Assembly (NCBI RefSeq): GCF_018256155.1
Contig: NZ_JAERLY010000001.1
Span: forward strand, 248,001 to 312,000
Origin: Gluconobacter sp. Dm-62
GTDB lineage: Bacteria > Pseudomonadota > Alphaproteobacteria > Acetobacterales > Acetobacteraceae
DNA: 64,000 bases
Reading direction: 5' to 3'
The notes below the pieces were generated by a model. The model saw nothing but the letters and a program-made list of their open reading frames with translations, searched no databases and had not been told where the DNA came from. Numbering within the stretch: position 1 is the first letter of the stretch; every line of letters starts with the position of its first letter. Made by a program: the position numbers and the translations under genes. Positions 1 through 64,000 of the stretch are shown here, piece after piece.

Positions 1-1760
1 ACACGAAGTTCGCCATAGACTTCATTCGCGTTGAAGCCACCGCCCGTCGCAGCAGAGCTTTCACCCGCAATCTGTCCGGCAGCAATCAGCGGATCGGGAC
101 TGAAACTTCCCTGCTCGCTGCGATGTTCCATGCCAAACGCAAGGCCAATATTACCACCGTTCTGGTAAGGCAGTTTTACGAGCTTGTTGTTGTTGATCCG
201 AAGATTAAAGTCTCTCAACTGATAGTTGGCATGACTATGCTGTGTATAGCTGATGTATTTGGCCGCCTGACCGGACCACGGCATGAAGGGGTTGGCAAGC
301 TGGCAGCCGGCAGCGCTGTTACAAACGGATGGGTTATAGACCACGGCGCTGGACGAACTGGATGGATTGAGCTGCTCTACGCCCAGTTCCTGAAGAAGAT
401 GCGCGTAATTGATGTCGTTGGTGGTCTGGAAGGATGACTGGCTTGACCCATAGGCCATGGACGCGTCGTAATTCCAGTTTCCAATGATCTGTCCGCGTGC
501 ACCGGAGGTAACCTGATAGGTATCCACGGCTGTGCTCAGCTCACGTGGCCCAAGCTCCGGAAAGCGTTTATAAAGGCCGACATCCTTGCCCCAGACATTA
601 TACGGATTTCCTGCCGGAAGGGTCAGAGAGCTCAGCAGCTCGGACTGCGGATTACCACTGCCCGGTACGCCCAGTCCGGTAATGCCCGATGTTGTACGGT
701 GGGCATAATTGACCTGACTATACAGCGTCATATGACGGTTGATGTCGTAGTGGAAATCACCACTCAGATTGGCAGACTGCGTATAGCCCACCATTGTCTG
801 ATCCATGCCGTAATTATAATTATCCGACGAATTGTACGGGGAGAACGTACCGTTATTATTGCTGATCAGGTTCATCCCGCTTGGATCGACGCGCGTGCGG
901 GATGTAATAGCTGATCCGAAGATGGCCGCAGCCCCCGGAGCAGGGTTGTTGCTGGAAGGATTGCGGGACCAGGCGCGGTCGCGCTGATACGTCCCGCCCT
1001 GCGTCATATACTGGCCGAAGATCGAAATATTACCGCGGTCGTGGTCGAAGTTGAACCCTTTATGCGCAGAAATACGACCCGTGCGGTCATCACCAACATC
1101 CGTGATACCACCGCGCATCGAAATCGCCGCATCGTTCACATCATGTTTGAGCTTGATGTTGACGACGCCCGATACAGCATCCGCACCATACAGTTCCGAA
1201 CCACCGTCCTTGAGAATTTCCACTGAGGCAATCTGATCCGTAGCGATGGCATTCAGATCAACGCAGGCTGTGGAGGTGCCCATTGTCTGGACCTGACGCT
1301 TGCCGTCCACCAGGACCAGTACGCGGGACTGCCCAAGATTTCGCAAATCAACGCAGGACAGGCCGTTTCCGGCAATGGACTTTGCGTTTGAACTTCCGGT
1401 GGATCCGATGGATGGCAGCCGGAGGAGATAATCCCCGATTGTCGTCGCAGATGTCTTCTGGATATCAGTGGCCTTGATGATCTGGACCGGGTTGGGATCC
1501 GCATTGCGACCCGCACCGAGAAAAGAGCCGGTGACGACAATATTCTCGGGCGCCGCGGCCTTCTGCTTCTGTGCCGCCTGCACAACCTGCGTCTTTTTCT
1601 TCGCTGGGGCCGCAGGCGGTGTCACACCTTTCGTGGCGATGACCTTCTTCTTTTTGAGGGCATCCACGGTTGTGGTCGCAGCAATAGAGATATCAGGATG
1701 CAGTTCGACAGCTGTCGAGCAGATGGCCACACCCAGGAAGAGATACTTCATTCTACTCAC
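1..1760 (-). CDS. TonB-dependent outer-membrane receptor (3' end outside window)
   Basis: Reading the complement from 1760 gives an uninterrupted frame of about 586 codons that runs off the left edge, so the C-terminal barrel is missing. It starts with a GTG preceded by GGAG 8 bases upstream; an in-frame ATG lies at 1751. Residues 1-28 look like a signal peptide, 36-70 are a Lys/Ala/Pro-rich linker, and residues 72-79 read ENIVVTGS, the usual TonB-box style sequence before a plug domain. The plug contains GSSN, LVDGKR and GADAVSGVVNIK-like motifs typical of Caulobacter/Xanthomonas-type receptors. It lies divergent to the M20 hydrolase gene. By family knowledge it imports a ligand across the outer membrane using TonB energy. 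The ligand is not visible from sequence; the neighbours suggest a hydantoin- or ureido-type compound or a conjugate. Confidence 0.9.
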   Translation of the reverse strand, partial: MSRMKYLFLGVAICSTAVELHPDISIAATTTVDALKKKKVIATKGVTPPAAPAKKKTQVVQAAQKQKAAAPENIVVTGSFLGAGRNADPNPVQIIKATDIQKTSATTIGDYLLRLPSIGSTGSSNAKSIAGNGLSCVDLRNLGQSRVLVLVDGKRQVQTMGTSTACVDLNAIATDQIASVEILKDGGSELYGADAVSGVVNIKLKHDVNDAAISMRGGITDVGDDRTGRISAHKGFNFDHDRGNISIFGQYMTQGGTYQRDRAWSRNPSSNNPAPGAAAIFGSAITSRTRVDPSGMNLISNNNGTFSPYNSSDNYNYGMDQTMVGYTQSANLSGDFHYDINRHMTLYSQVNYAHRTTSGITGLGVPGSGNPQSELLSSLTLPAGNPYNVWGKDVGLYKRFPELGPRELSTAVDTYQVTSGARGQIIGNWNYDASMAYGSSQSSFQTTNDINYAHLLQELGVEQLNPSSSSSAVVYNPSVCNSAAGCQLANPFMPWSGQAAKYISYTQHSHANYQLRDFNLRINNNKLVKLPYQNGGNIGLAFGMEHRSEQGSFSPDPLIAAGQIAGESSAATGGGFNANEVYGELR

Positions 1761-2051
1761 GTTTCGATCTCCTTAAGCGCGCGCTCAAAAACGGAACGGC
1801 AGATTGTCGTCAGGGCGGGTATCGGTTCCAGATCGCCTGAAGAGCACCCTTTCGTCTCCATGAAGCATAACGGACAAGCACTTCAGACTTCTGAACACGA
1901 AAAATCACTCCTCAGAACTACACCATATTGATTCCGGAACGTTATTCGTTTTCCTTGTTTAAGAATATAGTTTATCTATCTTTTCGGGAGAGATTCACCG
2001 CTATAGAACATTGTAGGACCATTACGAAATCCAGGAAGGCCGCCGGTCCCC

Positions 2052-3317
2052 ATGAAGCCTGCACATACATTCCTTGAAGATATTTTCGACAAACTCGCTT
2101 CCGTCGCGCCAGATGTGCGAGGCGTTTGCCGGGATACCTATGGCAAAGGCGAGCAGGCCGCCCATGATCTGCTGAAGTCAGTCGCGAAAGAGCTGTCCCT
2201 GGACATCGCCACGGACGCCGGTGCCAATCTTTATATGACGCTACCCGGCAGGGAACCCGGCCTGCCCGTCGTCATGACCGGCTCACACATGGATTCCGTG
2301 CCTGCTGGCGGCAATTTCGATGGGGCGACAGGTGTCATTGCAGCCTTGGAAATCGCGCGGCGGTGGCGTCAGGACGGCTATGTCCCTGATCGATCTCTGG
2401 TCATCATGGCAATCCGGGCGGAAGAAAGCGCCTGGTTTCCGGTTTCCTACATCGGGAGCAAAGCCGCTTTCAACCTTCTCAGTGCCAGCGATCTGGAAGC
2501 AAAACGCCACGATAATGGCAGCCTTCTCAAAGACGGCATCAGAAGTTCGGGCGGTGACCCGCAAGCCCTTCTGCACGGTCAGCCATTCCTGAAAGCGGCG
2601 GATATCCACGCTTTTCTGGAACTCCATATCGAGCAGGGCCCCTGCCTCCTTGAGCAAAGCGATACCGTCATCGGTGTTGTGACAGGTATCTGTGGCAGCA
2701 CACGCTACCGCTATGCCAGACTTCACGGCACCTATGCACATTCAGGCGCCACTCCCCGGCTGTTCCGTCAGGATGCCGTAGTTGCCCTGTCCGATCTCGT
2801 GACCCGGGCACAGGCCATGTGGGCCGAGCAGGAGGCAGAGGGACATCTTTTCACCCTGACTTTCGGGATCTTCTCTACCGACGCTGATCTGGCAAGTTTT
2901 TGCAAGATTTCCGGCGATGTTGCTTTCTCCATCGACATCCGTTCCACGTCTTCCGACACCCTTCAGGTCATCGAGACGAAGCTGAAAGAGCTGTGTCTCG
3001 ACGTGGAAAGACAGTATGGCGTGAGTTTCGAATTCGGTCCGCATTCAGGCTCCAAGCCCGCGATCATGGATAAAACGATTCAGAACGAAATGCTTGAGGC
3101 CGCGGCGGGTCTTAGCGTGGGCGCACAGGCGATGCCCAGCGGGGCCGGTCATGACACCGCAATTTTTGCCAATCAGGGAATCCGTTGTGGCATGCTGTTC
3201 GTGCGCAATCAGAATGGAAGTCACTGTCCCGAAGAGTTTCTGGATATGGCCGACCTGCGCAAGGCGATTGATGTCTTTGACGTTGTCCTGAAGCAGGAAA
3301 CATCTCTCTCACTCTGA
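2052..3317 (+). CDS. M20-family N-carbamoyl-L-amino acid hydrolase / allantoate amidohydrolase-like enzyme
   Basis: The 421-residue product matches the length of the hydantoinase/carbamoylase branch of peptidase family M20. Metal-binding motifs are visible: GSHMDS (His79) and GNFDG (Asp90), the EES pair near 124-125, His192 in ELHIEQGP, and a C-terminal His in SGAGHDTA. The central segment with GICGSTRYR and HSGATP matches the dimerisation lid of this branch. Known members remove the carbamoyl group of N-carbamoyl amino acids, or convert allantoate to ureidoglycine, releasing ammonia and CO2. No signal peptide is seen, so it is probably cytoplasmic. The next gene starts 10 bases downstream and encodes a PuuE-like protein, a pairing also consistent with allantoin breakdown. 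The family is secure; whether it acts on a carbamoyl amino acid or allantoate is not decided. Confidence 0.88.
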   Translation: MKPAHTFLEDIFDKLASVAPDVRGVCRDTYGKGEQAAHDLLKSVAKELSLDIATDAGANLYMTLPGREPGLPVVMTGSHMDSVPAGGNFDGATGVIAALEIARRWRQDGYVPDRSLVIMAIRAEESAWFPVSYIGSKAAFNLLSASDLEAKRHDNGSLLKDGIRSSGGDPQALLHGQPFLKAADIHAFLELHIEQGPCLLEQSDTVIGVVTGICGSTRYRYARLHGTYAHSGATPRLFRQDAVVALSDLVTRAQAMWAEQEAEGHLFTLTFGIFSTDADLASFCKISGDVAFSIDIRSTSSDTLQVIETKLKELCLDVERQYGVSFEFGPHSGSKPAIMDKTIQNEMLEAAAGLSVGAQAMPSGAGHDTAIFANQGIRCGMLFVRNQNGSHCPEEFLDMADLRKAIDVFDVVLKQETSLSL

Positions 3318-3326
3318 TCGATTTTC

Positions 3327-4253
3327 ATGAAAGAACATCTCATGTTTGGCCCGTCTGACCGCGATTTCGTTGGCTATGCCCGCAATGTGCCCGTGATGCA
3401 GTGGCCGGACGGCAGCCGGATCGCCGTTTCCTTCGTCATCAATATCGAGGAAGGCTCTGAGCAGTCTGTCACCGATGGCGATCCAGCAGGTGAATCCCTT
3501 GGCGAGGTCGCCCGCTCTCCTGCGCCAGGAGAGCGGGACCTGGCTATGGAAGCGACTTATGAATATGGGGGCCGCGCTGGCCTGTGGCGTGTTCTGAACC
3601 TCTTTGACCGCCACGATATGCCGGTCTCTCTCTACGCCTGCTCAGTCGCTGTCGAGCGCAATCCGGACCTTGCGGACTATCTTTCGGGGCCGATCTCTCA
3701 TGAAATCGTCTGTCACGGATACCGTTGGGAGGACGTAACCCGGCTCGGAGCCGAGCAGGAACGGGAGCATATCCGGCTTGCCATCGAATCCCTGCAGAAA
3801 ACCACTGGGAAAACGCCTGCTGGCTGGTACTGCCGATATGCGCCCAGCATCCACACGCGCCGCCTGCTGATCGAGCATGGCGGCTTCGAATATGATTGTG
3901 ATTCCTACGCTGACGACCTGCCATTTACAGTCAATGTCGATGGGCGGGAGTGGTGCGTCGTCCCACATGCCTTCGATACGAACGACATCAAGTTCTGGCG
4001 GGGCGGCCTCTCCACAAGCAATGATTTTTTCGAGTATCTGAAAGATTCTTTCGACGTGCTCTACAGGGAGGGCGAAACACATCCAAAAATGATGACGATC
4101 AGCCTGCACACCCGGATTATCGGCCGTCCGGGGCGCTTTGCCGCTCTGGAAAAGTTTGTCGACTACATCCGCACGAAAGAAAAAGTATGGGTTTCCACCC
4201 GCGGACAGATCGCGTCGGCTTACCGGCAGTCGGTGAGAGAGGATCGGGCCTGA
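3327..4253 (+). CDS. PuuE/HpxB-like polysaccharide-deacetylase-fold hydrolase (putative allantoinase)
   Basis: The 308-residue protein has the polysaccharide-deacetylase NodB fold arrangement seen in PuuE: an early GGRAGLWR segment, EIVCHGYRW around residue 130, a GWYCRYAPS segment, and the late HTRIIGRPGR stretch. In the Pseudomonas/Klebsiella proteins of this type the enzyme opens the hydantoin ring of allantoin without belonging to the amidohydrolase superfamily. Here it follows the M20 hydrolase by 9 bases, so the pair is probably one transcript that opens a cyclic ureide and removes the carbamoyl group. The start at 3327 is the first ATG; a second ATG lies at 3342. The family call is good. 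The exact substrate is inferred, since deacetylase-fold paralogues with other substrates exist. Confidence 0.8.
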   Translation: MKEHLMFGPSDRDFVGYARNVPVMQWPDGSRIAVSFVINIEEGSEQSVTDGDPAGESLGEVARSPAPGERDLAMEATYEYGGRAGLWRVLNLFDRHDMPVSLYACSVAVERNPDLADYLSGPISHEIVCHGYRWEDVTRLGAEQEREHIRLAIESLQKTTGKTPAGWYCRYAPSIHTRRLLIEHGGFEYDCDSYADDLPFTVNVDGREWCVVPHAFDTNDIKFWRGGLSTSNDFFEYLKDSFDVLYREGETHPKMMTISLHTRIIGRPGRFAALEKFVDYIRTKEKVWVSTRGQIASAYRQSVREDRA

Positions 4254-4268
4254 GCCCGGTCCTCTCTC
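4235..4268. terminator. Hairpin at convergent gene junction, stop codon in loop
   Basis: A 15-bp stem (4235-4249 with 4254-4268, one G-T wobble) closes a 4-base loop. The stop codon of the upstream plus-strand gene lies in the loop. No long T-run follows on either strand, so termination strength is uncertain, but the position between convergent genes fits a bidirectional terminator. Confidence 0.5.
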
Positions 4269-4283
4269 AGCCAGCTTTGATGC

Positions 4284-5255
4284 TCAGACGACCCTGTTGA
4301 TCAGGGGTTCATCCGCCTCAAATCTGCGAATATTTTCCAGCAGAAGCCCGGCAACATTGGGAGCATATTTCTCACTGTCGCCGGCATTATGTGGTGTTAC
4401 AACAACGTTGGACATATCCCACAGGGGGCTCTCCTTCGGCAGGGGCTCAGTCTCGAACGTATCAAGCGCCGCCCCTCCGATCAGCCCCTGATCCAGAGCC
4501 GAAATCAGATCCTTTTCGCGAACTACGCGCCCCCGTGCCACGTTCACAAGCCAGGCAGAGGGCTTCATGCGCTCAAGAAATGCCATATCCACCAGCCCTT
4601 CGGTCTGTGGCGTCAGCGGGCAGCTCAGAACAACAAAATCAAGCTCCGGAACCAGTGTATCGAGATCACTGTAAAGCGCGGTTTCAACACCGTCCTGTCC
4701 ATCGCCTTTCTCAGGCAGGCTACGGCGGACAGCCGTCACTTTCATCCCGAGCAGGCGGCACAGCTCACCGATCGTGCTTCCGATTTTCCCATAGCCAATA
4801 ATACCGACGTGCTTTCCTTTGAGCTCCTGTTGCCGGTTTGGAGAGCCATGCCGGGGGGGATTCCAGTGATGGTTTTTCTGATCGTCGCGAGCCAAATATA
4901 ACCGCCGGGAGATGTTCAGCAGAAAAGCCAGCGTATGCTCTGCGACCGTGCGGGAATTGGTCCCTCCCGCCGTGCAGAGCGGAATTTTCCGTTCCTTCAG
5001 GCGTGCCATAGGAAAGTGATCCACACCCGCACTGATGGACTGGATCATCTTCAGATTTGGCGCCATGTCCAGAAATTCATCACGCCACATCATGGAAATG
5101 CAGAGGACTTCCGTCTTCGCCAGCAGAGGCCGCAACATCTCTTCCGTAAAAGCATGTGGTGACGTCATGACCGACGCATCAGGGGGCAGCGCTCCGGTAA
5201 TGTCGTAAATCGGATGGGCCGAAACGAGGGCGGGTCGGTCTTTGATCCAGAGCAT
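4284..5255 (-). CDS. D-isomer-specific 2-hydroxyacid dehydrogenase (NAD(P)-dependent)
   Basis: The 323-residue protein has the full D-2-hydroxyacid dehydrogenase layout. The Rossmann motif GIIGYGKIGS sits at 151-160. The catalytic Arg is in NVARGRV (about 241), the Glu in DTFETEPL (about 268-270), and the His in TPHNAG (289). Family members interconvert 2-keto acids and D-2-hydroxy acids in the cytoplasm. The start has AGGA seven bases upstream. It lies convergent with the PuuE-like gene and divergent from the LysR gene at 5357, which may control it. In this cluster a plausible task is reduction of a keto acid formed after D-amino-acid or ureido-acid breakdown; that is inference. Confidence 0.88.
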   Translation of the reverse strand: MLWIKDRPALVSAHPIYDITGALPPDASVMTSPHAFTEEMLRPLLAKTEVLCISMMWRDEFLDMAPNLKMIQSISAGVDHFPMARLKERKIPLCTAGGTNSRTVAEHTLAFLLNISRRLYLARDDQKNHHWNPPRHGSPNRQQELKGKHVGIIGYGKIGSTIGELCRLLGMKVTAVRRSLPEKGDGQDGVETALYSDLDTLVPELDFVVLSCPLTPQTEGLVDMAFLERMKPSAWLVNVARGRVVREKDLISALDQGLIGGAALDTFETEPLPKESPLWDMSNVVVTPHNAGDSEKYAPNVAGLLLENIRRFEADEPLINRVV

Positions 5256-5356
5256 CAGGGCATCCTGTCAGGCTGTAATCTCCAGTGATCGAAGCTGGAT
5301 ACATCATGATATAAACCTCCTGAATGTTCCGCTAGCGCCTTATTTCTGAAATCGAT

Positions 5357-6295
5357 ATGATGATTCAGACAGAGACTATTCATGGTGATTATTCAGTGAA
5401 CCTGCGGCAGCTTGAAATTCTTCGCGCCATCGTACGCTACAACACCACGGTCGCTGCCGGCCATGCTCTCGGTCTGTCCCAGCCTGCTGTCAGTAATGCC
5501 CTCAAGGTGATGGAGGAGCAGGTCGGTTTTGCGCTTTTTCAGCGTGTTAATAACCGTATCTTTCCGACCCCCGAGACGAAGATCCTTCTGTCAGAAGCAG
5601 AATCCATCTTCGATACCCACAAAAGGCTGGAAAGCCGCATCAAGGACATGCGCGATAACAAGGCCGGACAGCTCCGCCTTATTGCCACGCCTCCTGTTGG
5701 TTATGGTGTTCTGGCACGTGCCATCCGCGAAATGCAGATCCGTCGCCCGCGTGTTCGAACATTCTTTGATACCCGTCGGTATGAAGAGGTTCTGGAAAGT
5801 ATCGAGACCCATCAGGCTGAACTCGGCTTCATCCTTGGTTTTGCGGAGCGTCCCGGCATCTCGTCCGAGGTTCTGTATGAAGGAGAGATGGTCTGTGTGA
5901 TGCTTCCTGAGCATCCCCTCGCCGCCTGCGAAACCGTTTCGCCGGAAGATCTGCACCAGCACCGGTTGATCGCCCTGGAACAGGAAACCAAACTCGGCGC
6001 TGCACTACACCGGGCCTATGCTGAAATGGGCGTAGAGCTGAATTTCGCTGTGGAAGTCCGGTATGGCCTGACCGCCTGTGTGCTTGCTGATCAGGGGGTC
6101 GGGGTGGCCGTGGTCGATCCGCTTACCGCAAGCTCTATAGGACGTTTCCGGCTTATCCAGCGTCCTTTCCGGCCATCCATTCCGGTGGCAGCCTCGGCTG
6201 TCTGGGCGGAAAACCGCTCCCTTACGCGCCTGGCCAAGACATTCCTTGGCGAGATGCGGCGCCTCCTCGACCCTCAGGCCGAGAAGAACCGCTGA
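5357..6295 (+). CDS. LysR-family transcriptional regulator
   Basis: This 312-residue protein has an N-terminal winged helix-turn-helix (LRQLEILRAIV, then LGLSQPAVSNALKVME) followed by a two-lobed co-inducer domain. The first ATG (5357) has no clear ribosome site. An in-frame GTG at 5396, preceded by GGTGA, would begin at the usual LysR start VNLRQLE, so the true start may be 39 bases downstream. The gene is divergent from the hydroxyacid dehydrogenase and converges on the dihydroorotase-like gene. LysR proteins usually regulate the divergent neighbour and bind a catabolic intermediate. It is therefore a candidate regulator of this end of the island. Confidence 0.9.
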   Translation: MMIQTETIHGDYSVNLRQLEILRAIVRYNTTVAAGHALGLSQPAVSNALKVMEEQVGFALFQRVNNRIFPTPETKILLSEAESIFDTHKRLESRIKDMRDNKAGQLRLIATPPVGYGVLARAIREMQIRRPRVRTFFDTRRYEEVLESIETHQAELGFILGFAERPGISSEVLYEGEMVCVMLPEHPLAACETVSPEDLHQHRLIALEQETKLGAALHRAYAEMGVELNFAVEVRYGLTACVLADQGVGVAVVDPLTASSIGRFRLIQRPFRPSIPVAASAVWAENRSLTRLAKTFLGEMRRLLDPQAEKNR

Positions 6296-6307
6296 ACGAA
6301 GCGTTAT

Positions 6308-7630
6308 TCAGGCTTCGGAAAAGGACGCACACTGTCCTGTTGCAGCCCCAAGAACCTCATCATCGCGCATGACAATATTCCCGCGCACAACAGTCATGAC
6401 CGGCCATCCGGTGCATTCATGCCCGTCAAACGGTGTCCAACCGCAGGGAGAGACGATCCAGCCCGTTGTGATCGTCCGCTGCGCTGCCATATCCACAATC
6501 GTGAAGTCGGCATCATACCCGGGCATGATGTGGCCTTTATTGCGCAATCCGTAGACACGCGCCGGCCCGGCCGACATAAGCTGAACCATCTGCTCCAGCG
6601 GCAAACGGCCAGCTGAAACATGATCCAGCATAACCGGAACCAGCGTCTGCACACCCGTCAGTCCCGCAGCAGTCAATGGCCAGGGCTGCATCTTCGCTTC
6701 AAGCGGATGGGGAGCATGATCCGAACCAATGCAGTCCACCCGCCCTTCCCGAACGGCTTTCCAGATGGCGTCATGATGAAACTGGTCACGGATCGGCGGA
6801 TTCATGACAGCAAGACCACCCAGCCGATCATAGATTTCCGGTCCGACATGCGTCAGATGATTGACCAGGATTTCGGTCGTCACGAGATGACGGTAAGCCT
6901 TGAGATATTCCAGTTCCTCCGCTGTCGAAACATGCAGGATGTGAATTGGACGCTCTGTTTTGACGGCAAGCGCAGTCAGGCGCCGGGTCCCTAAAAACGC
7001 ACACTCCACATCATGCCATTCTGCATGAAGCCGATGCGGTTCGCCTTCTTCATACATCGCGCGGCGTTTCTGAAGCCGGTCGTGATCTTCAGAATGAAAG
7101 CAGATGCGCCGACGACCATGACGCATGATGCGCTCCACGCTCTCGTCGTCGTCCACAAGCATGTCGCCCTTGGATGAGCCCAGAAACAGCTTGATGGCAC
7201 AGACCGCATCATGCGTCTCAAGTGTTTCAAGCTCAAGCGCATTGCGTTTGGTGGCACCGATATACAGTCCGACATCGCACCAGATCTGCCCGTCCATGGA
7301 CGCGATTTTCTTCGTGAGTGTCGGAAGGTCCGTTACTGGTTCCGCTGTATTGGGCATGTCGAACAGGGTAGTGATTCCTCCCAAAACCGCTCCCCGTGTT
7401 CCATCACTGAAATTCTCGACCGCAGGGTTTCCTGGGTCCCTCAGATGAACATGAGGATCGATCAGTCCTGGAAGAACCATGAGATTCCGGCAGTCCACCT
7501 CCTGGTCTGCCGTGGCCGTCCGCAAATCGCCTATCGTACTGATCCGGCCATCTCTACACCCGATATCCGCGACATAACGGCCTTGAGGCGTGACGACTGT
7601 CCCGCCCCGCAACACCAGATCGTAATGCAT
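6308..7630 (-). CDS. Dihydroorotase-like cyclic amidohydrolase (putative hydantoinase/allantoinase)
   Basis: The 440-residue protein is a class I cyclic amidase of the amidohydrolase superfamily. Metal ligands are visible: His60 and His62 in DPHVHLRDPG, the carboxylated Lys147 in AIKLFLGSSKG, His179, His233 in HILHVS, and Asp304 in GSDHAPH. The LRDPG and FLGSSKG motifs are closest to dihydroorotases rather than D-hydantoinases. The context argues against a house-keeping pyrimidine role: it overlaps a class II aldolase gene by tail-to-head proximity and sits in a ureide cluster. The start at 7630 (ATG) was preferred because the frame extends upstream only into the coding end of the aldolase gene. 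It probably opens a five- or six-membered cyclic amide ring in the cytoplasm. Substrate not determined. Confidence 0.85.
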   Translation of the reverse strand: MHYDLVLRGGTVVTPQGRYVADIGCRDGRISTIGDLRTATADQEVDCRNLMVLPGLIDPHVHLRDPGNPAVENFSDGTRGAVLGGITTLFDMPNTAEPVTDLPTLTKKIASMDGQIWCDVGLYIGATKRNALELETLETHDAVCAIKLFLGSSKGDMLVDDDESVERIMRHGRRRICFHSEDHDRLQKRRAMYEEGEPHRLHAEWHDVECAFLGTRRLTALAVKTERPIHILHVSTAEELEYLKAYRHLVTTEILVNHLTHVGPEIYDRLGGLAVMNPPIRDQFHHDAIWKAVREGRVDCIGSDHAPHPLEAKMQPWPLTAAGLTGVQTLVPVMLDHVSAGRLPLEQMVQLMSAGPARVYGLRNKGHIMPGYDADFTIVDMAAQRTITTGWIVSPCGWTPFDGHECTGWPVMTVVRGNIVMRDDEVLGAATGQCASFSEA

Positions 7631-7641
7631 CTTCTGACCCT

Positions 7642-8397
7642 TCAAAGCAGGTAGCTGGTATCCTGCCTGTCGATCATACGCAGACATGCATCCCAGCCCA
7701 TCTTTTCAATATGGAGCTGTTTGGGCGTTACAGCCTGTCGGCCCATCCGGTTCTGGATGTCCAGCGGCGGCGTCACCAGCTTCGGGTTGCCCGCAAGTGC
7801 CGCGACCTGGATTTCGCAGGCCCTTTCCAGGTTGTAGATCCGGTTCAGAGCCTCAGCCGCATTCTCTCCAACGGCGATCAGTCCGTGATTGCGCAGGATC
7901 AGAACCTTGTTATCGGCCAGATCGGCCACAAGACGGCCCCGCTCTTCATGCGACAGCACGAAACCCTCGAATTCATGATACCCGACAGCCCCATCGAACA
8001 TCATGGCCTGCTGGCTGATGGGTAGCAGGCCATGCTTCTGGGCAGAGACCGCAGCACCAGCGCGCGTATGCGTATGGATCACAAAGCCGATGTCAGGCAT
8101 CGCTTCGTGAATTGCGCTGTGAATATTGCAGCCTGCATCATTGATGTCCGCATCCTGATAATCAGGAAACGGCACGCCGGCTTCATCAATTTCGATCAGG
8201 TTGGACGCCGTGACTTCATCGAACAGCAGGTTATACCGGTTGATCAGCAGAGCGCCGTCGCGATCCTTGATCCGGGCGGAGGCATGGGTGTGGATCAGGT
8301 CCGTCATCCGGAAATGGGCAAGAATACGGAAGATCGCTGCCAGTTCCTGCCGTACGGAAAGGCCTGTGGACGTAGAGGGCGCGGCGTTCTGTGTCAT
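7642..8397 (-). CDS. Class II aldolase/adducin-family protein
   Basis: About 251 residues. The zinc-binding HTHTRAG motif and the later RNHGLIAVG His are those of class II aldolases such as L-fuculose-phosphate aldolase, and of related decarboxylases. ATG codons lie at 8403 and 8397; AGGA sits about 8 bases before 8397 and only 2 before 8403, so the downstream one is preferred. The stop codon is 11 bases before the start of the cyclic amidohydrolase, so the two are almost certainly cotranscribed. Members cleave hydroxylated carbon chains or act as epimerases. A role in cleaving a product of the ring-opened compound is inference. Confidence 0.83.
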   Translation of the reverse strand: MTQNAAPSTSTGLSVRQELAAIFRILAHFRMTDLIHTHASARIKDRDGALLINRYNLLFDEVTASNLIEIDEAGVPFPDYQDADINDAGCNIHSAIHEAMPDIGFVIHTHTRAGAAVSAQKHGLLPISQQAMMFDGAVGYHEFEGFVLSHEERGRLVADLADNKVLILRNHGLIAVGENAAEALNRIYNLERACEIQVAALAGNPKLVTPPLDIQNRMGRQAVTPKQLHIEKMGWDACLRMIDRQDTSYLL

Positions 8398-8494
8398 GGT
8401 CATGTTCCTGTTGTCTGTAACGACAGGATATCGGTCTCGCTTCAGAATGAAATCGATATCCTGCGTGTTATGAGGAAAAGAGTTTCTCCCCTGC

Positions 8495-10948
8495 TTAAAG
8501 CGCAGCAGAGAAAGAGAACATCGCCGTGAAACCAGCCCCGATGATATAAAGCGGGGCAGAGCCAGCGATTGTCGATCCATTCATTGCGCGGGCAGATTTG
8601 GCATTGAACTGCGTGCTGTAGATACCGGCAAGGTAATGGTTGTTCGTCAGGTTAACGAGATTGAGCTGGATCTTGGGTGCCTTGACCGGACCGATCTTCG
8701 GCAGACGATAGCCCAGCGTCATGTCAACAGTCTTGAAGCCAGGAAGCTTCTCGTCGTTCATGAACGTTGAATACTGGCTCGACGCATAGTGCATCTGGAT
8801 ATTACCAAAAATCCGACTGTCGTTATAGTTTACGCCAAGATTGGCAGTCCATGTCGGCGAACCTGTGGCTGTATTACCGGCCGTCCGGAGGTAGGTCCCC
8901 TGGGTCGGAATATTGTTGTCAATTGTCGCATGTAGGTATTCACCTGATGCGAAGATGGAGAAATGGTGAAATGGCGTGGTTCCTACCGAGACATCCGCGC
9001 CCCGGCTTGTCTGGCCGCCAGCGTTCACATATTGCGTGACCAGCCCTGCATTCTGAACAACAACGGTCTGAACCTGACGGTTCGTGAAATTGTAGTTGAA
9101 AAGCGTCAGCTGGGCGTTGATCAGCTTGCCATTATAGCGATAGCCAAGCTCTTCGATGATCGAGGTCTCGATCTTCTGATCGCGGGACGCACGGCCGGTA
9201 ATCTTACCCGTGCTGGCGCTTACGGAATCCGCGATCTGGCTCGGGTCCGGAACGCGGGAGTTTACGCCCGCATCCATGAAGATTTCATGCTCGTCGTTGA
9301 AATCATAACGTGCGCCAAGGCTCGGCATCGGCGCCGTCTGATTGTTGTTGATGTTATAGCTCACACCCGGAATACGGTTGAAATTCTGCGCCCGATAGAA
9401 CAGGTACTTGAAGCCGGCTTCGATCGAAAGACGATGGTTCAGATAGGACGCGCGATCTCCAAGAAAGATCTGGTTCGTTTGAATACGGTTCAGCACATCC
9501 GAGAAATTATAGAGCTTTCCATTGGGCAGATAGACAGCCGAGGCCTTGCTTCCCCAAAGGCTTTTGGGGCTTCCCGAACTATCCAGATAGTTGAACTGGC
9601 CAGCCTGCGACTGCTCAGTGAAGCCATACCAGTCTCCGAAGACCAGACGGTGATGGTCACCGATCTTCCACTCCAGCTTGGCATTGATGCCCGAGCGCAT
9701 GAACAGTGCTGGGGAATTGGAATACAGCAGTGCCGAGTTGGCCGTAGAGCCGTTTCCTGTCTCAAGCTGAAGCCCCGAGATCTTCTGCGTCCCCTGATAG
9801 GCCGAAGAGGCAGACAGGTTCATCGCACCCGGAATGGCAGCCTCTGCCCAGTAGAGATATGGATCAACATCCAGCGCAAGGTTATGCGTCAGCACCAGGT
9901 GCTGATTGAGCGTCGCGAACATGCCCTGATAGACATTCTGGTGCAGCTTGTAATAGTTGGTGTCACCAGGCGTGAACGAGCTCGTATAGTTGTAGTTCTT
10001 GCCGTAGGTATTCCACGCAGACATGCTTGGCGGACGCTCGAGCTGGAAGTTGAGCTTGGTCCATTCCACTGCAAGAGTGGTCTGATGACCGCCCTGCCAG
10101 TCTTTGATGAACTTGGCATCCACATGCTCACGCCAGTTATGACCCGGACCGCGCCAGTCATCACCAACAAAATTGGAGTAGGATACAAAACCGCGTACCC
10201 CTGTATTTCCAATATCGCCTGTATCGATACGACCATAGACCTGCCGGGTATTATGGGCACCGTAGGTCACATTGGTCGATGCACCCAACTTGTGGTCCGG
10301 GTTGTGCAGAGCCATGCGAATGGTACCCGCTGCACCATTGGAACCCGGCAGATCGAAGCTGGTTGATCCGGGGCTGAGGCGGACTTCCTCGAGGTTCAAC
10401 GCATCCACCGCTTCCTGCGGATAGAACGTGCCGTCATTGGTGATCGGAGAATTCTCGTACAGCCAGATGATCTCATTGTTGTTCAGACCGCGGACCGTGA
10501 TGTTTCCCGGCTCGATCCCATAAGGATCCTGCGTCGCCACAACCGCTCCCGGCTGCATCGCCATAAGCTGCTCAGGGTTGGCTGTAGCCGGCTGCGTCTC
10601 AATGAAAGCGCGGGTCGTTGCTACGGAAGAGCGGATATCCTTGGTCATGGACAACAGGCCCCCGCCGCTCTGGCGGCGGGTGTGCACGGCAATCGCTTCG
10701 ATATCTCCCTTGGCGTCCACGCTTTTCGGAGCCTTATGCACGCCCTTGGACTGACCCGGCTTTCCCGCTTTCGCCTGAGGCTGAAGGCTGGAAGCCGAAG
10801 CCGAAGCCGAAGCCGAAGCCGAAGCCGAAGCCGAAGCCGAAGCAGCATGCCTGCTTTTGGTGTCCGCTCCATACGCCACGGCGCCAGCCCCGTAAATCAG
10901 GCCCGTCGTAGACAGAAGCAGTATTCGTGCAGCTGACCAGTGTCCCAT
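8495..10948 (-). CDS. TonB-dependent outer-membrane receptor with Ala-Ser repeat linker
   Basis: The product is about 817 residues with a signal peptide (MGHWSAARILLLSTTGLIYG onward), then a striking Ala-Ser dipeptide run at roughly residues 35-55. A plug domain follows (GNITVRGLNNNEIIWLYENS region), then a long beta-barrel ending in Phe-rich residues. ATG 10948 was chosen over the longer frame because GGGAG lies just upstream and the signal peptide begins there. It lies downstream of no gene on its strand and is divergent from the amidohydrolase. The receptor type resembles FecA/siderophore-like and FatA-like receptors, but the neighbours are catabolic, so the ligand could be an organic substrate. 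Ligand unknown. Confidence 0.9.
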   Translation of the reverse strand: MGHWSAARILLLSTTGLIYGAGAVAYGADTKSRHAASASASASASASASASASSLQPQAKAGKPGQSKGVHKAPKSVDAKGDIEAIAVHTRRQSGGGLLSMTKDIRSSVATTRAFIETQPATANPEQLMAMQPGAVVATQDPYGIEPGNITVRGLNNNEIIWLYENSPITNDGTFYPQEAVDALNLEEVRLSPGSTSFDLPGSNGAAGTIRMALHNPDHKLGASTNVTYGAHNTRQVYGRIDTGDIGNTGVRGFVSYSNFVGDDWRGPGHNWREHVDAKFIKDWQGGHQTTLAVEWTKLNFQLERPPSMSAWNTYGKNYNYTSSFTPGDTNYYKLHQNVYQGMFATLNQHLVLTHNLALDVDPYLYWAEAAIPGAMNLSASSAYQGTQKISGLQLETGNGSTANSALLYSNSPALFMRSGINAKLEWKIGDHHRLVFGDWYGFTEQSQAGQFNYLDSSGSPKSLWGSKASAVYLPNGKLYNFSDVLNRIQTNQIFLGDRASYLNHRLSIEAGFKYLFYRAQNFNRIPGVSYNINNNQTAPMPSLGARYDFNDEHEIFMDAGVNSRVPDPSQIADSVSASTGKITGRASRDQKIETSIIEELGYRYNGKLINAQLTLFNYNFTNRQVQTVVVQNAGLVTQYVNAGGQTSRGADVSVGTTPFHHFSIFASGEYLHATIDNNIPTQGTYLRTAGNTATGSPTWTANLGVNYNDSRIFGNIQMHYASSQYSTFMNDEKLPGFKTVDMTLGYRLPKIGPVKAPKIQLNLVNLTNNHYLAGIYSTQFNAKSARAMNGSTIAGSAPLYIIGAGFTAMFSFSAAL
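10791..10844. repeat. Tandem hexanucleotide repeat (GAAGCC x8 plus degenerate unit)
   Basis: Eight perfect copies of gaagcc (10791-10838) are followed by gaagca. On the coding minus strand the unit encodes Ala-Ser, so length change would keep the reading frame and alter only the linker between the signal peptide and the plug of the TonB receptor. Confidence 0.95.
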
Positions 10949-11442
10949 CGCTCTGCTCCCTTTACCATGATGATCGCGTCTTTTACTGTGGCTGTCTCTC
11001 TCCCGGGAGCAGATGCCCTGCAGCAATATTAAGCAACGCGAAAATGTTTCCGTTTCGTGATGATATAAGCATCCGAATATTTGGGGCGGCAACAAATTGG
11101 TTATTAGGAGATTAGCGGGGCTATATCGTCTCGTGATAGATAGCTCGCAAACGGGATGAAAATATGATGAAAAAGGAATTGGTTTCAGCTATTTAGGATT
11201 ATTCGTACTGACATTCCCTCTTTTGAACCCTAGAGGTTTTAGTCGGATTCAGCTTTCATTAGGGTAATTTTTGGCAAGCGGGAGAGGGATTCTCTGTAAT
11301 CGGTTCGGATTCGAATCCATATCAGTGAATGGTATTCGTTCTTTCGTTACAAACATGTGCTGGCATGACAGACATGGCTGCTGAGGTATCCTGCCCACCC
11401 GGGCACCGGCTTTGCGGAACACAGATTGATATGGAGCGCGAC
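10949..11442. promoter_or_regulatory. Divergent intergenic region with palindromes
   Basis: No gene is supported in these 494 bases between the minus-strand receptor and the plus-strand amidohydrolase. The AT-rich centre presumably holds both promoters. A perfect 12-base palindrome GGATTCGAATCC lies at 11307-11318. The 10-mer gattattcgt at 11197-11206 recurs at 25627-25636. Both are candidate regulator sites; no binding protein can be assigned from sequence. Confidence 0.4.
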
Positions 11443-12975
11443 ATGTTGCTTGTGAGGGGTGGCCACGTCATCATCGATACCGGAACGATCCTGAAGGATG
11501 CGGCGGTCTGTATCGAAGGCGAGACGGTCAAGGAATTCGGTTCATGGTCCGAGATGCAGGCGAAATATCCTGCTGCTGATGTCATCGGTGATGGAACGTC
11601 GCTTGTCATGCCGGGCCTGATCGACGCCCATTCACATGGTCGTGGCCTGTCACCCATCCAGAAAGGCGTACTCTACGACTACCTCGAGAATGCTTTTCTC
11701 GACTGGTCGGCCATGGTCTATCTGCCGAACGACCTGTGTTCCGCCCTTTCAGCGGTGCGTCACCTGCGTGGCGGCTGCACGACGATCCATCACACGGGAT
11801 GGAACGACGAAGGCCCCAAGGCGCTCGAACAGGCCCGTCAGGCCATCAACAGCTATCGCGAAACCGGTATCCGTCTGGCCTATTCGCCAGCAGTTCGTGA
11901 CCGCAACCGCTTCTGCATTGATGAAGGGGACTTCCTGAAGACCCTGCCGGCGGAACTGCATGATTTCGTTCTGCCTATGACGCGCTATGATGCCCGCGCA
12001 ATTGCAGACGGCTATCTCGATCTGTTCGAGACCCTGCACCGCGAGGAAGACACCCCCATGAGCCGGGTTCTCCACGGACCTTCATGGGCGCATGGCTCCA
12101 CGGACGAGTTCTTCACCCGCATCCGCGACAGCGCCAATTCCCACGGCGGCACTCCGATCCATATCCATACACTCCAGACGCCCCATCAGCGCGCCTGGAG
12201 CATCAAGACCTTCGGATGCTCCCTCGTGGAACATCTGGACCGCATCGGCCTGCTGGGACCCAACACCACGCTCGGCCATGCCGTCTGGCTGTCGGAGAAA
12301 GACATCGACCTCATCGCAGAGCGCGGTGCCAGCACGACGCATCATGGTTCCTGCAACCTGCATGTCCGCAACGGCATTTCCCCGGTCTGGTACATGATGC
12401 GCAAGGGCATCAACGTCGCTCTCGGCATCGACGACAAGTCCTTGAACGATGATGATGACGTGCTGATGGAACTGCGGATGTCGGCCATGCTTTCGCGTGT
12501 TCCCGGCTTCGATCTGGCGGAGATGCCTCCCCTGACATCAGGCCAGATCCTGTCCATGGGAACGACAAACGCCGCACGGACACTGGGTTTCGAGCAGAGC
12601 CACGGGACCCTTCAGGTCGGCGCAACCGCTGACCTCGCCGTCATGGAGACGGGTTCCATGCTTCACGATCCCTGGACTTCGGAAAATCTCTCCATCCCCG
12701 ATCTGCTGCTGTGGCGCGGAAAGGGACAGGATGTCCGCGATGTCGTTGTCAACGGCCGCATTGTGATCCGTGACCGCAAGTTCCAGACCATCGATGTCGA
12801 GGGGCTGTACAGCGAGATCCGCAGCTACGTGAAGCATCACGAAACAAAGGCCGCAACGCCCGAGCGTGTCTCTGCCCTCGCCAAGCTGCGTCCCTACTTC
12901 CATGACTGGCACCGCAAAATGCTGGATCACCTCGATATTTCGGAACCGTTCTATCTCGTCAACGGGCGCCGCTGA
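11443..12975 (+). CDS. Amidohydrolase of the ATZ/TRZ (chlorohydrolase/SsnA-like) type
   Basis: About 510 residues. The fold markers are an N-terminal beta-sandwich strand, DAHSHG as first metal motif, HIHTLQ as second, GHAVWLS, and an Asp in GIDDKSLND. These are arranged as in the metal-dependent deaminase/hydrolase branch (SsnA, guanine deaminase, AtzA). The start at 11443 is preferred because GGAG lies six bases before it; other ATGs at 11329 and 11431 lack this. The gene is followed by the amino-acid ABC importer genes with only a 72-base gap, which suggests one operon. It likely hydrolyses or deaminates a nitrogen heterocycle or amide delivered by that importer. The exact reaction is unknown. 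Confidence 0.85.
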   Translation: MLLVRGGHVIIDTGTILKDAAVCIEGETVKEFGSWSEMQAKYPAADVIGDGTSLVMPGLIDAHSHGRGLSPIQKGVLYDYLENAFLDWSAMVYLPNDLCSALSAVRHLRGGCTTIHHTGWNDEGPKALEQARQAINSYRETGIRLAYSPAVRDRNRFCIDEGDFLKTLPAELHDFVLPMTRYDARAIADGYLDLFETLHREEDTPMSRVLHGPSWAHGSTDEFFTRIRDSANSHGGTPIHIHTLQTPHQRAWSIKTFGCSLVEHLDRIGLLGPNTTLGHAVWLSEKDIDLIAERGASTTHHGSCNLHVRNGISPVWYMMRKGINVALGIDDKSLNDDDDVLMELRMSAMLSRVPGFDLAEMPPLTSGQILSMGTTNAARTLGFEQSHGTLQVGATADLAVMETGSMLHDPWTSENLSIPDLLLWRGKGQDVRDVVVNGRIVIRDRKFQTIDVEGLYSEIRSYVKHHETKAATPERVSALAKLRPYFHDWHRKMLDHLDISEPFYLVNGRR

Positions 12976-12996
12976 ACCACGATACGCCCGGTTCAA

Positions 12997-13021
12997 GGGG
13001 GCACTGCCCGCAGTGCTCCCC
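12997..13021 (+). promoter_or_regulatory. Intercistronic hairpin
   Basis: A strong stem (GCACTG/CAGTGC extended by GGGG/CCCC with one bulge) lies between the amidohydrolase and the solute-binding protein gene. It has no T-run. In ABC operons such structures often stabilise or attenuate mRNA ahead of the abundant binding protein; that role is inferred. Confidence 0.4.
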
Positions 13022-13047
13022 AGTCCTTATCATCGCTGAGGAAAATC

Positions 13048-13815
13048 ATGATGCATCGTCGCTCCCTGCTGACCGGAATGCTCACCCTTGCCGGAACATC
13101 CCTGATCGGGAGAGCCCACGCATCAACTCTGGACAGTGTGCGCCAGCAGGGCTTCATGCGCATTGCGACAACAGGCGCCAATGCGCCCTACAGTTTTCTG
13201 GACGCCGATGGGACCCTGACAGGCTTCGATATCGAGTGGTCACGGCTGATCTGCAAAGGCCTGGGGATCGAACCTCGGTTTTCTTACCTGTCTTGGAGCG
13301 GGATCCTCCCCGGCCTGATGGCTGGCCAGTATGACGCCGCCATGAGCGCCGTGCGCGTCACTCCCGAGCGCAAGGCCAGCTTCGTTTTTTCAGAACCTTA
13401 CTGCACCGATTCCGCTGCGGTGATCGTACGGGCTGACAACACCACCATTCACGAAGTCGAAGATCTGCACGGACTGACCATTGGCGTCGCATCCGGCAGC
13501 ATCCTTGAAGACGTGGCCCATGATCAGGCCAAGCCCGGCACGTTACGGTCCTATCCGGGCCTGCCCGACATCATCATGGATGTCATGTCCGGTCGTCTGG
13601 ACGCCGGGATCGTCGGACGTGGCGGCGCGCAATATGCCATCAAACAGCAGCAGGTGCCCCTCAAGCTCGTCGGACGTGAAATTGATCCCCATCCTCTGGC
13701 GATGATCCTGCCATCCGGCTCGGAAACACTTGCTGCGGCAGTCTCGGAACAGATCCGTGCGAGACAGGCAGACGGGCAGGCCAAATCCCTGTCCGATCAC
13801 TGGTTTGGAGCCTGA
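13048..13815 (+). CDS. Polar amino-acid ABC transporter substrate-binding protein (SBP_bac_3)
   Basis: The 255-residue protein begins with MMHRRSLLTGMLTLAG and a cleavage-like AHAS at about residue 26, an exported and possibly Tat-type signal. The mature part has the cluster-3 binding protein pattern: NAPYSFLD, GFDIEWSRLI, GLMAGQYDAAMSAVRVTPERK, and a second-lobe TIGVASGS. GAGG lies upstream of the start. It is the periplasmic receptor for the permease and ATPase that follow at once. The family binds polar amino acids, amines or related zwitterions; here an amino acid, carbamoyl amino acid or ureide is plausible. The specific ligand cannot be read from the sequence. Confidence 0.92.
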   Translation: MMHRRSLLTGMLTLAGTSLIGRAHASTLDSVRQQGFMRIATTGANAPYSFLDADGTLTGFDIEWSRLICKGLGIEPRFSYLSWSGILPGLMAGQYDAAMSAVRVTPERKASFVFSEPYCTDSAAVIVRADNTTIHEVEDLHGLTIGVASGSILEDVAHDQAKPGTLRSYPGLPDIIMDVMSGRLDAGIVGRGGAQYAIKQQQVPLKLVGREIDPHPLAMILPSGSETLAAAVSEQIRARQADGQAKSLSDHWFGA

Positions 13816-13820
13816 AATCC

Positions 13821-14480
13821 GTGGTGAACTGGCATTTCGTCGCTCATATCATGCCGCGCCTTCTCCGGGCCTGCGGCGTCACGCTCGAAATCAGCGTTGC
13901 CGCTCTGGTCATGGCCACCTGTCTCGGGCTGTGTATTGCGCTCGCGCGCCTGTCTTCGGTGCGCGCCGTCTCGCTTCTGGCCTGGGGATATGTGTGGATT
14001 CTGCGGGGCACACCTCTGCTGCTTCAGCTCTTCGCGGCCTATTACGCGGTCCCCCAGAGCGGCTTTCGGCTTGATCCATGGAGCGCAGGCATTCTGACGC
14101 TCGGCCTCAATTCCGCAGCCTATTTCTCCGAAATTTTCCGCGCCGCCATCCAGTCCGTTCCGTCAGGACAGGCCGAAGCGGCGGCCGCGGTTGGCCTCGC
14201 GCCTTTCCAGATCATGCGCCGCATCGTTCTGCCACAGGCGCTCAAACCTGCATTGCCCCCCTATGTGGGACAGGCCATCACACTCATCAAGAATTCGTCG
14301 CTTGTGTCCGTCATTGCCGTGCCGGATCTGATGCTGACCGCCCAGAGCATCTATTCCGTAACGTTCAAGGTGACGGAAGTAATGGTTGCAACCGGCATTC
14401 TCTATCTGGCGATCACCACGGTTCTCCAGATCGCACAGGCGTGGATCGAACGCCGCCTCAGCTATTACACGGTGCGCTGA
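13821..14480 (+). CDS. Polar amino-acid ABC transporter permease
   Basis: 219 residues with about five membrane segments and the HisM/HisQ/GlnP motif: [10 protein letters not shown] in the N-terminal half and the EAA loop [23 protein letters not shown]. It begins with GTG at 13821, five bases after the binding-protein stop, with GGAG inside the end of that gene. A second GTG follows directly. It ends one base before the ATPase gene, so translational coupling is likely. The system has a single permease gene and so is presumably a homodimer, which is common for this family. Confidence 0.92.
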
Positions 14481-14481
14481 T

Positions 14482-15218
<737 letters not shown>

Positions 15219-15222
<4 letters not shown>

Positions 15223-16322
15223 GCCGCATCGAAGCCGTAGACGGACTGGCCTTCCGCCTTCCTTCAACCCTGACCGGCCAGCCACGGGACGAGGAATGCT
15301 TCCTTCTGCGCATCGTCACCGAAGACGGTCTGACGGGATGGGGTGAAGCCCATGGCAGTCCCTTCCTGTCCCGTGCCGTGGTAAACGCACCCAAAACCCA
15401 CGTCACCGCGCAGGGGCTGCGCTGCATCCTGCTCGGTGCCGATGCATCCGATATTCCGGCCCTGCGCCGCCAGATGGAAAAGGACACCCAGTGGATCGGT
15501 CGTGACGGTGTGGTCATGCAGGCGATCGCCGCGGCCGAACTGGCACTGTGGGATCTGGCCGGGCAACGCGCGGGCCTCCCCGTCAGCCGGCTGCTTTCTC
15601 CCGAAGCCCGGACATCCATTCCCTGCTACGCGAGCGACAAGGTTGCCGCCACGCCAGAAGGCACGGCACTGCGCATCCGTGCCGAACGTGAGGCCGGCTT
15701 CCGCGCCCACAAACTGGGCTGGCCGCCTTTCGGCGCCAGCGAGGAAAGCGACGTCGCCTTCCTTCAGGCCGCACGGTATATCGCCCCGGACGCAACATTG
15801 ATGGTGGATGCCGCACAGGCTTTCACGCTGGACGAAGCCCTTTCCCGCGCCCGGGCCTTCGAGCCTTTCAGTCTTGCCTGGATCGAGGAACCCCTCAACC
15901 GCGACGATCTGGACGGTCAGAAGGCCCTGCACGAACAAAGCGTCGTCCCGATCGCATCTGGGGAAGGCGAGTGCGGTATCATCGGCCTGAGACGGATTGC
16001 ACCTCTGGTGGACATCCTGCAGCCGGATATCACACGCTGTGGCCTGCTCGCAGCCTGCGAAATTGCCCCACAGGTCCCGCAGGTCTGCAGCCATTCCTTC
16101 ACGACACCGCTGAACATCGCCATGCATGCCCACTGGCTGGCAGCGATGCCCAATGCGCTGTTTCTGGAATGGCCCATGTCCAAGGCGGCGCTCTGGGCTC
16201 CCTACTTCCAGGGGAACCTCGCTCCCGCAAACGGCGAGGTTGTTCTTCCACAGTCCCCGGGCTGGGGCATCCGTCCGGATCTGGACGCGCTGGCGTCTTT
16301 CGTCATGCCTGCCGAAGGTTAA
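15219..16322 (+). CDS. Enolase-superfamily enzyme, mandelate racemase/muconate lactonizing type
   Basis: The 367-residue protein has the capping domain and the barrel of the MR/MLE group. The three metal ligands are visible: Asp in VDAAQAF, Glu in WIEEPL, Glu in [14 protein letters not shown] and a His in SHSFTTP fit the mandelate-racemase Asp-His pair. On the other face the usual KxK is only partly present (HKLGWPP). Members abstract the alpha proton of a carboxylate and then racemise, epimerise, dehydrate or cycloisomerise. Four-base overlap with the ATPase gene places it in the import operon, so it probably acts on the imported acid or its product. Dehydratase, racemase and epimerase activities cannot be separated by reading alone. 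Confidence 0.88.
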
Positions 16323-16329
16323 ACGCATA

Positions 16330-16358
16330 AAGGGAGGGTGCGAAGCTCCCTCCCTTTT
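16330..16358. terminator. Rho-independent terminator, bidirectional
   Basis: A 10-bp stem (16330-16339 with 16349-16358) with a 9-base loop ends in TTTT on the plus strand. It is flanked on the other side by an A-run (16373-16382) that gives a T-run for minus-strand transcripts. It separates the convergent enolase and racemase genes. Confidence 0.75.
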
Positions 16359-16384
16359 GCAGGCTTATTCTACAACAAAAAAAA

Positions 16385-17098
16385 TCAGTCTTGTCTGGCG
16401 TATCGAATACAGGCCTGTGCCAGCGCGCGTGTTGAATCAACATACGGTAGGATATCGCTGATCGCATCGCGCAGCAGGGGCAGTTCTGTGCAACCCAGAA
16501 TAACCGCATCTGCCCCGCCTGCCTTCAGCCGTCGGCTTACTTCCCGGACCGGTGCAATCGCTGCAGGCGTGTTTCCACCTTTTACAAGACGGATCACCTC
16601 GTTGATGAGAGCCTGCTCTTCCGGCTCAGGAATCAGGCATGCAAAACCTGCCTTTTCAAGGCGCTGGCGGTAAAAACCTGACATGATGGTCCCGGCGGTC
16701 GCCATAAGAGCAACATTCCGCACACTGCTTCCGGCATGTTGCAGCTGACAGAGATCCTCACAAACAGCATCCGCAATGTGAAGAACCGGGATATTCAGTG
16801 CGGCAGCGATATCGGGATGGAAATGATGCGCCGTGTTACAGGGAATGACGAGTGCCGTAGCCCCCGCTTTCTGAAGCCGCAGGGCATGATCCTGCAACAT
16901 CGGTAACGGAGAGGGCGCCGTAGCATCCAGAATGGACGTGCTGCGATCCGGTATGACGGGGTCGGAGAAGATCAGAAGCGGAATATGGTCCTGGTCCACT
17001 CTGGCAGACGTATTGGCGATAACCTGCCCCATGAAATCCGCCGTTGCTGCCGGCCCCATACCTCCCAGAACGCCAATCAGCTTAACAGGCTGGCTCAC
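16385..17098 (-). CDS. Aspartate/glutamate racemase-fold enzyme
   Basis: About 237 residues from a GTG start at 17098, which overlaps the end of the upstream hydantoin racemase gene by 17 bases; the longer frame upstream only reads that gene out of frame. The family pattern is clear: GVLGGMGPAAT near the start, catalytic Cys87 in IPCNTAHHF and Cys203 in LGCTELPLL. Both cysteines are present, so it should be catalytically competent. Members racemise amino acids by a two-base mechanism without cofactor. Beside a D-carbamoylase and a hydantoin racemase, its substrate is probably an amino acid or carbamoyl amino acid arising from the same pathway. Exact substrate unknown. Confidence 0.88.
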   Translation of the reverse strand: MSQPVKLIGVLGGMGPAATADFMGQVIANTSARVDQDHIPLLIFSDPVIPDRSTSILDATAPSPLPMLQDHALRLQKAGATALVIPCNTAHHFHPDIAAALNIPVLHIADAVCEDLCQLQHAGSSVRNVALMATAGTIMSGFYRQRLEKAGFACLIPEPEEQALINEVIRLVKGGNTPAAIAPVREVSRRLKAGGADAVILGCTELPLLRDAISDILPYVDSTRALAQACIRYARQD

Positions 17099-17762
17099 GA
17101 CGCTGCCCCTGCCTGAGAATGATCCGACCGATGGCTGCACATACGGCGGACCCCACCGGATCAATGACGCGTACGCCCAGACGCTCTTCCAGAGGCTGCC
17201 GGAAATGGGACATGCTGGCACATCCCGTCACGACAATATCGGCTCCTCGCGCCACGAGCTCCTGCCCCGCTTCTACCATACGGTTCAGAAGTTCAGGCGA
17301 AGTCGCCTCGACTGCGTTCGACGAGATTCCCTGACTTCCTACATACCGCCCGGCCACACCCATCATACGGATCTTGCGGCGCTGGCGGTACGTGGAAAGG
17401 ATCGATAAAGAAATGATACCGAACTGATCTGCCTCTGTCAGAGCCTGAAGGATCGCGTTTTCGCCACATCCGAGAATAATTTTCCCGGGAAATGTCTCAC
17501 GAACTCCATCAAGTCCAGGATCACTGAAACAGGCGATGACATAAGCATCCGCGTCATTCTCTGCGATAATCCTGCGGACCATGGGTGCAATATCATCGGC
17601 ATCCCGCTGATACGACACTCCAGCAGGAGCTCCGGGTGTACCGCAGACATCGATTGCGACCGGAGACAGAGCACGGAAATGAGCAAGTTCCCGGTCGATC
17701 GCAGCTGTGACCAACTCCGAGGAATTCGGATTGATGACCAGTATTCTCGTTGTGTTCATCAT
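17082..17762 (-). CDS. Hydantoin/allantoin racemase (Asp/Glu/hydantoin racemase family)
   Basis: 226 residues, the usual length of HyuA/HyuE-type hydantoin racemases. It opens with ILVINPNSSE, the family hallmark. The two cysteines expected for catalysis are Cys78 (IACFSDPGLDG) and Cys181 (VTGCASMSH), close to the positions described for characterised hydantoin racemases. GGGGA lies 8 bases before ATG 17762. The reaction is interconversion of D and L 5-substituted hydantoins, or of allantoin enantiomers in the HpxA subgroup. It follows the D-carbamoylase gene by 36 bases on the same strand. Hydantoin is favoured by the neighbour; allantoin remains possible because PuuE- and AllC-type genes occur elsewhere in the island. 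Confidence 0.88.
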   Translation of the reverse strand: MMNTTRILVINPNSSELVTAAIDRELAHFRALSPVAIDVCGTPGAPAGVSYQRDADDIAPMVRRIIAENDADAYVIACFSDPGLDGVRETFPGKIILGCGENAILQALTEADQFGIISLSILSTYRQRRKIRMMGVAGRYVGSQGISSNAVEATSPELLNRMVEAGQELVARGADIVVTGCASMSHFRQPLEERLGVRVIDPVGSAVCAAIGRIILRQGQRREPAC

Positions 17763-17798
17763 GAAAGATCCCCGCTGACAGGTTAGGACAATCGCGCC

Positions 17799-18740
17799 TT
17801 ATTTGCGGATGATGGCACCAACCTGCTCGGTAATGGGGGCATACCATTGCGGACGGCGATGCGCTTCGAAGTTGAACATCTTGGACTTACCCTGCAGGCA
17901 CTGATCCATGTCGCAGTCTGCAACGACGATTTCATCTGCGAGGGTTTTCGTTTCCGCAACAATCTGTCCGTCCGGATCAACGATACATGACCCGCCGATC
18001 AGTCCAGACCCGTCCTCGTTACCGGCCTTGGCAACCGCCACACTCCAGCACGCATTCATGTAGGAATTGGACTGCGCGACGAGTTGGGCATGGAACGTCC
18101 GCAGTGCTGCACTTTCGGTGTCGCCGCCATTGGGATCGTAAGCTGCCGAGTTGTAGCCGACACAGAGCAGTTCCATACCCTGCAACGCCAGACATCGCCA
18201 GGCTTCCGGCCAGCGGCGGTCATTGCAGATCAGCATGCCGACAATGGCATTCTTAAGCTCCGGACCGGAATGCACGACCGGGAAGCCCATATCCCCATAT
18301 TCGAAATAGCGCTTCTCAAGCTGCTGATAGAGCGCACCGGGACGCGGCTCGACCGAACCAGGGAGATGGATCTTGCGATATTTTCCCATGATCTGCCCTT
18401 CCGGGCCGACCAGAACAGACGTGTTGAAGCGCTGCCCTTCCGGAGTCAGTTCAGCGTATCCAAGATAGAACGAAACTCCGAGTTCACGTGCCCGGTCGAA
18501 AAGCGGCTGAACATTGGGGTTCGGCATCGACTTTTCGAAATAATCTTCCAGTTCCTGTCCTTCCAGAAGCCAGCGCGGAAAAAATGTCGTCAGCGCCAGT
18601 TCCGGAAAAACCACCAGCTCTGCGCCCTGCTCAGCGGACTGTTCCAGAAGCGTTATGAGCCGGGCGAGTGTATCAGCCCGTGAGTCCGTACGCTGGGTGG
18701 GCCCCATCTGGGCTGCAGCAATTCTGATAATGCGGCTCAT
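17799..18740 (-). CDS. N-carbamoyl-D-amino acid hydrolase (D-carbamoylase, nitrilase superfamily)
   Basis: The 313-residue protein carries the nitrilase catalytic triad at Glu47 (VVFPELALTTFFPRW), Lys123 (KYRKIHLPG) and Cys172 (ICNDRRWPE). Several stretches (ELALTTFFPRW, GYAEL, RFNTS, LEKRYFE, CNDRRWPE) are those I know from the Agrobacterium D-carbamoylase, and the length is close to its 304 residues. The enzyme hydrolyses N-carbamoyl-D-amino acids to D-amino acids, ammonia and CO2 in the cytoplasm. It is the first gene of a three-gene minus-strand run with two racemases. The upstream peptide-type ABC genes on the same strand end 129 bases before it. The nitrilase-superfamily assignment is certain; D-carbamoylase specificity is strongly suggested. 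Confidence 0.9.
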   Translation of the reverse strand: MSRIIRIAAAQMGPTQRTDSRADTLARLITLLEQSAEQGAELVVFPELALTTFFPRWLLEGQELEDYFEKSMPNPNVQPLFDRARELGVSFYLGYAELTPEGQRFNTSVLVGPEGQIMGKYRKIHLPGSVEPRPGALYQQLEKRYFEYGDMGFPVVHSGPELKNAIVGMLICNDRRWPEAWRCLALQGMELLCVGYNSAAYDPNGGDTESAALRTFHAQLVAQSNSYMNACWSVAVAKAGNEDGSGLIGGSCIVDPDGQIVAETKTLADEIVVADCDMDQCLQGKSKMFNFEAHRRPQWYAPITEQVGAIIRK

Positions 18741-18869
18741 TGTGTTCTCGAAGCTGTATTGGAGGAAATAGGTACTGTGTCTATTTTTTACCTGTCTCGA
18801 CGTTATGGAAATTCCGTAATCGAATCAATTAAAGGCCTATAATAATTGGGTGGCCTCTATTTGAATTGC

Positions 18870-20480
18870 TTATACGGAACCCTCTGGATGAAAATGTGGA
18901 ATGGCCTCCAGAAGCTGTGCCGTGTAGTCACTTTGGGGCGCACGGAAGATATCCTCACATCGTCCAGCCTCCACAATCTGCCCTTTGCGCAGAATGATCG
19001 CGTGGTCGCACAACATGCGCACGACATGCAGATCATGACTGACGAACAGGTAGGACATGCCACGTTCGCGACGCAGCCGTTCCAGAAGCGCCAGAACTTC
19101 GGCCTGCACCAGAACATCCAGTGCAGCCGTGGGTTCATCAAGTATCAGCAGGTCCGGCGAAACGATGATCGCCCGGGCAATCCCCACACGCGCGCACTGA
19201 CCACCCGACATCTGGTGCGGGTAACGCTCCAGCATGTCTTCTGACAGCCCGACAGATCGCGCAGTCTGCACGACGAGCTCTGCAAGCGCATCCCCTTCAG
19301 GAACCGGCCCCATCCGCAGCAGTGGATCAACAATGGACCGGAATGCCGTGTAACGCGGATTGAGGCTGCCTGCCGCATCCTGAAAAACGAACTGGATCTG
19401 CCGACGCTGTGGCGCCCGATAGAAGTCCTCCGCCGGAACCGTACTGATGGGCGTTCCATTGAACAGGATTTCACCTCCGTCCGCATCCACCAGACGACTG
19501 ACAAGACGGGAAATCGTGCTCTTTCCCGAACCGGACTCTCCAATCAGTCCAAGACATTCTCCCTGACGGATGGAAAAGGACACATCATCCACGGCCCGGA
19601 ACCCGTTCTGGTATTCCTTCACCAGATTTCGCACTTCAAGCAATAGCGCAGGAGCACTGTCCTGCCGGGCAGCCGCATCCGTCGGTACTTCCAGAAGAGA
19701 TGTTGCATTGGGACATGCCGCAACCAGCCGGCGCGTATAGTCGTTGCGTGGGTTGCGGAAGAGCGTTTCGGGCGTCCCGCGCTCTACGATTTCACCATGC
19801 CGCATGACCGCGACATCATCGCAGTACTGCGCCGCCATCCCCAGATCATGCGTCACGAGAATCATGCCCATGTCCTGCTCGCGCGTCAGACGCAAAAGCA
19901 GATCCATCGCCGATTTCTGCGTCAGAACGTCCAGACCCGTCGTCGGCTCATCCGCAATGATCAGATCCGGCGAACACGCCACTGCCATGGCAATGACGAT
20001 GCGCTGACACAGACCACCTGAAAGCTGATGTGGATACGCATTCAGACAACGCGTCACATCCGTGATGCTCACCTGATGCATCAGTTCCACAAGCCGCTTT
20101 TGCAGTGCCGCACGGTCCAGTCTGCGGTGAGCCCGGATCACGTCCGCAAGCTGGTCCCGCACCCGCCGCGTCGGATTGAGCGCCGCACGCGGGTTCTGGA
20201 ATACCATCGCAATGCCCGCCCCGCGCAGACTGCGTGGAACGTGGTGCGTAATCTCCTGTCCCCGGAACCGGATCGTTCCTTCCGTAACAACTGCCTGTTT
20301 CGGCAGCAGCCCCATTGCGGTCAGCCCCGTTACGGACTTTCCCGAACCGCTTTCCCCCACAAGCGCGAGCACCTTACCGCGCTCAACGGACAGGGAAATT
20401 CCGTGCAGGACTTCCCTTCTGCTCCGGTCGGACGTGAAGCTGACACGCAGATCGTCGATCGTCAGAAGCGGTTCGGTCAT
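18870..20480 (-). CDS. Fused double ATP-binding protein of a peptide-type ABC importer
   Basis: 536 residues with two complete ABC domains, equivalent to DppD joined to DppF as in GsiA/YejF. The first has Walker A GESGSGKS at 42-49 and signature LSGGLCQR at 153-160. The second has GESGSGKS at about 314-321 and signature MSGGQCAR. Both have Walker B (IIADEPTTGLD, LILDEPTAALD). The start overlaps the preceding permease gene by four bases. It energises the DppB/DppC-type permeases encoded upstream. The Cys in each signature where Gln is usual is mildly odd but in a tolerant position. Confidence 0.93.
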   Translation of the reverse strand: MTEPLLTIDDLRVSFTSDRSRREVLHGISLSVERGKVLALVGESGSGKSVTGLTAMGLLPKQAVVTEGTIRFRGQEITHHVPRSLRGAGIAMVFQNPRAALNPTRRVRDQLADVIRAHRRLDRAALQKRLVELMHQVSITDVTRCLNAYPHQLSGGLCQRIVIAMAVACSPDLIIADEPTTGLDVLTQKSAMDLLLRLTREQDMGMILVTHDLGMAAQYCDDVAVMRHGEIVERGTPETLFRNPRNDYTRRLVAACPNATSLLEVPTDAAARQDSAPALLLEVRNLVKEYQNGFRAVDDVSFSIRQGECLGLIGESGSGKSTISRLVSRLVDADGGEILFNGTPISTVPAEDFYRAPQRRQIQFVFQDAAGSLNPRYTAFRSIVDPLLRMGPVPEGDALAELVVQTARSVGLSEDMLERYPHQMSGGQCARVGIARAIIVSPDLLILDEPTAALDVLVQAEVLALLERLRRERGMSYLFVSHDLHVVRMLCDHAIILRKGQIVEAGRCEDIFRAPQSDYTAQLLEAIPHFHPEGSV

Positions 20481-21343
20481 GAGCGTGTCCTCGGATCGAG
20501 CAGGTCCCGCAGGCCGTCACCCAGCAGGTTGAAGCACAGGATGGTCACCATCAGCATTCCGCCTGGAAAGACGACCAGCCACCACCGCCCCGAAGACATG
20601 AAATGCGCTCCATTGGCGACCATCACCCCCCATTCGGGCGTCGGTACCGGGATCCCCAGCCCCAGAAAGGACAGCCCGGCGGCATTGAGAATAGCCCATC
20701 CCAGATTGAGGGAAGCCTGCACGACAATGGTCGGCAAAATGTTGGGCAGCAGGAACATTAGCACGATGCGCGTGGGCGACGTTCCGCTGACATGCGCCGC
20801 CTCGACCCAGCCCAGATTGCGCCGCGCCGCAACCTCACTTCGGGCGATCCGGATATAGAACGGGAAATTAATGATGGCCGTCGCATAGATCAGATTGGCG
20901 ATCGAGTTCCCCAGAACCGCCACAAGCGCCATGGCCATGACGAACAGTGGAAACGCCGTCAGCACATCCACAATACGTCCCGTCACACGGTCCAGCCAGC
21001 CGCCCTGATATCCACAGAAACACCCGACCGTCACACCCGCCACAAGCGAGATCGTCACGGCTGAGACGGCAATCGACAGGTCGAGGCGCGCCGCCGCAAG
21101 GATCCGGCTGAACACATCACGCCCCAGTTCGTCCGTCCCGAACCAGTGCTGCCCGTCAGGCGCAACAAGTGCATGCGGCACATCGGAGGCAAGCGGGTCA
21201 TATGGCGAGATTACCGGAGCAAGTGCCGCCAGAAGGACGATGATCGAAAGGCCAGCGATCGCAAGCGCCGTCACCGGCTGCTGACGGATAAAACGTCCGA
21301 CCCCGAAACGCTTTGATCGCATTGTGAAATTCGTCATGGTCAT
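20477..21343 (-). CDS. Peptide-type ABC importer permease (DppC-like)
   Basis: 288 residues: a cytoplasmic N-terminus, then about six membrane segments, with DPLASDVPHALVAPDGQHWFG and TDELGRDVFSRIL characteristic of the DppC/OppC family, and an EAA loop near AAHVSGTSPTRIVLMFLLPN. It overlaps both neighbours by four bases, so it is translationally coupled inside the transporter operon. With the DppB-like partner it forms the membrane channel for peptides, nickel complexes, glutathione or other small solutes; the solute here is unknown. Confidence 0.93.
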   Translation of the reverse strand: MTMTNFTMRSKRFGVGRFIRQQPVTALAIAGLSIIVLLAALAPVISPYDPLASDVPHALVAPDGQHWFGTDELGRDVFSRILAAARLDLSIAVSAVTISLVAGVTVGCFCGYQGGWLDRVTGRIVDVLTAFPLFVMAMALVAVLGNSIANLIYATAIINFPFYIRIARSEVAARRNLGWVEAAHVSGTSPTRIVLMFLLPNILPTIVVQASLNLGWAILNAAGLSFLGLGIPVPTPEWGVMVANGAHFMSSGRWWLVVFPGGMLMVTILCFNLLGDGLRDLLDPRTRS

Positions 21344-22383
21344 TCCACACTCACCCGCGGGTCCAGCACACCCAGCAGCAGGTCAATCACCAGATTTACC
21401 AGAATGAACAGGCACGCCATCAGCAGGATGAATCCCTGCACCGGCGCATAATCGGATGAAACGAGCGCATCGAGCGCATAGGACGCCACTCCCGGCCAGG
21501 AGAAAATCTTCTCAACCAGCACATTCGCCCCCATCATGGTCGAAAATACGATCCCCACCGTCGTCAGGACCGGCATCAGCGCATTGCGCAGCGTGTAGAC
21601 GATCATGATACGCCAGGTCGGAAGCCCCATGGCCCGTGCCGTCCGGATGTAATCCGCTCCCAACACCGAAATGACCGCTGCCCGTGTCATGCGAGTCAGA
21701 GGCGCGATCACGAACAGCGCCATCGTCATGGCCGGCAGAACAAGCTGACCGGCAGCCTCGTGCCATGCTGTCCAGTCTCCCGCCAACGCACTATCGATCA
21801 GGAGGAGGCCCGTCAGGCGTGGAGGCTGGGGAAGAAAGATGTTGATCCGGCCTGTGGGATCGGGGGCCACACCCAGCCAGTAATAGAAGACGTAGACCAG
21901 CAGGATACCCGAGACGAACGGCGGAATGCAGAAGCAGGCCGAGCAGAAAGCGCGGACGAACTGGTCGTATTTTGACCCGGACCACCAGGCCGCCGTCAGA
22001 CCCAGCGGCAGGGAAATCAGCAGACTGAAAGCCAGTGCGGTCAGGGTCAGTTCCAGCGAGGCTGGCAGGCGTTCGTGCATATCCTGTGCCACGGACTGGC
22101 CAGTCGTCAGGGAGCGGCCGAGATCACCCGTCGCAAGATTCTCGAGATAGTGCAGGAGCTGGACAGGCATGGGCGCGTCCAGCCCCATCTTGTGGCGCAG
22201 TTCCTGGATTTCGGCCTGTCCGGCATTGGGGCCGGAAGCAAAATAGACGGCCGGATCCCCGGGAAGCACCCGCATCATGATGAAAGTAAAGAGAATGACG
22301 CAGAAGAGCGCGGGAAGTGCCGCGCCCAGACGCAGTCCGATCCGGCGGACCAAAGGCGGGAGGAGATGTTTTTCCGCGGACAT
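21340..22383 (-). CDS. Peptide-type ABC importer permease (DppB-like)
   Basis: 347 residues. The N-terminal helix and MMRVLPGDPAVYFA are the DppB/OppB signature, followed by further membrane helices and an EAA-type loop RTARAMGLPTWRIMIVYTLRNALMP. It begins two bases after the binding-protein stop codon and overlaps the next permease by four bases. It forms the heterodimeric channel with the DppC-like protein. Confidence 0.93.
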   Translation of the reverse strand: MSAEKHLLPPLVRRIGLRLGAALPALFCVILFTFIMMRVLPGDPAVYFASGPNAGQAEIQELRHKMGLDAPMPVQLLHYLENLATGDLGRSLTTGQSVAQDMHERLPASLELTLTALAFSLLISLPLGLTAAWWSGSKYDQFVRAFCSACFCIPPFVSGILLVYVFYYWLGVAPDPTGRINIFLPQPPRLTGLLLIDSALAGDWTAWHEAAGQLVLPAMTMALFVIAPLTRMTRAAVISVLGADYIRTARAMGLPTWRIMIVYTLRNALMPVLTTVGIVFSTMMGANVLVEKIFSWPGVASYALDALVSSDYAPVQGFILLMACLFILVNLVIDLLLGVLDPRVSVE

Positions 22384-22385
22384 GG

Positions 22386-24020
22386 TCAGCTCCGGGCCAG
22401 GGTACGGAAATCGACCTGACGGTAATACTGGTATGTAAAGCCAGTGAGGTCAGGGACGGTCACGGCATCCATGTTGGGCTGCCACAGAAGGATCAGCGGA
22501 ACCTGATTGACGAGCAGGTCCAGCATGGCCTGACATTCGGCCACATAGGCCGCTTCGTCCGTCTCAAAGCGGGCCTTTTCCACAAGTTCCACCATATGCG
22601 GGCTGTTCCAGTTGGAGAAATTCCAGCGCTGGTCGCGGGTGAAATACAGGTAAAAGAAATAATAGGCATGCTCGATCCAGCCAGCCGCTGTGTCGGTGTA
22701 GAAATCGAGCTGTCGCCGGGCCTGCATAGTGTTGAACTGCGCATCCGGAAGTTTGTCGATCCTGACCGTAATGCCGATATGACCCAGCGCTTCCTGGATC
22801 AGCGCGGCCATGGGCTCGGCTGTGGTCGTCTGGCTGGTGGCATAGGAGAAAGTCGTGTGAAAACCGTCGGGATGGCCGGCTTTCGCCAGCATTTCGCGCG
22901 CTTTCTGGACATTCTGCGAGAATGGCAGGGGCTGTGGGAAATCCGGCGCCGGAGACTGCCCTGACCAGTCTGCACCATAAAGGGGTTTGCCGCGGCCAAA
23001 GATACTGGCGGCAAACAGGTCCTGATACGGCAGAGCCAGCGCAATGGCACGACGGACAAGCACGTTATTGAACGGCGCGCTCTGGGTATTGAAAGCCAGA
23101 TGCGTGAAGCAGTTGCTCTCCACGACGGAATCGATATGGACCTTTCCACGGCGTGAAAGCGCCATGATATCATAAGCTTCAAGGTCGATAACGATGTCGG
23201 CGTCACCGCGTTCGATCAGCCCGGCGCGGGTTGTGGCTTCAGGAACGGTTTGACTGATGATCCGCTCGAAAAAGGGCGCGACTCCCCCGTGCCAGCCGTC
23301 ATGACGGGTCAGGGTGACGTTCACGCCGGGTTTGAAATTCTCGACGCGGAAAGCGCCCCCGGCCGCCGTATTGTGCTGGAGCCACTGCTGGGCCCAGGGG
23401 TCGTCTGATGTGGCATGCTGTCGGGCCAGCCGGCTGTTGACCATGATGGCGTAAGGCATGGCCAGATTGGCCATCGCCAGACGGTCAGGCTTGGGCAGGG
23501 AAATCTCGATTGTACGCTCACCAGCAATGCGAAACTGATCCGGTGTGGTCAGGGAGCCACTGCTGAACTGGGGACGGGCGAGCGAATTGGCCGAGACACA
23601 GCGATCGAGGGACCATTTGATATCTTCAGCCGTGACGGGGGTACCGTCATGCCAGACAGCATTGTCCCGCAGATGGAGCGTAAGGTTACGCTGGTCTGCG
23701 CTGATCTCGCAGGATTCAGCAAGCTCGCCCTGCAGATGCGTGGGATCAAACGTCGCGAAGGCTCCGATGGGGCGGCTGCCGAATGTCATGAGGCGGTCAT
23801 AGACATTCATGCTCAGCCCGAAGGACTCACGGGTTGACCCGAGCATGGTGGGATCAAGCGTGTTAACTGCACCGCCTGTGACATGCCGCAGCGTCGCCCT
23901 TCGGGACTGGGCCAAAGCGGAACCCTGCGGATACGGCAGGGTCAGGGCAGCGCCCGCACCGAGAGTCGAAGCCAGGAAGGTACGGCGGTTGAGGGGATGT
24001 CTGGCCATAGGCTCAGGCAT
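22386..24020 (-). CDS. Peptide-type ABC importer substrate-binding protein (SBP_bac_5)
   Basis: 544 residues with a twin-arginine style leader (NRRTFLASTLGAGAALTLP, cleavage near ALAQS), so it is an exported periplasmic protein. The mature part has cluster-5 features: LHLRDNAVWHDGTPVTAEDIKWSLDR, the AFNTQSAPFNNVLVRRAIALAL region, and a late AAGWIEHAYYFFYLYF. The ATG at 24020 overlaps the end of the upstream flavoprotein gene by 8 bases; an alternative ATG at 24008 would leave a four-base gap. Members bind peptides or other hydrophilic solutes. Association with the D-carbamoylase genes downstream hints at a hydantoin, carbamoyl amino acid or D-peptide ligand, which is inference. Confidence 0.92.
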   Translation of the reverse strand: MPEPMARHPLNRRTFLASTLGAGAALTLPYPQGSALAQSRRATLRHVTGGAVNTLDPTMLGSTRESFGLSMNVYDRLMTFGSRPIGAFATFDPTHLQGELAESCEISADQRNLTLHLRDNAVWHDGTPVTAEDIKWSLDRCVSANSLARPQFSSGSLTTPDQFRIAGERTIEISLPKPDRLAMANLAMPYAIMVNSRLARQHATSDDPWAQQWLQHNTAAGGAFRVENFKPGVNVTLTRHDGWHGGVAPFFERIISQTVPEATTRAGLIERGDADIVIDLEAYDIMALSRRGKVHIDSVVESNCFTHLAFNTQSAPFNNVLVRRAIALALPYQDLFAASIFGRGKPLYGADWSGQSPAPDFPQPLPFSQNVQKAREMLAKAGHPDGFHTTFSYATSQTTTAEPMAALIQEALGHIGITVRIDKLPDAQFNTMQARRQLDFYTDTAAGWIEHAYYFFYLYFTRDQRWNFSNWNSPHMVELVEKARFETDEAAYVAECQAMLDLLVNQVPLILLWQPNMDAVTVPDLTGFTYQYYRQVDFRTLARS

Positions 24021-25479
24021 CTTCCAGTGTCATGGGATGACCTGCAGGCCAGCGCAGTTCAGCCTGCCGGATGTCATACCCTTTCAGGTCCTGCCAGTAA
24101 GCTTCCACATCGTCGCGGAAAAGGGCGCCGGTAATGCCCGAGACCAGTTTGGGCACGGAAAATTTCATGGCGTTGATGGATGATCCGGACGGGCCAAAAC
24201 TCATCGTGGCCGCGATGGAGAACAGATGGATGTTCCTCAGCCATGGCGTTTCACCGGGGACGCGCTCCTGAAGCGTGTAGTCGTTGCCCAGATAGGGAAA
24301 GGCCGACAGGCGGCTGTTCTGCTCATCCGGCGCAGGCGTAAAGCGGTCTTCCCACCGGGCGATATTTTCGGCAGCACGCGCCAGTTCAGGGCGCTGCGCA
24401 GGATTGTGCTCGATGCCGGTCGCACAGATGACGTAATCCGCTTCAAAAGGCCCCTGTGCGGTGTCCAGCAGGACTTTTTCTCCATCCATAGCGGCACCGT
24501 TCCAGCCAGCCCCCGTATAAAGACGGAAATTCATATGCTTCGCACAACGGTCCCATGTGGGCTGGGGGAAGCCTTCACGCAGGCCGAGGATGTAGTTCAT
24601 GAAACGCCATTTCCAGACGTCGTCGAGTTCGGAAAAATGCTTCAGAAAGCCAGTGAAGGTCAGCCACAGATAGGGCTGCACAAGCTGCGGCTCCGCCCGG
24701 CGACAGAAGAGATGCACCTCCCCTGCCCCCGCTTCCAGAGCAGTCGCTGCATTGTCGAATGCTGATGCACCAGCCCCGAGGATGGCGACGCGTTTTCCGC
24801 GCAGCGCAGCGAAATCAATGCCCTCCGCCGTATGGGCCCGAACCCGTGCAGGCAGTGCTTCGATGAAGCCCGGCATGGACCACCGGCCCAGACTTTCCTG
24901 CCCCGTGGCAAGAACAACCTTGCGGGTAAAACGGCGCACCGGTTCAGCACCTGCGCTCTGGAGCAGGACGCACAAACCGCCTTCACAGGGCTCGATGTCC
25001 AGAACAGTCGTGTCATTCTGGACGGGAATGCCAACGGTATCACGCAGCCAGAGCAGGTATTCGACCCAGTGCTGCTTGGTGATCAGATGCAGCGCCGTCC
25101 AGCTTTGCGGTCCAAACTTTGCTTCATGCCAGCTCTGATAGGTCAGGGACGGAATGTCGAGATCAGGCCCTGTGAAGTCCTTTGGGCTGCGGAGCGTATG
25201 CATCCGGGCATAGCTAAGCCACGGCCCTTCCAGCCCCCGGGGGGCCTGATCGACCACCAGAATATTGCGGACCTCATCGCGCATCAGGCCGAATGCCGCA
25301 GCAAGACCGCTTTGCCCACCACCCACGATCAGGACATCGAGCATCGCTTCGCCGGAGGGGGCCTCGTGCTGGAATGTCCAGGGGCGCCGCGGATGCGCGA
25401 TGCGATCAAGGTCGTCACGAACGCGGGCTGTCAGGTCGGCCAGGGCGTGGTCTGTCTGCGGGAGGGCGTCTGAGGTCAT
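24013..25479 (-). CDS. FAD/NAD(P)-binding flavoprotein, monooxygenase-like
   Basis: About 488 residues with two dinucleotide-binding motifs, VLIVGGGQSGLAA near residue 50 and VAILGAGASAFDNA near 230, and ATGxExxP-like CATGIEHNP. The order resembles FAD-dependent NAD(P)H monooxygenases of the Baeyer-Villiger/flavin-containing type, but the classical BVMO fingerprint is not evident. The ATG at 25479 has AGGCGG eight bases upstream and is preferred to a GTG at 25488. It heads the ABC-importer operon, so it may oxidise the incoming substrate. No specific reaction can be named. It is divergent from the SDR gene. Confidence 0.8.
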   Translation of the reverse strand: MTSDALPQTDHALADLTARVRDDLDRIAHPRRPWTFQHEAPSGEAMLDVLIVGGGQSGLAAAFGLMRDEVRNILVVDQAPRGLEGPWLSYARMHTLRSPKDFTGPDLDIPSLTYQSWHEAKFGPQSWTALHLITKQHWVEYLLWLRDTVGIPVQNDTTVLDIEPCEGGLCVLLQSAGAEPVRRFTRKVVLATGQESLGRWSMPGFIEALPARVRAHTAEGIDFAALRGKRVAILGAGASAFDNAATALEAGAGEVHLFCRRAEPQLVQPYLWLTFTGFLKHFSELDDVWKWRFMNYILGLREGFPQPTWDRCAKHMNFRLYTGAGWNGAAMDGEKVLLDTAQGPFEADYVICATGIEHNPAQRPELARAAENIARWEDRFTPAPDEQNSRLSAFPYLGNDYTLQERVPGETPWLRNIHLFSIAATMSFGPSGSSINAMKFSVPKLVSGITGALFRDDVEAYWQDLKGYDIRQAELRWPAGHPMTLEDA

Positions 25480-25710
25480 TTTGTACACCGCCTGTCATCT
25501 GGAATATCGTTTACAGGAGAGAACGAAAATCGGCTGATGTGAACTGTTTTCCCGGCCTTTTCGATTGCGAATCATTGCCGGGTATAAACCTCACCAATAC
25601 CCTACCGGAATAAAGTACAGGATTGTGATTATTCGTGCCCCTGCCCTGTCGACAGGATGTCAGAAACTGTTTCACAGTGGCGTTGCATACGCCTGGGAAG
25701 GGGAAAATCC

Positions 25711-26496
25711 ATGGATCTGGGTCTGAATGGAAAAACGGCTCTCGTCGTCGGGGCAAGCCGAGGGCTTGGACGTGCGATAGCAGTTGGTCTCTGTGCGGAA
25801 GGTGTAAGTGTACTGGCTGCGGCACGTAACCCTGCTGATATCGAGGCCTGGCGTGCAGAGCTCCCTGAAGACCAGCGCAGTCGCATTGCGGCCGTTCGGG
25901 CCGATCTGGCGGACCGTGCATCCATTATGGCCCTGGCGGATAGCGTTGTGGCAACAGGTGGCGTGGATATTCTCGTCAATAATAGTGGGGGACCACCGCC
26001 GGGACCTGTCAGTGGCTTTTCTGACGAGGACTGGGTGACACAGTTTACCGTTATGGCGAGCCGGTTCTTCCTGCTTGCCTCCAGACTGGTTCCGGGAATG
26101 CGGGAGCGGAAATGGGGACGTATCCTGACTGTAGGATCATCAGGAATTATGCAGCCGATTGCGGGATTGGGCCTGTCCAATGGAATCCGCGGCGCAATTG
26201 CCGGATGGTCCAAAACGCTCAGTAACGAAGTGGCCGCAGACGGGGTGACGGTCAACATGCTTATTCCCGGACGCATCCATACGGATCGTCTTGACCAGCT
26301 TGATGGAGCCGCAGCGCGCAGGAATGGAATAACGGTTCAGGAAGTTGCCAGCCGGTCGCTGCAGAATATTCCGGCGGGGCGTTACGGACGCCCGGAAGAG
26401 TTCGCGGATGCTGCGGTGTTTCTGGCCAGCGAACGAGCCGCATATATCACAGGCAGCCAGATCCGTATCGATGGCGGCATGATCCGGAGTGTATGA
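25711..26496 (+). CDS. Atypical short-chain dehydrogenase/reductase-like protein
   Basis: 261 residues with a Rossmann fold (GASRGLG at 14-20, NNSGG at 90-94, and an IRIDGGM C-terminus). AAGGGG lies just before ATG 25711. The catalytic Tyr-x-x-x-Lys is absent: the aligned positions are Ser156 and Arg160 in LSNGIRGAIAGW, while the Ser pair at 143-144 remains. I recall an SDR subgroup with a similar SNxxR pattern, so this may be a natural variant class with altered chemistry and not a dead gene. The stop overlaps the start of the FMN dehydrogenase gene by four bases. Substrate unknown. Confidence 0.82.
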   Translation: MDLGLNGKTALVVGASRGLGRAIAVGLCAEGVSVLAAARNPADIEAWRAELPEDQRSRIAAVRADLADRASIMALADSVVATGGVDILVNNSGGPPPGPVSGFSDEDWVTQFTVMASRFFLLASRLVPGMRERKWGRILTVGSSGIMQPIAGLGLSNGIRGAIAGWSKTLSNEVAADGVTVNMLIPGRIHTDRLDQLDGAAARRNGITVQEVASRSLQNIPAGRYGRPEEFADAAVFLASERAAYITGSQIRIDGGMIRSV

Positions 26497-27668
26497 TGGC
26501 TTCTGACCTCTCGTCCCTGTTGGAGGCCGAGGATTTTCGCAAGGCTGCCCGCAGTTATCTTCCACACGTGCTGTTCGAATACATGGATCGCGGAAGTGAG
26601 CGGGAAACCGCTCTGAAACAGGGACGTGCCGCGCTCGATCGTCTGCGGATCGTACCATCCCTCCTGCGGGAAGCAGGTCCATGTGACTTATCCTGCTCCG
26701 TTCTGGGAAAGACTTTGGCAACACCCCTGATCGTGGCACCCACCGCCATCGCTGGGATGATCCGTCCAGGCGGAGAAGCGCGCATTGCATCTGCGGCTGC
26801 CTCCCATGGGATTCCGGTATGTCTGGCGACGCAGTCGATCGTCCCGATCGAAGCCGTAACGAAGGAAAGCCCCGGCAACGTGTGGTTTCAGCTTTATATC
26901 TGGCAGAACCGCCAGCGGATGCTGGATCTCCTGGAGCGCGTAAAAGCCGCCGGCGTGGAAACGCTGGTGGTGACTGTGGATACGGCCGCTCAGCCACTGC
27001 GGCATTATAACCGGCGCAATGGGTTCAGCATGGGTTTCCGCCCCACGCCCCGATCGGTTCTGGATATTGCGGCCCATCCGAACTGGGCAGCGAATGCATT
27101 GCTCAAGCCACTGGTACAGGGCCGTGGAATACCGGATTTTCCACATTATCCAGAAGGTCTGCGCCCTGATGTTCTACGGCCTCAACAGGATGCGTCCGTA
27201 AGGCTGGCAACAGATGTGACGTGGAGGGATATTGAGCATCTGCGCATGGTCTGGAAAGGATCTCTGGTTCTCAAGGGACTGCTATGCGCCGAAGACGTTG
27301 CTCAGGCACGACGGACCGGAGTGGATGGAATTGTCGTCTCCACACATGGAGGGCGCAACCTCGATTCAGCACCGGCTGTTGTTGATGTCCTGCCGTCTCT
27401 TGCAGATGAAGCCGGAAATATGACAGTGATCGCCGATAGCGGAATTCGTCAGGGAAGCGACGTTTTCAAAATGCTGGCCCTTGGCGCCGATGCTGTCATG
27501 ATCGGACGTCTGCCGCTTTATGGCCTTGCGGCTGCAGGATCTGCTGGAGTGGAGCGTATTCTGCACATGCTGCTTGAGGAATTACGCATCACCATGGGCC
27601 TCAGTGGGAAAAAAAGAATTTCTGATCTGGGAATGGAAACTCTACTGGGTGTCAGAATTCAGGAATAA
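26493..27668 (+). CDS. FMN-dependent 2-hydroxyacid dehydrogenase/oxidase
   Basis: 391 residues, a full-length member of the lactate/mandelate/glycolate oxidase family. FMN-binding and active-site features are visible: APTAIAGMI, TLVVTVD, Lys261 (LVLKG), the active-site His285 and Arg288 in STHGGRNLDSAPA, and a phosphate-binding DSGIRQGSDVFK and GADAVMIGR. The active-site motif has Thr where SNHGGR usually has Asn. The enzyme oxidises a 2-hydroxy acid to a 2-keto acid, donating electrons to oxygen or the respiratory chain. It overlaps the SDR gene by four bases and probably works on the same compound. Stereochemistry is L in the family as a whole. Confidence 0.9.
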   Translation: MMASDLSSLLEAEDFRKAARSYLPHVLFEYMDRGSERETALKQGRAALDRLRIVPSLLREAGPCDLSCSVLGKTLATPLIVAPTAIAGMIRPGGEARIASAAASHGIPVCLATQSIVPIEAVTKESPGNVWFQLYIWQNRQRMLDLLERVKAAGVETLVVTVDTAAQPLRHYNRRNGFSMGFRPTPRSVLDIAAHPNWAANALLKPLVQGRGIPDFPHYPEGLRPDVLRPQQDASVRLATDVTWRDIEHLRMVWKGSLVLKGLLCAEDVAQARRTGVDGIVVSTHGGRNLDSAPAVVDVLPSLADEAGNMTVIADSGIRQGSDVFKMLALGADAVMIGRLPLYGLAAAGSAGVERILHMLLEELRITMGLSGKKRISDLGMETLLGVRIQE

Positions 27669-27676
27669 AGTAGAAT

Positions 27677-28546
27677 TCAACGCTTTTTGACACCAAGAAA
27701 AGGTTCAATGGCCTTGATGAGAGTTACCTGCGGTGACGCATGAAGCCATAACAAGCCAATATGGCGGTGTGGCGGCGTCAGGGAAACAGGGATTTTGCGG
27801 AGTTTAAGGCCCTCTGGCCAAGGCTTCTTCCAGTCAGGAAGTAACGAGACGCCAATTTCTTCACTGACCATCAGCGCGATGGCTTCGAGTGAGTCCAGTT
27901 CGAGCTGATCGCGGGGGAATATTCCATTTTCCTTAAGAAAAGTGTCCGCGATACGACCGCCCCATTGGTTCCGGTCATATCGCAGGAACATGTTTTCCTT
28001 AAGAATCGTCAGTGGGTTCGTCTCCGTACAGCTTAGAGGAACCAACATGACAAGCGGCTCTGAAAGAAGTCTTTTCCAGCCGCATGTCTTGGGAATGGCG
28101 AATGGGGGTTCAACGATCAGGGCACAGTCCAGACGCCCGTCCAGCACCTCATGATAAAGCTTCACAGACTGCCCCGGAGTAACGTGCAGATCAATCTGGG
28201 GATAAGCCAGAAAAAAGCGGCGCAGCATGAACGGGAGAATTCCGGTCAGAGCGGTCGAAATGGCGCCCACTCTCAGCTCTCCGGCAAATTCGTTCTGCGA
28301 CGCCAGAGCCTTGAGCTCTTCCACTCCCCGAATGAGGTGACGGCTCTTTTCTATGATGGCAAGGCCCGCTGTCGTGGGGGTGACTGTTCGGCCTGCACGG
28401 ACGAGCAGGGGCTGCTTGATCTGGTCTTCAAGGGCTTTGATACGTTGCGAAACGGCTGCGGGTGTCAGCCCAAGCAAACGGGCCGCTTCAGCTATTGAAC
28501 CTCGTTCCGAAACAAGAACAAAACTTTCCAGAAACCGTATATCCAA
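27677..28546 (-). CDS. LysR-family transcriptional regulator
   Basis: 289 residues with an N-terminal helix-turn-helix (SIAEAARLLGLTPAAVSQRIKALEDQ) and an effector domain. The only suitable start is TTG at 28546 with GAGCG about nine bases upstream. It converges with the FMN dehydrogenase gene, 8 bases from it, and is divergent from the VOC gene. It may regulate either; the effector is unknown. Confidence 0.88.
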   Translation of the reverse strand: MDIRFLESFVLVSERGSIAEAARLLGLTPAAVSQRIKALEDQIKQPLLVRAGRTVTPTTAGLAIIEKSRHLIRGVEELKALASQNEFAGELRVGAISTALTGILPFMLRRFFLAYPQIDLHVTPGQSVKLYHEVLDGRLDCALIVEPPFAIPKTCGWKRLLSEPLVMLVPLSCTETNPLTILKENMFLRYDRNQWGGRIADTFLKENGIFPRDQLELDSLEAIALMVSEEIGVSLLPDWKKPWPEGLKLRKIPVSLTPPHRHIGLLWLHASPQVTLIKAIEPFLGVKKR

Positions 28547-28730
28547 GGCAAAGCGCTCACTTGTTTCGAGAGGGCACGATCCTACTTGAGTTTCGGAAGC
28601 GACAACATCAATTCACAGAATATCACATCGAAACGCAATATTTTCTTTCGTCTAAAAACATATATTCGTTTTAGCTGGCTGTTTGTCGAGCATGGTAAGC
28701 CAAGGCCCCTTCATCATTTATGGTGCTCGC

Positions 28731-29156
28731 ATGCCCAATCCGTTCCACCTTGCTTTTCCCGTAGACGATCTGGACGCCGCAAGAAATTTTTACGGGACTG
28801 TCCTGGGTTGCCCCGAAGGTCGCAGCACGCAGAGCTGGATCGACTTTGACTTTTTCGGGCATCAGATTGTCACGCATCTCGTACCGAGCGCAAAACCGTC
28901 AGCTGCGGCTGGTGCTGTTGATGGCCATAAAGTGCCCATTCCTCATTTTGGTGTCGTTCTCGACATGCCGGACTGGAAAGCCTTGGCCGAGCGCGCGCGC
29001 AAGCATGGAATTTCTTTCGGCATGGAACCTCAGATCCGTTTCGAAGGCCGTCCTGGAGAGCAGGCCACAATGTTCTTCTGCGATCCGGCAGGCAATGCGT
29101 TGGAATTCAAGGCATTTTCTGACATGAAGCAGCTTTTTGCCCTACAGGATGAATGA
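28731..29156 (+). CDS. VOC-superfamily (glyoxalase/dioxygenase-like) protein
   Basis: 141 residues made of two beta-alpha-beta-beta-beta modules. Candidate metal ligands are His6 ([10 protein letters not shown]), a His in PHFGVVLDM, and a Glu in NALEFKAF. The ATG at 28731 begins the VOC-like sequence; the longer frame adds unrelated residues. Proteins of this size include dioxygenases, lyases and resistance proteins. It is divergent from the LysR gene, which probably regulates it. No substrate can be named. Confidence 0.8.
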
Positions 29157-29850
29157 TACCCTTAAATATAGTCCGAAACATTCCTGATTTTAACGGCTGC
29201 TCTGCTTGACGCAAAGCAGCCTAGTCATGACAAATACTTTACTACCATAACTAAAAAGAACGTGGTTTCTTCCACATAACAGCTGATTGCGACGGCATGC
29301 AGTTTTGGATTCAGACCGCTTCTGGTAAGATCAATCCATCGCTTCCGAGCCCCTTCGCATCTATAGGTAAATCCTCCATCATCTGGCGAAGATGTTTATG
29401 CCGTCGTTGTGTTTTCGGGGGGTGTCGGGTGCTTTATGCTCGATATGACCCTCATGTGACGAGCTAGGCTTGTCGAAAAAGACGACCTTTCTTCTCCTTT
29501 TCAGTCGAAAAAATAGCATCTTTCCTCTAAAATCATCTCAGATATTAGAGGAACTGCACCAAAACAAAATGTCCGGAAAATTTCTGCGGCATAGCTTCAG
29601 GTTAAGGAACTCACGGCAACAGAAGCGTTCGGTGCCGAACGAATAGTACCATTTTCTCTGTCGCAGGTTCATTGATATCCCGAATTGAAAATTTCTCCTT
29701 CGGTCATCCCGGCTTATGCAACGCCATTTGCATCTTTTTTTACAAAAGTAAGATAATGAAAGAATTCATTCGCCCGGAAACGTTTTAGGCCTCTCGACCA
29801 GCAGTTTTATGAACACTTCAGAAACCCGCCTTTCAAAGCAAGGAACTCCA
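29157..29850. other. AT-rich intergenic region with several inverted repeats
   Basis: No convincing gene occupies these roughly 690 bases. A GGCTGCT/AGCAGCC hairpin (29195-29221) lies 39 bases after the VOC gene and may terminate it. A perfect 9-bp inverted repeat TTCCTCTAA/TTAGAGGAA spans 29522-29553. A 16-base palindrome with a 2-base centre (CGTTCGG/CCGAACG) lies at 29626-29641. The last two may be regulator sites for the LysR gene that follows. Confidence 0.45.
29195..29221 (+). terminator. Possible terminator hairpin after VOC gene
   Basis: Perfect 7-bp arms GGCTGCT and AGCAGCC with a 13-base loop; no T-run follows, so termination is only suggested by position. Confidence 0.35.
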
Positions 29851-30741
29851 ATGCGCCTGCGCCAGATCGAAGTTTTCTATGCGATCATGACGACGGGTTC
29901 GCTCCGACGTGCGGCCGAGTTGCTTCATGTCTCACAGCCCGCAGCCAGCAAGGTCCTACGTTACGCCGAGCAGTCGCTAGGATTTGCGCTGTTTGAGCGG
30001 GCAGGTGGCCGACTGGTGCCGACACGTGAGGCTCGGATCATGCTACCGCACGTCAATGCCATTTTCGAGAAATTGTCGGACCTCAAGCGCCTGACCGATA
30101 ATCTGCGCTACGCGCGTGATGGGCATTCGATCAGTATCGGATGCGTACCGAGTCTGGGGCTCAGCCTGGTTCCACGAGTAGTGCAGCGTTACCGCGCTGA
30201 TCATCCGGGTATGGAGTTGACGATTGATGCAATGCACGGAACCGAAATCGTGTCACGCATCATGAATCATGACCTCGATCTCGGGGTTGTGTTCGGTGAC
30301 TATACCTATGACGGACTGACGGCACTGCATATTGCAGATATTCCGCTGATGATGATCGATGGAGAAGACGGGGAAGGCCCGGTCAGTGTTACCGGGATCG
30401 ATCCCGAGCGCTATATCGGATTAAGCGAAAACGATCCTACGGCCCGTATGCTCGATATGGTCCTGGAAGAAGCCGGCATCCCCGCAAAGGCCCATGTGCG
30501 GGTGCGAACCCATTTCATGGCAGCCGAGCTCGTGCGTCTGGGCGGAGGGTGCGCCATCGTGGATGCGGTTACAGCCCTGCATCATCCGGGTCTGTCGCGT
30601 CCGCGACCTCTCTCTCCGCCCCTGAGTGTGGCCTGTACAGTCCTGTTCCGGGCCGACCATGCGCTGTCACATATCTCGCAGGATATCCTGGCCCTGTTAC
30701 GCAGCGAACTGGATGTGGATCTGCTCGCCCTGAAGGAATGA
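29851..30741 (+). CDS. LysR-family transcriptional regulator
   Basis: 296 residues from ATG 29851, with AAGGA six bases upstream. The DNA-binding domain begins at MRLRQIEVFYAIM and has the recognition helix LHVSQPAASKVLRYAEQ; the effector domain follows. The sequence type resembles the LysR at 5357. It lies upstream of and in the same direction as the D-peptide/acylase cluster, from which it is separated by a hairpin and a palindrome, so it may be its regulator. The effector is unknown. Confidence 0.9.
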   Translation: MRLRQIEVFYAIMTTGSLRRAAELLHVSQPAASKVLRYAEQSLGFALFERAGGRLVPTREARIMLPHVNAIFEKLSDLKRLTDNLRYARDGHSISIGCVPSLGLSLVPRVVQRYRADHPGMELTIDAMHGTEIVSRIMNHDLDLGVVFGDYTYDGLTALHIADIPLMMIDGEDGEGPVSVTGIDPERYIGLSENDPTARMLDMVLEEAGIPAKAHVRVRTHFMAAELVRLGGGCAIVDAVTALHHPGLSRPRPLSPPLSVACTVLFRADHALSHISQDILALLRSELDVDLLALKE

Positions 30742-30745
30742 TGAC

Positions 30746-30772
30746 GCAGACTTAACTCAGGGTTAAGTCTGC
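30746..30772 (+). terminator. Perfect 11-bp stem hairpin after LysR gene
   Basis: GCAGACTTAAC (30746-30756) pairs with GTTAAGTCTGC (30762-30772) around a five-base loop, 4 bases after the LysR stop. No T-run is present; it could also be an operator, since it lies upstream of the hydrolase gene at 30879. Confidence 0.5.
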
Positions 30773-30795
30773 ACTGCATCTTAAGGGAGGACATG

Positions 30796-30807
30796 CGAAA
30801 CGTTTCG
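30796..30807. promoter_or_regulatory. Palindrome CGAAACGTTTCG, LacI-type operator-like
   Basis: A perfect 12-base palindrome lies 72 bases before the hydrolase start. Its central CG with GAAAC half-sites resembles LacI/GalR-family operators. No LacI-family gene is present in the window, so the regulator would be encoded elsewhere. The assignment rests on pattern alone. Confidence 0.4.
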
Positions 30808-30878
30808 TGCTCTCAATTGATTTCGTTCCTTTAAGGGCTCCACGATCTGGAGCCGGAAATTCGTATTCAGAGCCTTCA

Positions 30879-32483
30879 ATGATCCAGCCCCTTCGACAGT
30901 CATGCGTGATCGCCATTTCGGCGGTTGTCCTTCTTTCCACGACATGTGCCACACGCGCCGCGGCTCTTCCGGCGGGACTGACCAAACAGAAAATCAGCAC
31001 GACGGTGGAACGCGCACGCTCGGCCTTCAACGTACCTGGCGTTGCCGTCGCCGTGGTACAGGATGGCGAGGTTGTCTTCAGCCAGGGTTATGGCCGACGC
31101 GCGCAGGACACTGCGAGCGCACCGGTAGACAGCCGCACGCTGTTTTCCATCGGGTCCAACACCAAGGAGTTCACCGTAACGGCGCTTGCCCAGCTCGTCG
31201 ACCAGGGCAAGTTGGGCTGGAACGACCGTGTGATTGATCACATGCCGGATTTCCGCGTTGCCGATCCGTCAATTACACGCGACTTCCGCGTCTCGGATCT
31301 GTTGACGCACCATAGCGGTATGGGACAGGGGGCAGGAGATATGATGCTATTTTCTCACAGCACGTTCACGCGTCCGGAAATCCTGGCTGGCCTGCCTTTC
31401 ATGCCATTCACCGCGCCGTTCCGAAGTCAGTACGCCTATAATAATCTCATGTACGTTGTTGCCGGTGCACTGGTCGAACGCGTCACGGGCCAGAGCTGGG
31501 AAGATGTGATCCAGAAGCAGCTCATTGACGCCGCGGCCCTTCCCGCCTGCCAGAGCACGCCGCCGGTCAAAGATCAGACAAATGTAGCGACTGGTGAAGG
31601 TGAAAGTAGTGTTCTGCCTGAGCGAAGCGCTCTCCGGCTGCCCGGCGTGGCACCTGCCGGCGGCATCTGGTGCAGCGCTGATGGCGTGGCACGCTGGGCT
31701 CAGACCTATCTCAATGGCGGGCGTGCGCCGAACGGTCGACAGGTCTTCAGTCAGGCCAGCCGCGATGCCATCTGGGCCCCGCATGGTTTGCTGCCGCTAC
31801 CTGACACAGCAGAGGCGACGAAAACCCACTTCCGCGCCTATGGCTATGGCTGGTTCATGGAAGATTTCTTCGGCCTGAAGCGTATCTGGCACACAGGCAA
31901 TATCGGCGGCATGATCAGCTATGTGACTTTCCTGCCTGAGCGCAGGACGGCCATCATCGTTCTGAGCAACCATGACGATCCCGGGGCACCTTACGCCATT
32001 GCGACAACGCTGAGTGCCTATGCCGCGACCGGAAAGAGCGATGACTGGGTAAAGTATTTCCAGAACGAGGAAAGCTCCCGGCAAGCTGCAAATACGAAGA
32101 AGGCCGCTGACAGCGGACCCGGCTCGCCTGCGCGCCCTTTCATTACACTCCCCACGAATGCACAACAGGACTATGTGGGGACCTATCGTGACAACTGGCG
32201 CGGCCCAATCACGATCAGCCGTCGGGGAACGGATCTGAGGATGACTTTCAGTCATGCTGATGGCCTGACCGGAACGCTCTCTGCCTTGCCGCATGATCTG
32301 TTCGTTGTCCGATGGGATAACCGGGAGCAGGATGCTGAGGATGATTCTTATGTACAGTTTGAACGCGATGTTTCGGGTCAGGTAACTGGAATGACGATGC
32401 GTGTAATCGGATCTGATTTCAGTTTTGATGCCCAGGATCTGCACCCGAGAAAAATCAGCTCTTCTGTAACAAAAGCACTCTAG
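30879..32483 (+). CDS. Exported serine hydrolase of the beta-lactamase/DD-peptidase fold
   Basis: 534 residues from ATG 30879, chosen because a signal peptide (IQPLRQSCVIAISAVVLL, cleavage near TRAAA) starts there. The catalytic motifs of the class C/esterase EstB/AmpH group are present: SxxK as Ser93-Lys96 (GSNTKEF), YxN as Tyr187-Asn189 (YAYNN), and HTGNIGG in place of KTG. The C-terminal 120 residues form an extra lipocalin-like domain typical of DUF3471-type hydrolases. It may be a peptidase, esterase or beta-lactamase; the HTG motif favours D-aminopeptidase/esterase types. It probably acts in the periplasm on the same substrate class as the downstream genes. Confidence 0.87.
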   Translation: MIQPLRQSCVIAISAVVLLSTTCATRAAALPAGLTKQKISTTVERARSAFNVPGVAVAVVQDGEVVFSQGYGRRAQDTASAPVDSRTLFSIGSNTKEFTVTALAQLVDQGKLGWNDRVIDHMPDFRVADPSITRDFRVSDLLTHHSGMGQGAGDMMLFSHSTFTRPEILAGLPFMPFTAPFRSQYAYNNLMYVVAGALVERVTGQSWEDVIQKQLIDAAALPACQSTPPVKDQTNVATGEGESSVLPERSALRLPGVAPAGGIWCSADGVARWAQTYLNGGRAPNGRQVFSQASRDAIWAPHGLLPLPDTAEATKTHFRAYGYGWFMEDFFGLKRIWHTGNIGGMISYVTFLPERRTAIIVLSNHDDPGAPYAIATTLSAYAATGKSDDWVKYFQNEESSRQAANTKKAADSGPGSPARPFITLPTNAQQDYVGTYRDNWRGPITISRRGTDLRMTFSHADGLTGTLSALPHDLFVVRWDNREQDAEDDSYVQFERDVSGQVTGMTMRVIGSDFSFDAQDLHPRKISSSVTKAL

Positions 32484-32743
32484 CCCGTGCTCAGCCATCA
32501 TCCCGTTCTGTCACAGAACGTCCCGACGGAGCTGGATTATGGCGGTTCAGAAGAAATCTAGATTTGAATTTCCCGCATCTCGGTTCGTTTTAAACATAAA
32601 ACAACGTGTTAACCGTAGGTTATAGGAAGATGGTCTCTTTGCATTAGCCCGACGGGTTTGGGAAATGTAGGTTTTGTACCTGATCATGGCGTAGGAGAAC
32701 GCAACTTCTCCCTGCGCCCAGCCTCTGGACGCTCAGGAATCTT

Positions 32744-33964
32744 ATGGCCGGCAGACGGACCATCACAATCATCGGCGGAGGCGTTATCGGCCTGACAACT
32801 GCCTATGCTCTTGTTCGGGAGGGACATGACGTTTCCCTGATCGAACGACACGATTGCGTCGGGCAGGACGCCAGCTTTGCGAATGGTGGTCAGCTTAGCT
32901 ATCGTTACGTCAGCCCGCTGGCCGATGCTGGTATTGCCCGGGATGCTCTGGGCTGGCTGTTTCGACCGAAATCCCCGATCGCGCTGCGGGTAAAGGCTGA
33001 CCCGCATCAATGGCGTTGGCTGCTTGCTTTTCTGTTCGCATGCAATCGACGCACGAACCGACGCAATGCCTCGATTCTGCTTGATCTGGCTTTGAGTGGC
33101 CAGGTGGAACTTCAGAAATATCGTGATGACGGTCTGGGCAATTTCCTTTGGCGTCGTCCGGGAAAGCTCGTCCTGTATCGGAATGCTGCGACCTTCCGCA
33201 AAGCTGCACGCTCCGTCAGCGATCCGGAGCGTCAACGCGCCCTCTCCCCTTCTGAATGTGCAGAAGTCGAACCAGCATTCGCGAGACTGCGGGAGCAGAT
33301 TTCAGGCGGGATTTTCTCACCGGAGGACGAGGTTGGAGACTGCTTCCTCTTCTGCACGGCACTGCGTGAGGCTCTGGCGGCGGAACCGGGCTTCCGCTTC
33401 GTGCAGGGAGACGCCACGCTCGCCAACGGACCGGGTAACCGATGTGCTGTCAGACTGGATGGCCGACCATTTGAGACCGATCTCGTTGTCCTTGCAGCGG
33501 GGATCGCTTCGCGGAAACTGGCACAGCCGCTAGGGATCAACCTGCCGCTTTATGGCCTGAAAGGGTATAGCCTGACTACGCAACCCGGCCCTGCTCTGGT
33601 GCCTTCGGTCAGTGTGACGGACTACGATAATCGTGTGGTTTATGCCGGGCTGGGTGATCGGCTACGGGTTGCAGCAATGGTCGATATCGGTTCGGAAAAT
33701 ACCGCCCCCGATCCAAAGCGCCTTGGAGAATTGCGCGCTCTCGTGGCGGAAACGCTGCCGGGGGCTCTGGATCAGGGCGATGATAAACCATGGGCTGGAT
33801 TACGGCCCGCAACCCCGACCGGTGTTCCGATTATCGGGCGCACCCGATATGACAATCTTCTGCTCAATGTGGGGCATGGTGCCCTTGGTTTCACACTCTC
33901 AGTCGGCTCGGGCCTGAGGCTGAAAGAGATCGTGGCCGGGATCGATACCCGCGCTGTCGGGTGA
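32744..33964 (+). CDS. DadA-like FAD-dependent D-amino acid dehydrogenase
   Basis: 406 residues, near the usual length of small-subunit D-amino acid dehydrogenases. The FAD-binding GGGVIGLTTAYALVREGHDV starts at residue 12, and the C-terminal hallmark WAGLRPATPTGVPIIG and GHGALGFTLSVGSG are present. AGGA lies six bases before ATG 32744. The enzyme oxidises D-amino acids to keto acids and ammonia, feeding electrons to the membrane chain from the cytoplasmic side. Its stop overlaps the GTG of a longer form of the next frame, so it is coupled to the acylase gene. It supports the idea that the cluster releases D-amino acids. Confidence 0.9.
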   Translation: MAGRRTITIIGGGVIGLTTAYALVREGHDVSLIERHDCVGQDASFANGGQLSYRYVSPLADAGIARDALGWLFRPKSPIALRVKADPHQWRWLLAFLFACNRRTNRRNASILLDLALSGQVELQKYRDDGLGNFLWRRPGKLVLYRNAATFRKAARSVSDPERQRALSPSECAEVEPAFARLREQISGGIFSPEDEVGDCFLFCTALREALAAEPGFRFVQGDATLANGPGNRCAVRLDGRPFETDLVVLAAGIASRKLAQPLGINLPLYGLKGYSLTTQPGPALVPSVSVTDYDNRVVYAGLGDRLRVAAMVDIGSENTAPDPKRLGELRALVAETLPGALDQGDDKPWAGLRPATPTGVPIIGRTRYDNLLLNVGHGALGFTLSVGSGLRLKEIVAGIDTRAVG

Positions 33965-33981
33965 AAAAGGAACTGGTTTTT

Positions 33982-36369
33982 ATGCAGACAACCCGCCGTG
34001 CGGTTCTCCTTGGCGGCGTTGCCGCTATCCTGTCTGCATCCATACGCAACACCAGAGCTGCCTCACCGCTCCAGGGTCTGCCAGGCCTCAATCAGCCGGT
34101 TGAGATTCTGGAAGATCGCTGGGGCGTGCCGCATGTCCGGGCCCGCAGCATTCCCGATGCATTTTTTGCTGACGGATATCTGGTAGCGCGCGACAGGTTG
34201 TGGTCTCTGGATTTCGGTCATCGCCAGTCTCTGGGGCGTTTGGCAGAAGTGTTTGGTTCGGAATTCGTGCCGTCGGACACTGCCAACCGGCTGGTTCTTT
34301 TCCGGGGCGATGCTGAACGTGAACTGGCTGCATTTCCACAGGTGGTTCAGGAGTGCGCGCGCGCTTATGTCGCTGGCCTCAATGCGCGGATTGCGGAGGT
34401 CATCGCCTCACCCTCACTCCTGCCACCGGAATTTAAAATTTTTGCCGTCACGCCCTTGCAGTGGGACGTTCTGGATCTGATCCGCGTGCGTGCCGAAGTC
34501 ACGGGCAACACACGCACGGAAATCCGTCGGGCAAGACTGGCGGCGCGTGGCGCACTGGCTTACGACGCGCTCGTCACGCCACTGGAACCTGTCCATGAGC
34601 TTCGGACGCCGGAGGGACTGGATACCGCAGCCATTAGCGAGGCTGATCTTGGGCTGTTTGGCGTCCTTCAGTCTCCGCTGCCACTCCATGGCCTCCATGC
34701 CGCAGCAGATGACGAAATCCGTCGGCGGAATGAGGGCAGCAATTCTTGGGTCATCGCCCCCGCCCGCACCGCAACCGGTCGCCCGATCCTGGCCAATGAC
34801 CCGCATCTGTCCTTCGGCGTCCCCGGCCCGCGTCATGTCATCCATCTGACGGCACCGGGGCTGGATGTGATTGGCGGGGGTGGCGCAGGCATGCCCGGCG
34901 TCATGCAGGGCCATAACGCGACGATCGCCTTCGGCCGGACCAATTTCCATATCGATCAGGAAGATCTGTTCATCCTGCGCACCGACCCGGCCGACCCGCT
35001 GCGTTATGCCCATCAGGGCGGCTGGAAACGGATGGAACAGGTTGAGACGCGGATCGCGGTCCGTGGCGAGGCCGAGCGCGTAGTGAGCCTGTTCTACTCG
35101 GTCCATGGTCCGGTCGTCTCGCGCGATCCAGCACGCAACCGCGCCACTGCGGTCTCCGCCACCTGGCTTGCCCCCGGCGCCAATGGTCTGCTGGCCAATA
35201 TCGGGATCAATCTGGCTCATGACTGGACCAGCTTTCGCGAAGCCCTGCGCGTCCATACCAGCCCGACCAACTTCACCTATGCGGATACCAGCGGCAATAT
35301 CGGCTGGCAGGCTGCCGGTGGCCTGCCAAGTCGTGCTCCGGGACATGACGGGCTGATGCCCGCGCCGGGAGATGGGAGATACGACTGGCAGGGGCTTCAG
35401 CCGCTCGAAGCGCTGCCCAGCAGTTTCAATCCGGCACGCGGCTGGTTCGGAACGTCGAACGAAATGAACCTGCCCCCTGACTATCCGGTCGAGGAACGGC
35501 GCGTGAGTTTCGAATGGCGTGATGGCTTCCGCCACGAACGCGTGGCCCAGATGCTGGACGCAACACCGCGTGCGACGCTTGCGGACAGCGTGGCCCTGCA
35601 ACACGACACATTCTCCGTACTGGCCCTGCAGATGGTCCGGCTCCTCCCCGAAGTTCCGCCGGCTCTCGCCCCGGAAGCTGGCCTGCTGCGGGCATGGAAT
35701 GGCCGGATTGACGCCGACAGTCCGGCGGCCGCGTTGTATGAGGTCTGGTGGACCAGGCTGGAGCGCGCCTTGCATGCACGCATTATTCCCCCGTCCCTGC
35801 ATGACCTTCTGCCCGGCCCGGTGAACGCCACCGTCCAGTTGTCGCTGTTCCAGTCGCCGGATTCCCGTTTCGGCACGGAACCTGCCCGGGAGCGGGACAG
35901 GATGATGGTCGAACAGTTCGTCGAGGCTGTCAGGGAACTGCGGGACCGGCTGGGCCCCCTTCCCGCCGCCTGGAGATGGGGCGCCCTTCATACTGTGACC
36001 CTGCGTCACCCGCTCGCCGCCGTGCCCGCAATAGCAGCGGCTTTCCCTACGATTGGTGAACCATCAGCCCAGAGTGGCGGCGATCCCTATACCGTCATGG
36101 CCCGGTGGTACACACCCCTGACTGGCGGAGCGAACACTTATGCTGCAACAGGTGGAGCAAGTTATCTGATGGTGTGTGACGTCGGAAACTGGGATCGATC
36201 GCTGTATCTCAACTGTCCCGGTCAATCAGCAGATCCGAAATCGCCGCATTACGCCGATTTCTTTGCTGGGTGGCTTCGTGGCGCGATGCAGCCGCTGCCA
36301 TTCAGTACACACAGTGTCAATGAGGCTGCCGTTCGACGACTGACACTTCGTCCGGGAGATCAACCATGA
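33982..36369 (+). CDS. Exported penicillin-acylase-family Ntn hydrolase
   Basis: 795 residues from ATG 33982, which has AAGGAA nine bases upstream; a GTG at 33961 would add seven residues. A Tat-like leader (QTTRRAVLLGGVAAILS) indicates export. The autocatalytic processing site is GSNSW, with the nucleophile Ser253 in NEGSNSWVIAP, as in the S45 family where the alpha and beta chains are cut there. The alpha chain, spacer and a long beta chain are all present. Members remove acyl groups from beta-lactams, acyl-homoserine lactones or other N-acyl amines. Overlap with DadA upstream and with the next gene by four bases ties it to this operon. The acyl substrate is not known. Confidence 0.9.
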   Translation: MQTTRRAVLLGGVAAILSASIRNTRAASPLQGLPGLNQPVEILEDRWGVPHVRARSIPDAFFADGYLVARDRLWSLDFGHRQSLGRLAEVFGSEFVPSDTANRLVLFRGDAERELAAFPQVVQECARAYVAGLNARIAEVIASPSLLPPEFKIFAVTPLQWDVLDLIRVRAEVTGNTRTEIRRARLAARGALAYDALVTPLEPVHELRTPEGLDTAAISEADLGLFGVLQSPLPLHGLHAAADDEIRRRNEGSNSWVIAPARTATGRPILANDPHLSFGVPGPRHVIHLTAPGLDVIGGGGAGMPGVMQGHNATIAFGRTNFHIDQEDLFILRTDPADPLRYAHQGGWKRMEQVETRIAVRGEAERVVSLFYSVHGPVVSRDPARNRATAVSATWLAPGANGLLANIGINLAHDWTSFREALRVHTSPTNFTYADTSGNIGWQAAGGLPSRAPGHDGLMPAPGDGRYDWQGLQPLEALPSSFNPARGWFGTSNEMNLPPDYPVEERRVSFEWRDGFRHERVAQMLDATPRATLADSVALQHDTFSVLALQMVRLLPEVPPALAPEAGLLRAWNGRIDADSPAAALYEVWWTRLERALHARIIPPSLHDLLPGPVNATVQLSLFQSPDSRFGTEPARERDRMMVEQFVEAVRELRDRLGPLPAAWRWGALHTVTLRHPLAAVPAIAAAFPTIGEPSAQSGGDPYTVMARWYTPLTGGANTYAATGGASYLMVCDVGNWDRSLYLNCPGQSADPKSPHYADFFAGWLRGAMQPLPFSTHSVNEAAVRRLTLRPGDQP

Positions 36370-37649
36370 GCGGCTGGCAGATACGGGGTGTCGTTCTGGC
36401 TGCTCTGGCGGCCTTTTCTTCAGAAGTGCACGCGCAGACCCGCACCGATACCGATCATGAGCTGGATCACGTACTGGCAAACGGCGAGGTGCGCCCACTG
36501 GCCGCTATTGCCGCAGTACGTCTGCGCCAGGGTCGGGTCGCTTACAGCTACTATAGTGGTTTTGCGCGGCGGAATGCGGACGGGACGGTCCCCGTGGGCC
36601 CGCAGACCCTCTTCCGCATCGCCTCGATCTCGAAGGTCGTCACGACGATCGGAATGATGGAGCTGGTCGAGCAAGGTAAAGTCGACCTTGATCATGATGC
36701 ATCGGAGTATCTTGGTTTCCAGCTGCGGAATCCGGATTTTCCACAGACGCCCATCACGGTGCGCATGCTGCTCAACCACACTTCCAGCATTCGCGACGCT
36801 GACGGCTATACCCTTCCACCGGACCACAGGATCAGCGAATTCTTCGATCCGGCCCGAAAGCCAGATAGCTCTGGATACCATTTTACCCATGGCGACGGGC
36901 ATGCGCCGGGTACGTGGTTTGAATACTGTAATCTCTGCTACGGTTTGGTCGGAACGATCATGGAGCGTGCCAGTGGCGAACGGTTTGACCGCTACCAGCA
37001 GACGCATGTGCTGGGGCCACTTGGGATTGACGGCGGCTACAATCGTATGGCCCTCACCCATCCGGACCGACTGGCCACGCTTTACAGCCATCAGCCCACA
37101 GGATGGGAGGCTGAAACAGATATAATACCATCGGCCCCGACCTGGGATGCAGCGTCTCTGACTGCTTACAAGCCAGGGGCCAACGGGACCCTGTTTTCGC
37201 CTCAGGGCGGTCTGCGCATTTCCATGGAAGGGTTGACCCGTCTTGCACGCTTCATGCTTGGCCATGGCGCACTGGACGGCGTGCGTTTGCTTTCGGTGCA
37301 CAGTATCAATCTGATGCTGACACCGACCTGGCAGTACAACGGAAAGAACGGGGAGTGTCCCTATCCCATTCCCAGCTATGGCCTCAGTATGGCGCGACTG
37401 ACCGGACAGCGGGATCCTTCAGGGCGTGAAACACGGCCCTATAAAGGTTATTCCGGTGATCTGGCCGGACATCTTGGAGATGCCTACTCGTTGCATTCCG
37501 GATTCTGGTACGACCCCGCAACTGGTGATGGCTTCCTGTTCGCGGCAGATGGTTTCCCTGACGCCGGCCAGGAACGGCCGGGCGCCTATTCATCATTTAC
37601 CCGCGTTGAGGAAGAACTCTTCACTTCGCTCGCCGGAGCCGGGAAATAA
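36366..37649 (+). CDS. Exported serine hydrolase of the beta-lactamase/DD-peptidase fold (second copy)
   Basis: 427 residues with an N-terminal signal peptide (about residues 1-24, VHAQT cleavage). Catalytic motifs: SxxK as Ser87-Lys90 in IASISKVV, YxN as Tyr187-Asn189 in EYCNLCY, and an HSG triad late in the protein in place of KTG. It overlaps the acylase gene by four bases. It is not a close repeat of the first hydrolase (it lacks the C-terminal extra domain), so the two probably cleave different bonds. Family members include D-aminopeptidases, esterases and class C-type beta-lactamases. Confidence 0.87.
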   Translation: MSGWQIRGVVLAALAAFSSEVHAQTRTDTDHELDHVLANGEVRPLAAIAAVRLRQGRVAYSYYSGFARRNADGTVPVGPQTLFRIASISKVVTTIGMMELVEQGKVDLDHDASEYLGFQLRNPDFPQTPITVRMLLNHTSSIRDADGYTLPPDHRISEFFDPARKPDSSGYHFTHGDGHAPGTWFEYCNLCYGLVGTIMERASGERFDRYQQTHVLGPLGIDGGYNRMALTHPDRLATLYSHQPTGWEAETDIIPSAPTWDAASLTAYKPGANGTLFSPQGGLRISMEGLTRLARFMLGHGALDGVRLLSVHSINLMLTPTWQYNGKNGECPYPIPSYGLSMARLTGQRDPSGRETRPYKGYSGDLAGHLGDAYSLHSGFWYDPATGDGFLFAADGFPDAGQERPGAYSSFTRVEEELFTSLAGAGK

Positions 37650-37654
37650 ACCAT

Positions 37655-39727
37655 ATGTTCCTTCGATTTTCCCTTTGCAGCGCATCAGCACTTTTGATCG
37701 CAATTTTTTCCAGCGCAAACGCTGCTCCGTCAAAGGATGCCACACAGCTGAATGCCCTGCTGGCCATGCCCTATGGCAACGGCCTGACGGGCGCAGCCGC
37801 GGCAGATCGCCTGGCCTGGGTGGAACGTCGAAACGGCATCCGCAACATCCTGATTTCGGACGGGGGCGCCACACCTCGTAAAGTCACCACCTACACCCAG
37901 GATGATGGAACCGACCTTTGGGGACTTACTCTCAGTCCGGACGGACGGATGCTGGCGTTTGTTGAAGGTGGCGATCCGGAATATCCCAACGATCATGCCC
38001 CCAATGCAGGCAACCCGGCTGTGCCAGGCAAGGAGACGGTACATGTCATCCTGCCGGACGGTCGGACCATGGTCGCCGGAGAAGGACATACCCCGAGCTT
38101 TTCCCCGGACGGACGGCTGCTTGCCTTTATGCATGGCGGTACGCTGCTGGTCGGGCAGCCCGGCAAGGCGCCCCGCGTAGCCATGGCCACACCGGGCCAG
38201 ATCACCGCCCTGCACTGGTCTCCGGATGGGAGCCGCCTTGCGATTGAGATCGATCGTGGGTCTCATAGTCTGATTGCATTGTGGCAGAACACGAGTGGAG
38301 GCTCTGCACCGGTTTTTCTTCCCGCCGCGTTAGGAAACGATCAGGACGCAACATTTTCAGCGGACGGAAAATCCATTGCTTTCGTCCGTGCGTATAAGCC
38401 ACTGCTGACGGCCGAACGCGGTAAAGGGCATTTCTGGTCGTTACACGTCTATGACATTGCATCCAGCACCGAACGCACGCTCTGGACAGCACCGGAAGGA
38501 GCCGGAAGCCATTTCTGGGCACCGGAGGGTGTGGGTCTGACATGGACTCATGACGGACAGCTTCTTTTTCCGTGGGAAGGAAGTGGCTGGCTTCGGCTCT
38601 GCTCCTTACCAACTGCCGCCACGACGATGAAGCTACACTGCCTGACGCCAGATGGAGCTGAAATCGCCTCCTATCGACTGTCAGCAGACGGCAGTCGCGT
38701 ATATTATACGGCCAATATCGGCGATCCGGATCATTGGCGTGCATGGTCACAGCCACTGAATGGCAGCCAGCCCATTGCCCTGAGCGATACAAATGAGCAG
38801 GTCATGGATCTGACAACGGCAGGGTCGGCCATTGCCATGATGGCTACGAGTGTTACCCAGCCTGCGCATCCGGTCGTGCTGCAGGACCACAACCGAAGGC
38901 TGCCTGTTACGCCAGTTGTTCCAGCCGGCTTCAAATTTGTGACGCCGCAAGAAGTGAATATCCACAGCGACGATGGTCGTGACATTCACGGGCAACTGTT
39001 CCTGCCTCCGGCAGGAGATGCCGGGACCCATCCGGCTCTGGTCTTCGTTCACGGTGGACCACACCGGCAGATGCTCCCGGCATTCAATGCCATGGGCTAC
39101 TATTCCAATGCCTATGCCATGAACCAGTTTCTGGCCTCACGAGGTTACATCGTCCTGGCGGTGAATTATCGTAGCGGAACCGGCTATGGTCTCTCGTTTA
39201 GGGATGCACCTGGTATCGGCCGGGCGGGAGCCAGCGAATATGGTGACGTTCACGCAGCTGGCCTCTTCCTGCGCAATCGTTCTGATGTAACCCCGGGCCG
39301 GATCGGGATCTGGGGCGGTAGCTGGGGTGGATATCTGACCGCCCTGGCGCTTGCCCGCAACAGCGATCTGTTCGTGGCCGGAGCCGACTTTCATGGCGTC
39401 CATGACATGACCGAACCAGATCATGCCGGGCTGTCCCCCGACGAAAAACAGAGGGAAAAAGAAAGCGAGTGGCGTTCATCGCCTATTGCGGACATCGCGC
39501 ATTGGCGCTCGCCAGTCCTGCTGATCCATGGAGATGACGACTATAACGTTGAATTCGAACAATCCGTTTTGCTGGCCCGCATGCTCGTAGCGCGGAATAT
39601 CCCATTCGAAGATCACGTCTTCCCGGGCGAGCGTCACGCCTTCCTGCGCACGCAGGACTGGCAGAGCGCCTATCTGTGGACACTGCGCTTCTTCGACGCG
39701 AAGCTGGCCGCAGGCGAGTCCCGATGA
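37655..39727 (+). CDS. Exported S9-family prolyl-oligopeptidase-like peptidase
   Basis: 690 residues: a signal peptide (to about ANAA), a beta-propeller of repeated LSPDGRMLAF/FSADGKSIAF type blades, and a C-terminal alpha/beta hydrolase domain. The catalytic triad is Ser556 in GGSWGGY, Asp in the GDDDYN segment at about 627-629, and His661 in GERHAF. It starts five bases after the preceding stop. Members cut short peptides after proline or acyl-amino acids (acylaminoacyl-peptidase type). Here it completes a set of exported hydrolases. The preferred bond is not evident. Confidence 0.9.
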   Translation: MFLRFSLCSASALLIAIFSSANAAPSKDATQLNALLAMPYGNGLTGAAAADRLAWVERRNGIRNILISDGGATPRKVTTYTQDDGTDLWGLTLSPDGRMLAFVEGGDPEYPNDHAPNAGNPAVPGKETVHVILPDGRTMVAGEGHTPSFSPDGRLLAFMHGGTLLVGQPGKAPRVAMATPGQITALHWSPDGSRLAIEIDRGSHSLIALWQNTSGGSAPVFLPAALGNDQDATFSADGKSIAFVRAYKPLLTAERGKGHFWSLHVYDIASSTERTLWTAPEGAGSHFWAPEGVGLTWTHDGQLLFPWEGSGWLRLCSLPTAATTMKLHCLTPDGAEIASYRLSADGSRVYYTANIGDPDHWRAWSQPLNGSQPIALSDTNEQVMDLTTAGSAIAMMATSVTQPAHPVVLQDHNRRLPVTPVVPAGFKFVTPQEVNIHSDDGRDIHGQLFLPPAGDAGTHPALVFVHGGPHRQMLPAFNAMGYYSNAYAMNQFLASRGYIVLAVNYRSGTGYGLSFRDAPGIGRAGASEYGDVHAAGLFLRNRSDVTPGRIGIWGGSWGGYLTALALARNSDLFVAGADFHGVHDMTEPDHAGLSPDEKQREKESEWRSSPIADIAHWRSPVLLIHGDDDYNVEFEQSVLLARMLVARNIPFEDHVFPGERHAFLRTQDWQSAYLWTLRFFDAKLAAGESR

Positions 39728-39786
39728 GGTTCCGACAAACCCGTCATGCACAATACAGTGCCACTACGTCCTGAGTGAGAAAACGA

Positions 39787-39825
39787 GGTCTTTCCGAACT
39801 GTCACAGCCCCAGTTCGGAAAGACC
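39787..39825 (-). terminator. Rho-independent terminator at convergent junction
   Basis: Perfect 15-bp arms (39787-39801 and 39811-39825) enclose a nine-base loop that contains the stop codon of the minus-strand gene. On the minus strand a T-rich tail TCGTTTTCTC follows. It also lies downstream of the S9 peptidase gene, so it may act in both directions. Confidence 0.7.
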
Positions 39826-40266
39826 CGGATGCTCATCCGGCCGCCGGTTTCCCGTCCAGTGAAACAAACGATCTGTTACCAAGATTGACTGATTATTGAT
39901 CGACGCCATCCGATAACGCATCAAGCCGTTGTCATCGAACTCCCAGTTTTCGTTACCGTGGGATCTGAACCAGTGTCCCATGCCGTCTTGCCACTCATAG
40001 GCAAAGCGAACAGCAATACGATTCTCCCGGAAAGCCCAGAGTTCCTTGATGAGCCGATAGTCCTGTTCCCCTTCCCACTTTCGGATGAGAAATGAGACGA
40101 TCTCTTCCCGTCCAGTGATGAATTCTGAACGATTGCGCCATTTACTGTCAGACGTATAGGCTTGGGCAATCTTTTCGAGATCCTGACTGTTCCATGCGTC
40201 TTCAGCGAGGCGGACCTTCAGGCGAGCGGTTTCAGAATCGAATGGCGGAAGCGGCGGTCGTGACAT
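39802..40266 (-). CDS. DUF1348/NTF2-like protein
   Basis: 154 residues. The sequence is the DUF1348 family of the NTF2-like fold: [20 protein letters not shown], the [19 protein letters not shown] block, and [21 protein letters not shown]. No enzymatic function is established for this family; it is often near small-molecule stress or redox genes. It is divergent from the GlxA-type regulator gene, separated by 92 bases, which may control it. Confidence 0.88.
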
Positions 40267-40358
40267 TGGGAGCTCCAGTTCGGGCTAAAAGACTGTGGCT
40301 CGATAGACTTCCTGAAATGCAGGTTTGACAAAAGGACAATGATCCCTCATTTCAAGCC

Positions 40359-41306
40359 ATGATCAGACGGATTGGTATTCTCCTCTATCCTGATTTCCAG
40401 TTGCTTGATGCTGCCGGAGTGACCGCTGCATTCGAGATTGCAAGCACCCTCGCGGCAGAAATATATGAGATTTCCCCTCTTTCCCGGGAGGGAGGGTCGA
40501 TCCGCTCTTCTTCCGGAATAGCTCTTGAGACCTGTCCACTCCAAGAGAATGAACAGTTCGATACGCTTGTCATCGTTGGAGGCGAAGGCCACAAAACAGC
40601 AATGAGTTGCCCGAAACTTCTGGCATCCATCAAATATCATGCCGCGAAAACAAGACGGATATGCAGCATCTGCTCAGGCGCATTCCTGTTGGCGCAAATC
40701 GGTCTGCTGGATGAACGACGTGCAACCACGCACTGGCAATACGCCGAGCGTCTAAAAGCCCTTTTTCCACGCGTGAAGGTCGAAGCTGATGCTATTCATG
40801 TTCAGGATGGCACCGTATGGACGTCGGCAGGCATCAGTGCCGGGATTGATCTGACGTTGGCGATGATAACCGAAGATATTGGCGAAGACATCGCACGCCG
40901 TACGGCACAACAGATGGTGGTCTTCTATCGGCGTCCAGGCGGTCAATCTCAGTTTTCGACTCTCCTTGAGATGACAAACAGCCATGACCGCTTTGCTGAT
41001 CTTCTGGGATGGGCCCGGTCCCATCTCAGCGAGCGTTTGACCGTAGAGAGCCTCGCCTGCCAGATGGGGATGAGCCCACGCAATTTCTCACGGACTTTTC
41101 AAGCCTCGGTCGGGATCAGTCCCGCCCGAGCGATTGAAAGACTCCGCGTGGAAGCAGCCCGGGAGCGCGTCGAACGATCGAACGTGCCTATTGAAACCAT
41201 TGCCATGACGAGCGGTTTCCATGATCCAGAACGAATGCGGCGTGCCTTCCTCAGAGCTTTCGGTCAGCCACCTCAGGCTATTCGTCGGAATGCACAAAGA
41301 GAATAG
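40359..41306 (+). CDS. GlxA/FtrA-type AraC-family transcriptional regulator with DJ-1/PfpI domain
   Basis: 315 residues. The N-terminal half is a DJ-1/PfpI-like domain (GILLYPDFQLLDAAGV, Cys in SICSGAFLLAQIGLL), and the C-terminal third has two AraC helix-turn-helix motifs (LTVESLACQMGMSPRNFSRTFQ and IETIAMTSGFHDPERMRRAF). It is divergent from the DUF1348 gene. The likely role is activation or repression of that neighbour in response to a small molecule. Effector unknown. Confidence 0.9.
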   Translation: MIRRIGILLYPDFQLLDAAGVTAAFEIASTLAAEIYEISPLSREGGSIRSSSGIALETCPLQENEQFDTLVIVGGEGHKTAMSCPKLLASIKYHAAKTRRICSICSGAFLLAQIGLLDERRATTHWQYAERLKALFPRVKVEADAIHVQDGTVWTSAGISAGIDLTLAMITEDIGEDIARRTAQQMVVFYRRPGGQSQFSTLLEMTNSHDRFADLLGWARSHLSERLTVESLACQMGMSPRNFSRTFQASVGISPARAIERLRVEAARERVERSNVPIETIAMTSGFHDPERMRRAFLRAFGQPPQAIRRNAQRE

Positions 41307-41535
41307 AGTCCTAGCGTAAAAAGCTTTCGGGCACTCTCATACAAAGCTTACCTGTATACCCAAAAGAAATAGAAAATTAGAAATATTCTCCCTCAAACAC
41401 TGCTCCCAGCAGTCCAGACCTCCAAAACAGTTCTATCCAGCCATAGACCAAACGTTTATGGCCGCGTAATTTAAGAAAACTGTTTGCCGTCCATCTTCAG
41501 GCGGTTTGATACGCGAATTTTTAAAGGTCCAAGAA

Positions 41536-42651
41536 ATGACATTGATGAGCCGAGACGACATTTTACAACGAAACTTAATAGATCTGGACGCTGCCGTTTC
41601 ATCTGGTTTAGCAAATTTTCATGTCATCGCAGAAGGAGGGCGCTTTTCAAGCGCGCCATTTTCTTTCCTGTCTGGGAATGTGCCGATACTTTTAATGAAA
41701 AGCGTTATGGAGAGGCTTTCTGTCAGTGACATAGGCATATTCGAGGTAGAAAACTCTCATATATTTTACGACGCAACAATCATGACCGAGAATAATATTT
41801 TTTTCTCGGAAAAAATAAACTTATCACGAGACCACTGCTCGCAGGTACTAAACTGGATACTCAGCAAAACTGAAAATGTCACCGTCAATTACATACCAGG
41901 TCTTGTATGCCCTTTATATGGTCCGGGCTGGCCAACGTGGGGACATTGGTTGGCGGAGTTCTTACCAAGAATATTTTTATTGAAACAACACGGCTATGAT
42001 TTATCTGAAATAAAATTCGCCCTTCCTATTCAGACTCCCAATTTTTCTCGGATACTCATCGAAAAATGTGGAATAAAAGAAGATAATATCTGTTTTTTCG
42101 ACCACGAAAAAGAGGTGATAAAATCTGATAAAATTCTAATTACAACAAATATGTCAAATTTTGGAGTTATGCATCCAATATTTTCTGGATACGTCGAATG
42201 GATCAGAGATCTATTTTACTCAAATCCGGATTATTCTTCCCCTGCGAAAATTTATCTGAAAAGAACATCTAAAAACCCCTTACGGTCACTTTTGAACCGT
42301 GAAAATATTGAAAAAATTGCAGAACATCATGGGTATACCATGCTGGATCCGAACACGATGAGCATTGACCAACAGGTCAGCGCATTTAGAAGCGCAACTC
42401 ACATTGCTGGAGAATATGGATCTTCACTACACAGCTCAATATTTAGCGAAAAAAATCCGGTTATTATTGCGCTAAGAGGCGGAGATATCGACCCTGGATT
42501 CTTACAAAATGGCATTTCCAAAGAATGCAATCAAGAAATAGGGTATGTGTTTGGCGACATGGACTTCAATGTGGGAAATGGAAGCTTTCGCATTAATGAA
42601 GATTTATTTAAAATAAGCCTTAATTATGCCGATGTTATTAAGAATATATAA
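41536..42651 (+). CDS. Glycosyltransferase family 61 (DUF563)-like protein
   Basis: 371 residues from ATG 41536 (AAAGG eight bases upstream; a TTG at 41506 would add 10 residues). Motifs of the GT61/DUF563 type: GHWLAEFLPRIF, YLKRTSKN with an R-LLNRENI, and GEYGSSLHSSIFS near the C-terminus. Members transfer sugars to glycans or proteins in the cell envelope or capsule. Its DNA is visibly AT-richer than the flanks, and it sits between normal genes and IS debris, indicating horizontal acquisition. No glycan cluster surrounds it, so its role is unclear. Confidence 0.78.
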   Translation: MTLMSRDDILQRNLIDLDAAVSSGLANFHVIAEGGRFSSAPFSFLSGNVPILLMKSVMERLSVSDIGIFEVENSHIFYDATIMTENNIFFSEKINLSRDHCSQVLNWILSKTENVTVNYIPGLVCPLYGPGWPTWGHWLAEFLPRIFLLKQHGYDLSEIKFALPIQTPNFSRILIEKCGIKEDNICFFDHEKEVIKSDKILITTNMSNFGVMHPIFSGYVEWIRDLFYSNPDYSSPAKIYLKRTSKNPLRSLLNRENIEKIAEHHGYTMLDPNTMSIDQQVSAFRSATHIAGEYGSSLHSSIFSEKNPVIIALRGGDIDPGFLQNGISKECNQEIGYVFGDMDFNVGNGSFRINEDLFKISLNYADVIKNI

Positions 42652-42666
42652 TGTTTTCACAAGCCG

Positions 42667-43668
42667 GAGGGGTCGAAAAACCGCTGATTGATGCACTTGT
42701 CTCGTGATCTTGGCTTTCGGTATGTCAATTAATGGCTACCGTAATGACCTTATGATCAGCAAAGGCATGCTTGACACGCAATCGATTGACCGACTTTCCG
42801 GCATTGGGTCTCTGGATATGCCGGGGTAAAGGCTTGAAATGCGGCTTTTTCCTGTGGACCTTCGAGACATAGCCCTGCTTTTTTATAAAGTCTTCGTTGA
42901 CTTGCGAGCAATAGGCTGGGTCAGCCCAGACCGTTGAGGCCGTGTTGGTTTTATCCAGCAGGCCTTCGCGCAGTCTGGCGCCATCACTGGCGGCCGCATC
43001 GATTGTTTTCCATTTCCGGATCAGACGAAACTTCCGGTCGATGGAAGGATGCGATCTTTAGCCAGAGAACGGGATGGCGAGATCGGTTGCAGGGAGCGTC
43101 CCATCATCCTGACGCTTCGCTTTGGTGAACTTCAATGTCCAGCGGGCGTGCCTGTCCTTGTGGGACAGTTTGGCTGACTTGTTTTACCACTCTTTGGGAA
43201 TTCGCCCTGCACGTAAATCCACTTTCTCAGTGTTAGTGGTACGTTGCTGGGGGCAGACGCTCGCAAAACAGCCAGACCGCTTTAGTATCAGGCACACGGC
43301 TAACAGACCTAATCCCAGAAAACACATGAAGGACAGTCGGTCGTTGATCAGGTATTCCGTCCGCTCGTCGGGCGGATTGGTCAGCGTCTGGATCACCAGA
43401 ATCTGAATAATCTGCACCGGATCAAACGGCGGACGGCCCCCTTTACTCCCATCTGAATACGCCAGTGCCGTATCCAGATCAGGGCAGAACACTTCAAAAT
43501 TCACAATCCGGGAATAGCCTTCAAGCTGATCACCGAGCCCAGTCAACCAAGCAAGCCGCTCTTCAACATCAAGGAAACCGGACTGCTTCATCTTCCATTT
43601 CCACCACCAACGCAGGAGAAATGGAATCATAGGGAGCGCACCAAAACCAGAAGGTTTTTAGAACCCTC
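42667..43668. mobile_element. Degenerate IS5-family insertion sequence
   Basis: Imperfect terminal inverted repeats, GAGGGGTCGAAAAACC at 42667-42682 and its counterpart at 43653-43668, frame a 1.0-kb element carrying a broken transposase on the minus strand. No matching target duplication was found at these ends, which fits an old insertion. Confidence 0.7.
42725..43591 (-). pseudogene. IS5-family transposase, frameshifted and with nonsense codons
   Basis: Reading the complement, MKQSGFLDVEERLAWLTG to FLGLGL matches IS5-family transposase N-termini. A frameshift then switches SRVPDTKAVWLF to another phase, and roughly 50 codons seem lost before the frame returns at NTEKVDLRAGRIP. TAA interrupts after KEW and again after IPFSG. 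The later part (DRKFRLIRKWK, LREGLLDKTNTASTVWAD, VHRKKPHFKP, VKHAFADHK) is intact in one frame and ends early. It cannot make an active enzyme. Confidence 0.85.
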
Positions 43669-43782
43669 AGCTTGAATTTCCCTTGACTACACGCAGAAAT
43701 TATGCTTATGTTATATTATTGGCTACTTATATTTCGAGTATAAATAGCTAAACCAATCAATATATTCGCTATTTTATGGGGA

Positions 43783-45657
43783 ATGGCTTTGCACAAATTC
43801 CTTAGCATGCCTGCATTTTTTCTGGCTTTATTTCCTTTTTTCGCTGCAACAGCTCAAGATGTTCCGTTAGCCTATAAAGCTAAAAATGGACAATATTTAC
43901 CCACAACAATAGTTACCAAACTTGACGGAAATCAAAACCCTCTACTTTACACATATAAAGGAAATGATAACCTGTGGCATAATGCGGAAATAAGTGCATT
44001 TGCCTGTGGAGTTGACAGTGATGGCCACCCGACAGCGTGCCCTGAACCAGTGTCCATGTCTGCTCTTAATTCTTACATACCGCTGGTTAGCATTAATAAG
44101 CCAGCAGGTGTCGCTGGTCTTAATACAAAATCGGCAATAACTGCGCCTTTATCTTCGATTGGATCCAGCAACTTTCTGGATACAAACAATGTATCTGTTT
44201 TAGCTGTGAATCCGTCACAAGCAGACGATACCGTTCCTGGACGAAATTATTGGAACCTGATGAAGCCTCATGCCTTTTTGGTTGGAGGCACACGTGTCGG
44301 CACTCTGACTGACGGCGATTATGGCGCTGATTCCCAGCTTTATATTGTTGGACATGCCGACGGCATAGGCGGTCAAGGATGCCTTCTCTGCATCCACGAT
44401 GGCCCGGGCTCCGTCACTGATTTTCTACCAGGCATTTCCACTAACTGGAACACAATTGCTGGCATTGCCTCTTATGGTTCTGCCGACCAGTCTCTGGAAT
44501 ATATTTCTGCAAGCAACCAGCCAAGCACTTTAGAGCTTTCTGTTGCTTCATATACTGCAACAGAAATTGTCCTTGGAACACCGATGACAGCGGAACAAAT
44601 AGCGCGCATCCATTTTGGAATGTACGTTATGACTAACAGTATCGACACATCCGTAGCTACTCCGGCATTCTCGGCATCTTCTGACCTACCCGCCAAGAAT
44701 TATTATGCGTCACTCGTAGATCACGTCATTGACAGCACCCATATCGCAGTTATCGGTTGGGCAGTCCCAGGTCAGAATAATGCTACGGTAGGGCAAATTC
44801 CCAGCACTTCAAACCTTGATACCGTATGGACAAATTTCGGAACTCCAACCGTCGGAATTGGGGCCAATACAGGATCAGGAATCTTTAACTGGCGGATCGA
44901 CCACAATGATGTAACCAATAGCTGGGTACATGAATATGGTGCCGAATACGATATCCGGAACTCCGGTCTCGCAGGTTCTTTACGCGTCACGCCATTGACC
45001 ATTGTTGAAGAAGGCAATGCCCCTTCTGCAAATAGTTGGGGATTTAAAATTAATGCTCCCATGAACCCTGATCTGCTGGAACTGGACGGAGGAGCAAACT
45101 CGAAGATTATCAATGCTCCTGGCGCATTCTTTGCTAATGGCAGCGGATCGACTTCTACCAGCACCCCCGACCATGAATTTGGTGAATGGGATGCTTTTCT
45201 TGATTCTGTTGATAACATTCGCCTCGCTGCGTTCATGCATCGTAACAGCGGTTCTACAGGCTATGTCAGCGCTGAAGTTTACATCGGAGCACATGCGAAT
45301 GATGCCTTCGGAAATTCTCCTTACACAGCGACATCCGGCGCCATGATGGGCGCTTTGGGACTGAATGTCGGCGGCAATGTAGGTTCCGCATCTCTCTGTG
45401 GCGGCTCCAGTGTCAACGTTCTTACCTGTTCGCTGCGAGTGAACTTTGACGGGGCAATTTATGCCCAGTCCAATATCAATGCTAGCGGAGACGTTATTAC
45501 CTCTGGGAACATATCCGCAAATAATGGCACTATTAGTACCAAGAATTCAACCGTGAGCGATCAGGCAACATTTTCGAGCCTTTCTGGCACCGGGAATGCC
45601 TATGCCTGCCTAGATGCTTCAGGAAAGCTTTATCGTAGTTCAAGCCCCTGCAATTGA
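43783..45657 (+). CDS. Large secreted protein with phage-tail/adhesin-like C-terminus, unrecognised
   Basis: 624 residues with a signal peptide (MALHKFLSMPAFFLALFPFF, cleavage near ATAQD). The body is rich in Ser, Asn, Gly and Thr, with repeated short beta-strand-like stretches. The end reads NINASGDVITSGNISANNGTISTK... then GNAYACLDASGKLYRSSSPC, a pattern I associate with tail-fibre/surface proteins in this bacterial family. The DNA is AT-richer than the flanks. No structural phage genes surround it, so it is more likely a surface or cargo gene than part of a prophage. Function unknown. The ATG at 43783 was taken as start because the signal peptide follows it. Confidence 0.7.
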   Translation: MALHKFLSMPAFFLALFPFFAATAQDVPLAYKAKNGQYLPTTIVTKLDGNQNPLLYTYKGNDNLWHNAEISAFACGVDSDGHPTACPEPVSMSALNSYIPLVSINKPAGVAGLNTKSAITAPLSSIGSSNFLDTNNVSVLAVNPSQADDTVPGRNYWNLMKPHAFLVGGTRVGTLTDGDYGADSQLYIVGHADGIGGQGCLLCIHDGPGSVTDFLPGISTNWNTIAGIASYGSADQSLEYISASNQPSTLELSVASYTATEIVLGTPMTAEQIARIHFGMYVMTNSIDTSVATPAFSASSDLPAKNYYASLVDHVIDSTHIAVIGWAVPGQNNATVGQIPSTSNLDTVWTNFGTPTVGIGANTGSGIFNWRIDHNDVTNSWVHEYGAEYDIRNSGLAGSLRVTPLTIVEEGNAPSANSWGFKINAPMNPDLLELDGGANSKIINAPGAFFANGSGSTSTSTPDHEFGEWDAFLDSVDNIRLAAFMHRNSGSTGYVSAEVYIGAHANDAFGNSPYTATSGAMMGALGLNVGGNVGSASLCGGSSVNVLTCSLRVNFDGAIYAQSNINASGDVITSGNISANNGTISTKNSTVSDQATFSSLSGTGNAYACLDASGKLYRSSSPCN

Positions 45658-45719
45658 CGCCTTTGCGATGCATATGCCCCGAATAAATCAATTAAGTTTT
45701 TAAGGGAATTTCAGACCGA

Positions 45720-45733
45720 CCAGTATATACTGG
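45720..45733. promoter_or_regulatory. 14-base perfect palindrome
   Basis: CCAGTATATACTGG lies just left of the IS481 remnant, 62 bases after the secreted-protein gene. It may be an operator or chance; no gene is close enough to decide. Confidence 0.25.
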
Positions 45734-45746
45734 AAAATTGATCTGC

Positions 45747-46195
45747 CTAATCAATAATCACGAAGAGAAACTCCTCATCTTCAACTGCCTGCACTTCCGC
45801 GATATCGATGTGGATAAAACCGATTGGGGAGTGTTTGAAGGGCTGCTTTGCAGGTTTGTATCCCTCATACCCAACAGACGAGAAATCCCAGGACGCTTAA
45901 AACATCGCTTCAGGGGTGAGTGTGTCAAATAAAGGATGCTGGCCTGTAGGACAGAGAAACAGTCATCCAGATGAGCAGCAGGGTCTGTCACAGAAAGCAA
46001 CCACCATACTTCGTCCATCTTGGAACAGTGTTGAGCGCGGCTCTTTGGAACGAGTCGTCTGACCCTCAACGCTCAGACGCTTCCGCCACTTTGGCACTCT
46101 TTCGGGTTAATTCCGAATTTCTCGCTCAGCACTTCAAGTGAAGCCTGCGGTCGCTGTGTAGCTGCTCGCACTGCGTGTGTGGTCGTAGGGCTTAT
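45747..46195 (-). pseudogene. IS481-family transposase remnant
   Basis: On the complement, frame-switching segments reconstruct an IS481-type transposase N-terminus: TTTHAVRAATQRPQASLEVLSEKFGINPK, then LDDCFSVLQASILYLTHSPLKRCF and RPGISRLL, then after another shift SPIGFIHIDIAEVQAVEDEEFLFV. A stop (45747-45749) follows before the catalytic core, which is absent. At least two frameshifts are needed. It is a decayed fragment with no coding capacity. Confidence 0.8.
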
Positions 46196-46508
46196 ATGGC
46201 GGTCTGCGCCAGAGTCCCTCCTTCCACCAAAGTGAAAATATTCTCACCTTAAATCCCGGGACTGAACACCTCGTTTCCGGCGCAATTACGGAGCGGGACG
46301 TCATCGATGGTGTGCGGTGGCAAACCAACGAAGAAGGATACTCCGTTTTCAAAACTATGAATTACGGATGGACTGTCATGGCACATGGCAGTCCTTTCCT
46401 CAGGTCGGAATATGTCTCTTTCTCTGTACAGTTCGCGGAGATGGCTGCTCAAGGTTTCATAGACGCATTCCAAAATTTGAAGAACCATCCGCATCGTGAC
46501 TTAAAAAA
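46196..46508. other. Intergenic stretch beside IS481 remnant
   Basis: A near-perfect palindrome GTGAAAATATTCTCAC (46232-46247) is probably part of the IS481 end. A plus-strand frame continues to 46524 (GYSVFKTMNYGWTVMAHGSPF and FAEMAAQGFIDAFQNL). I do not recognise it and see no ribosome site, so I do not call it a gene. Confidence 0.3.
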
Positions 46509-47093
46509 TCATGGCAATGTTTGAATGTTTTCAGAGTGCGACAAATATTTTCTTACATGTGCGAAGGCATCCTGCGCGCCCTGGATACATAGCTCGGCAT
46601 CCAGTTTTACAGTCTGATCGATAGCTTCACGAAACATTTTCCACGACGTTCCTCTTCCTTCAGGGTCCGGAGCCAGATGTCGTGCGCCAAAGCTGGATGT
46701 AAAACCAATTTTCTGTGCAAGTTTTATCAGAAAACCGGCTCCGAGCTTGGACCCCTCCCCGACATACAGCCATCCGGCTGCAGTAGAGGCATCCTGTGTG
46801 GGCAGGGGTGTTTCGTATGCTGGAAGAGGTTCGCCAAGATCTTTCAGATCATCATGAATCATCGAAAAACGGTTTCTGGTTGCAAGATCTGGAATGATGT
46901 CAGCAAGCACATGATGGCGGTACAGAGGATCAAGATGCTGGTGAAAACGGTACTGTAGAAGCACAAAGTCGCGATAACCCTGGGTTGTGGCAAACATGTT
47001 CCGGGACATGATGCTCTGGTCCAGCGTCTCATGCGTTGTGGTGGTCGCTTCCTTGAGACGGCGCGAGAGGGGCAGCATGCATGTGTCGTTCAT
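46509..47093 (-). CDS. Biliverdin-producing haem oxygenase
   Basis: 194 residues from ATG 47093. The family pattern is clear: LSRRLKEATTTTHETLD with the proximal haem His21, and the distal helix GWLYVGEGSKLGAGFL at 107-122, as in HemO/BphO-type enzymes. It opens haem to biliverdin, CO and free iron in the cytoplasm. It is divergent from the haem TonB receptor operon, and the shared promoter contains a Fur-box-like sequence, so it is probably iron-repressed. It supplies the step after HmuTUV import. The absence of a phytochrome gene beside it favours iron supply over light sensing. Confidence 0.88.
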   Translation of the reverse strand: MNDTCMLPLSRRLKEATTTTHETLDQSIMSRNMFATTQGYRDFVLLQYRFHQHLDPLYRHHVLADIIPDLATRNRFSMIHDDLKDLGEPLPAYETPLPTQDASTAAGWLYVGEGSKLGAGFLIKLAQKIGFTSSFGARHLAPDPEGRGTSWKMFREAIDQTVKLDAELCIQGAQDAFAHVRKYLSHSENIQTLP

Positions 47094-47190
47094 CAAACTA
47101 TGAGCCTTTCGGTGGTATGCCGCTCTTCGGATAAGGAAAAGCAGCGCAGATGCAGATCGGTTTGGTGTAACCAGAAAAATACACTCGTTT

Positions 47191-47217
47191 TGTTGCGAAC
47201 GATAATCATAAGCAACA
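47191..47217. promoter_or_regulatory. Candidate Fur box between haem oxygenase and haem receptor genes
   Basis: The segment CGATAATCATAAGC resembles half of the Fur consensus. It sits inside an inverted repeat TGTTGC (47191-47196) / GCAACA (47212-47217). It lies 98 bases before one start and 83 before the other, in the divergent promoter. Iron-dependent control is expected; the exact regulator (Fur, Irr or similar) is not determined. Confidence 0.5.
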
Positions 47218-47299
47218 AACGAGAATTCCAGTTGACGGGCGCTTTTCAACAACCCTACATGCGATCGATTCTCATTTGCAAGAGCAAAGGTTTTCCGCA

Positions 47300-49624
47300 A
47301 TGCCAAGGTTCTGCCCGCGACCACGTCGCATCTTCTTTTCCCATATGCTGGCAACCACGGCGCTGGCCTGCGCCTGCGTCACACCTGCTCTTGCAGCTCC
47401 TCTGGATCCTGATCAGAGGACGTCCAAGTCCGCCGTTTCCACGACCACTCCCAAAACAAACACAGGCTCTACGGTCTCCCCTCAAGCCTCGATTGCATTG
47501 CCCACCGTGAAGGTGAAGGGGGCTCAGGACATTATTGATTCAATGAAATTCGATCCCGATGCCGATCACAGTTCTATTGGTATGGCCGGAGTTCTCACTA
47601 CGACGACCACGTACAAGACGTTCCGCGACCGGCAGATTGACAGTCTGGAAGACTATTCCCGTCGCGTGGATGCATCAGTGAATTACAGTGCCGGAAATTC
47701 CAGCATCAACATTCGCGGCCTTGATCAGAACCGTATCCAGACAACCATTGATGGTGTCCGCATGCCTTGGGCGAATGATGGTGCGTATGCCGGGTCGTTC
47801 AGCACCGCGCAGGGAGGTGTCAGCGCCTTCGACTTCAACTCCCTTGGTGCCATTGATGTGGTCAAAAGTGCGGATTCCAGCTTCTTTGGTACAGGTTCTC
47901 TCGGTGGCGTCATCGCCCTCAGGACACTTGATCCGGAAGATGTTCTCAAACCGGGCAAGACGTTCGGCGGGATTACGAAACTGACCTATAATGGATCTGC
48001 GGAAGCCGCTCTTCTCGATCAGGCGTTTGCCGCCCGCTATAAGAACACGGTCTTCCTGCTTCAGGGCGGTTACCAGAACGGGAGCGAAACAGGAAACGAG
48101 GGAAACACCTACGGTTACGGGCGTACCCGAACCGCCAAAAACCCGGCCAGCTACAGTCAGGGCAGTTTTCTTGGCAAGATCCGCCATTATTTCGAAGGCG
48201 GGCATCGGATCGGCCTGACGGGCGAATGGTTCGATCGCAATTACAATGAACGGACACGGACGTCTGAATCCACTGCCACTGATCACTATACAACCAAAAG
48301 CGAAAACCAGCGGTCGCGTATTTCGGGAAATTACGATTATCAGGGCGAGACGCCAACGTCACTCTTTAGCGAAGCTCATTTCCTGGCGTATTGGCAACAG
48401 ATCAAAACCGATACTGACATTACCAACAATGATACCGCAAAGGCTTCCACCTATACTCACGAACACCTTTCTCTACCGGTGCAATCCTATGGTGTGAAAG
48501 GTTCAGCTACGAACAATATCTTTACTGGTCCGCTTCATCACGTCATCACCTATGGTGGTGAAGCCTTCCTGACGGATACATACCAGACCCAGACCGGTCA
48601 GCACGCCACATCCAGCCCTTATGTGCATGACAATTTTTCGGACATGCCAAAGGTTCATGGCACCGATCTTGGCGCACTGGTGCAGGATCGTATCGGCATG
48701 GGTGCGAACGAATGGTTCCACATTACGCCCGGTTTCCGGTTCGACTATTTCCAGCGTGATCCCCACAATACCGCCTCCTACCGGGCCAATGCCGGCTACA
48801 CCGGCCTGCCACATGGGGCTCATGGATCGCATTTTTCTCCTAAAGTTCTCGTCGAGGGCAAGGTCACGAAGGATCTGACGCTTTATGGCCTGTACTCGCA
48901 GGCCTATCGCGCGCCGTCTGCGACAGAAGAATATCTGAATTACAGTACGGCCCCCTTCTATCAGGTTGTCGGTAATCCCAATCTCAAGCCTGAAAGCAGT
49001 AAGGGTTGGGAAGTTGGTTTGAAATATGGGGACTCCGAGCACGGTATCAATGTGTCCTTTTACGATAACTATTATAAAAATTATATCGATATGGATGGTA
49101 TTACCGGGTGTTCCGGTTATTACCTGTGCTACGGCTATATCAATCTTTCACATGTTCGCATTTACGGTACTGAAGCCAACGTTCACTGGGCCTTTGACAA
49201 GCACTGGCACACATGGGGATCGTTTTCCTATACGGACGGGCGCGATACAGACATGAACTTCCATCTTGCTTCCGTTGCACCTTTTCGGGGCATCATCGGC
49301 TTTGGATACAAGACGGACCGCTGGGGCAGCGACCTGTCAGCCACTTTCGCCACGCACCGGAATGACGCCAAATATCTGACATCGACCGGCACGCTGACCA
49401 GTCAGTGGAAGACGCCAGGTTACGTTCTTTTTGATCTGACTGGCTGGTATAGCCCTTCGTTCTACCGTCCGCTCCGTATTCAGGCCGGAATGTATAATAT
49501 CTTCAACAAAGCCTATTACAATGCGGCGTCGCTCCCTTATGGCGCATCTTCCTCATCATTGTCCGAACGTTACTACACGCAGCCGGGTCGTTCCTTCAAA
49601 GTCACTGCAAGGATTGATTTCTGA
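47300..49624 (+). CDS. hmuR: TonB-dependent haem/haemoglobin receptor
   Basis: About 774 residues from ATG 47300 (AAAGG upstream). A signal peptide ends near PALAAP, a TonB-box-like segment TVKVKGAQD follows, then the plug with INIRGLDQNRIQTTIDGVR. The barrel has AYRAPSATEEYLNY and NPNLKPESSKGWEVGLK, the paired motifs found in haem receptors, and ends in a Phe. It imports haem over the outer membrane. The stop codon overlaps the HmuT start by one base, so hmuRTUV is one operon. The gene name is by analogy with the haem uptake system. Confidence 0.9.
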   Translation: MPRFCPRPRRIFFSHMLATTALACACVTPALAAPLDPDQRTSKSAVSTTTPKTNTGSTVSPQASIALPTVKVKGAQDIIDSMKFDPDADHSSIGMAGVLTTTTTYKTFRDRQIDSLEDYSRRVDASVNYSAGNSSINIRGLDQNRIQTTIDGVRMPWANDGAYAGSFSTAQGGVSAFDFNSLGAIDVVKSADSSFFGTGSLGGVIALRTLDPEDVLKPGKTFGGITKLTYNGSAEAALLDQAFAARYKNTVFLLQGGYQNGSETGNEGNTYGYGRTRTAKNPASYSQGSFLGKIRHYFEGGHRIGLTGEWFDRNYNERTRTSESTATDHYTTKSENQRSRISGNYDYQGETPTSLFSEAHFLAYWQQIKTDTDITNNDTAKASTYTHEHLSLPVQSYGVKGSATNNIFTGPLHHVITYGGEAFLTDTYQTQTGQHATSSPYVHDNFSDMPKVHGTDLGALVQDRIGMGANEWFHITPGFRFDYFQRDPHNTASYRANAGYTGLPHGAHGSHFSPKVLVEGKVTKDLTLYGLYSQAYRAPSATEEYLNYSTAPFYQVVGNPNLKPESSKGWEVGLKYGDSEHGINVSFYDNYYKNYIDMDGITGCSGYYLCYGYINLSHVRIYGTEANVHWAFDKHWHTWGSFSYTDGRDTDMNFHLASVAPFRGIIGFGYKTDRWGSDLSATFATHRNDAKYLTSTGTLTSQWKTPGYVLFDLTGWYSPSFYRPLRIQAGMYNIFNKAYYNAASLPYGASSSSLSERYYTQPGRSFKVTARIDF

Positions 49625-50568
49625 TGACGATCCGTCAGCCTCACCCGACGCGCCGCAAATTCGTCGTTTCCGTAGGGCTGCCAGCAACGCTGGCCCTGAT
49701 CGGCGGTACGTTACAGTCGGCATATGCTGACAGTGCACAGCCGCAATCCATCCGCGACTGTCGTGGACGGATCGTCCGGCCTGGCCCTGCTAAACGGATC
49801 GTCTGTGTCGGTGGAACCATAACAGAAACACTCTATGACCTTGGTGCAGCAGACCGCATCGTCGGCATCGACATCACTTCGACATGGCCGCCGCAGGCAC
49901 TCAAGGAAAAGACGTCTGTAGGGTACATGCGTACTCTGTCCGCAGAGGGAGTGCTCTCTTTGCAGCCGGATCTCATTCTGGTCATGAACGATGCGGGTCC
50001 GCCTGCGGCACTACAGCAACTGGTGGCATCTGGCACCCCGCTCATCTTTGTGGATGCCACGCCTTCTGCGGAAGCCATTCGAACCCGCACCCTGTTCCTG
50101 GCTGGAATTCTGGATGCACGCGACGCGGGGCAGCGATTATGCAGACGGATCGACGACAGTTTCCACGCTCTTGCGGTTTGGCGTGCTGCCCATCCGGTCA
50201 GCCGGCGCGTATTGTTTGTCATGCGCATGACAAACGGTCATCCCATGGCAGCAGGGACTGGGACCGCCGCCGATGCGGTAATCCGGCTGGCGAGCGCGCT
50301 CAACGCTGGCGAAAGCATGCAGGGCTACAAGATCGTGGATGATGAGGCTCTGGCCACACTGCATCCGGATATCATTCTGACCATGACACAGGAGGAAGCT
50401 CATCTTCGCTCACAACTGCTCGCCAACCCGGGGTTCCGGCTTACGCCCGCCGGGCAGCGCGGTGCCGTCATTTCGATGGAAGGTGAGCGTCTGCTGGGTT
50501 TTGGACCACGAACGCCGGAAGCTGCCCTTGATCTGGCCCACATGATCGAAGCTGCGGCACCCGCATGA
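49624..50568 (+). CDS. hmuT: Periplasmic haem-binding protein
   Basis: 314 residues with a Tat-like leader (HPTRRKFVVSVGLPATLALI) and the HmuT pattern: RIVCVGGTITETLYDLGAADRIVGIDITSTWP, SLQPDLILVMNDAGPPAALQQL, and a C-terminal FGPRTPEAALDLA. It carries haem from the outer-membrane receptor to the permease. Start ATG overlaps the receptor stop by one base, and its last four bases overlap the permease start. Confidence 0.9.
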   Translation: MTIRQPHPTRRKFVVSVGLPATLALIGGTLQSAYADSAQPQSIRDCRGRIVRPGPAKRIVCVGGTITETLYDLGAADRIVGIDITSTWPPQALKEKTSVGYMRTLSAEGVLSLQPDLILVMNDAGPPAALQQLVASGTPLIFVDATPSAEAIRTRTLFLAGILDARDAGQRLCRRIDDSFHALAVWRAAHPVSRRVLFVMRMTNGHPMAAGTGTAADAVIRLASALNAGESMQGYKIVDDEALATLHPDIILTMTQEEAHLRSQLLANPGFRLTPAGQRGAVISMEGERLLGFGPRTPEAALDLAHMIEAAAPA

Positions 50569-51593
50569 TCATTGCCCGTCCTTCGTCCATCATCGTTCTG
50601 CTGGGCTTGATGGTTCTGCTAATCATAGCGACTGCCGGGGCTCTGATGGTCGGAGCGACGGGCCTTGGTTTCCGAAACCTTCTGCATGTCGGCATCAATG
50701 GAAAGCATGATGCCTCATGGCTGATTGTAACCCAGATCCGTGGGCCCCGGGCATTTCTGGCCATTCTGGCGGGTGCGGCTCTGGCGGCATCAGGAACAGT
50801 CATGCAGGGACTGTTTCGCAACCCTCTGGCCGATCCCGGACTGATCGGGGTCTCCTCTGGCGCTGCTCTTGGCGCCGCGATCATGATTGTTTTGGGCGGC
50901 GCAGGATCTGTACCGGACTTTCTGTCTGACTGGATGGTCCTGATCAGCGGCATGATCGGAAGCCTTGTCTGCACGACACTGCTCTATGTTTTTGCCACCC
51001 GCAACGGCTTGACCTCCACGACACTGATCATGCTCGCCGGTGTGGCACTGGGAGCGTTCTCAGGTGCCATAACAGGCATTCTGATTTTCCGGGCGAATGA
51101 TACGGCCCTGAGAGATCTGACCTTCTGGACAATGGGAAGCCTGTCCGGTGCGGCCTGGTCACATAATCTCGTCCTGCTGCCTTTCCTGCTGGTTGCAGCA
51201 ATCCTCATGACTTTAATCGCTAAGCCCCTGAACGCCCTGTTGCTGGGCGAGGACAATGCCAGCCTCATGGGTTACCCGGTTCAGCGCATCAAATGTCTGG
51301 CCATGTTTGGTGTCGCCTTCGCAACCGGTCCGGTCGTTGCCTGTGTTGGTGTCATCGGATTTATCGGGGTCGTGGTGCCCCATCTGGTCCGCCTTGTAAC
51401 AGGACCGGACCATCGTATCCTGTTGCCGGCGAGCGCCCTGCTGGGAGCCTCACTTCTCCTGGTTTCTGACACACTGGCACGGGTAATTGCCCTTCCTGCT
51501 GACGTCCCTGTCGGTGTCGTAACGGCCGCTATTGGGGCGCCTGCCTTCATCTGGCTTCTGACCCGCAGCCATCAGGCGGATATTCCGTCATGA
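50565..51593 (+). CDS. hmuU: Haem ABC transporter permease
   Basis: 342 residues with about nine to ten membrane segments of the FecCD type: RGPRAFLAILAGAALAASGTVMQGLFRNPLADPGLIGVSSGAALG and FIGVVVPHLVRLVTGPDHR. It forms the inner-membrane pore for haem. It overlaps hmuT and hmuV by four bases each, which fits coupled translation. Confidence 0.93.
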   Translation: MIIARPSSIIVLLGLMVLLIIATAGALMVGATGLGFRNLLHVGINGKHDASWLIVTQIRGPRAFLAILAGAALAASGTVMQGLFRNPLADPGLIGVSSGAALGAAIMIVLGGAGSVPDFLSDWMVLISGMIGSLVCTTLLYVFATRNGLTSTTLIMLAGVALGAFSGAITGILIFRANDTALRDLTFWTMGSLSGAAWSHNLVLLPFLLVAAILMTLIAKPLNALLLGEDNASLMGYPVQRIKCLAMFGVAFATGPVVACVGVIGFIGVVVPHLVRLVTGPDHRILLPASALLGASLLLVSDTLARVIALPADVPVGVVTAAIGAPAFIWLLTRSHQADIPS

Positions 51594-52396
51594 GCCTGCA
51601 GATGAAGGATGTCTCATATGGGCTTGGTGGTTGCGTGCTTCTGAATGGGATCAGCTTTTCTGTTAACCCGGGCGAGGTCGTTACCGTTATCGGTCCAAAT
51701 GGTGCCGGGAAAAGCACATTACTGCGCCTGGCAGCAGGGCTTCTGGCGCCATCTGCGGGCCAGATCACCCTTGATGACCGTGATCTTTCGACATTTTCAG
51801 GTGCCGACCTTGCGAAACGTCGTGCCATGCTCGCACAGGACTCACAGCTCCGGGCGCGTTTTTCCGTTCGGGAGCTTGCAGTGCTGGGGAGGTTGGGATG
51901 TTCTGTTACCCGGCTTTCAGAAGACAGGGTAACGCGGGCTCTGGAAGATGTCGGTCTTGCCCATCTTGCAGAACGGGACATTCTCAGTCTCTCAGGTGGA
52001 GAGCGTCAGAGGGCCCATTTCGCACGGGTTCTGGTGCAGCTTCGCAGTACGCATGAGCGCTCACGTCTCCTGCTGCTGGATGAGCCGATTTCAGCTCAGG
52101 ACCCTGCACGACAGAAACTGATCCTGACTCTTGCGCGCGCCCATGCCCATGAACGTGGCGGGTCCTGTCTGATGGTTCTACACGACCTTAACTGGGCCGC
52201 AGCAGTATCGGACCGGATCATTGTCCTCCATGAAGGGCGCATTCATGCAGAAGGCAGCCCTGCGGAAATTTTGACCACGGATATACTGACGACCACCTTC
52301 CGTATCGCGGGCCAACCCGTGCATGTTCATGAAGGCTCCGGCAGACCATTCATTATACCACACGACATGATTCACCCGGCTCTTCACGCTCTTTAG
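51590..52396 (+). CDS. hmuV: Haem ABC transporter ATP-binding protein
   Basis: 268 residues with Walker A GPNGAGKS at 35-42, the signature LSGGERQRAHFARVLVQL at about 134-151 (closest to HmuV-type ATPases), Walker B LLLLDEPISAQD and H-loop VLHDLNW. It is the energising subunit of the haem importer. Confidence 0.93.
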   Translation: MSLQMKDVSYGLGGCVLLNGISFSVNPGEVVTVIGPNGAGKSTLLRLAAGLLAPSAGQITLDDRDLSTFSGADLAKRRAMLAQDSQLRARFSVRELAVLGRLGCSVTRLSEDRVTRALEDVGLAHLAERDILSLSGGERQRAHFARVLVQLRSTHERSRLLLLDEPISAQDPARQKLILTLARAHAHERGGSCLMVLHDLNWAAAVSDRIIVLHEGRIHAEGSPAEILTTDILTTTFRIAGQPVHVHEGSGRPFIIPHDMIHPALHAL

Positions 52397-52510
52397 GGTG
52401 AATTACGCCACCAATACGCCAAGCCCACGCACTCCCTGTGAGGAACAGTCCTGCGGTCGCAGGCTTCATTCCCGGCGATGAAAACATCAGGCTGCAGGAC
52501 GCCCTGCCCT

Positions 52511-53266
52511 TCAACTGGCTTTTGCCATCAGATCGCGGGCATGGTCAGCCAGAGTGTGCAGGCTGCTCATGGACGTATCGGCGACCATACTGATCCCCAA
52601 CCCGTTCTGGGCCCAGAGATAACCCGGCAGATGCTGCATCGGACGCATGGGGGCAGTAACGTCCACACCATACATGGGACGCACAAACAGGGAGATCCGT
52701 GCGCCGCTGTTATCTTTATAGAAGAAGACGCAGGCCGGACCATGATCGGTCGTAACCAGTTGTCCGCCCACAAGGTGATAGCCTGCTGCGGACAGATCCG
52801 GTGGCTGTACCGGGCGCCCCAACATTTTCCCGCCCCATGCTGTGAGTTGCACAACATTGCTTTCCGTAATCGTGCTCCCTTTGCTGGCCTCACGCACGAT
52901 GGTCGCTTCCTGTTCAACGGCAGCCAACCCGACGGGTACGCGGCGATCACGGAGGAACCATCCGCTGTCAAACCCTATCGACAGTGCAATGGCGATGGAG
53001 GCTGCCATTCGGGGCATGCTGGAATGCATGGCGCTCCGTTGCCGCAGGTTTGAAATATTGAAGCGCGCCGGTATGGGCTGCCGGAGTTCCGCCCCCAGTC
53101 CGGCACGGAGGGCCTCACGCTCGTTTTTCCATGTCATGACACGCTGCAATGTCTCGGGATGACTTTCGAGCCAGTCCTCCACTGTTCGCAGGCGTTCGGG
53201 AGACAGAAATCCATCAACCCAGGCCTGCAGATCATCTTCGGTCACGGGGCGATCAGGCTGTGTCAT
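52511..53266 (-). CDS. Membrane anti-sigma factor of an ECF sigma factor
   Basis: 251 residues. An N-terminal acidic helical region (EDDLQAWVDGFLSPERLRTVEDWL) resembles the ECF-binding part of ChrR/RsiW-type anti-sigma factors. One membrane segment spans about residues 86-104, and the rest is a periplasmic domain. Its start overlaps the sigma factor gene by four bases. It presumably holds the sigma factor until a signal is sensed. The signal is likely oxidative or light-related given the divergent catalase-like gene, an inference. Confidence 0.82.
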   Translation of the reverse strand: MTQPDRPVTEDDLQAWVDGFLSPERLRTVEDWLESHPETLQRVMTWKNEREALRAGLGAELRQPIPARFNISNLRQRSAMHSSMPRMAASIAIALSIGFDSGWFLRDRRVPVGLAAVEQEATIVREASKGSTITESNVVQLTAWGGKMLGRPVQPPDLSAAGYHLVGGQLVTTDHGPACVFFYKDNSGARISLFVRPMYGVDVTAPMRPMQHLPGYLWAQNGLGISMVADTSMSSLHTLADHARDLMAKAS

Positions 53267-53769
53267 TTCACTCTCCGGAGCACAGGGCGTTCTTCATGCT
53301 CGACAAGACTGTGCAGGGCAGCACGTGCACGGGAAAGGCGTGACATCACGGTCCCGATCGGCAGATCCAGAATTTCTGCAACTACGCCATATTGAAGCCC
53401 TTCAACACTCACCAGCATCATGATCTGTCGATGATCATCAGACAGATGTCCAAACGCCTGAACCACTTCCTGCCACTCCAGATAAGGGAGCTGGTCGGCC
53501 TCCTGCAACTGTTCAGGCTGCATGGATTCCGTCCATGACACGAAGCGCCGGAAACGCCGCCAGTGATTGACGTTGAGACGATGCGCGATCGTGAACAGCC
53601 ACGCGCGCAGGTCAGGTTGGCCACGAACCTGATGCAGGCGCGTGAGGGCTCGCTCCAGACAATCCTGTACGAGATCATCCGCCTGCGACGGGTCGCGGGT
53701 CAGGACACGAGCATATCGTCTCAACGCCGGAATGGCGGCTTGCAACCTGAGATGCGCATCATCACTCAA
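53263..53769 (-). CDS. ECF-type RNA polymerase sigma factor
   Basis: 168 residues with region 2 (YARVLTRDPSQADDLVQDCLERALT, LRAWLFTIAHRLNVNHWRR) and region 4 (HRQIMMLVSVEGLQYGVVAEILDLPIGTVMSRLSRARAAL). No in-frame ATG precedes region 2; the start is TTG at 53769, with AAAGG about ten bases upstream. It overlaps the anti-sigma gene, forming a standard pair. An ECF-type promoter motif lies upstream, so it probably controls itself. Confidence 0.9.
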   Translation of the reverse strand: MSDDAHLRLQAAIPALRRYARVLTRDPSQADDLVQDCLERALTRLHQVRGQPDLRAWLFTIAHRLNVNHWRRFRRFVSWTESMQPEQLQEADQLPYLEWQEVVQAFGHLSDDHRQIMMLVSVEGLQYGVVAEILDLPIGTVMSRLSRARAALHSLVEHEERPVLRRVK

Positions 53770-53805
53770 CTCCGTCTTTGCCTTTCACAGGGTCACTCTC
53801 CCAGA

Positions 53806-53834
53806 CAAAGACGTTCTGGGAGGCAATTTATTCC
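53806..53834 (-). promoter_or_regulatory. ECF-type promoter for the sigma/anti-sigma operon
   Basis: On the minus strand GGAATA (53834-53829) is followed after 15 bases by CGTCTT (53813-53808). The wider strings GGAATAAAT and CGTCTTTG are shared with the facing copy. It lies just upstream of the sigma gene. Confidence 0.6.
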
Positions 53835-53883
53835 GCATCAAACAGCCGAATACGAAAATATTTTTCAGTAACGCGTTTTCCTG

Positions 53884-53911
53884 GGAATAAATCCAGCCTG
53901 CCTGACGTCTT
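53884..53911 (+). promoter_or_regulatory. ECF-type promoter for the catalase-like gene
   Basis: GGAATA (53884-53889) is followed after 16 bases by CGTCTT (53906-53911). The same GGAATAAAT and CGTCTTTG occur in the divergent copy, which suggests both are read by the ECF sigma factor encoded beside them. Confidence 0.62.
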
Positions 53912-53942
53912 TGCGGCAGATAACCGCATTGGATCGAAACCC

Positions 53943-55028
53943 ATGGCTCAAAAACCTGCACGCCCACCCATGCTGGCCCTACGCTGGCTTGGCGTTGGTG
54001 CCGTACCTGCGGCACTTGCGTTGGCCTTCCTCTGGACTAGCGCCTGTTTTTCTCCCGCCCGTGTAACGCAGAACCGCCTGATGAGCGAACTGCATAACGC
54101 CGGAAGCTACGGACATGGTTTCCGAAGAGCTCACGCCAAGGGAGTCTGTGTCAGCGGATGGTTTGATGCGAGCGGTGAAGCTTCGCATCTGTCACGCGCG
54201 GCCGTGTTCCATGAGCAGCATGTACCGGTTATTGGGCGGTTCGCTCTTGCTGTAGGGCAGCCTTATGCGCCGGATAGCACAGCCACCGTGAGGAGTATGG
54301 CGCTGCGCTTCACGCCACCCGACGCACCTGAATGGCGGACGGGTATGAATGACCCACCGGTTCTGCCGCTGCGCGATGCGCATGATGTGTCAGATTTTTT
54401 TGCATCGCAGCAGATCGATCCGGCAACCGGAAAGCCTGATCCGGCCCGAATGAAAGCGTTTGGCGCGACCCATCCCTGGCTTAAATCCGCAGCCGCAGAA
54501 AATGCTCATCGCCTTATTTCATCGGGGTTCGCAGACGATACGTTTCACAGCCTCAATAGCTTTGTCCTGAGCGCCGCAGACGGTACGACAACACCGGTTC
54601 GTTGGGCGATGATCCCAACGCAACCGGTTGCGCCAAGTGATGTGCAAGGCGGCGATCATGAATATCTGTTCCGCAAACTTATTGATGACATTCACGGCCA
54701 CCCCCTGCACTGGCATTTGGTAATAACTGTGGCGGGTGCGCATGACGCCATCAATGATCCCAGCCAGATCTGGGCACAGAATGACCAGACGATCGATGCC
54801 GGAACCTTGACCCTGAATTCCATTGAAAGCGAGGATGACGGGCCCTGCACGGGCATCACCTTTGATCCGCTCGTTTTGCCGCCGGGCATTCAACCGTCGG
54901 ATGATCCGATCCTTCAGGTGCGCTCAGCCGCTTACATGCGGTCATTTTCACTCCGCTCTGGCGAAAAACATAGCCCAAGCGCTGTAACGACCAACCTGAT
55001 TCAGGCCTCTGAAAGCAAAAAATCATGA
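53943..55028 (+). CDS. Catalase-like (SrpA-type) exported haem peroxidase
   Basis: About 361 residues from ATG 53943. A membrane anchor or signal spans residues 14-34. The catalase distal His64 lies in RRAHAKGVCVSGWF, and the C-terminal VRSAAYMRSFSLRSGE fits the proximal Tyr segment of small catalase-related peroxidases. The protein is much shorter than a monofunctional catalase, as expected for SrpA-type proteins, which have peroxidase activity. The stop overlaps the cytochrome b561 start by four bases, suggesting electrons may be passed between them. Upstream ECF promoter and divergent sigma gene point to stress induction. Confidence 0.88.
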   Translation: MAQKPARPPMLALRWLGVGAVPAALALAFLWTSACFSPARVTQNRLMSELHNAGSYGHGFRRAHAKGVCVSGWFDASGEASHLSRAAVFHEQHVPVIGRFALAVGQPYAPDSTATVRSMALRFTPPDAPEWRTGMNDPPVLPLRDAHDVSDFFASQQIDPATGKPDPARMKAFGATHPWLKSAAAENAHRLISSGFADDTFHSLNSFVLSAADGTTTPVRWAMIPTQPVAPSDVQGGDHEYLFRKLIDDIHGHPLHWHLVITVAGAHDAINDPSQIWAQNDQTIDAGTLTLNSIESEDDGPCTGITFDPLVLPPGIQPSDDPILQVRSAAYMRSFSLRSGEKHSPSAVTTNLIQASESKKS

Positions 55029-55552
55029 CCCGGATGGCATCCTTCCCGCTTCTGTCACGCGTCTTGCACTGGCTCATGGCCATCATGATTTTGGCTATGC
55101 TGTTTATCGGCCTGTTCATGGCGTCTTCGGTCGGGCCGAATTATCACCGACTGGTAACACTGCATCGCCCTCTGGGCATCGCGATCCTTGTGTTGGCAAT
55201 CCTGCGCCTGGGAAATCGCCTTCGATCATCCGTTCCGCCCCTCCCAGATGATTTGCCGCGCCTTTTAAGACGTGCTGCTACAGCTTCGCATATTTTGCTG
55301 TACGGACTAATGATTGCTCTGCCTCTTGTAGGCTGGGGAATGCTCTCCGCAGGTGGATTTCCCATTCCGCTATGGGGACAGTCCGTTCTTCTGCCTGCAA
55401 TTCTGCCGCACAATCCGGTGCTTTGGTCCTGGCTTCGCTCTACCCACACGATCCTGGCATTTTCGCTCTTCGGGCTGGTTCTGGCTCATATCGCGGCCGC
55501 CCTGTTTCATGGGTTTATCCGCCGTGATGGCGTGCTGAAGAGCATGACCTAG
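55025..55552 (+). CDS. Cytochrome b561-family membrane protein
   Basis: 175 residues with four membrane helices and candidate haem ligands His15 (RVLHW), His47, His141 and His155, typical of bacterial cytochrome b561 domains. It overlaps the catalase-like gene by four bases and probably donates or accepts electrons for it in the inner membrane. This gene order (sigma, anti-sigma, catalase-like, b561) is one I have seen in several proteobacteria. Confidence 0.9.
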   Translation: MTRMASFPLLSRVLHWLMAIMILAMLFIGLFMASSVGPNYHRLVTLHRPLGIAILVLAILRLGNRLRSSVPPLPDDLPRLLRRAATASHILLYGLMIALPLVGWGMLSAGGFPIPLWGQSVLLPAILPHNPVLWSWLRSTHTILAFSLFGLVLAHIAAALFHGFIRRDGVLKSMT

Positions 55553-55758
55553 AGTGGCGGGTATTTTCTATGAATACCGGATAGCCTCTATTGGATAGGA
55601 AGAGGCTTCCAAACACAAATCTCAGTCAGTCCTTGATGCAGGACACATAACGCGAAAATGACGCCCCATGAGCAGGATAGACGAGGTGAAAACAGCTTAA
55701 AGTAATGAGCTCTCCGCAAACATTGGGGCCTGACGAGAGACATTGGAGAAGCGATCAC

Positions 55759-56688
55759 ATGGACTATTTCACTGCGCTACGTGTTTTTGTGCGTGCCAGC
55801 CAGATCAAAAGCTTTTCTGCCGTCGCGGCTGAGCTCGGGATGGAAGTTTCAACGGTGTCCCGCCATATCAGCCGTCTGGAAACCGATTTGGAAGCCGCGC
55901 TGTTCAATCGAACAACACGAGGTCTCCATCTGACAGAGGCGGGCACCTTACTGCAGGAGCGGGCCAGTCAGATCATGACGGATCTGGATCATGCCCGTGA
56001 AGAGATAATGTTGCATAACGCCTCGCCACGAGGGCTGCTGCGGATCAACCTTCCTACAGCTTTTGGACGCCGTCATATTATACCATATATGGCGGAGTTT
56101 CTGGCTGCCTTTCCCGACATCCGTATTGATGTAACACTGACAGATACGACAGTCGATCTCATCGAAAGTGGTGCGGATGTTGCAATCCGCATCGGTGCTC
56201 TCCCTGATTCCAGTCTCGTGGCGAAGCGACTGTCCGGGCAATCGCGCATGATCGTAGGTACGCCCGATTACATCAGAAAAGCAGGTTTACCTGAAGTTCC
56301 AGAGGATTTATTTTCACATAGCTGCCTCTTATTTACTCTTCAATCGGGAAATACGTGGCACTATAGAAATAGCGACAAACCGGACTCCCCATTTGAAAAA
56401 CTGACTGTAGCAGGTCTGATGAAAGCCAATGATTCCGAAGCAATTCTTGAAGCTACGCTCAAGGGTATCGGTCTTGCACTCCTTCCCAACTGGCTGATTG
56501 GAAAAGATATACAGGCAGGAAGACTTGTGCGGCTACTGGCCGATTTTGAGTGGGTTCTGGCGCCCGGTGCAGAACGGGCTATATGGGCAGTTTACCCACC
56601 CAAAAAAGTCGTGGCCCCGAAAGTTAAAAGTTTCATCCATTTTGTAAGTCGGAAATTCAAAGATCCCATGTACTGGGAACAGAATTAG
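55759..56688 (+). CDS. LysR-family transcriptional regulator
   Basis: 309 residues from ATG 55759; the upstream frame is not of LysR type. Helix-turn-helix: SFSAVAAELGMEVSTVSRHISRLE; the effector domain follows (ADVAIRIGALPDSSLVAKRL). This is the DmlR/PtxR-like group. The flanking genes are cytochrome b561 and IS debris, so no target is obvious. Confidence 0.9.
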   Translation: MDYFTALRVFVRASQIKSFSAVAAELGMEVSTVSRHISRLETDLEAALFNRTTRGLHLTEAGTLLQERASQIMTDLDHAREEIMLHNASPRGLLRINLPTAFGRRHIIPYMAEFLAAFPDIRIDVTLTDTTVDLIESGADVAIRIGALPDSSLVAKRLSGQSRMIVGTPDYIRKAGLPEVPEDLFSHSCLLFTLQSGNTWHYRNSDKPDSPFEKLTVAGLMKANDSEAILEATLKGIGLALLPNWLIGKDIQAGRLVRLLADFEWVLAPGAERAIWAVYPPKKVVAPKVKSFIHFVSRKFKDPMYWEQN

Positions 56689-56805
56689 CCAGGATGAAGA
56701 GTCGAAGATCGTTTCCGTCCCGTTTGTGTTGGTCCCAACCAAAGGCTTAGGATTCATTAAGCGTCTTTATGGAAATCTGATGCAGGATCCGTGAGGAGAC
56801 TGAAG

Positions 56806-57060
56806 ATGAGCGATCCTTTATTTGGCTGACGGACGAACAAATGGAGTGTCCGCCGCCCTTTTTCCAAAGAGCCATGGGGGAGCCTAAGTTAATGATTTCC
56901 GACTTTTGAGCGACATCATTTTGTCAAACGGAATGGCCTCGAGATCGTGTTTGGACGCCTTAAGGACTGGCGATGTATCGCAACGCGCTACGACGAATGC
57001 CCGACCGTCTTCTTCTCCCCCTTCTCTCCCTCGCTGCAGTCGCTATCTTCTGACCAGAAG
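56806..57060 (+). pseudogene. IS5-family transposase fragment with internal deletion
   Basis: The first part reads FIWLTDEQMECPPPFFQRAMGEP after a frameshift just behind MSDPLF, matching IS5-family N-termini. The end reads NGLEIVFGRLKDWRCIATRYDECPTVFFS, matching the conserved C-terminus, then shifts frame to LSLAAVAIF. The middle of the enzyme, including the first catalytic Asp, is missing. The fragment is too short to be active. Confidence 0.8.
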
Positions 57061-57257
57061 TCCTGAGCCGAGAGGCATATCCCAATTGCCCTGAAGACGT
57101 GTTGTTGTTGCCTGCTGTCGGGTGCTCCGGAAAAATTGTGCATAGCAATCTTAGCAAAAGTCCTTTGCCGACGGTCCCGTAGCTCGAGCAATGCCAGACC
57201 GGATACAAGAGGCATTGCGTGACCTTAATTGGGCTTCACGAAATAACGGAGATCACA

Positions 57258-58196
57258 ATGGACAGTCTGACGATTGATCGCAAAAGCGATGTAAATGACG
57301 CCGTTTCTTCGGGGCATTTCTACGAGTACAGCAAGGCTGCAAATCCAATCCGTCCGAGTTTGACTCCCCGGATTCCATATCATTTCTTCTCGCCGTCGCT
57401 GTATGCGGACGGTGAGAGTCGGATCGTTCCGCTTGATCTAAGTGTGGAACTGAAATGCCCGAGCCCTGCGACGGGACCTGATCTTTGCGCCAATTTCGTA
57501 CGCATCAATGCAGGAGATCTGATCGAGATGGCCCCGAATGCGACGTCGATCGTATTCTACGTCATTCGCGGCAATGGTCAGGCACGCAACGGTTCGGCTT
57601 CTTTCGAATGGTCGCATGGAGATTTCTTTGCTGTGCCTGCTCTCGACGGCATTGCCATTGAGGCATCGGCTGACGCTGCCCTTTACGCCGTTCATGATGC
57701 GCCGCTGCTGACCTATCTGGGTGTCAGCGTCGATACTGCCCGTTTTCGTCCCGTCCTGTTCCGGGCTGCGGATGCGAACCGGGAACTTGAGCGTGTGAAG
57801 CATTCTCCCGCTGCTGCTGAACGCAGCCGTATCAGTGTTCTACTGGGTGCAGACGAGTTTCCACTAACCCGGACTGTAACCCATACGCTCTGGGCAATGT
57901 ATGGAATGATCGGAGCAGGGACTGAACAGAAGCCACATCGTCATCAGTCGATTGCCCTCGATTATATCGCCGATTGCGAGCCCGGCTGCTATTCACTGGT
58001 GGGCACCGAGCTTGATGAAGAAGGGCGGATCGTCAATCCTGTCCGCGTCGACTGGGAGGCGGGATGCGCTTTTGTGACGCCGCCGGGTTACTGGCACGCC
58101 CATTTCAATGAGTCGGCTTCCGAAGCGCGCCTGATCCCCATTCAGGACGCAGGTTTACAGACTTATCTGCGAACACTCGACATCCGGTTCGTCTGA
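57258..58196 (+). CDS. Bicupin protein, gentisate-dioxygenase-like
   Basis: 312 residues from ATG 57258 (GGAG seven bases upstream). Two cupin barrels are suggested: an N-terminal one with HGDFFAVPAL and few metal ligands, and a C-terminal one with PHRHQSIALDY and WHAHFNE supplying His ligands. Members include gentisate 1,2-dioxygenase and related regulators or lyases. No aromatic pathway genes lie beside it. A strong hairpin ends the unit. The fold is supported; the reaction is not. Confidence 0.7.
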   Translation: MDSLTIDRKSDVNDAVSSGHFYEYSKAANPIRPSLTPRIPYHFFSPSLYADGESRIVPLDLSVELKCPSPATGPDLCANFVRINAGDLIEMAPNATSIVFYVIRGNGQARNGSASFEWSHGDFFAVPALDGIAIEASADAALYAVHDAPLLTYLGVSVDTARFRPVLFRAADANRELERVKHSPAAAERSRISVLLGADEFPLTRTVTHTLWAMYGMIGAGTEQKPHRHQSIALDYIADCEPGCYSLVGTELDEEGRIVNPVRVDWEAGCAFVTPPGYWHAHFNESASEARLIPIQDAGLQTYLRTLDIRFV

Positions 58197-58201
58197 CGAG
58201 T

Positions 58202-58240
58202 GGGGTCTGCAGGGAGATGATATTACACCCTGCAGACCCC
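58202..58240 (+). terminator. Strong hairpin after bicupin gene
   Basis: GGGGTCTGCAGGG (58202-58214) pairs perfectly with CCCTGCAGACCCC (58228-58240) around a 13-base loop, 5 bases after the stop. No T-run follows. Confidence 0.6.
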
Positions 58241-58459
58241 CGACGATCCCGGAAGGGCGATAGCGTAACCGGAGGCAGACCTGTCGAACCTGACACGTTG
58301 CAGATGCTTCCTGTCACTGCCCGGATCCGCCATGCCGCTAATGCAGTCTCAGTTCTTCCAGAGATGTCTTTTTGTTGTTTTGCATTCTGCCTTCGGATGC
58401 CCGTTCCTGCGTGACAGAAGCGAAACAGGAAGCAGAGGGCTCTGCTGCATCAAATCCAT

Positions 58460-58933
58460 ATGAGTGAATCGGGATTTACTTTGATGATCTTCAACTTTGA
58501 ACGCGACTTTTCCGCGTCGCTTCGTTGTATTCCGATGATTGCCCGGCAGAAGCTCGATCTTGTCGGTGTGAAACTCAGTCTGCGGCAATGGAGCCGTTTT
58601 ACACGAGACGAGCGGGGCCAACTTGCGGAACTCCCCTGTGAAACATCCGATGAACAGGATGTGTATCGCAGCTTTGTTGTGCAACTGATTGAGGCACGAA
58701 GTAATGAACCGCCAATATGGCTTACGACACACGGTTTTGAAGACTGGCAGGAAGCGACCCGGATACCTGAAATGGTGAAGGGGCAGGCCTTGGCAGACGG
58801 TGTGGCTGCACCAACAGCGGCGCAATGGAAGGCCCTGACACCTCTGCAGCGCTTTGCTCTGGTCAAGCTTGCGCGATCAAAGCATGAAAATGAAAATTTT
58901 GTGCCAGCGATGCAGGAATTCGGGATCCTGTAG
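58460..58933 (+). CDS. Nitrate-reductase-associated protein family member
   Basis: 157 residues beginning with a FNFERDFSASLRCIPMIARQKLD core, which matches the family described as nitrate reductase associated proteins. The remaining sequence, including EEPLIW-like and LQRFALVKLARS segments, fits. No nitrate reductase is in the window; the gene instead precedes a YdeP-type molybdoenzyme by 53 bases. ATG 58460 was kept; ATG 58484 is an alternative closer to the conserved start. Its role is probably assembly of, or partnership with, a molybdoenzyme. Confidence 0.78.
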   Translation: MSESGFTLMIFNFERDFSASLRCIPMIARQKLDLVGVKLSLRQWSRFTRDERGQLAELPCETSDEQDVYRSFVVQLIEARSNEPPIWLTTHGFEDWQEATRIPEMVKGQALADGVAAPTAAQWKALTPLQRFALVKLARSKHENENFVPAMQEFGIL

Positions 58934-58986
58934 TCAATACGGTTCCTTATCTTTCAAACCCGACTGCGGCCGAAAGAAGCGCGATC

Positions 58987-61290
58987 ATGAGCAAAGAAAA
59001 AAAAGCTGCATTCAAGCCGTACCATCACCCTGCGGGTGGGTGGGGGGCGGCCGGTGCCACTGCAAAGGTGCTCATGGAGCAAAGCGTGCTCGTCAAGGGC
59101 TCACGGGGTCTCCTGTCCATGAACCAGCCCGGTGGGTTCAAGTGTCCAAGCTGCGCCTTTCCAGATGCAGATCATCACAAGAAGCTTGAGTTCTGTGAGA
59201 ATGGCGCAAAGGCACTGGCACATGAAGCCACCAAGGCACGGGTGACCCGCACCTTTTTTGAAAAATACACCGTTACGGAGTTGATGGAACAAAGCGACTA
59301 CTGGCTGGAAATGCAGGGTCGTTTGACCGAGCCCATGCAATATGATCCGAAGACCGACAAATACATACCGGTTTCGTGGGACGATGCGTTTGCGCTGATC
59401 GGAAAGCATCTTCAGGCGCTCGATAGTCCAAATCAGGCAGAGTTCTATACCTCAGGGCGCACTGCTAACGAGACGGCCTTTCTCTATTCGATTTTTATTC
59501 GGGAATACGGCACCAATAATTTTCCCGACTGTTCAAACATGTGTCATGAGCCGAGTAGCCGTGGCCTGATGCCGGCCATTGGTATCGGCAAGGGCACGAT
59601 CGTTCTGGCCGATTTCGAACATGCCGAGGCGATTTTCGTCATCGGGCAGAATACGGGGACCAATTCGCCGCGCATGATGACGCACCTCGTTGATGCGCGA
59701 AAGCGAGGCGTGCCGATCGTACTCATCAATCCGATGCCTGAACGCGCGCTGATCCGCTTCACTGAACCAAAGGACATGGTCCAGATGGCGACCTTAGGGT
59801 CAACGCCTATTTCGAGCGAATTCGTGCATGTGCGGATCGGTGGCGACCTTGCCGTCTTCAAAGGTATGATGAAGGTGCTGTTTGAAGCCGAAGATGCGGG
59901 GGAAGCCGCTCTCGACATGGACTTCATCAATCAGCATACGGCTGGCTTCGACGCCTTACGGGCCGATGTGACGGGCTGCTCGTGGTCGGATATCACCCGG
60001 ATTTCGGGCATTTCGGAGGAGCAGATCCGGCGGATCGCAGGGATCTATCAGAAATCCAGGGCAACGGTCATCTGCTATGGCATGGGCATTACGCAGCATC
60101 AGGAAGGCGCACGTCTGGTACAGCAGATTGCCAGCCTACTCATGCTGCGTGGCAACTTCGGCAAACCCGGTGCGGGCATCGCGCCAATCCGCGGTCACTC
60201 CAATGTGCAGGGTGATCGTACCGTCGGGATCGACGAAAAACCGACGCAGGACTATCTCGACCGTGTGCGCGAGGTGTTCGGGTTTGAACCGCCGCGTGAG
60301 CACGGCCACCATGTGATTGAGGCCCTTGAGGCCATGGAAGCTGGTACGGCAAAAGTCTTTATCGGCCTGGGGGGCAATTTCGCCCGTGCTGTCCCGGATA
60401 CCGAGCGTTCCTATGCGGCAATGGCAAAGCTCAATCTGACCGTCGGGATCGCCACAAAACTCAATCGTGGCCATCTGATTCATGGCAGGGATGCTCTTAT
60501 CCTGCCGGTCGTGGCACGTTCGGAGATCATCCGCACAACGGCTGGTGAGCAGTTTGTGACAATCGAGGACGCCATGTCGAATGTGACGGCATCGCGGGGC
60601 GTGTTCGAACCTGTGACGCCGGATGTTCTGCCAGAAACGGAAATTGTCTGCCGCATGGCAATGGCGACCCTGCCAAACTCGAAAATTCCCTGGGATCGTT
60701 ATATGGCGGATTACGTTCTGATCCGTGATAAAATCGCCCAGATCTATCCAGCGATCTATTCGGACTTTTCCGAGCGGATCAAGGATCCCAAAGGTTTTCA
60801 CCTGGATATTCCGCCGCGTCACCGGATCTGGAAGACGCCCAATGGCAAGGCCAATTTCCTCGTGCTGCCGGGTCTGGAAGCCAATGTGCCGGTCGAGGAC
60901 AAGGCCATGTTGCGTCTGGCGACCATTCGCTCGCACGACCAGTACAATACGACGATCTACAGTAATAATGACCGCTATCGCGGCGTTTATAACAACCGGC
61001 TTGTAATTTTCATGAACAGGGACGACATGAAGGACCGGGAACTTGAAAACGGGACAGTCATCGGACTTGAGACATATAGTGACGATGGTTACCGCCGCTA
61101 TGTCGATGGCCTTACGGTGATCGACTATCCAATGCCGCGGGGGGCGATTGCCGGGTATTACCCGGAACTCAATCCGCTACTGCCACTTGGCTATTTTGAC
61201 AGGATCAGCGGAACACCGGCTGCAAAGTCCATCCCGGTCAGGGTCGTACCCAGCGTCGCATCTGGAGTACCCATGCAGTTTGCGGAGTAA
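58987..61290 (+). CDS. YdeP-type molybdopterin oxidoreductase (formate-dehydrogenase-alpha-like)
   Basis: 767 residues, the length of YdeP/FdhF-like proteins. Cysteines at 53, 56 and 70 (KCPSCAFPD, FCENG) suggest an N-terminal Fe-S site, and Cys186 in NMCHEPSS is the likely molybdenum ligand or nearby residue. Molybdopterin-binding motifs GQNTGTNSPRMM, INPMPERALIRF and GLGGNFARAVPD, and the C-terminal barrel with NDRYRGVYNNRLVIFM are present. YdeP-type proteins have no certain substrate; acid resistance or formate-related roles have been proposed. FdhD, which sulphurates the cofactor of such enzymes, follows, which supports activity. Confidence 0.88.
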   Translation: MSKEKKAAFKPYHHPAGGWGAAGATAKVLMEQSVLVKGSRGLLSMNQPGGFKCPSCAFPDADHHKKLEFCENGAKALAHEATKARVTRTFFEKYTVTELMEQSDYWLEMQGRLTEPMQYDPKTDKYIPVSWDDAFALIGKHLQALDSPNQAEFYTSGRTANETAFLYSIFIREYGTNNFPDCSNMCHEPSSRGLMPAIGIGKGTIVLADFEHAEAIFVIGQNTGTNSPRMMTHLVDARKRGVPIVLINPMPERALIRFTEPKDMVQMATLGSTPISSEFVHVRIGGDLAVFKGMMKVLFEAEDAGEAALDMDFINQHTAGFDALRADVTGCSWSDITRISGISEEQIRRIAGIYQKSRATVICYGMGITQHQEGARLVQQIASLLMLRGNFGKPGAGIAPIRGHSNVQGDRTVGIDEKPTQDYLDRVREVFGFEPPREHGHHVIEALEAMEAGTAKVFIGLGGNFARAVPDTERSYAAMAKLNLTVGIATKLNRGHLIHGRDALILPVVARSEIIRTTAGEQFVTIEDAMSNVTASRGVFEPVTPDVLPETEIVCRMAMATLPNSKIPWDRYMADYVLIRDKIAQIYPAIYSDFSERIKDPKGFHLDIPPRHRIWKTPNGKANFLVLPGLEANVPVEDKAMLRLATIRSHDQYNTTIYSNNDRYRGVYNNRLVIFMNRDDMKDRELENGTVIGLETYSDDGYRRYVDGLTVIDYPMPRGAIAGYYPELNPLLPLGYFDRISGTPAAKSIPVRVVPSVASGVPMQFAE

Positions 61291-61392
61291 GAAACTGCTA
61301 GAGAATAGAGTGCAATAGTATGTTGTCGTGTCGAATGACGTGCAACGCCCCCTCCGTTTGATGGTAAGCTCGGCCGGGACCGGAGAGGGGAT

Positions 61393-62202
61393 ATGGTTAA
61401 AGAGGCACTGTTTCATACGGCAAAAGTGACGCCTCTCGGTATGCCGGAAGCGCCAATTCTGTTGAATGTCGCGGACGAAGTTCCCATAAGGCTGACCTTC
61501 AACGGGATTTTTCCGTATGGGGTCATGATGATGACGCCTGAACATCTGGAAGATTTTGCATATGGCTTCTGCCTGACAGACGAAATCATCCAGTCTGCAG
61601 AACAGATACGCTCTGTCAGGGTCACGCATACTGACGACGGTCCTACAATGGACATAACGATTTCTGGAAACTGTCTGACCGCCCTGCTGAGGCGTCGTCC
61701 CAGGGCTCAGACAGGCCATACGAGTTGCGGGATTTGTGGGAGCGAAAGTGTGCCAATGGTGGAAACATCGGCCGTCTGCGCTCTTCCGCTAACAGATACG
61801 ATTACGGCTGATGCAATTCGTAGGGCCCTGAACGATCTCGATATATGGCAAGAACTCAATGCCGTGACCCGGATGGTCCACGCTGCCGCATGGGCTGACA
61901 TTGATGGGCATATCCAGATGATCCGGGAGGATGTTGGTCGACACAATGCCCTGGATAAATTAATCGGGGCCCGTCTGCGCGATGGCTTAATCGCACAGAA
62001 CGGATTTTGCCTTCTGACCAGTCGTTATTCATTTGAGATGGCATTGAAAAGCCTGCGTGCAGGCATTGCCATTGTCGTTGCTGTTTCGGCGCCCACACAT
62101 CAGGCGTACAGTTTAGCGCAAATGATGAACCAGACATTGATTGCCATTGCGCGTCGAGACCGACAGATCGTGTTCTGCGGCGGCGAACGCATCGCTCAAT
62201 GA
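61393..62202 (+). CDS. fdhD: FdhD, molybdenum cofactor sulphurtransferase for formate-dehydrogenase-type enzymes
   Basis: 269 residues. The hallmark CxxC is at Cys112 and Cys115 (SCGICGSES), and REDVGRHNALDKLIG and SRYSFEMALKSLRAGI match the family. It passes sulphur from a cysteine desulphurase to the molybdenum cofactor. The start ATG has GAGAGGGG upstream. It lies 102 bases after the YdeP-type gene, most likely serving it. Confidence 0.92.
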   Translation: MVKEALFHTAKVTPLGMPEAPILLNVADEVPIRLTFNGIFPYGVMMMTPEHLEDFAYGFCLTDEIIQSAEQIRSVRVTHTDDGPTMDITISGNCLTALLRRRPRAQTGHTSCGICGSESVPMVETSAVCALPLTDTITADAIRRALNDLDIWQELNAVTRMVHAAAWADIDGHIQMIREDVGRHNALDKLIGARLRDGLIAQNGFCLLTSRYSFEMALKSLRAGIAIVVAVSAPTHQAYSLAQMMNQTLIAIARRDRQIVFCGGERIAQ

Positions 62203-62240
62203 ATATAGAAAGATACACAATATCGTCTGTATTTCGAAGG

Positions 62241-62820
62241 CATGATGTGGATTGCCTGCTCCGGATCGCAGTGGCGCCACCTGCCTGATGATTACGGCGA
62301 ATGGAACAACGTGTTCCGACGCTAATGACGATGGGTGACGACAGGCGTGTTGGATGTGATGCTCGAAATCCTGTCTGAAATGGTCGAGCGGGATATTACT
62401 GTCGACATGATCGACAGTACGGTGGTCCCGGGCACATCATTGTGCTATCGGTATAAAATAGGAGCTCAGAAAATCGAGGTGCTTGGCCGATCGCGCGGTG
62501 GTTTCACCACCAGAGTGCACGCTCAATACGACGCCAAGGGACACCTTCTCGGTTTTGTCCTGACGCCGGGACAGACCCACGATATCTAGGCTTTCGGTCC
62601 GCTGTTCCGCATGATCGCTTATAAGATCGAGGCGTTACTGGCAGACAAAGGTTACGATGCCGACCTCATTCGTGAAGAGCTTACCAAGGCCGGAATCGAA
62701 GTCATTCGCGGAAAGAGCCAGCTGGATTGGGGGAAAAGCGGAAGGCCCGGTATTGGAGAATGTCCCCAAGAAAGCAGGCCTCGATTGCTCCTTCATGAGT
62801 ATCGTGGTGGCGCTTACTAG
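62241..62820 (+). pseudogene. IS5/IS427-group transposase remnant
   Basis: In one frame: MMWIACSGSQWRHLPDDYGEWNNVFRR, then TAA-TGA, then RWVTTGVLDVMLEILSEMVERDITVDMIDSTVV with DST of the DDE core, then LGRSRGGFTTRVHAQYDAKGHLLGFVLTPGQTHDI, a stop, then LLADKGYDADLIREEL. Three nonsense codons interrupt it and the C-terminus is replaced by unrelated sequence just before the LysR gene. It is inactive. Confidence 0.82.
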
Positions 62821-63725
62821 GACTCAAAATCATGCACGCGGATAAAATCGACAAACGCGCGGAGCGGCGGGGGTAACTGGCGGCGGCCGGAATAGTAAAG
62901 CATGGGCCCTGAGAAGGGGGCGGCCCAGTCTTCAAGCAGCACTTCCAGCGCACCGCTTCGGATGTGGGGAGCCAGCCAGTCTTCGAACAGACAGACGATG
63001 CCCAGACCCGCTATAGCAGCTTCTACCAGAAGATCGCAGGCCGATCCGGGTTGAACCATTAAGGGCCCTGGTGGATCGAGGCGAATAATCTCACCGTTTT
63101 TTTCGAACTCCCACATGGCTGGCGCTCCACTGGAGAAGCGAAGACGCAGACAGGAGTGTTCCAGCAGCTCGCTCGGATGCTGGGGGCGTTCCTTCGCAGA
63201 CAAATAGGATGGGGCAGCCGCAGTCAGAAGGCGCTGGGTTCGCGGCCCGATAGGAACGGCAATCATGTCCTGCTCCAGCCGCTCTTCATAACGGATGCCT
63301 GCATCAGCACCAGAGGCGAGAATATCAACAAAACTGTCCTCGACCGTCACTTCCACGCGAATTTGTGGATAAGCCTTCAGGAAGGGCGACAATATGCCCG
63401 GAAGTACAGTCCTGGCGACATTGGCTGGCACATTGAGACGGATCGTCCCCGCTGGCTGGTCAGTTTGCGTATGAAGCGTATCGAGCGCGGCGCTGATCTC
63501 GGCAAGCGCAGGCGAGAGCCGCTCGAACAGCCGGGCACCCGTTTCTGTGAGCGAAATGCTGCGTGTGCTGCGATGAAGCAGGCGCGTGCCAAGACGGGTT
63601 TCCAGACGGCGTAAAGCGTCACTAAGTCCAGACGCCGAAGAACCTGAAATGCGCGCAGCCTCGCGAAAACCACCTGCCCGCGCAACGGCGACGAACGCTG
63701 AAAGATCATCAAGCTCGAATGACAT
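62817..63725 (-). CDS. LysR-family transcriptional regulator
   Basis: 302 residues with a helix-turn-helix (GFREAARISGSSASGLSDALRRLE) and effector domain with IRYEERLEQDMIAVPI. It is the type commonly found divergent from aldo/keto reductase or quinone-reductase genes. It lies 98 bases from the aldo/keto reductase start on the opposite strand and probably regulates it. The stop overlaps the end of the IS remnant. Confidence 0.9.
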   Translation of the reverse strand: MSFELDDLSAFVAVARAGGFREAARISGSSASGLSDALRRLETRLGTRLLHRSTRSISLTETGARLFERLSPALAEISAALDTLHTQTDQPAGTIRLNVPANVARTVLPGILSPFLKAYPQIRVEVTVEDSFVDILASGADAGIRYEERLEQDMIAVPIGPRTQRLLTAAAPSYLSAKERPQHPSELLEHSCLRLRFSSGAPAMWEFEKNGEIIRLDPPGPLMVQPGSACDLLVEAAIAGLGIVCLFEDWLAPHIRSGALEVLLEDWAAPFSGPMLYYSGRRQLPPPLRAFVDFIRVHDFES

Positions 63726-63823
63726 TGTGCGATTTTCCGTACAGACCGTTCACGTTTCACCAACTTATCGATCATTTGAACGTAGTCCATGTCTGGTACG
63801 CCCCCCTTATCAAGGAGATACCA

Positions 63824-64000
63824 ATGAGCAGTCGTGCCAATCCCGGAACCTTTACACTCGGCGACCGCATTGTGAACCGTATGGGCTACGGAGCGATGCA
63901 GCTTGCTGGCCCTGGTGTCTTTGGACCGCCACGGGACCGCAAAGCCGCTGTTGCCGTGCTTCGGGCTGCTGTGGAAGCTGGCGTCAATCATATCGATACC
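63824..64000 (+). CDS. Aldo/keto reductase, N-terminal part (cut by window end)
   Basis: The first 59 codons are present from ATG 63824, with AAGGAG six bases upstream. NRMGYGAMQLAGPGVFG and AAVEAGVNHIDT are the start of an aldo/keto reductase barrel with the catalytic Asp about to follow. It reduces carbonyls with NADPH. The rest is outside the window. It is divergent from the LysR gene. Confidence 0.85.
   Translation, partial: MSSRANPGTFTLGDRIVNRMGYGAMQLAGPGVFGPPRDRKAAVAVLRAAVEAGVNHIDT

Follow-up and report, generated by a model that had tools for sequence, protein, structure and literature searches.

Twin candidate promoters of the ECF26 type between a sigma/anti-sigma operon and a divergent catalase-like/cytochrome b561 operon in Gluconobacter sp. 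Dm-62

Described ECF26 sigma factors and related systems

Promoters of ECF26 sigma factors have the cross-species consensus GGAATA/GT, and the S. meliloti ECF26 promoter before SMc01418-rpoE1 includes GGAATAAATCCATAGCCCTCCGTGTCTTATCC (PMC6180224). RpoE1 (EcfR1) of S. meliloti resembles the locus analysed here in its GGAATA/GT consensus, its autoregulated sigma/anti-sigma operon (predicted here) and its membrane anti-sigma factor, but it differs in responding to sulfite, in being preceded by a putative lipoprotein gene and in that the text consulted lists no catalase-like gene among the targets (PMC6180224, PMC3511301). RpoE4, likewise a characterised ECF26 sigma factor, also responds to sulfite (PMC6180224, PMC3511301). 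The listed targets of RpoE1 and RpoE3 include the cytochrome b-like SMc01022, which may be compared with the b561 gene found here; the ECF26 sigmas of S. meliloti cross-activate one another's promoters, and the authors call the activation of ECF26 hypothetical (PMC6180224). The promoter type treated here (ECF26) is already known.

Two other kinds of system were considered. RpoE-ChrR (ECF11) is likewise an ECF/anti-sigma pair with an oxidative-stress regulon, but its promoter is of the TGATCC/CGTA type, whereas the C-terminal half of the anti-sigma factor here is RseB/MucB-like. In RseA/RseB and MucA/MucB, the C-terminal domain of RseB/MucB resembles the predicted periplasmic domain of the anti-sigma factor here; unlike in those systems, the RseB-like domain would be fused to the anti-sigma factor itself, and the large lipid-binding domain that RseB has is missing.

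In biofilms of B. cenocepacia J2315, the divergent genes BCAL3478 (putative sigma factor) and BCAL3477 (putative catalase) were upregulated together after H2O2 treatment (PMC2830190, 2010). Fold changes by qPCR at 15, 30 and 60 min were 1.7, 6.5 and 23.1 for BCAL3477 and NS, 5.5 and 16.6 for BCAL3478, so induction was late, and both genes were unchanged by hypochlorite in the table of that study (PMC2830190). Its authors found the similarity remarkable, left the role open and thought the induction of the catalase gene to be indirect (PMC2830190). The pair is like the present locus in its adjacent, divergent sigma and catalase genes, and its genus widely carries the twin-site module described below; it is unlike it in that the regulation was left unexplained, with no promoter or anti-sigma factor analysed in the available parts of the paper (PMC2830190). 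Beyond that study, a wiring of an ECF sigma factor to a catalase-like/b561 pair was not described in the open-licence literature searched; the ECF classifications of 2009 and 2021, which lie outside that scope, may mention the context. Two candidates for a described counterpart were rejected: PSPTO_1043, which is of the RpoE-ChrR type with a different promoter, and ecf18 of P. syringae B728a, for which neither catalase nor b561 is mentioned in the main text of its paper.

The locus and its paired sites

The window, a 64 kb stretch of the genome, contains two divergent gene pairs separated by a gap of 173 bases, counted from the sigma start (TTG, 53769) to the catalase-like ATG (53943), and GGAATAAAT and CGTCTTTG occur in this gap on both strands (Table 1). 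A first-pass annotation had described identical −35 and −10 strings in both orientations within one gap, at spacings of 15 and 16 bases, which the sequence of both strands confirmed. The coordinates likewise place one site before the sigma/anti-sigma genes and one before the catalase-like/b561 genes, as it had stated. The catalase-like ATG lies 31 bases past the end of its −10, and the sigma start, calculated from the coordinates, 38 bases past the end of its own. Each promoter would serve a two-gene operon, since the genes of both pairs overlap by 4 bases. An extra CGTCTTTG lies at 53773-53780 (+), just upstream of the sigma start codon and without a −35 partner; it is inverted relative to the −10 string of the sigma promoter and is possibly due to chance.

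Table 1. Genes and predicted promoters of the divergent locus (window coordinates)
Feature	Position	Strand	Evidence
Anti-sigma factor, 251 aa	52511..53266	-	4-base overlap with the sigma stop; kept beside sigma in relatives
ECF sigma factor, 168 aa, TTG start	53263..53769	-	Pfam sigma-70 region 2 and region 4 (PF04542, PF08281)
Sigma-facing promoter (predicted)	53808..53834	-	GGAATA (−35, 53834-53829), N15, CGTCTT (−10, 53813-53808); 4/4 family alignment rows; 24/24 divergent loci (best 80 of at least 548 relatives)
Catalase-facing promoter (predicted)	53884..53911	+	GGAATA (−35, 53884-53889), N16, CGTCTT (−10, 53906-53911); strict site in 0/22 family operons without adjacent sigma gene
Catalase-like (catalase-related peroxidase) protein, 361 aa, hydrophobic N-terminal stretch	53943..55028	+	PF00199, 5.4e-24
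Cytochrome b561, 175 aa	55025..55552	+	PF01292, 3.9e-29; 4-base overlap with the catalase-like stop

A genome scan had been proposed as a check. GGAATA-N15/16-CGTCTT was found three times in the window, against a mean of 0.01 in 100 dinucleotide shuffles, none of which reached three. A search of the complete assembly (3.46 Mb in 52 contigs) found the fuller pattern GGAATAAA-N13-15-CGTCT exactly twice, both times in this gap. The third match in the window, at 39594, was attributed to chance: it lies within a 690-codon open reading frame (ORF) at 37655-39727 and scores 19.0, against a minimum of 20.6 for the conserved sites that were scored.

The looser pattern GGAATA-N14-17-CGTC occurs at 50 places in the genome, all of which were scored, with 24.2 for each twin site. 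Besides these, the score range of conserved sites was reached by one place only, at 496-520 of contig 22, whose score of 24.8 is above that of either twin. This place was rejected as a target, being antisense within a 296-codon ORF; no ORF of at least 90 codons follows within the remaining 491 bases of the contig, whose end limits the rejection. No other convincing site was seen in this consensus scan of the 50 loose places, and to the reach of such a scan the regulon in this genome looks like two transcripts. A backward-read control pattern was found at 25 places, against 50 for the forward one, so that about half of the loose places are at control level. Counts of loose GGAATA-N-CGTC places are about two to four times those of the backward control in this genome (G000) and in six of seven others (G150-G155), the exception being G156 with 14 loose places against 15 for the control; this excess may reflect composition or extra targets.

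Class of the sigma factor and conservation of the sites

The ECF26-like sigma factor encoded at 53263-53769 very probably uses the twin sites as its promoters, in an autoregulated switch whose target is the divergent catalase-like/b561 operon. An autoregulated regulon with a defined consensus had been predicted by the first-pass annotation, and comparison favours it on four grounds: the conservation of the sites, the contrast between operons with and without an adjacent sigma gene, the match to the mapped S. meliloti ECF26 promoters and the co-induction of the apparent counterpart in Burkholderia; the regulon itself came out small here, at two transcripts only.

The traits of ECF26 found here are a group IV sigma factor with regions 2 and 4 only, a GGAATA/GT promoter and a downstream anti-sigma factor whose predicted layout has an N-terminal anti-sigma domain, a weak membrane helix and a periplasmic C-terminal domain. 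Of 394 genomes from the family of the Rhizobium locus, one contains exact GGAATAAATCCATAGCCCTCCGTGTCTTATCC and a second contains a form with three mismatches; the sigmas that follow these two strings share 43% and 44% identity, respectively, with the window sigma factor, and the sigma behind an RpoE4-like promoter shares 37%. Deep forks were not resolved in a tree of 19 sigma rows. Membership of three other classes was rejected on the promoter sequence. The sites read GGAATA / CGTCTT and not the TGATCC-N-CGTA of ECF11, nor the GTAAC-N17-CGAA of ECF16 (BcrS type), and they lack the AAC in the −35 and the CGTT in the −10 of ECF15 (EcfG general stress), even though PhyR_sigma2 is the best Pfam match of the window sigma factor and NepR is weakly matched among the anti-sigma factors.

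The catalase-like protein was searched in 150 genomes of the family, and 30 loci were obtained among the matches listed. An adjacent sigma gene was found in four of the 30, and all four of these have twin sites. The catalase-like/b561 pair without a sigma match in its flanks (up to 1.5 kb each side) accounted for 22 loci, none with a strict site (Fisher P 6.7e-5 for 4/4 against 0/22, among the matches listed). One of these unwired loci (L244) has a looser CGTT variant of the site. The remaining four of the 30 listed are remote catalase-like homologues with neither b561 nor site. Similarity alone does not explain the wiring, because unwired proteins reach 51% identity to the window protein, compared with about 39-45% for the wired ones of Pseudomonas and Burkholderia. 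One family thus offers a natural experiment, with operons that have the switch and operons that do not.

This contrast bears on whether the strings could be real ECF promoters used chiefly by another ECF sigma factor of the cell, with the neighbouring one a bystander. The cross-activation of promoters by the ECF26 sigmas of S. meliloti (PMC6180224) would allow it, as would two more ECF matches in the Dm-62 genome (G000), but strict sites follow the adjacent sigma gene among the family operons listed, and the one other ECF of this genome that was compared is 37% identical to the window sigma factor, less than RpoE1; we consider this explanation unlikely.

Viewed from the sigma gene, the sigma/anti-sigma pair is present in 21 of 21 family loci (window included), four of them with a divergent catalase-like/b561 operon. 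With looser patterns, a sigma-facing site was found in 16 of the 21, and none in L071, L073, L074, L078 and L080; the last of these has a similar b561 operon, for which no site was seen with the looser patterns. Some pairs face other genes: a gene with a weak PEP-CTERM match in L065 and L066, and an uncharacterised protein, b561 and a molybdopterin oxidoreductase in L068. In all three, the outward sites belong to this type or to the CGTT variant. In sequence terms, these three loci look as if the switch changes its cargo.

Two further loci are on plasmids. A mobilizable G. oxydans plasmid (L268) carries an 88% identical sigma factor with the anti-sigma, catalase-like and b561 genes and twin sites. 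The conjugative plasmid pGS1191_1 of Gluconobacter albidus (L269) carries a 72% identical sigma factor with the anti-sigma and catalase-like genes and twin sites; an IS5-family transposase gene (about 1557-2636) stands beside the catalase-like gene at the expected place of b561, and no b561 was found in this 8.5 kb stretch. In the two genus mates of the window that were sampled, the best match reaches 34-36% identity, and the lack of a close counterpart there is consistent with a unit that is gained and lost.

A scan of named genomes covered the best 80 of at least 548 related sigma loci, with the pattern GGAATA-N15/16-CGTC and only spacings of 15 or 16 allowed. A catalase-like homologue was found in 28 of these 80. 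Where sigma and catalase-like/b561 genes are divergent, both outward sites were present in 24 of 24 loci from Alpha-, Beta- and Gammaproteobacteria; these loci are partly related (many from Pseudomonas and Burkholderia), so the counts are not independent. In both of two Methylobacterium loci among the same 80, in which the catalase-like/b561 genes lie downstream of the anti-sigma gene, both sites are present as well. L107, in which three ORFs (about 3.9 kb) separate the sigma and catalase-like genes and each retains its own site, was counted apart, and L146, whose catalase-like gene is cut by the locus end, was outside the site count. Among the 52 of the best 80 loci with no catalase-like gene in the stretch, a strict sigma-facing site occurs in six and both sites in one. 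As a control, 3394 random windows from the same loci gave one site on a given strand in four cases and both in none. The consensus belongs to a subgroup of these sigma factors, given the six of 52 catalase-less loci with a strict site and the five of 21 family loci with none.

Across 26 loci, the two −35 boxes lie anywhere between 3 and 92 bases apart, which suggests two independent promoters and not one palindrome. Two copies inverted within one gap could also be operator sites for a divergent DNA-binding regulator, but such varying distances (about 3.9 kb in L107), a copy with the internal spacing of 15 or 16 on each side in all 24 divergent loci of the best 80 of at least 548 (no other spacing being allowed) and the match of the strings to mapped ECF26 promoters (PMC6180224) make this improbable, slightly more so than service by another sigma factor.

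The gap of the window was aligned with those of the three closest relatives found in the family, and this four-way alignment has 23 invariant columns among the 24 of the boxes, compared with 46 among the other 157 intergenic ones (hypergeometric P 2.7e-10). Of the other rigid shifts of the box mask, the best scores 21, possibly a one-base shift. Another reading would be that the catalase-facing string is conserved because it encodes part of a catalase-like protein with a longer N-terminus; the longest ORF (TTG 53778, 416 codons open) and a similar long start annotated by PLSDB in L268 (2740-4038) could be cited for it. This is very improbable: L062 and L063 have their predicted start at the equivalent ATG (364 aa) in a frame that is open for 381 codons only and ends shortly before the −35 box, gaps whose lengths are not multiples of three occur in the intergenic alignment, ATG 53943 is invariant and the invariant columns cluster in the boxes. 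The start annotated in L268 sits inside the sigma gene and spans both promoters, and comparison suggests that it is too far upstream.

Among 61 Burkholderia genomes drawn, 59 have the sigma factor with an identity of at least 76%; all 30 of the loci examined carry the twin sites and, in divergent orientation, the catalase-like gene. From gene order and this wide presence in the genus, BCAL3477/3478 is apparently the counterpart of the module, and an autoregulated sigma factor acting on both operons offers a testable explanation for the co-induction of the divergent B. cenocepacia genes reported in 2010. An operon like BCAL1105-1107 (exported protein, b561, oxidoreductase), of similar kinetics, was considered as a second target and rejected, as its counterparts in L196-L198 have no site upstream. 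In three Burkholderia genomes (L183, L186 and L188), a further GGAATAAAC-N-CGTCATAC site lies before small proteins that look exported by eye, which could be additional regulon members there.

Anti-sigma factor, enzyme and proposed switch

The window anti-sigma factor has no Pfam match, zf-HC2 included. It was aligned with its relatives (45 of 71 available rows, window included), of which 12 of 45 match zf-HC2 and three of 45 weakly match NepR. Its predicted layout comprises N-terminal helices, a probable single membrane helix at about residues 87-107, which is weakly hydrophobic (1.48), and a C-terminal domain at about 141-251. The AlphaFold model has a mean pLDDT of 84.2 and a pTM of 0.58. 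In fold comparison of the model, the seven best rows all place residues of about 141-251 on RseB/MucB C-terminal domains, at 12-17% identity and with a best Z of 9.2 (RseB; 94 residues at 2.6 A). The rows that follow have Z 7.3 (N-terminal part, on ChrR, at 8.9 A rmsd) and then 7.1, and Foldseek alone gave a best E of 1.3e-3. The resemblance of the predicted periplasmic domain to the RseB/MucB C-terminal domain is thus good but not beyond doubt in the model. A disulfide switch within one chain is disfavoured, because the window anti-sigma factor has one cysteine.

The best-scoring solved structure for the catalase-like protein is 3e4w, which we take to be a 'catalase-related' peroxidase. His64, Asn136 and Tyr331, presumably the distal His, distal Asn and proximal Tyr of the catalase fold, align with catalase; the first is conserved in 30 of 31 rows and the other two in all 31 (window included, L146 omitted). 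By fold family and by these three residues, the predicted protein fits the catalase-related peroxidases (PF00199, mini-catalase type). A b561 gene stands beside the catalase-like gene on the same strand in 26 of the 30 family loci among the matches listed. The catalase-like protein is probably a periplasmic peroxidase anchored in the membrane, and the pairing suggests that it receives electrons from quinol through b561.

The proposed switch would operate as follows. In the unstressed cell, the membrane anti-sigma factor (52511-53266) would hold the sigma factor. A signal at the envelope, probably peroxide or a product of its damage, would act on the periplasmic RseB/MucB-like domain and free the sigma factor, which would then transcribe its own sigma/anti-sigma operon, for both feedback and reset, and also the divergent catalase-like/b561 operon. 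The putative membrane-anchored peroxidase would receive quinol electrons via b561, as the gene pairing suggests. Light or singlet oxygen, which had been proposed along with peroxide as exposures to try, is not favoured as the inducer: the promoters are unlike the TGATCC/CGTA type and the C-terminal half of the anti-sigma factor is RseB/MucB-like.

The comparisons assign a likely target operon to the ECF26-like sigmas of acetic acid bacteria, pseudomonads, burkholderias and Lysobacter relatives, and the predicted RseB-like sensor domain may help to explain ECF26 activation. More tentatively, a widespread ECF26 subtype could be a switch dedicated to a single target, the operon of a periplasmic quinol peroxidase, in which switch the anti-sigma factor fuses the roles of RseA and RseB and which is gained and lost as a unit, partly on plasmids, while the enzyme operon is widely present unwired; we regard this wider reading as possible and rather doubtful.

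A haem-uptake-like cluster adjoins the anti-sigma gene at 47276-52396 (+), comprising a TonB-dependent haem-type receptor, a periplasmic binding protein, a FecCD permease and an ATPase. These genes were rejected as part of the system, since receptor, binding protein and permease were not found in the 20 other family stretches of 10-20 kb each, which have scattered ATPase similarity only. All 31 aligned rows of the catalase-like protein keep both Cys69 and Cys302, one of which is close to the distal haem histidine.
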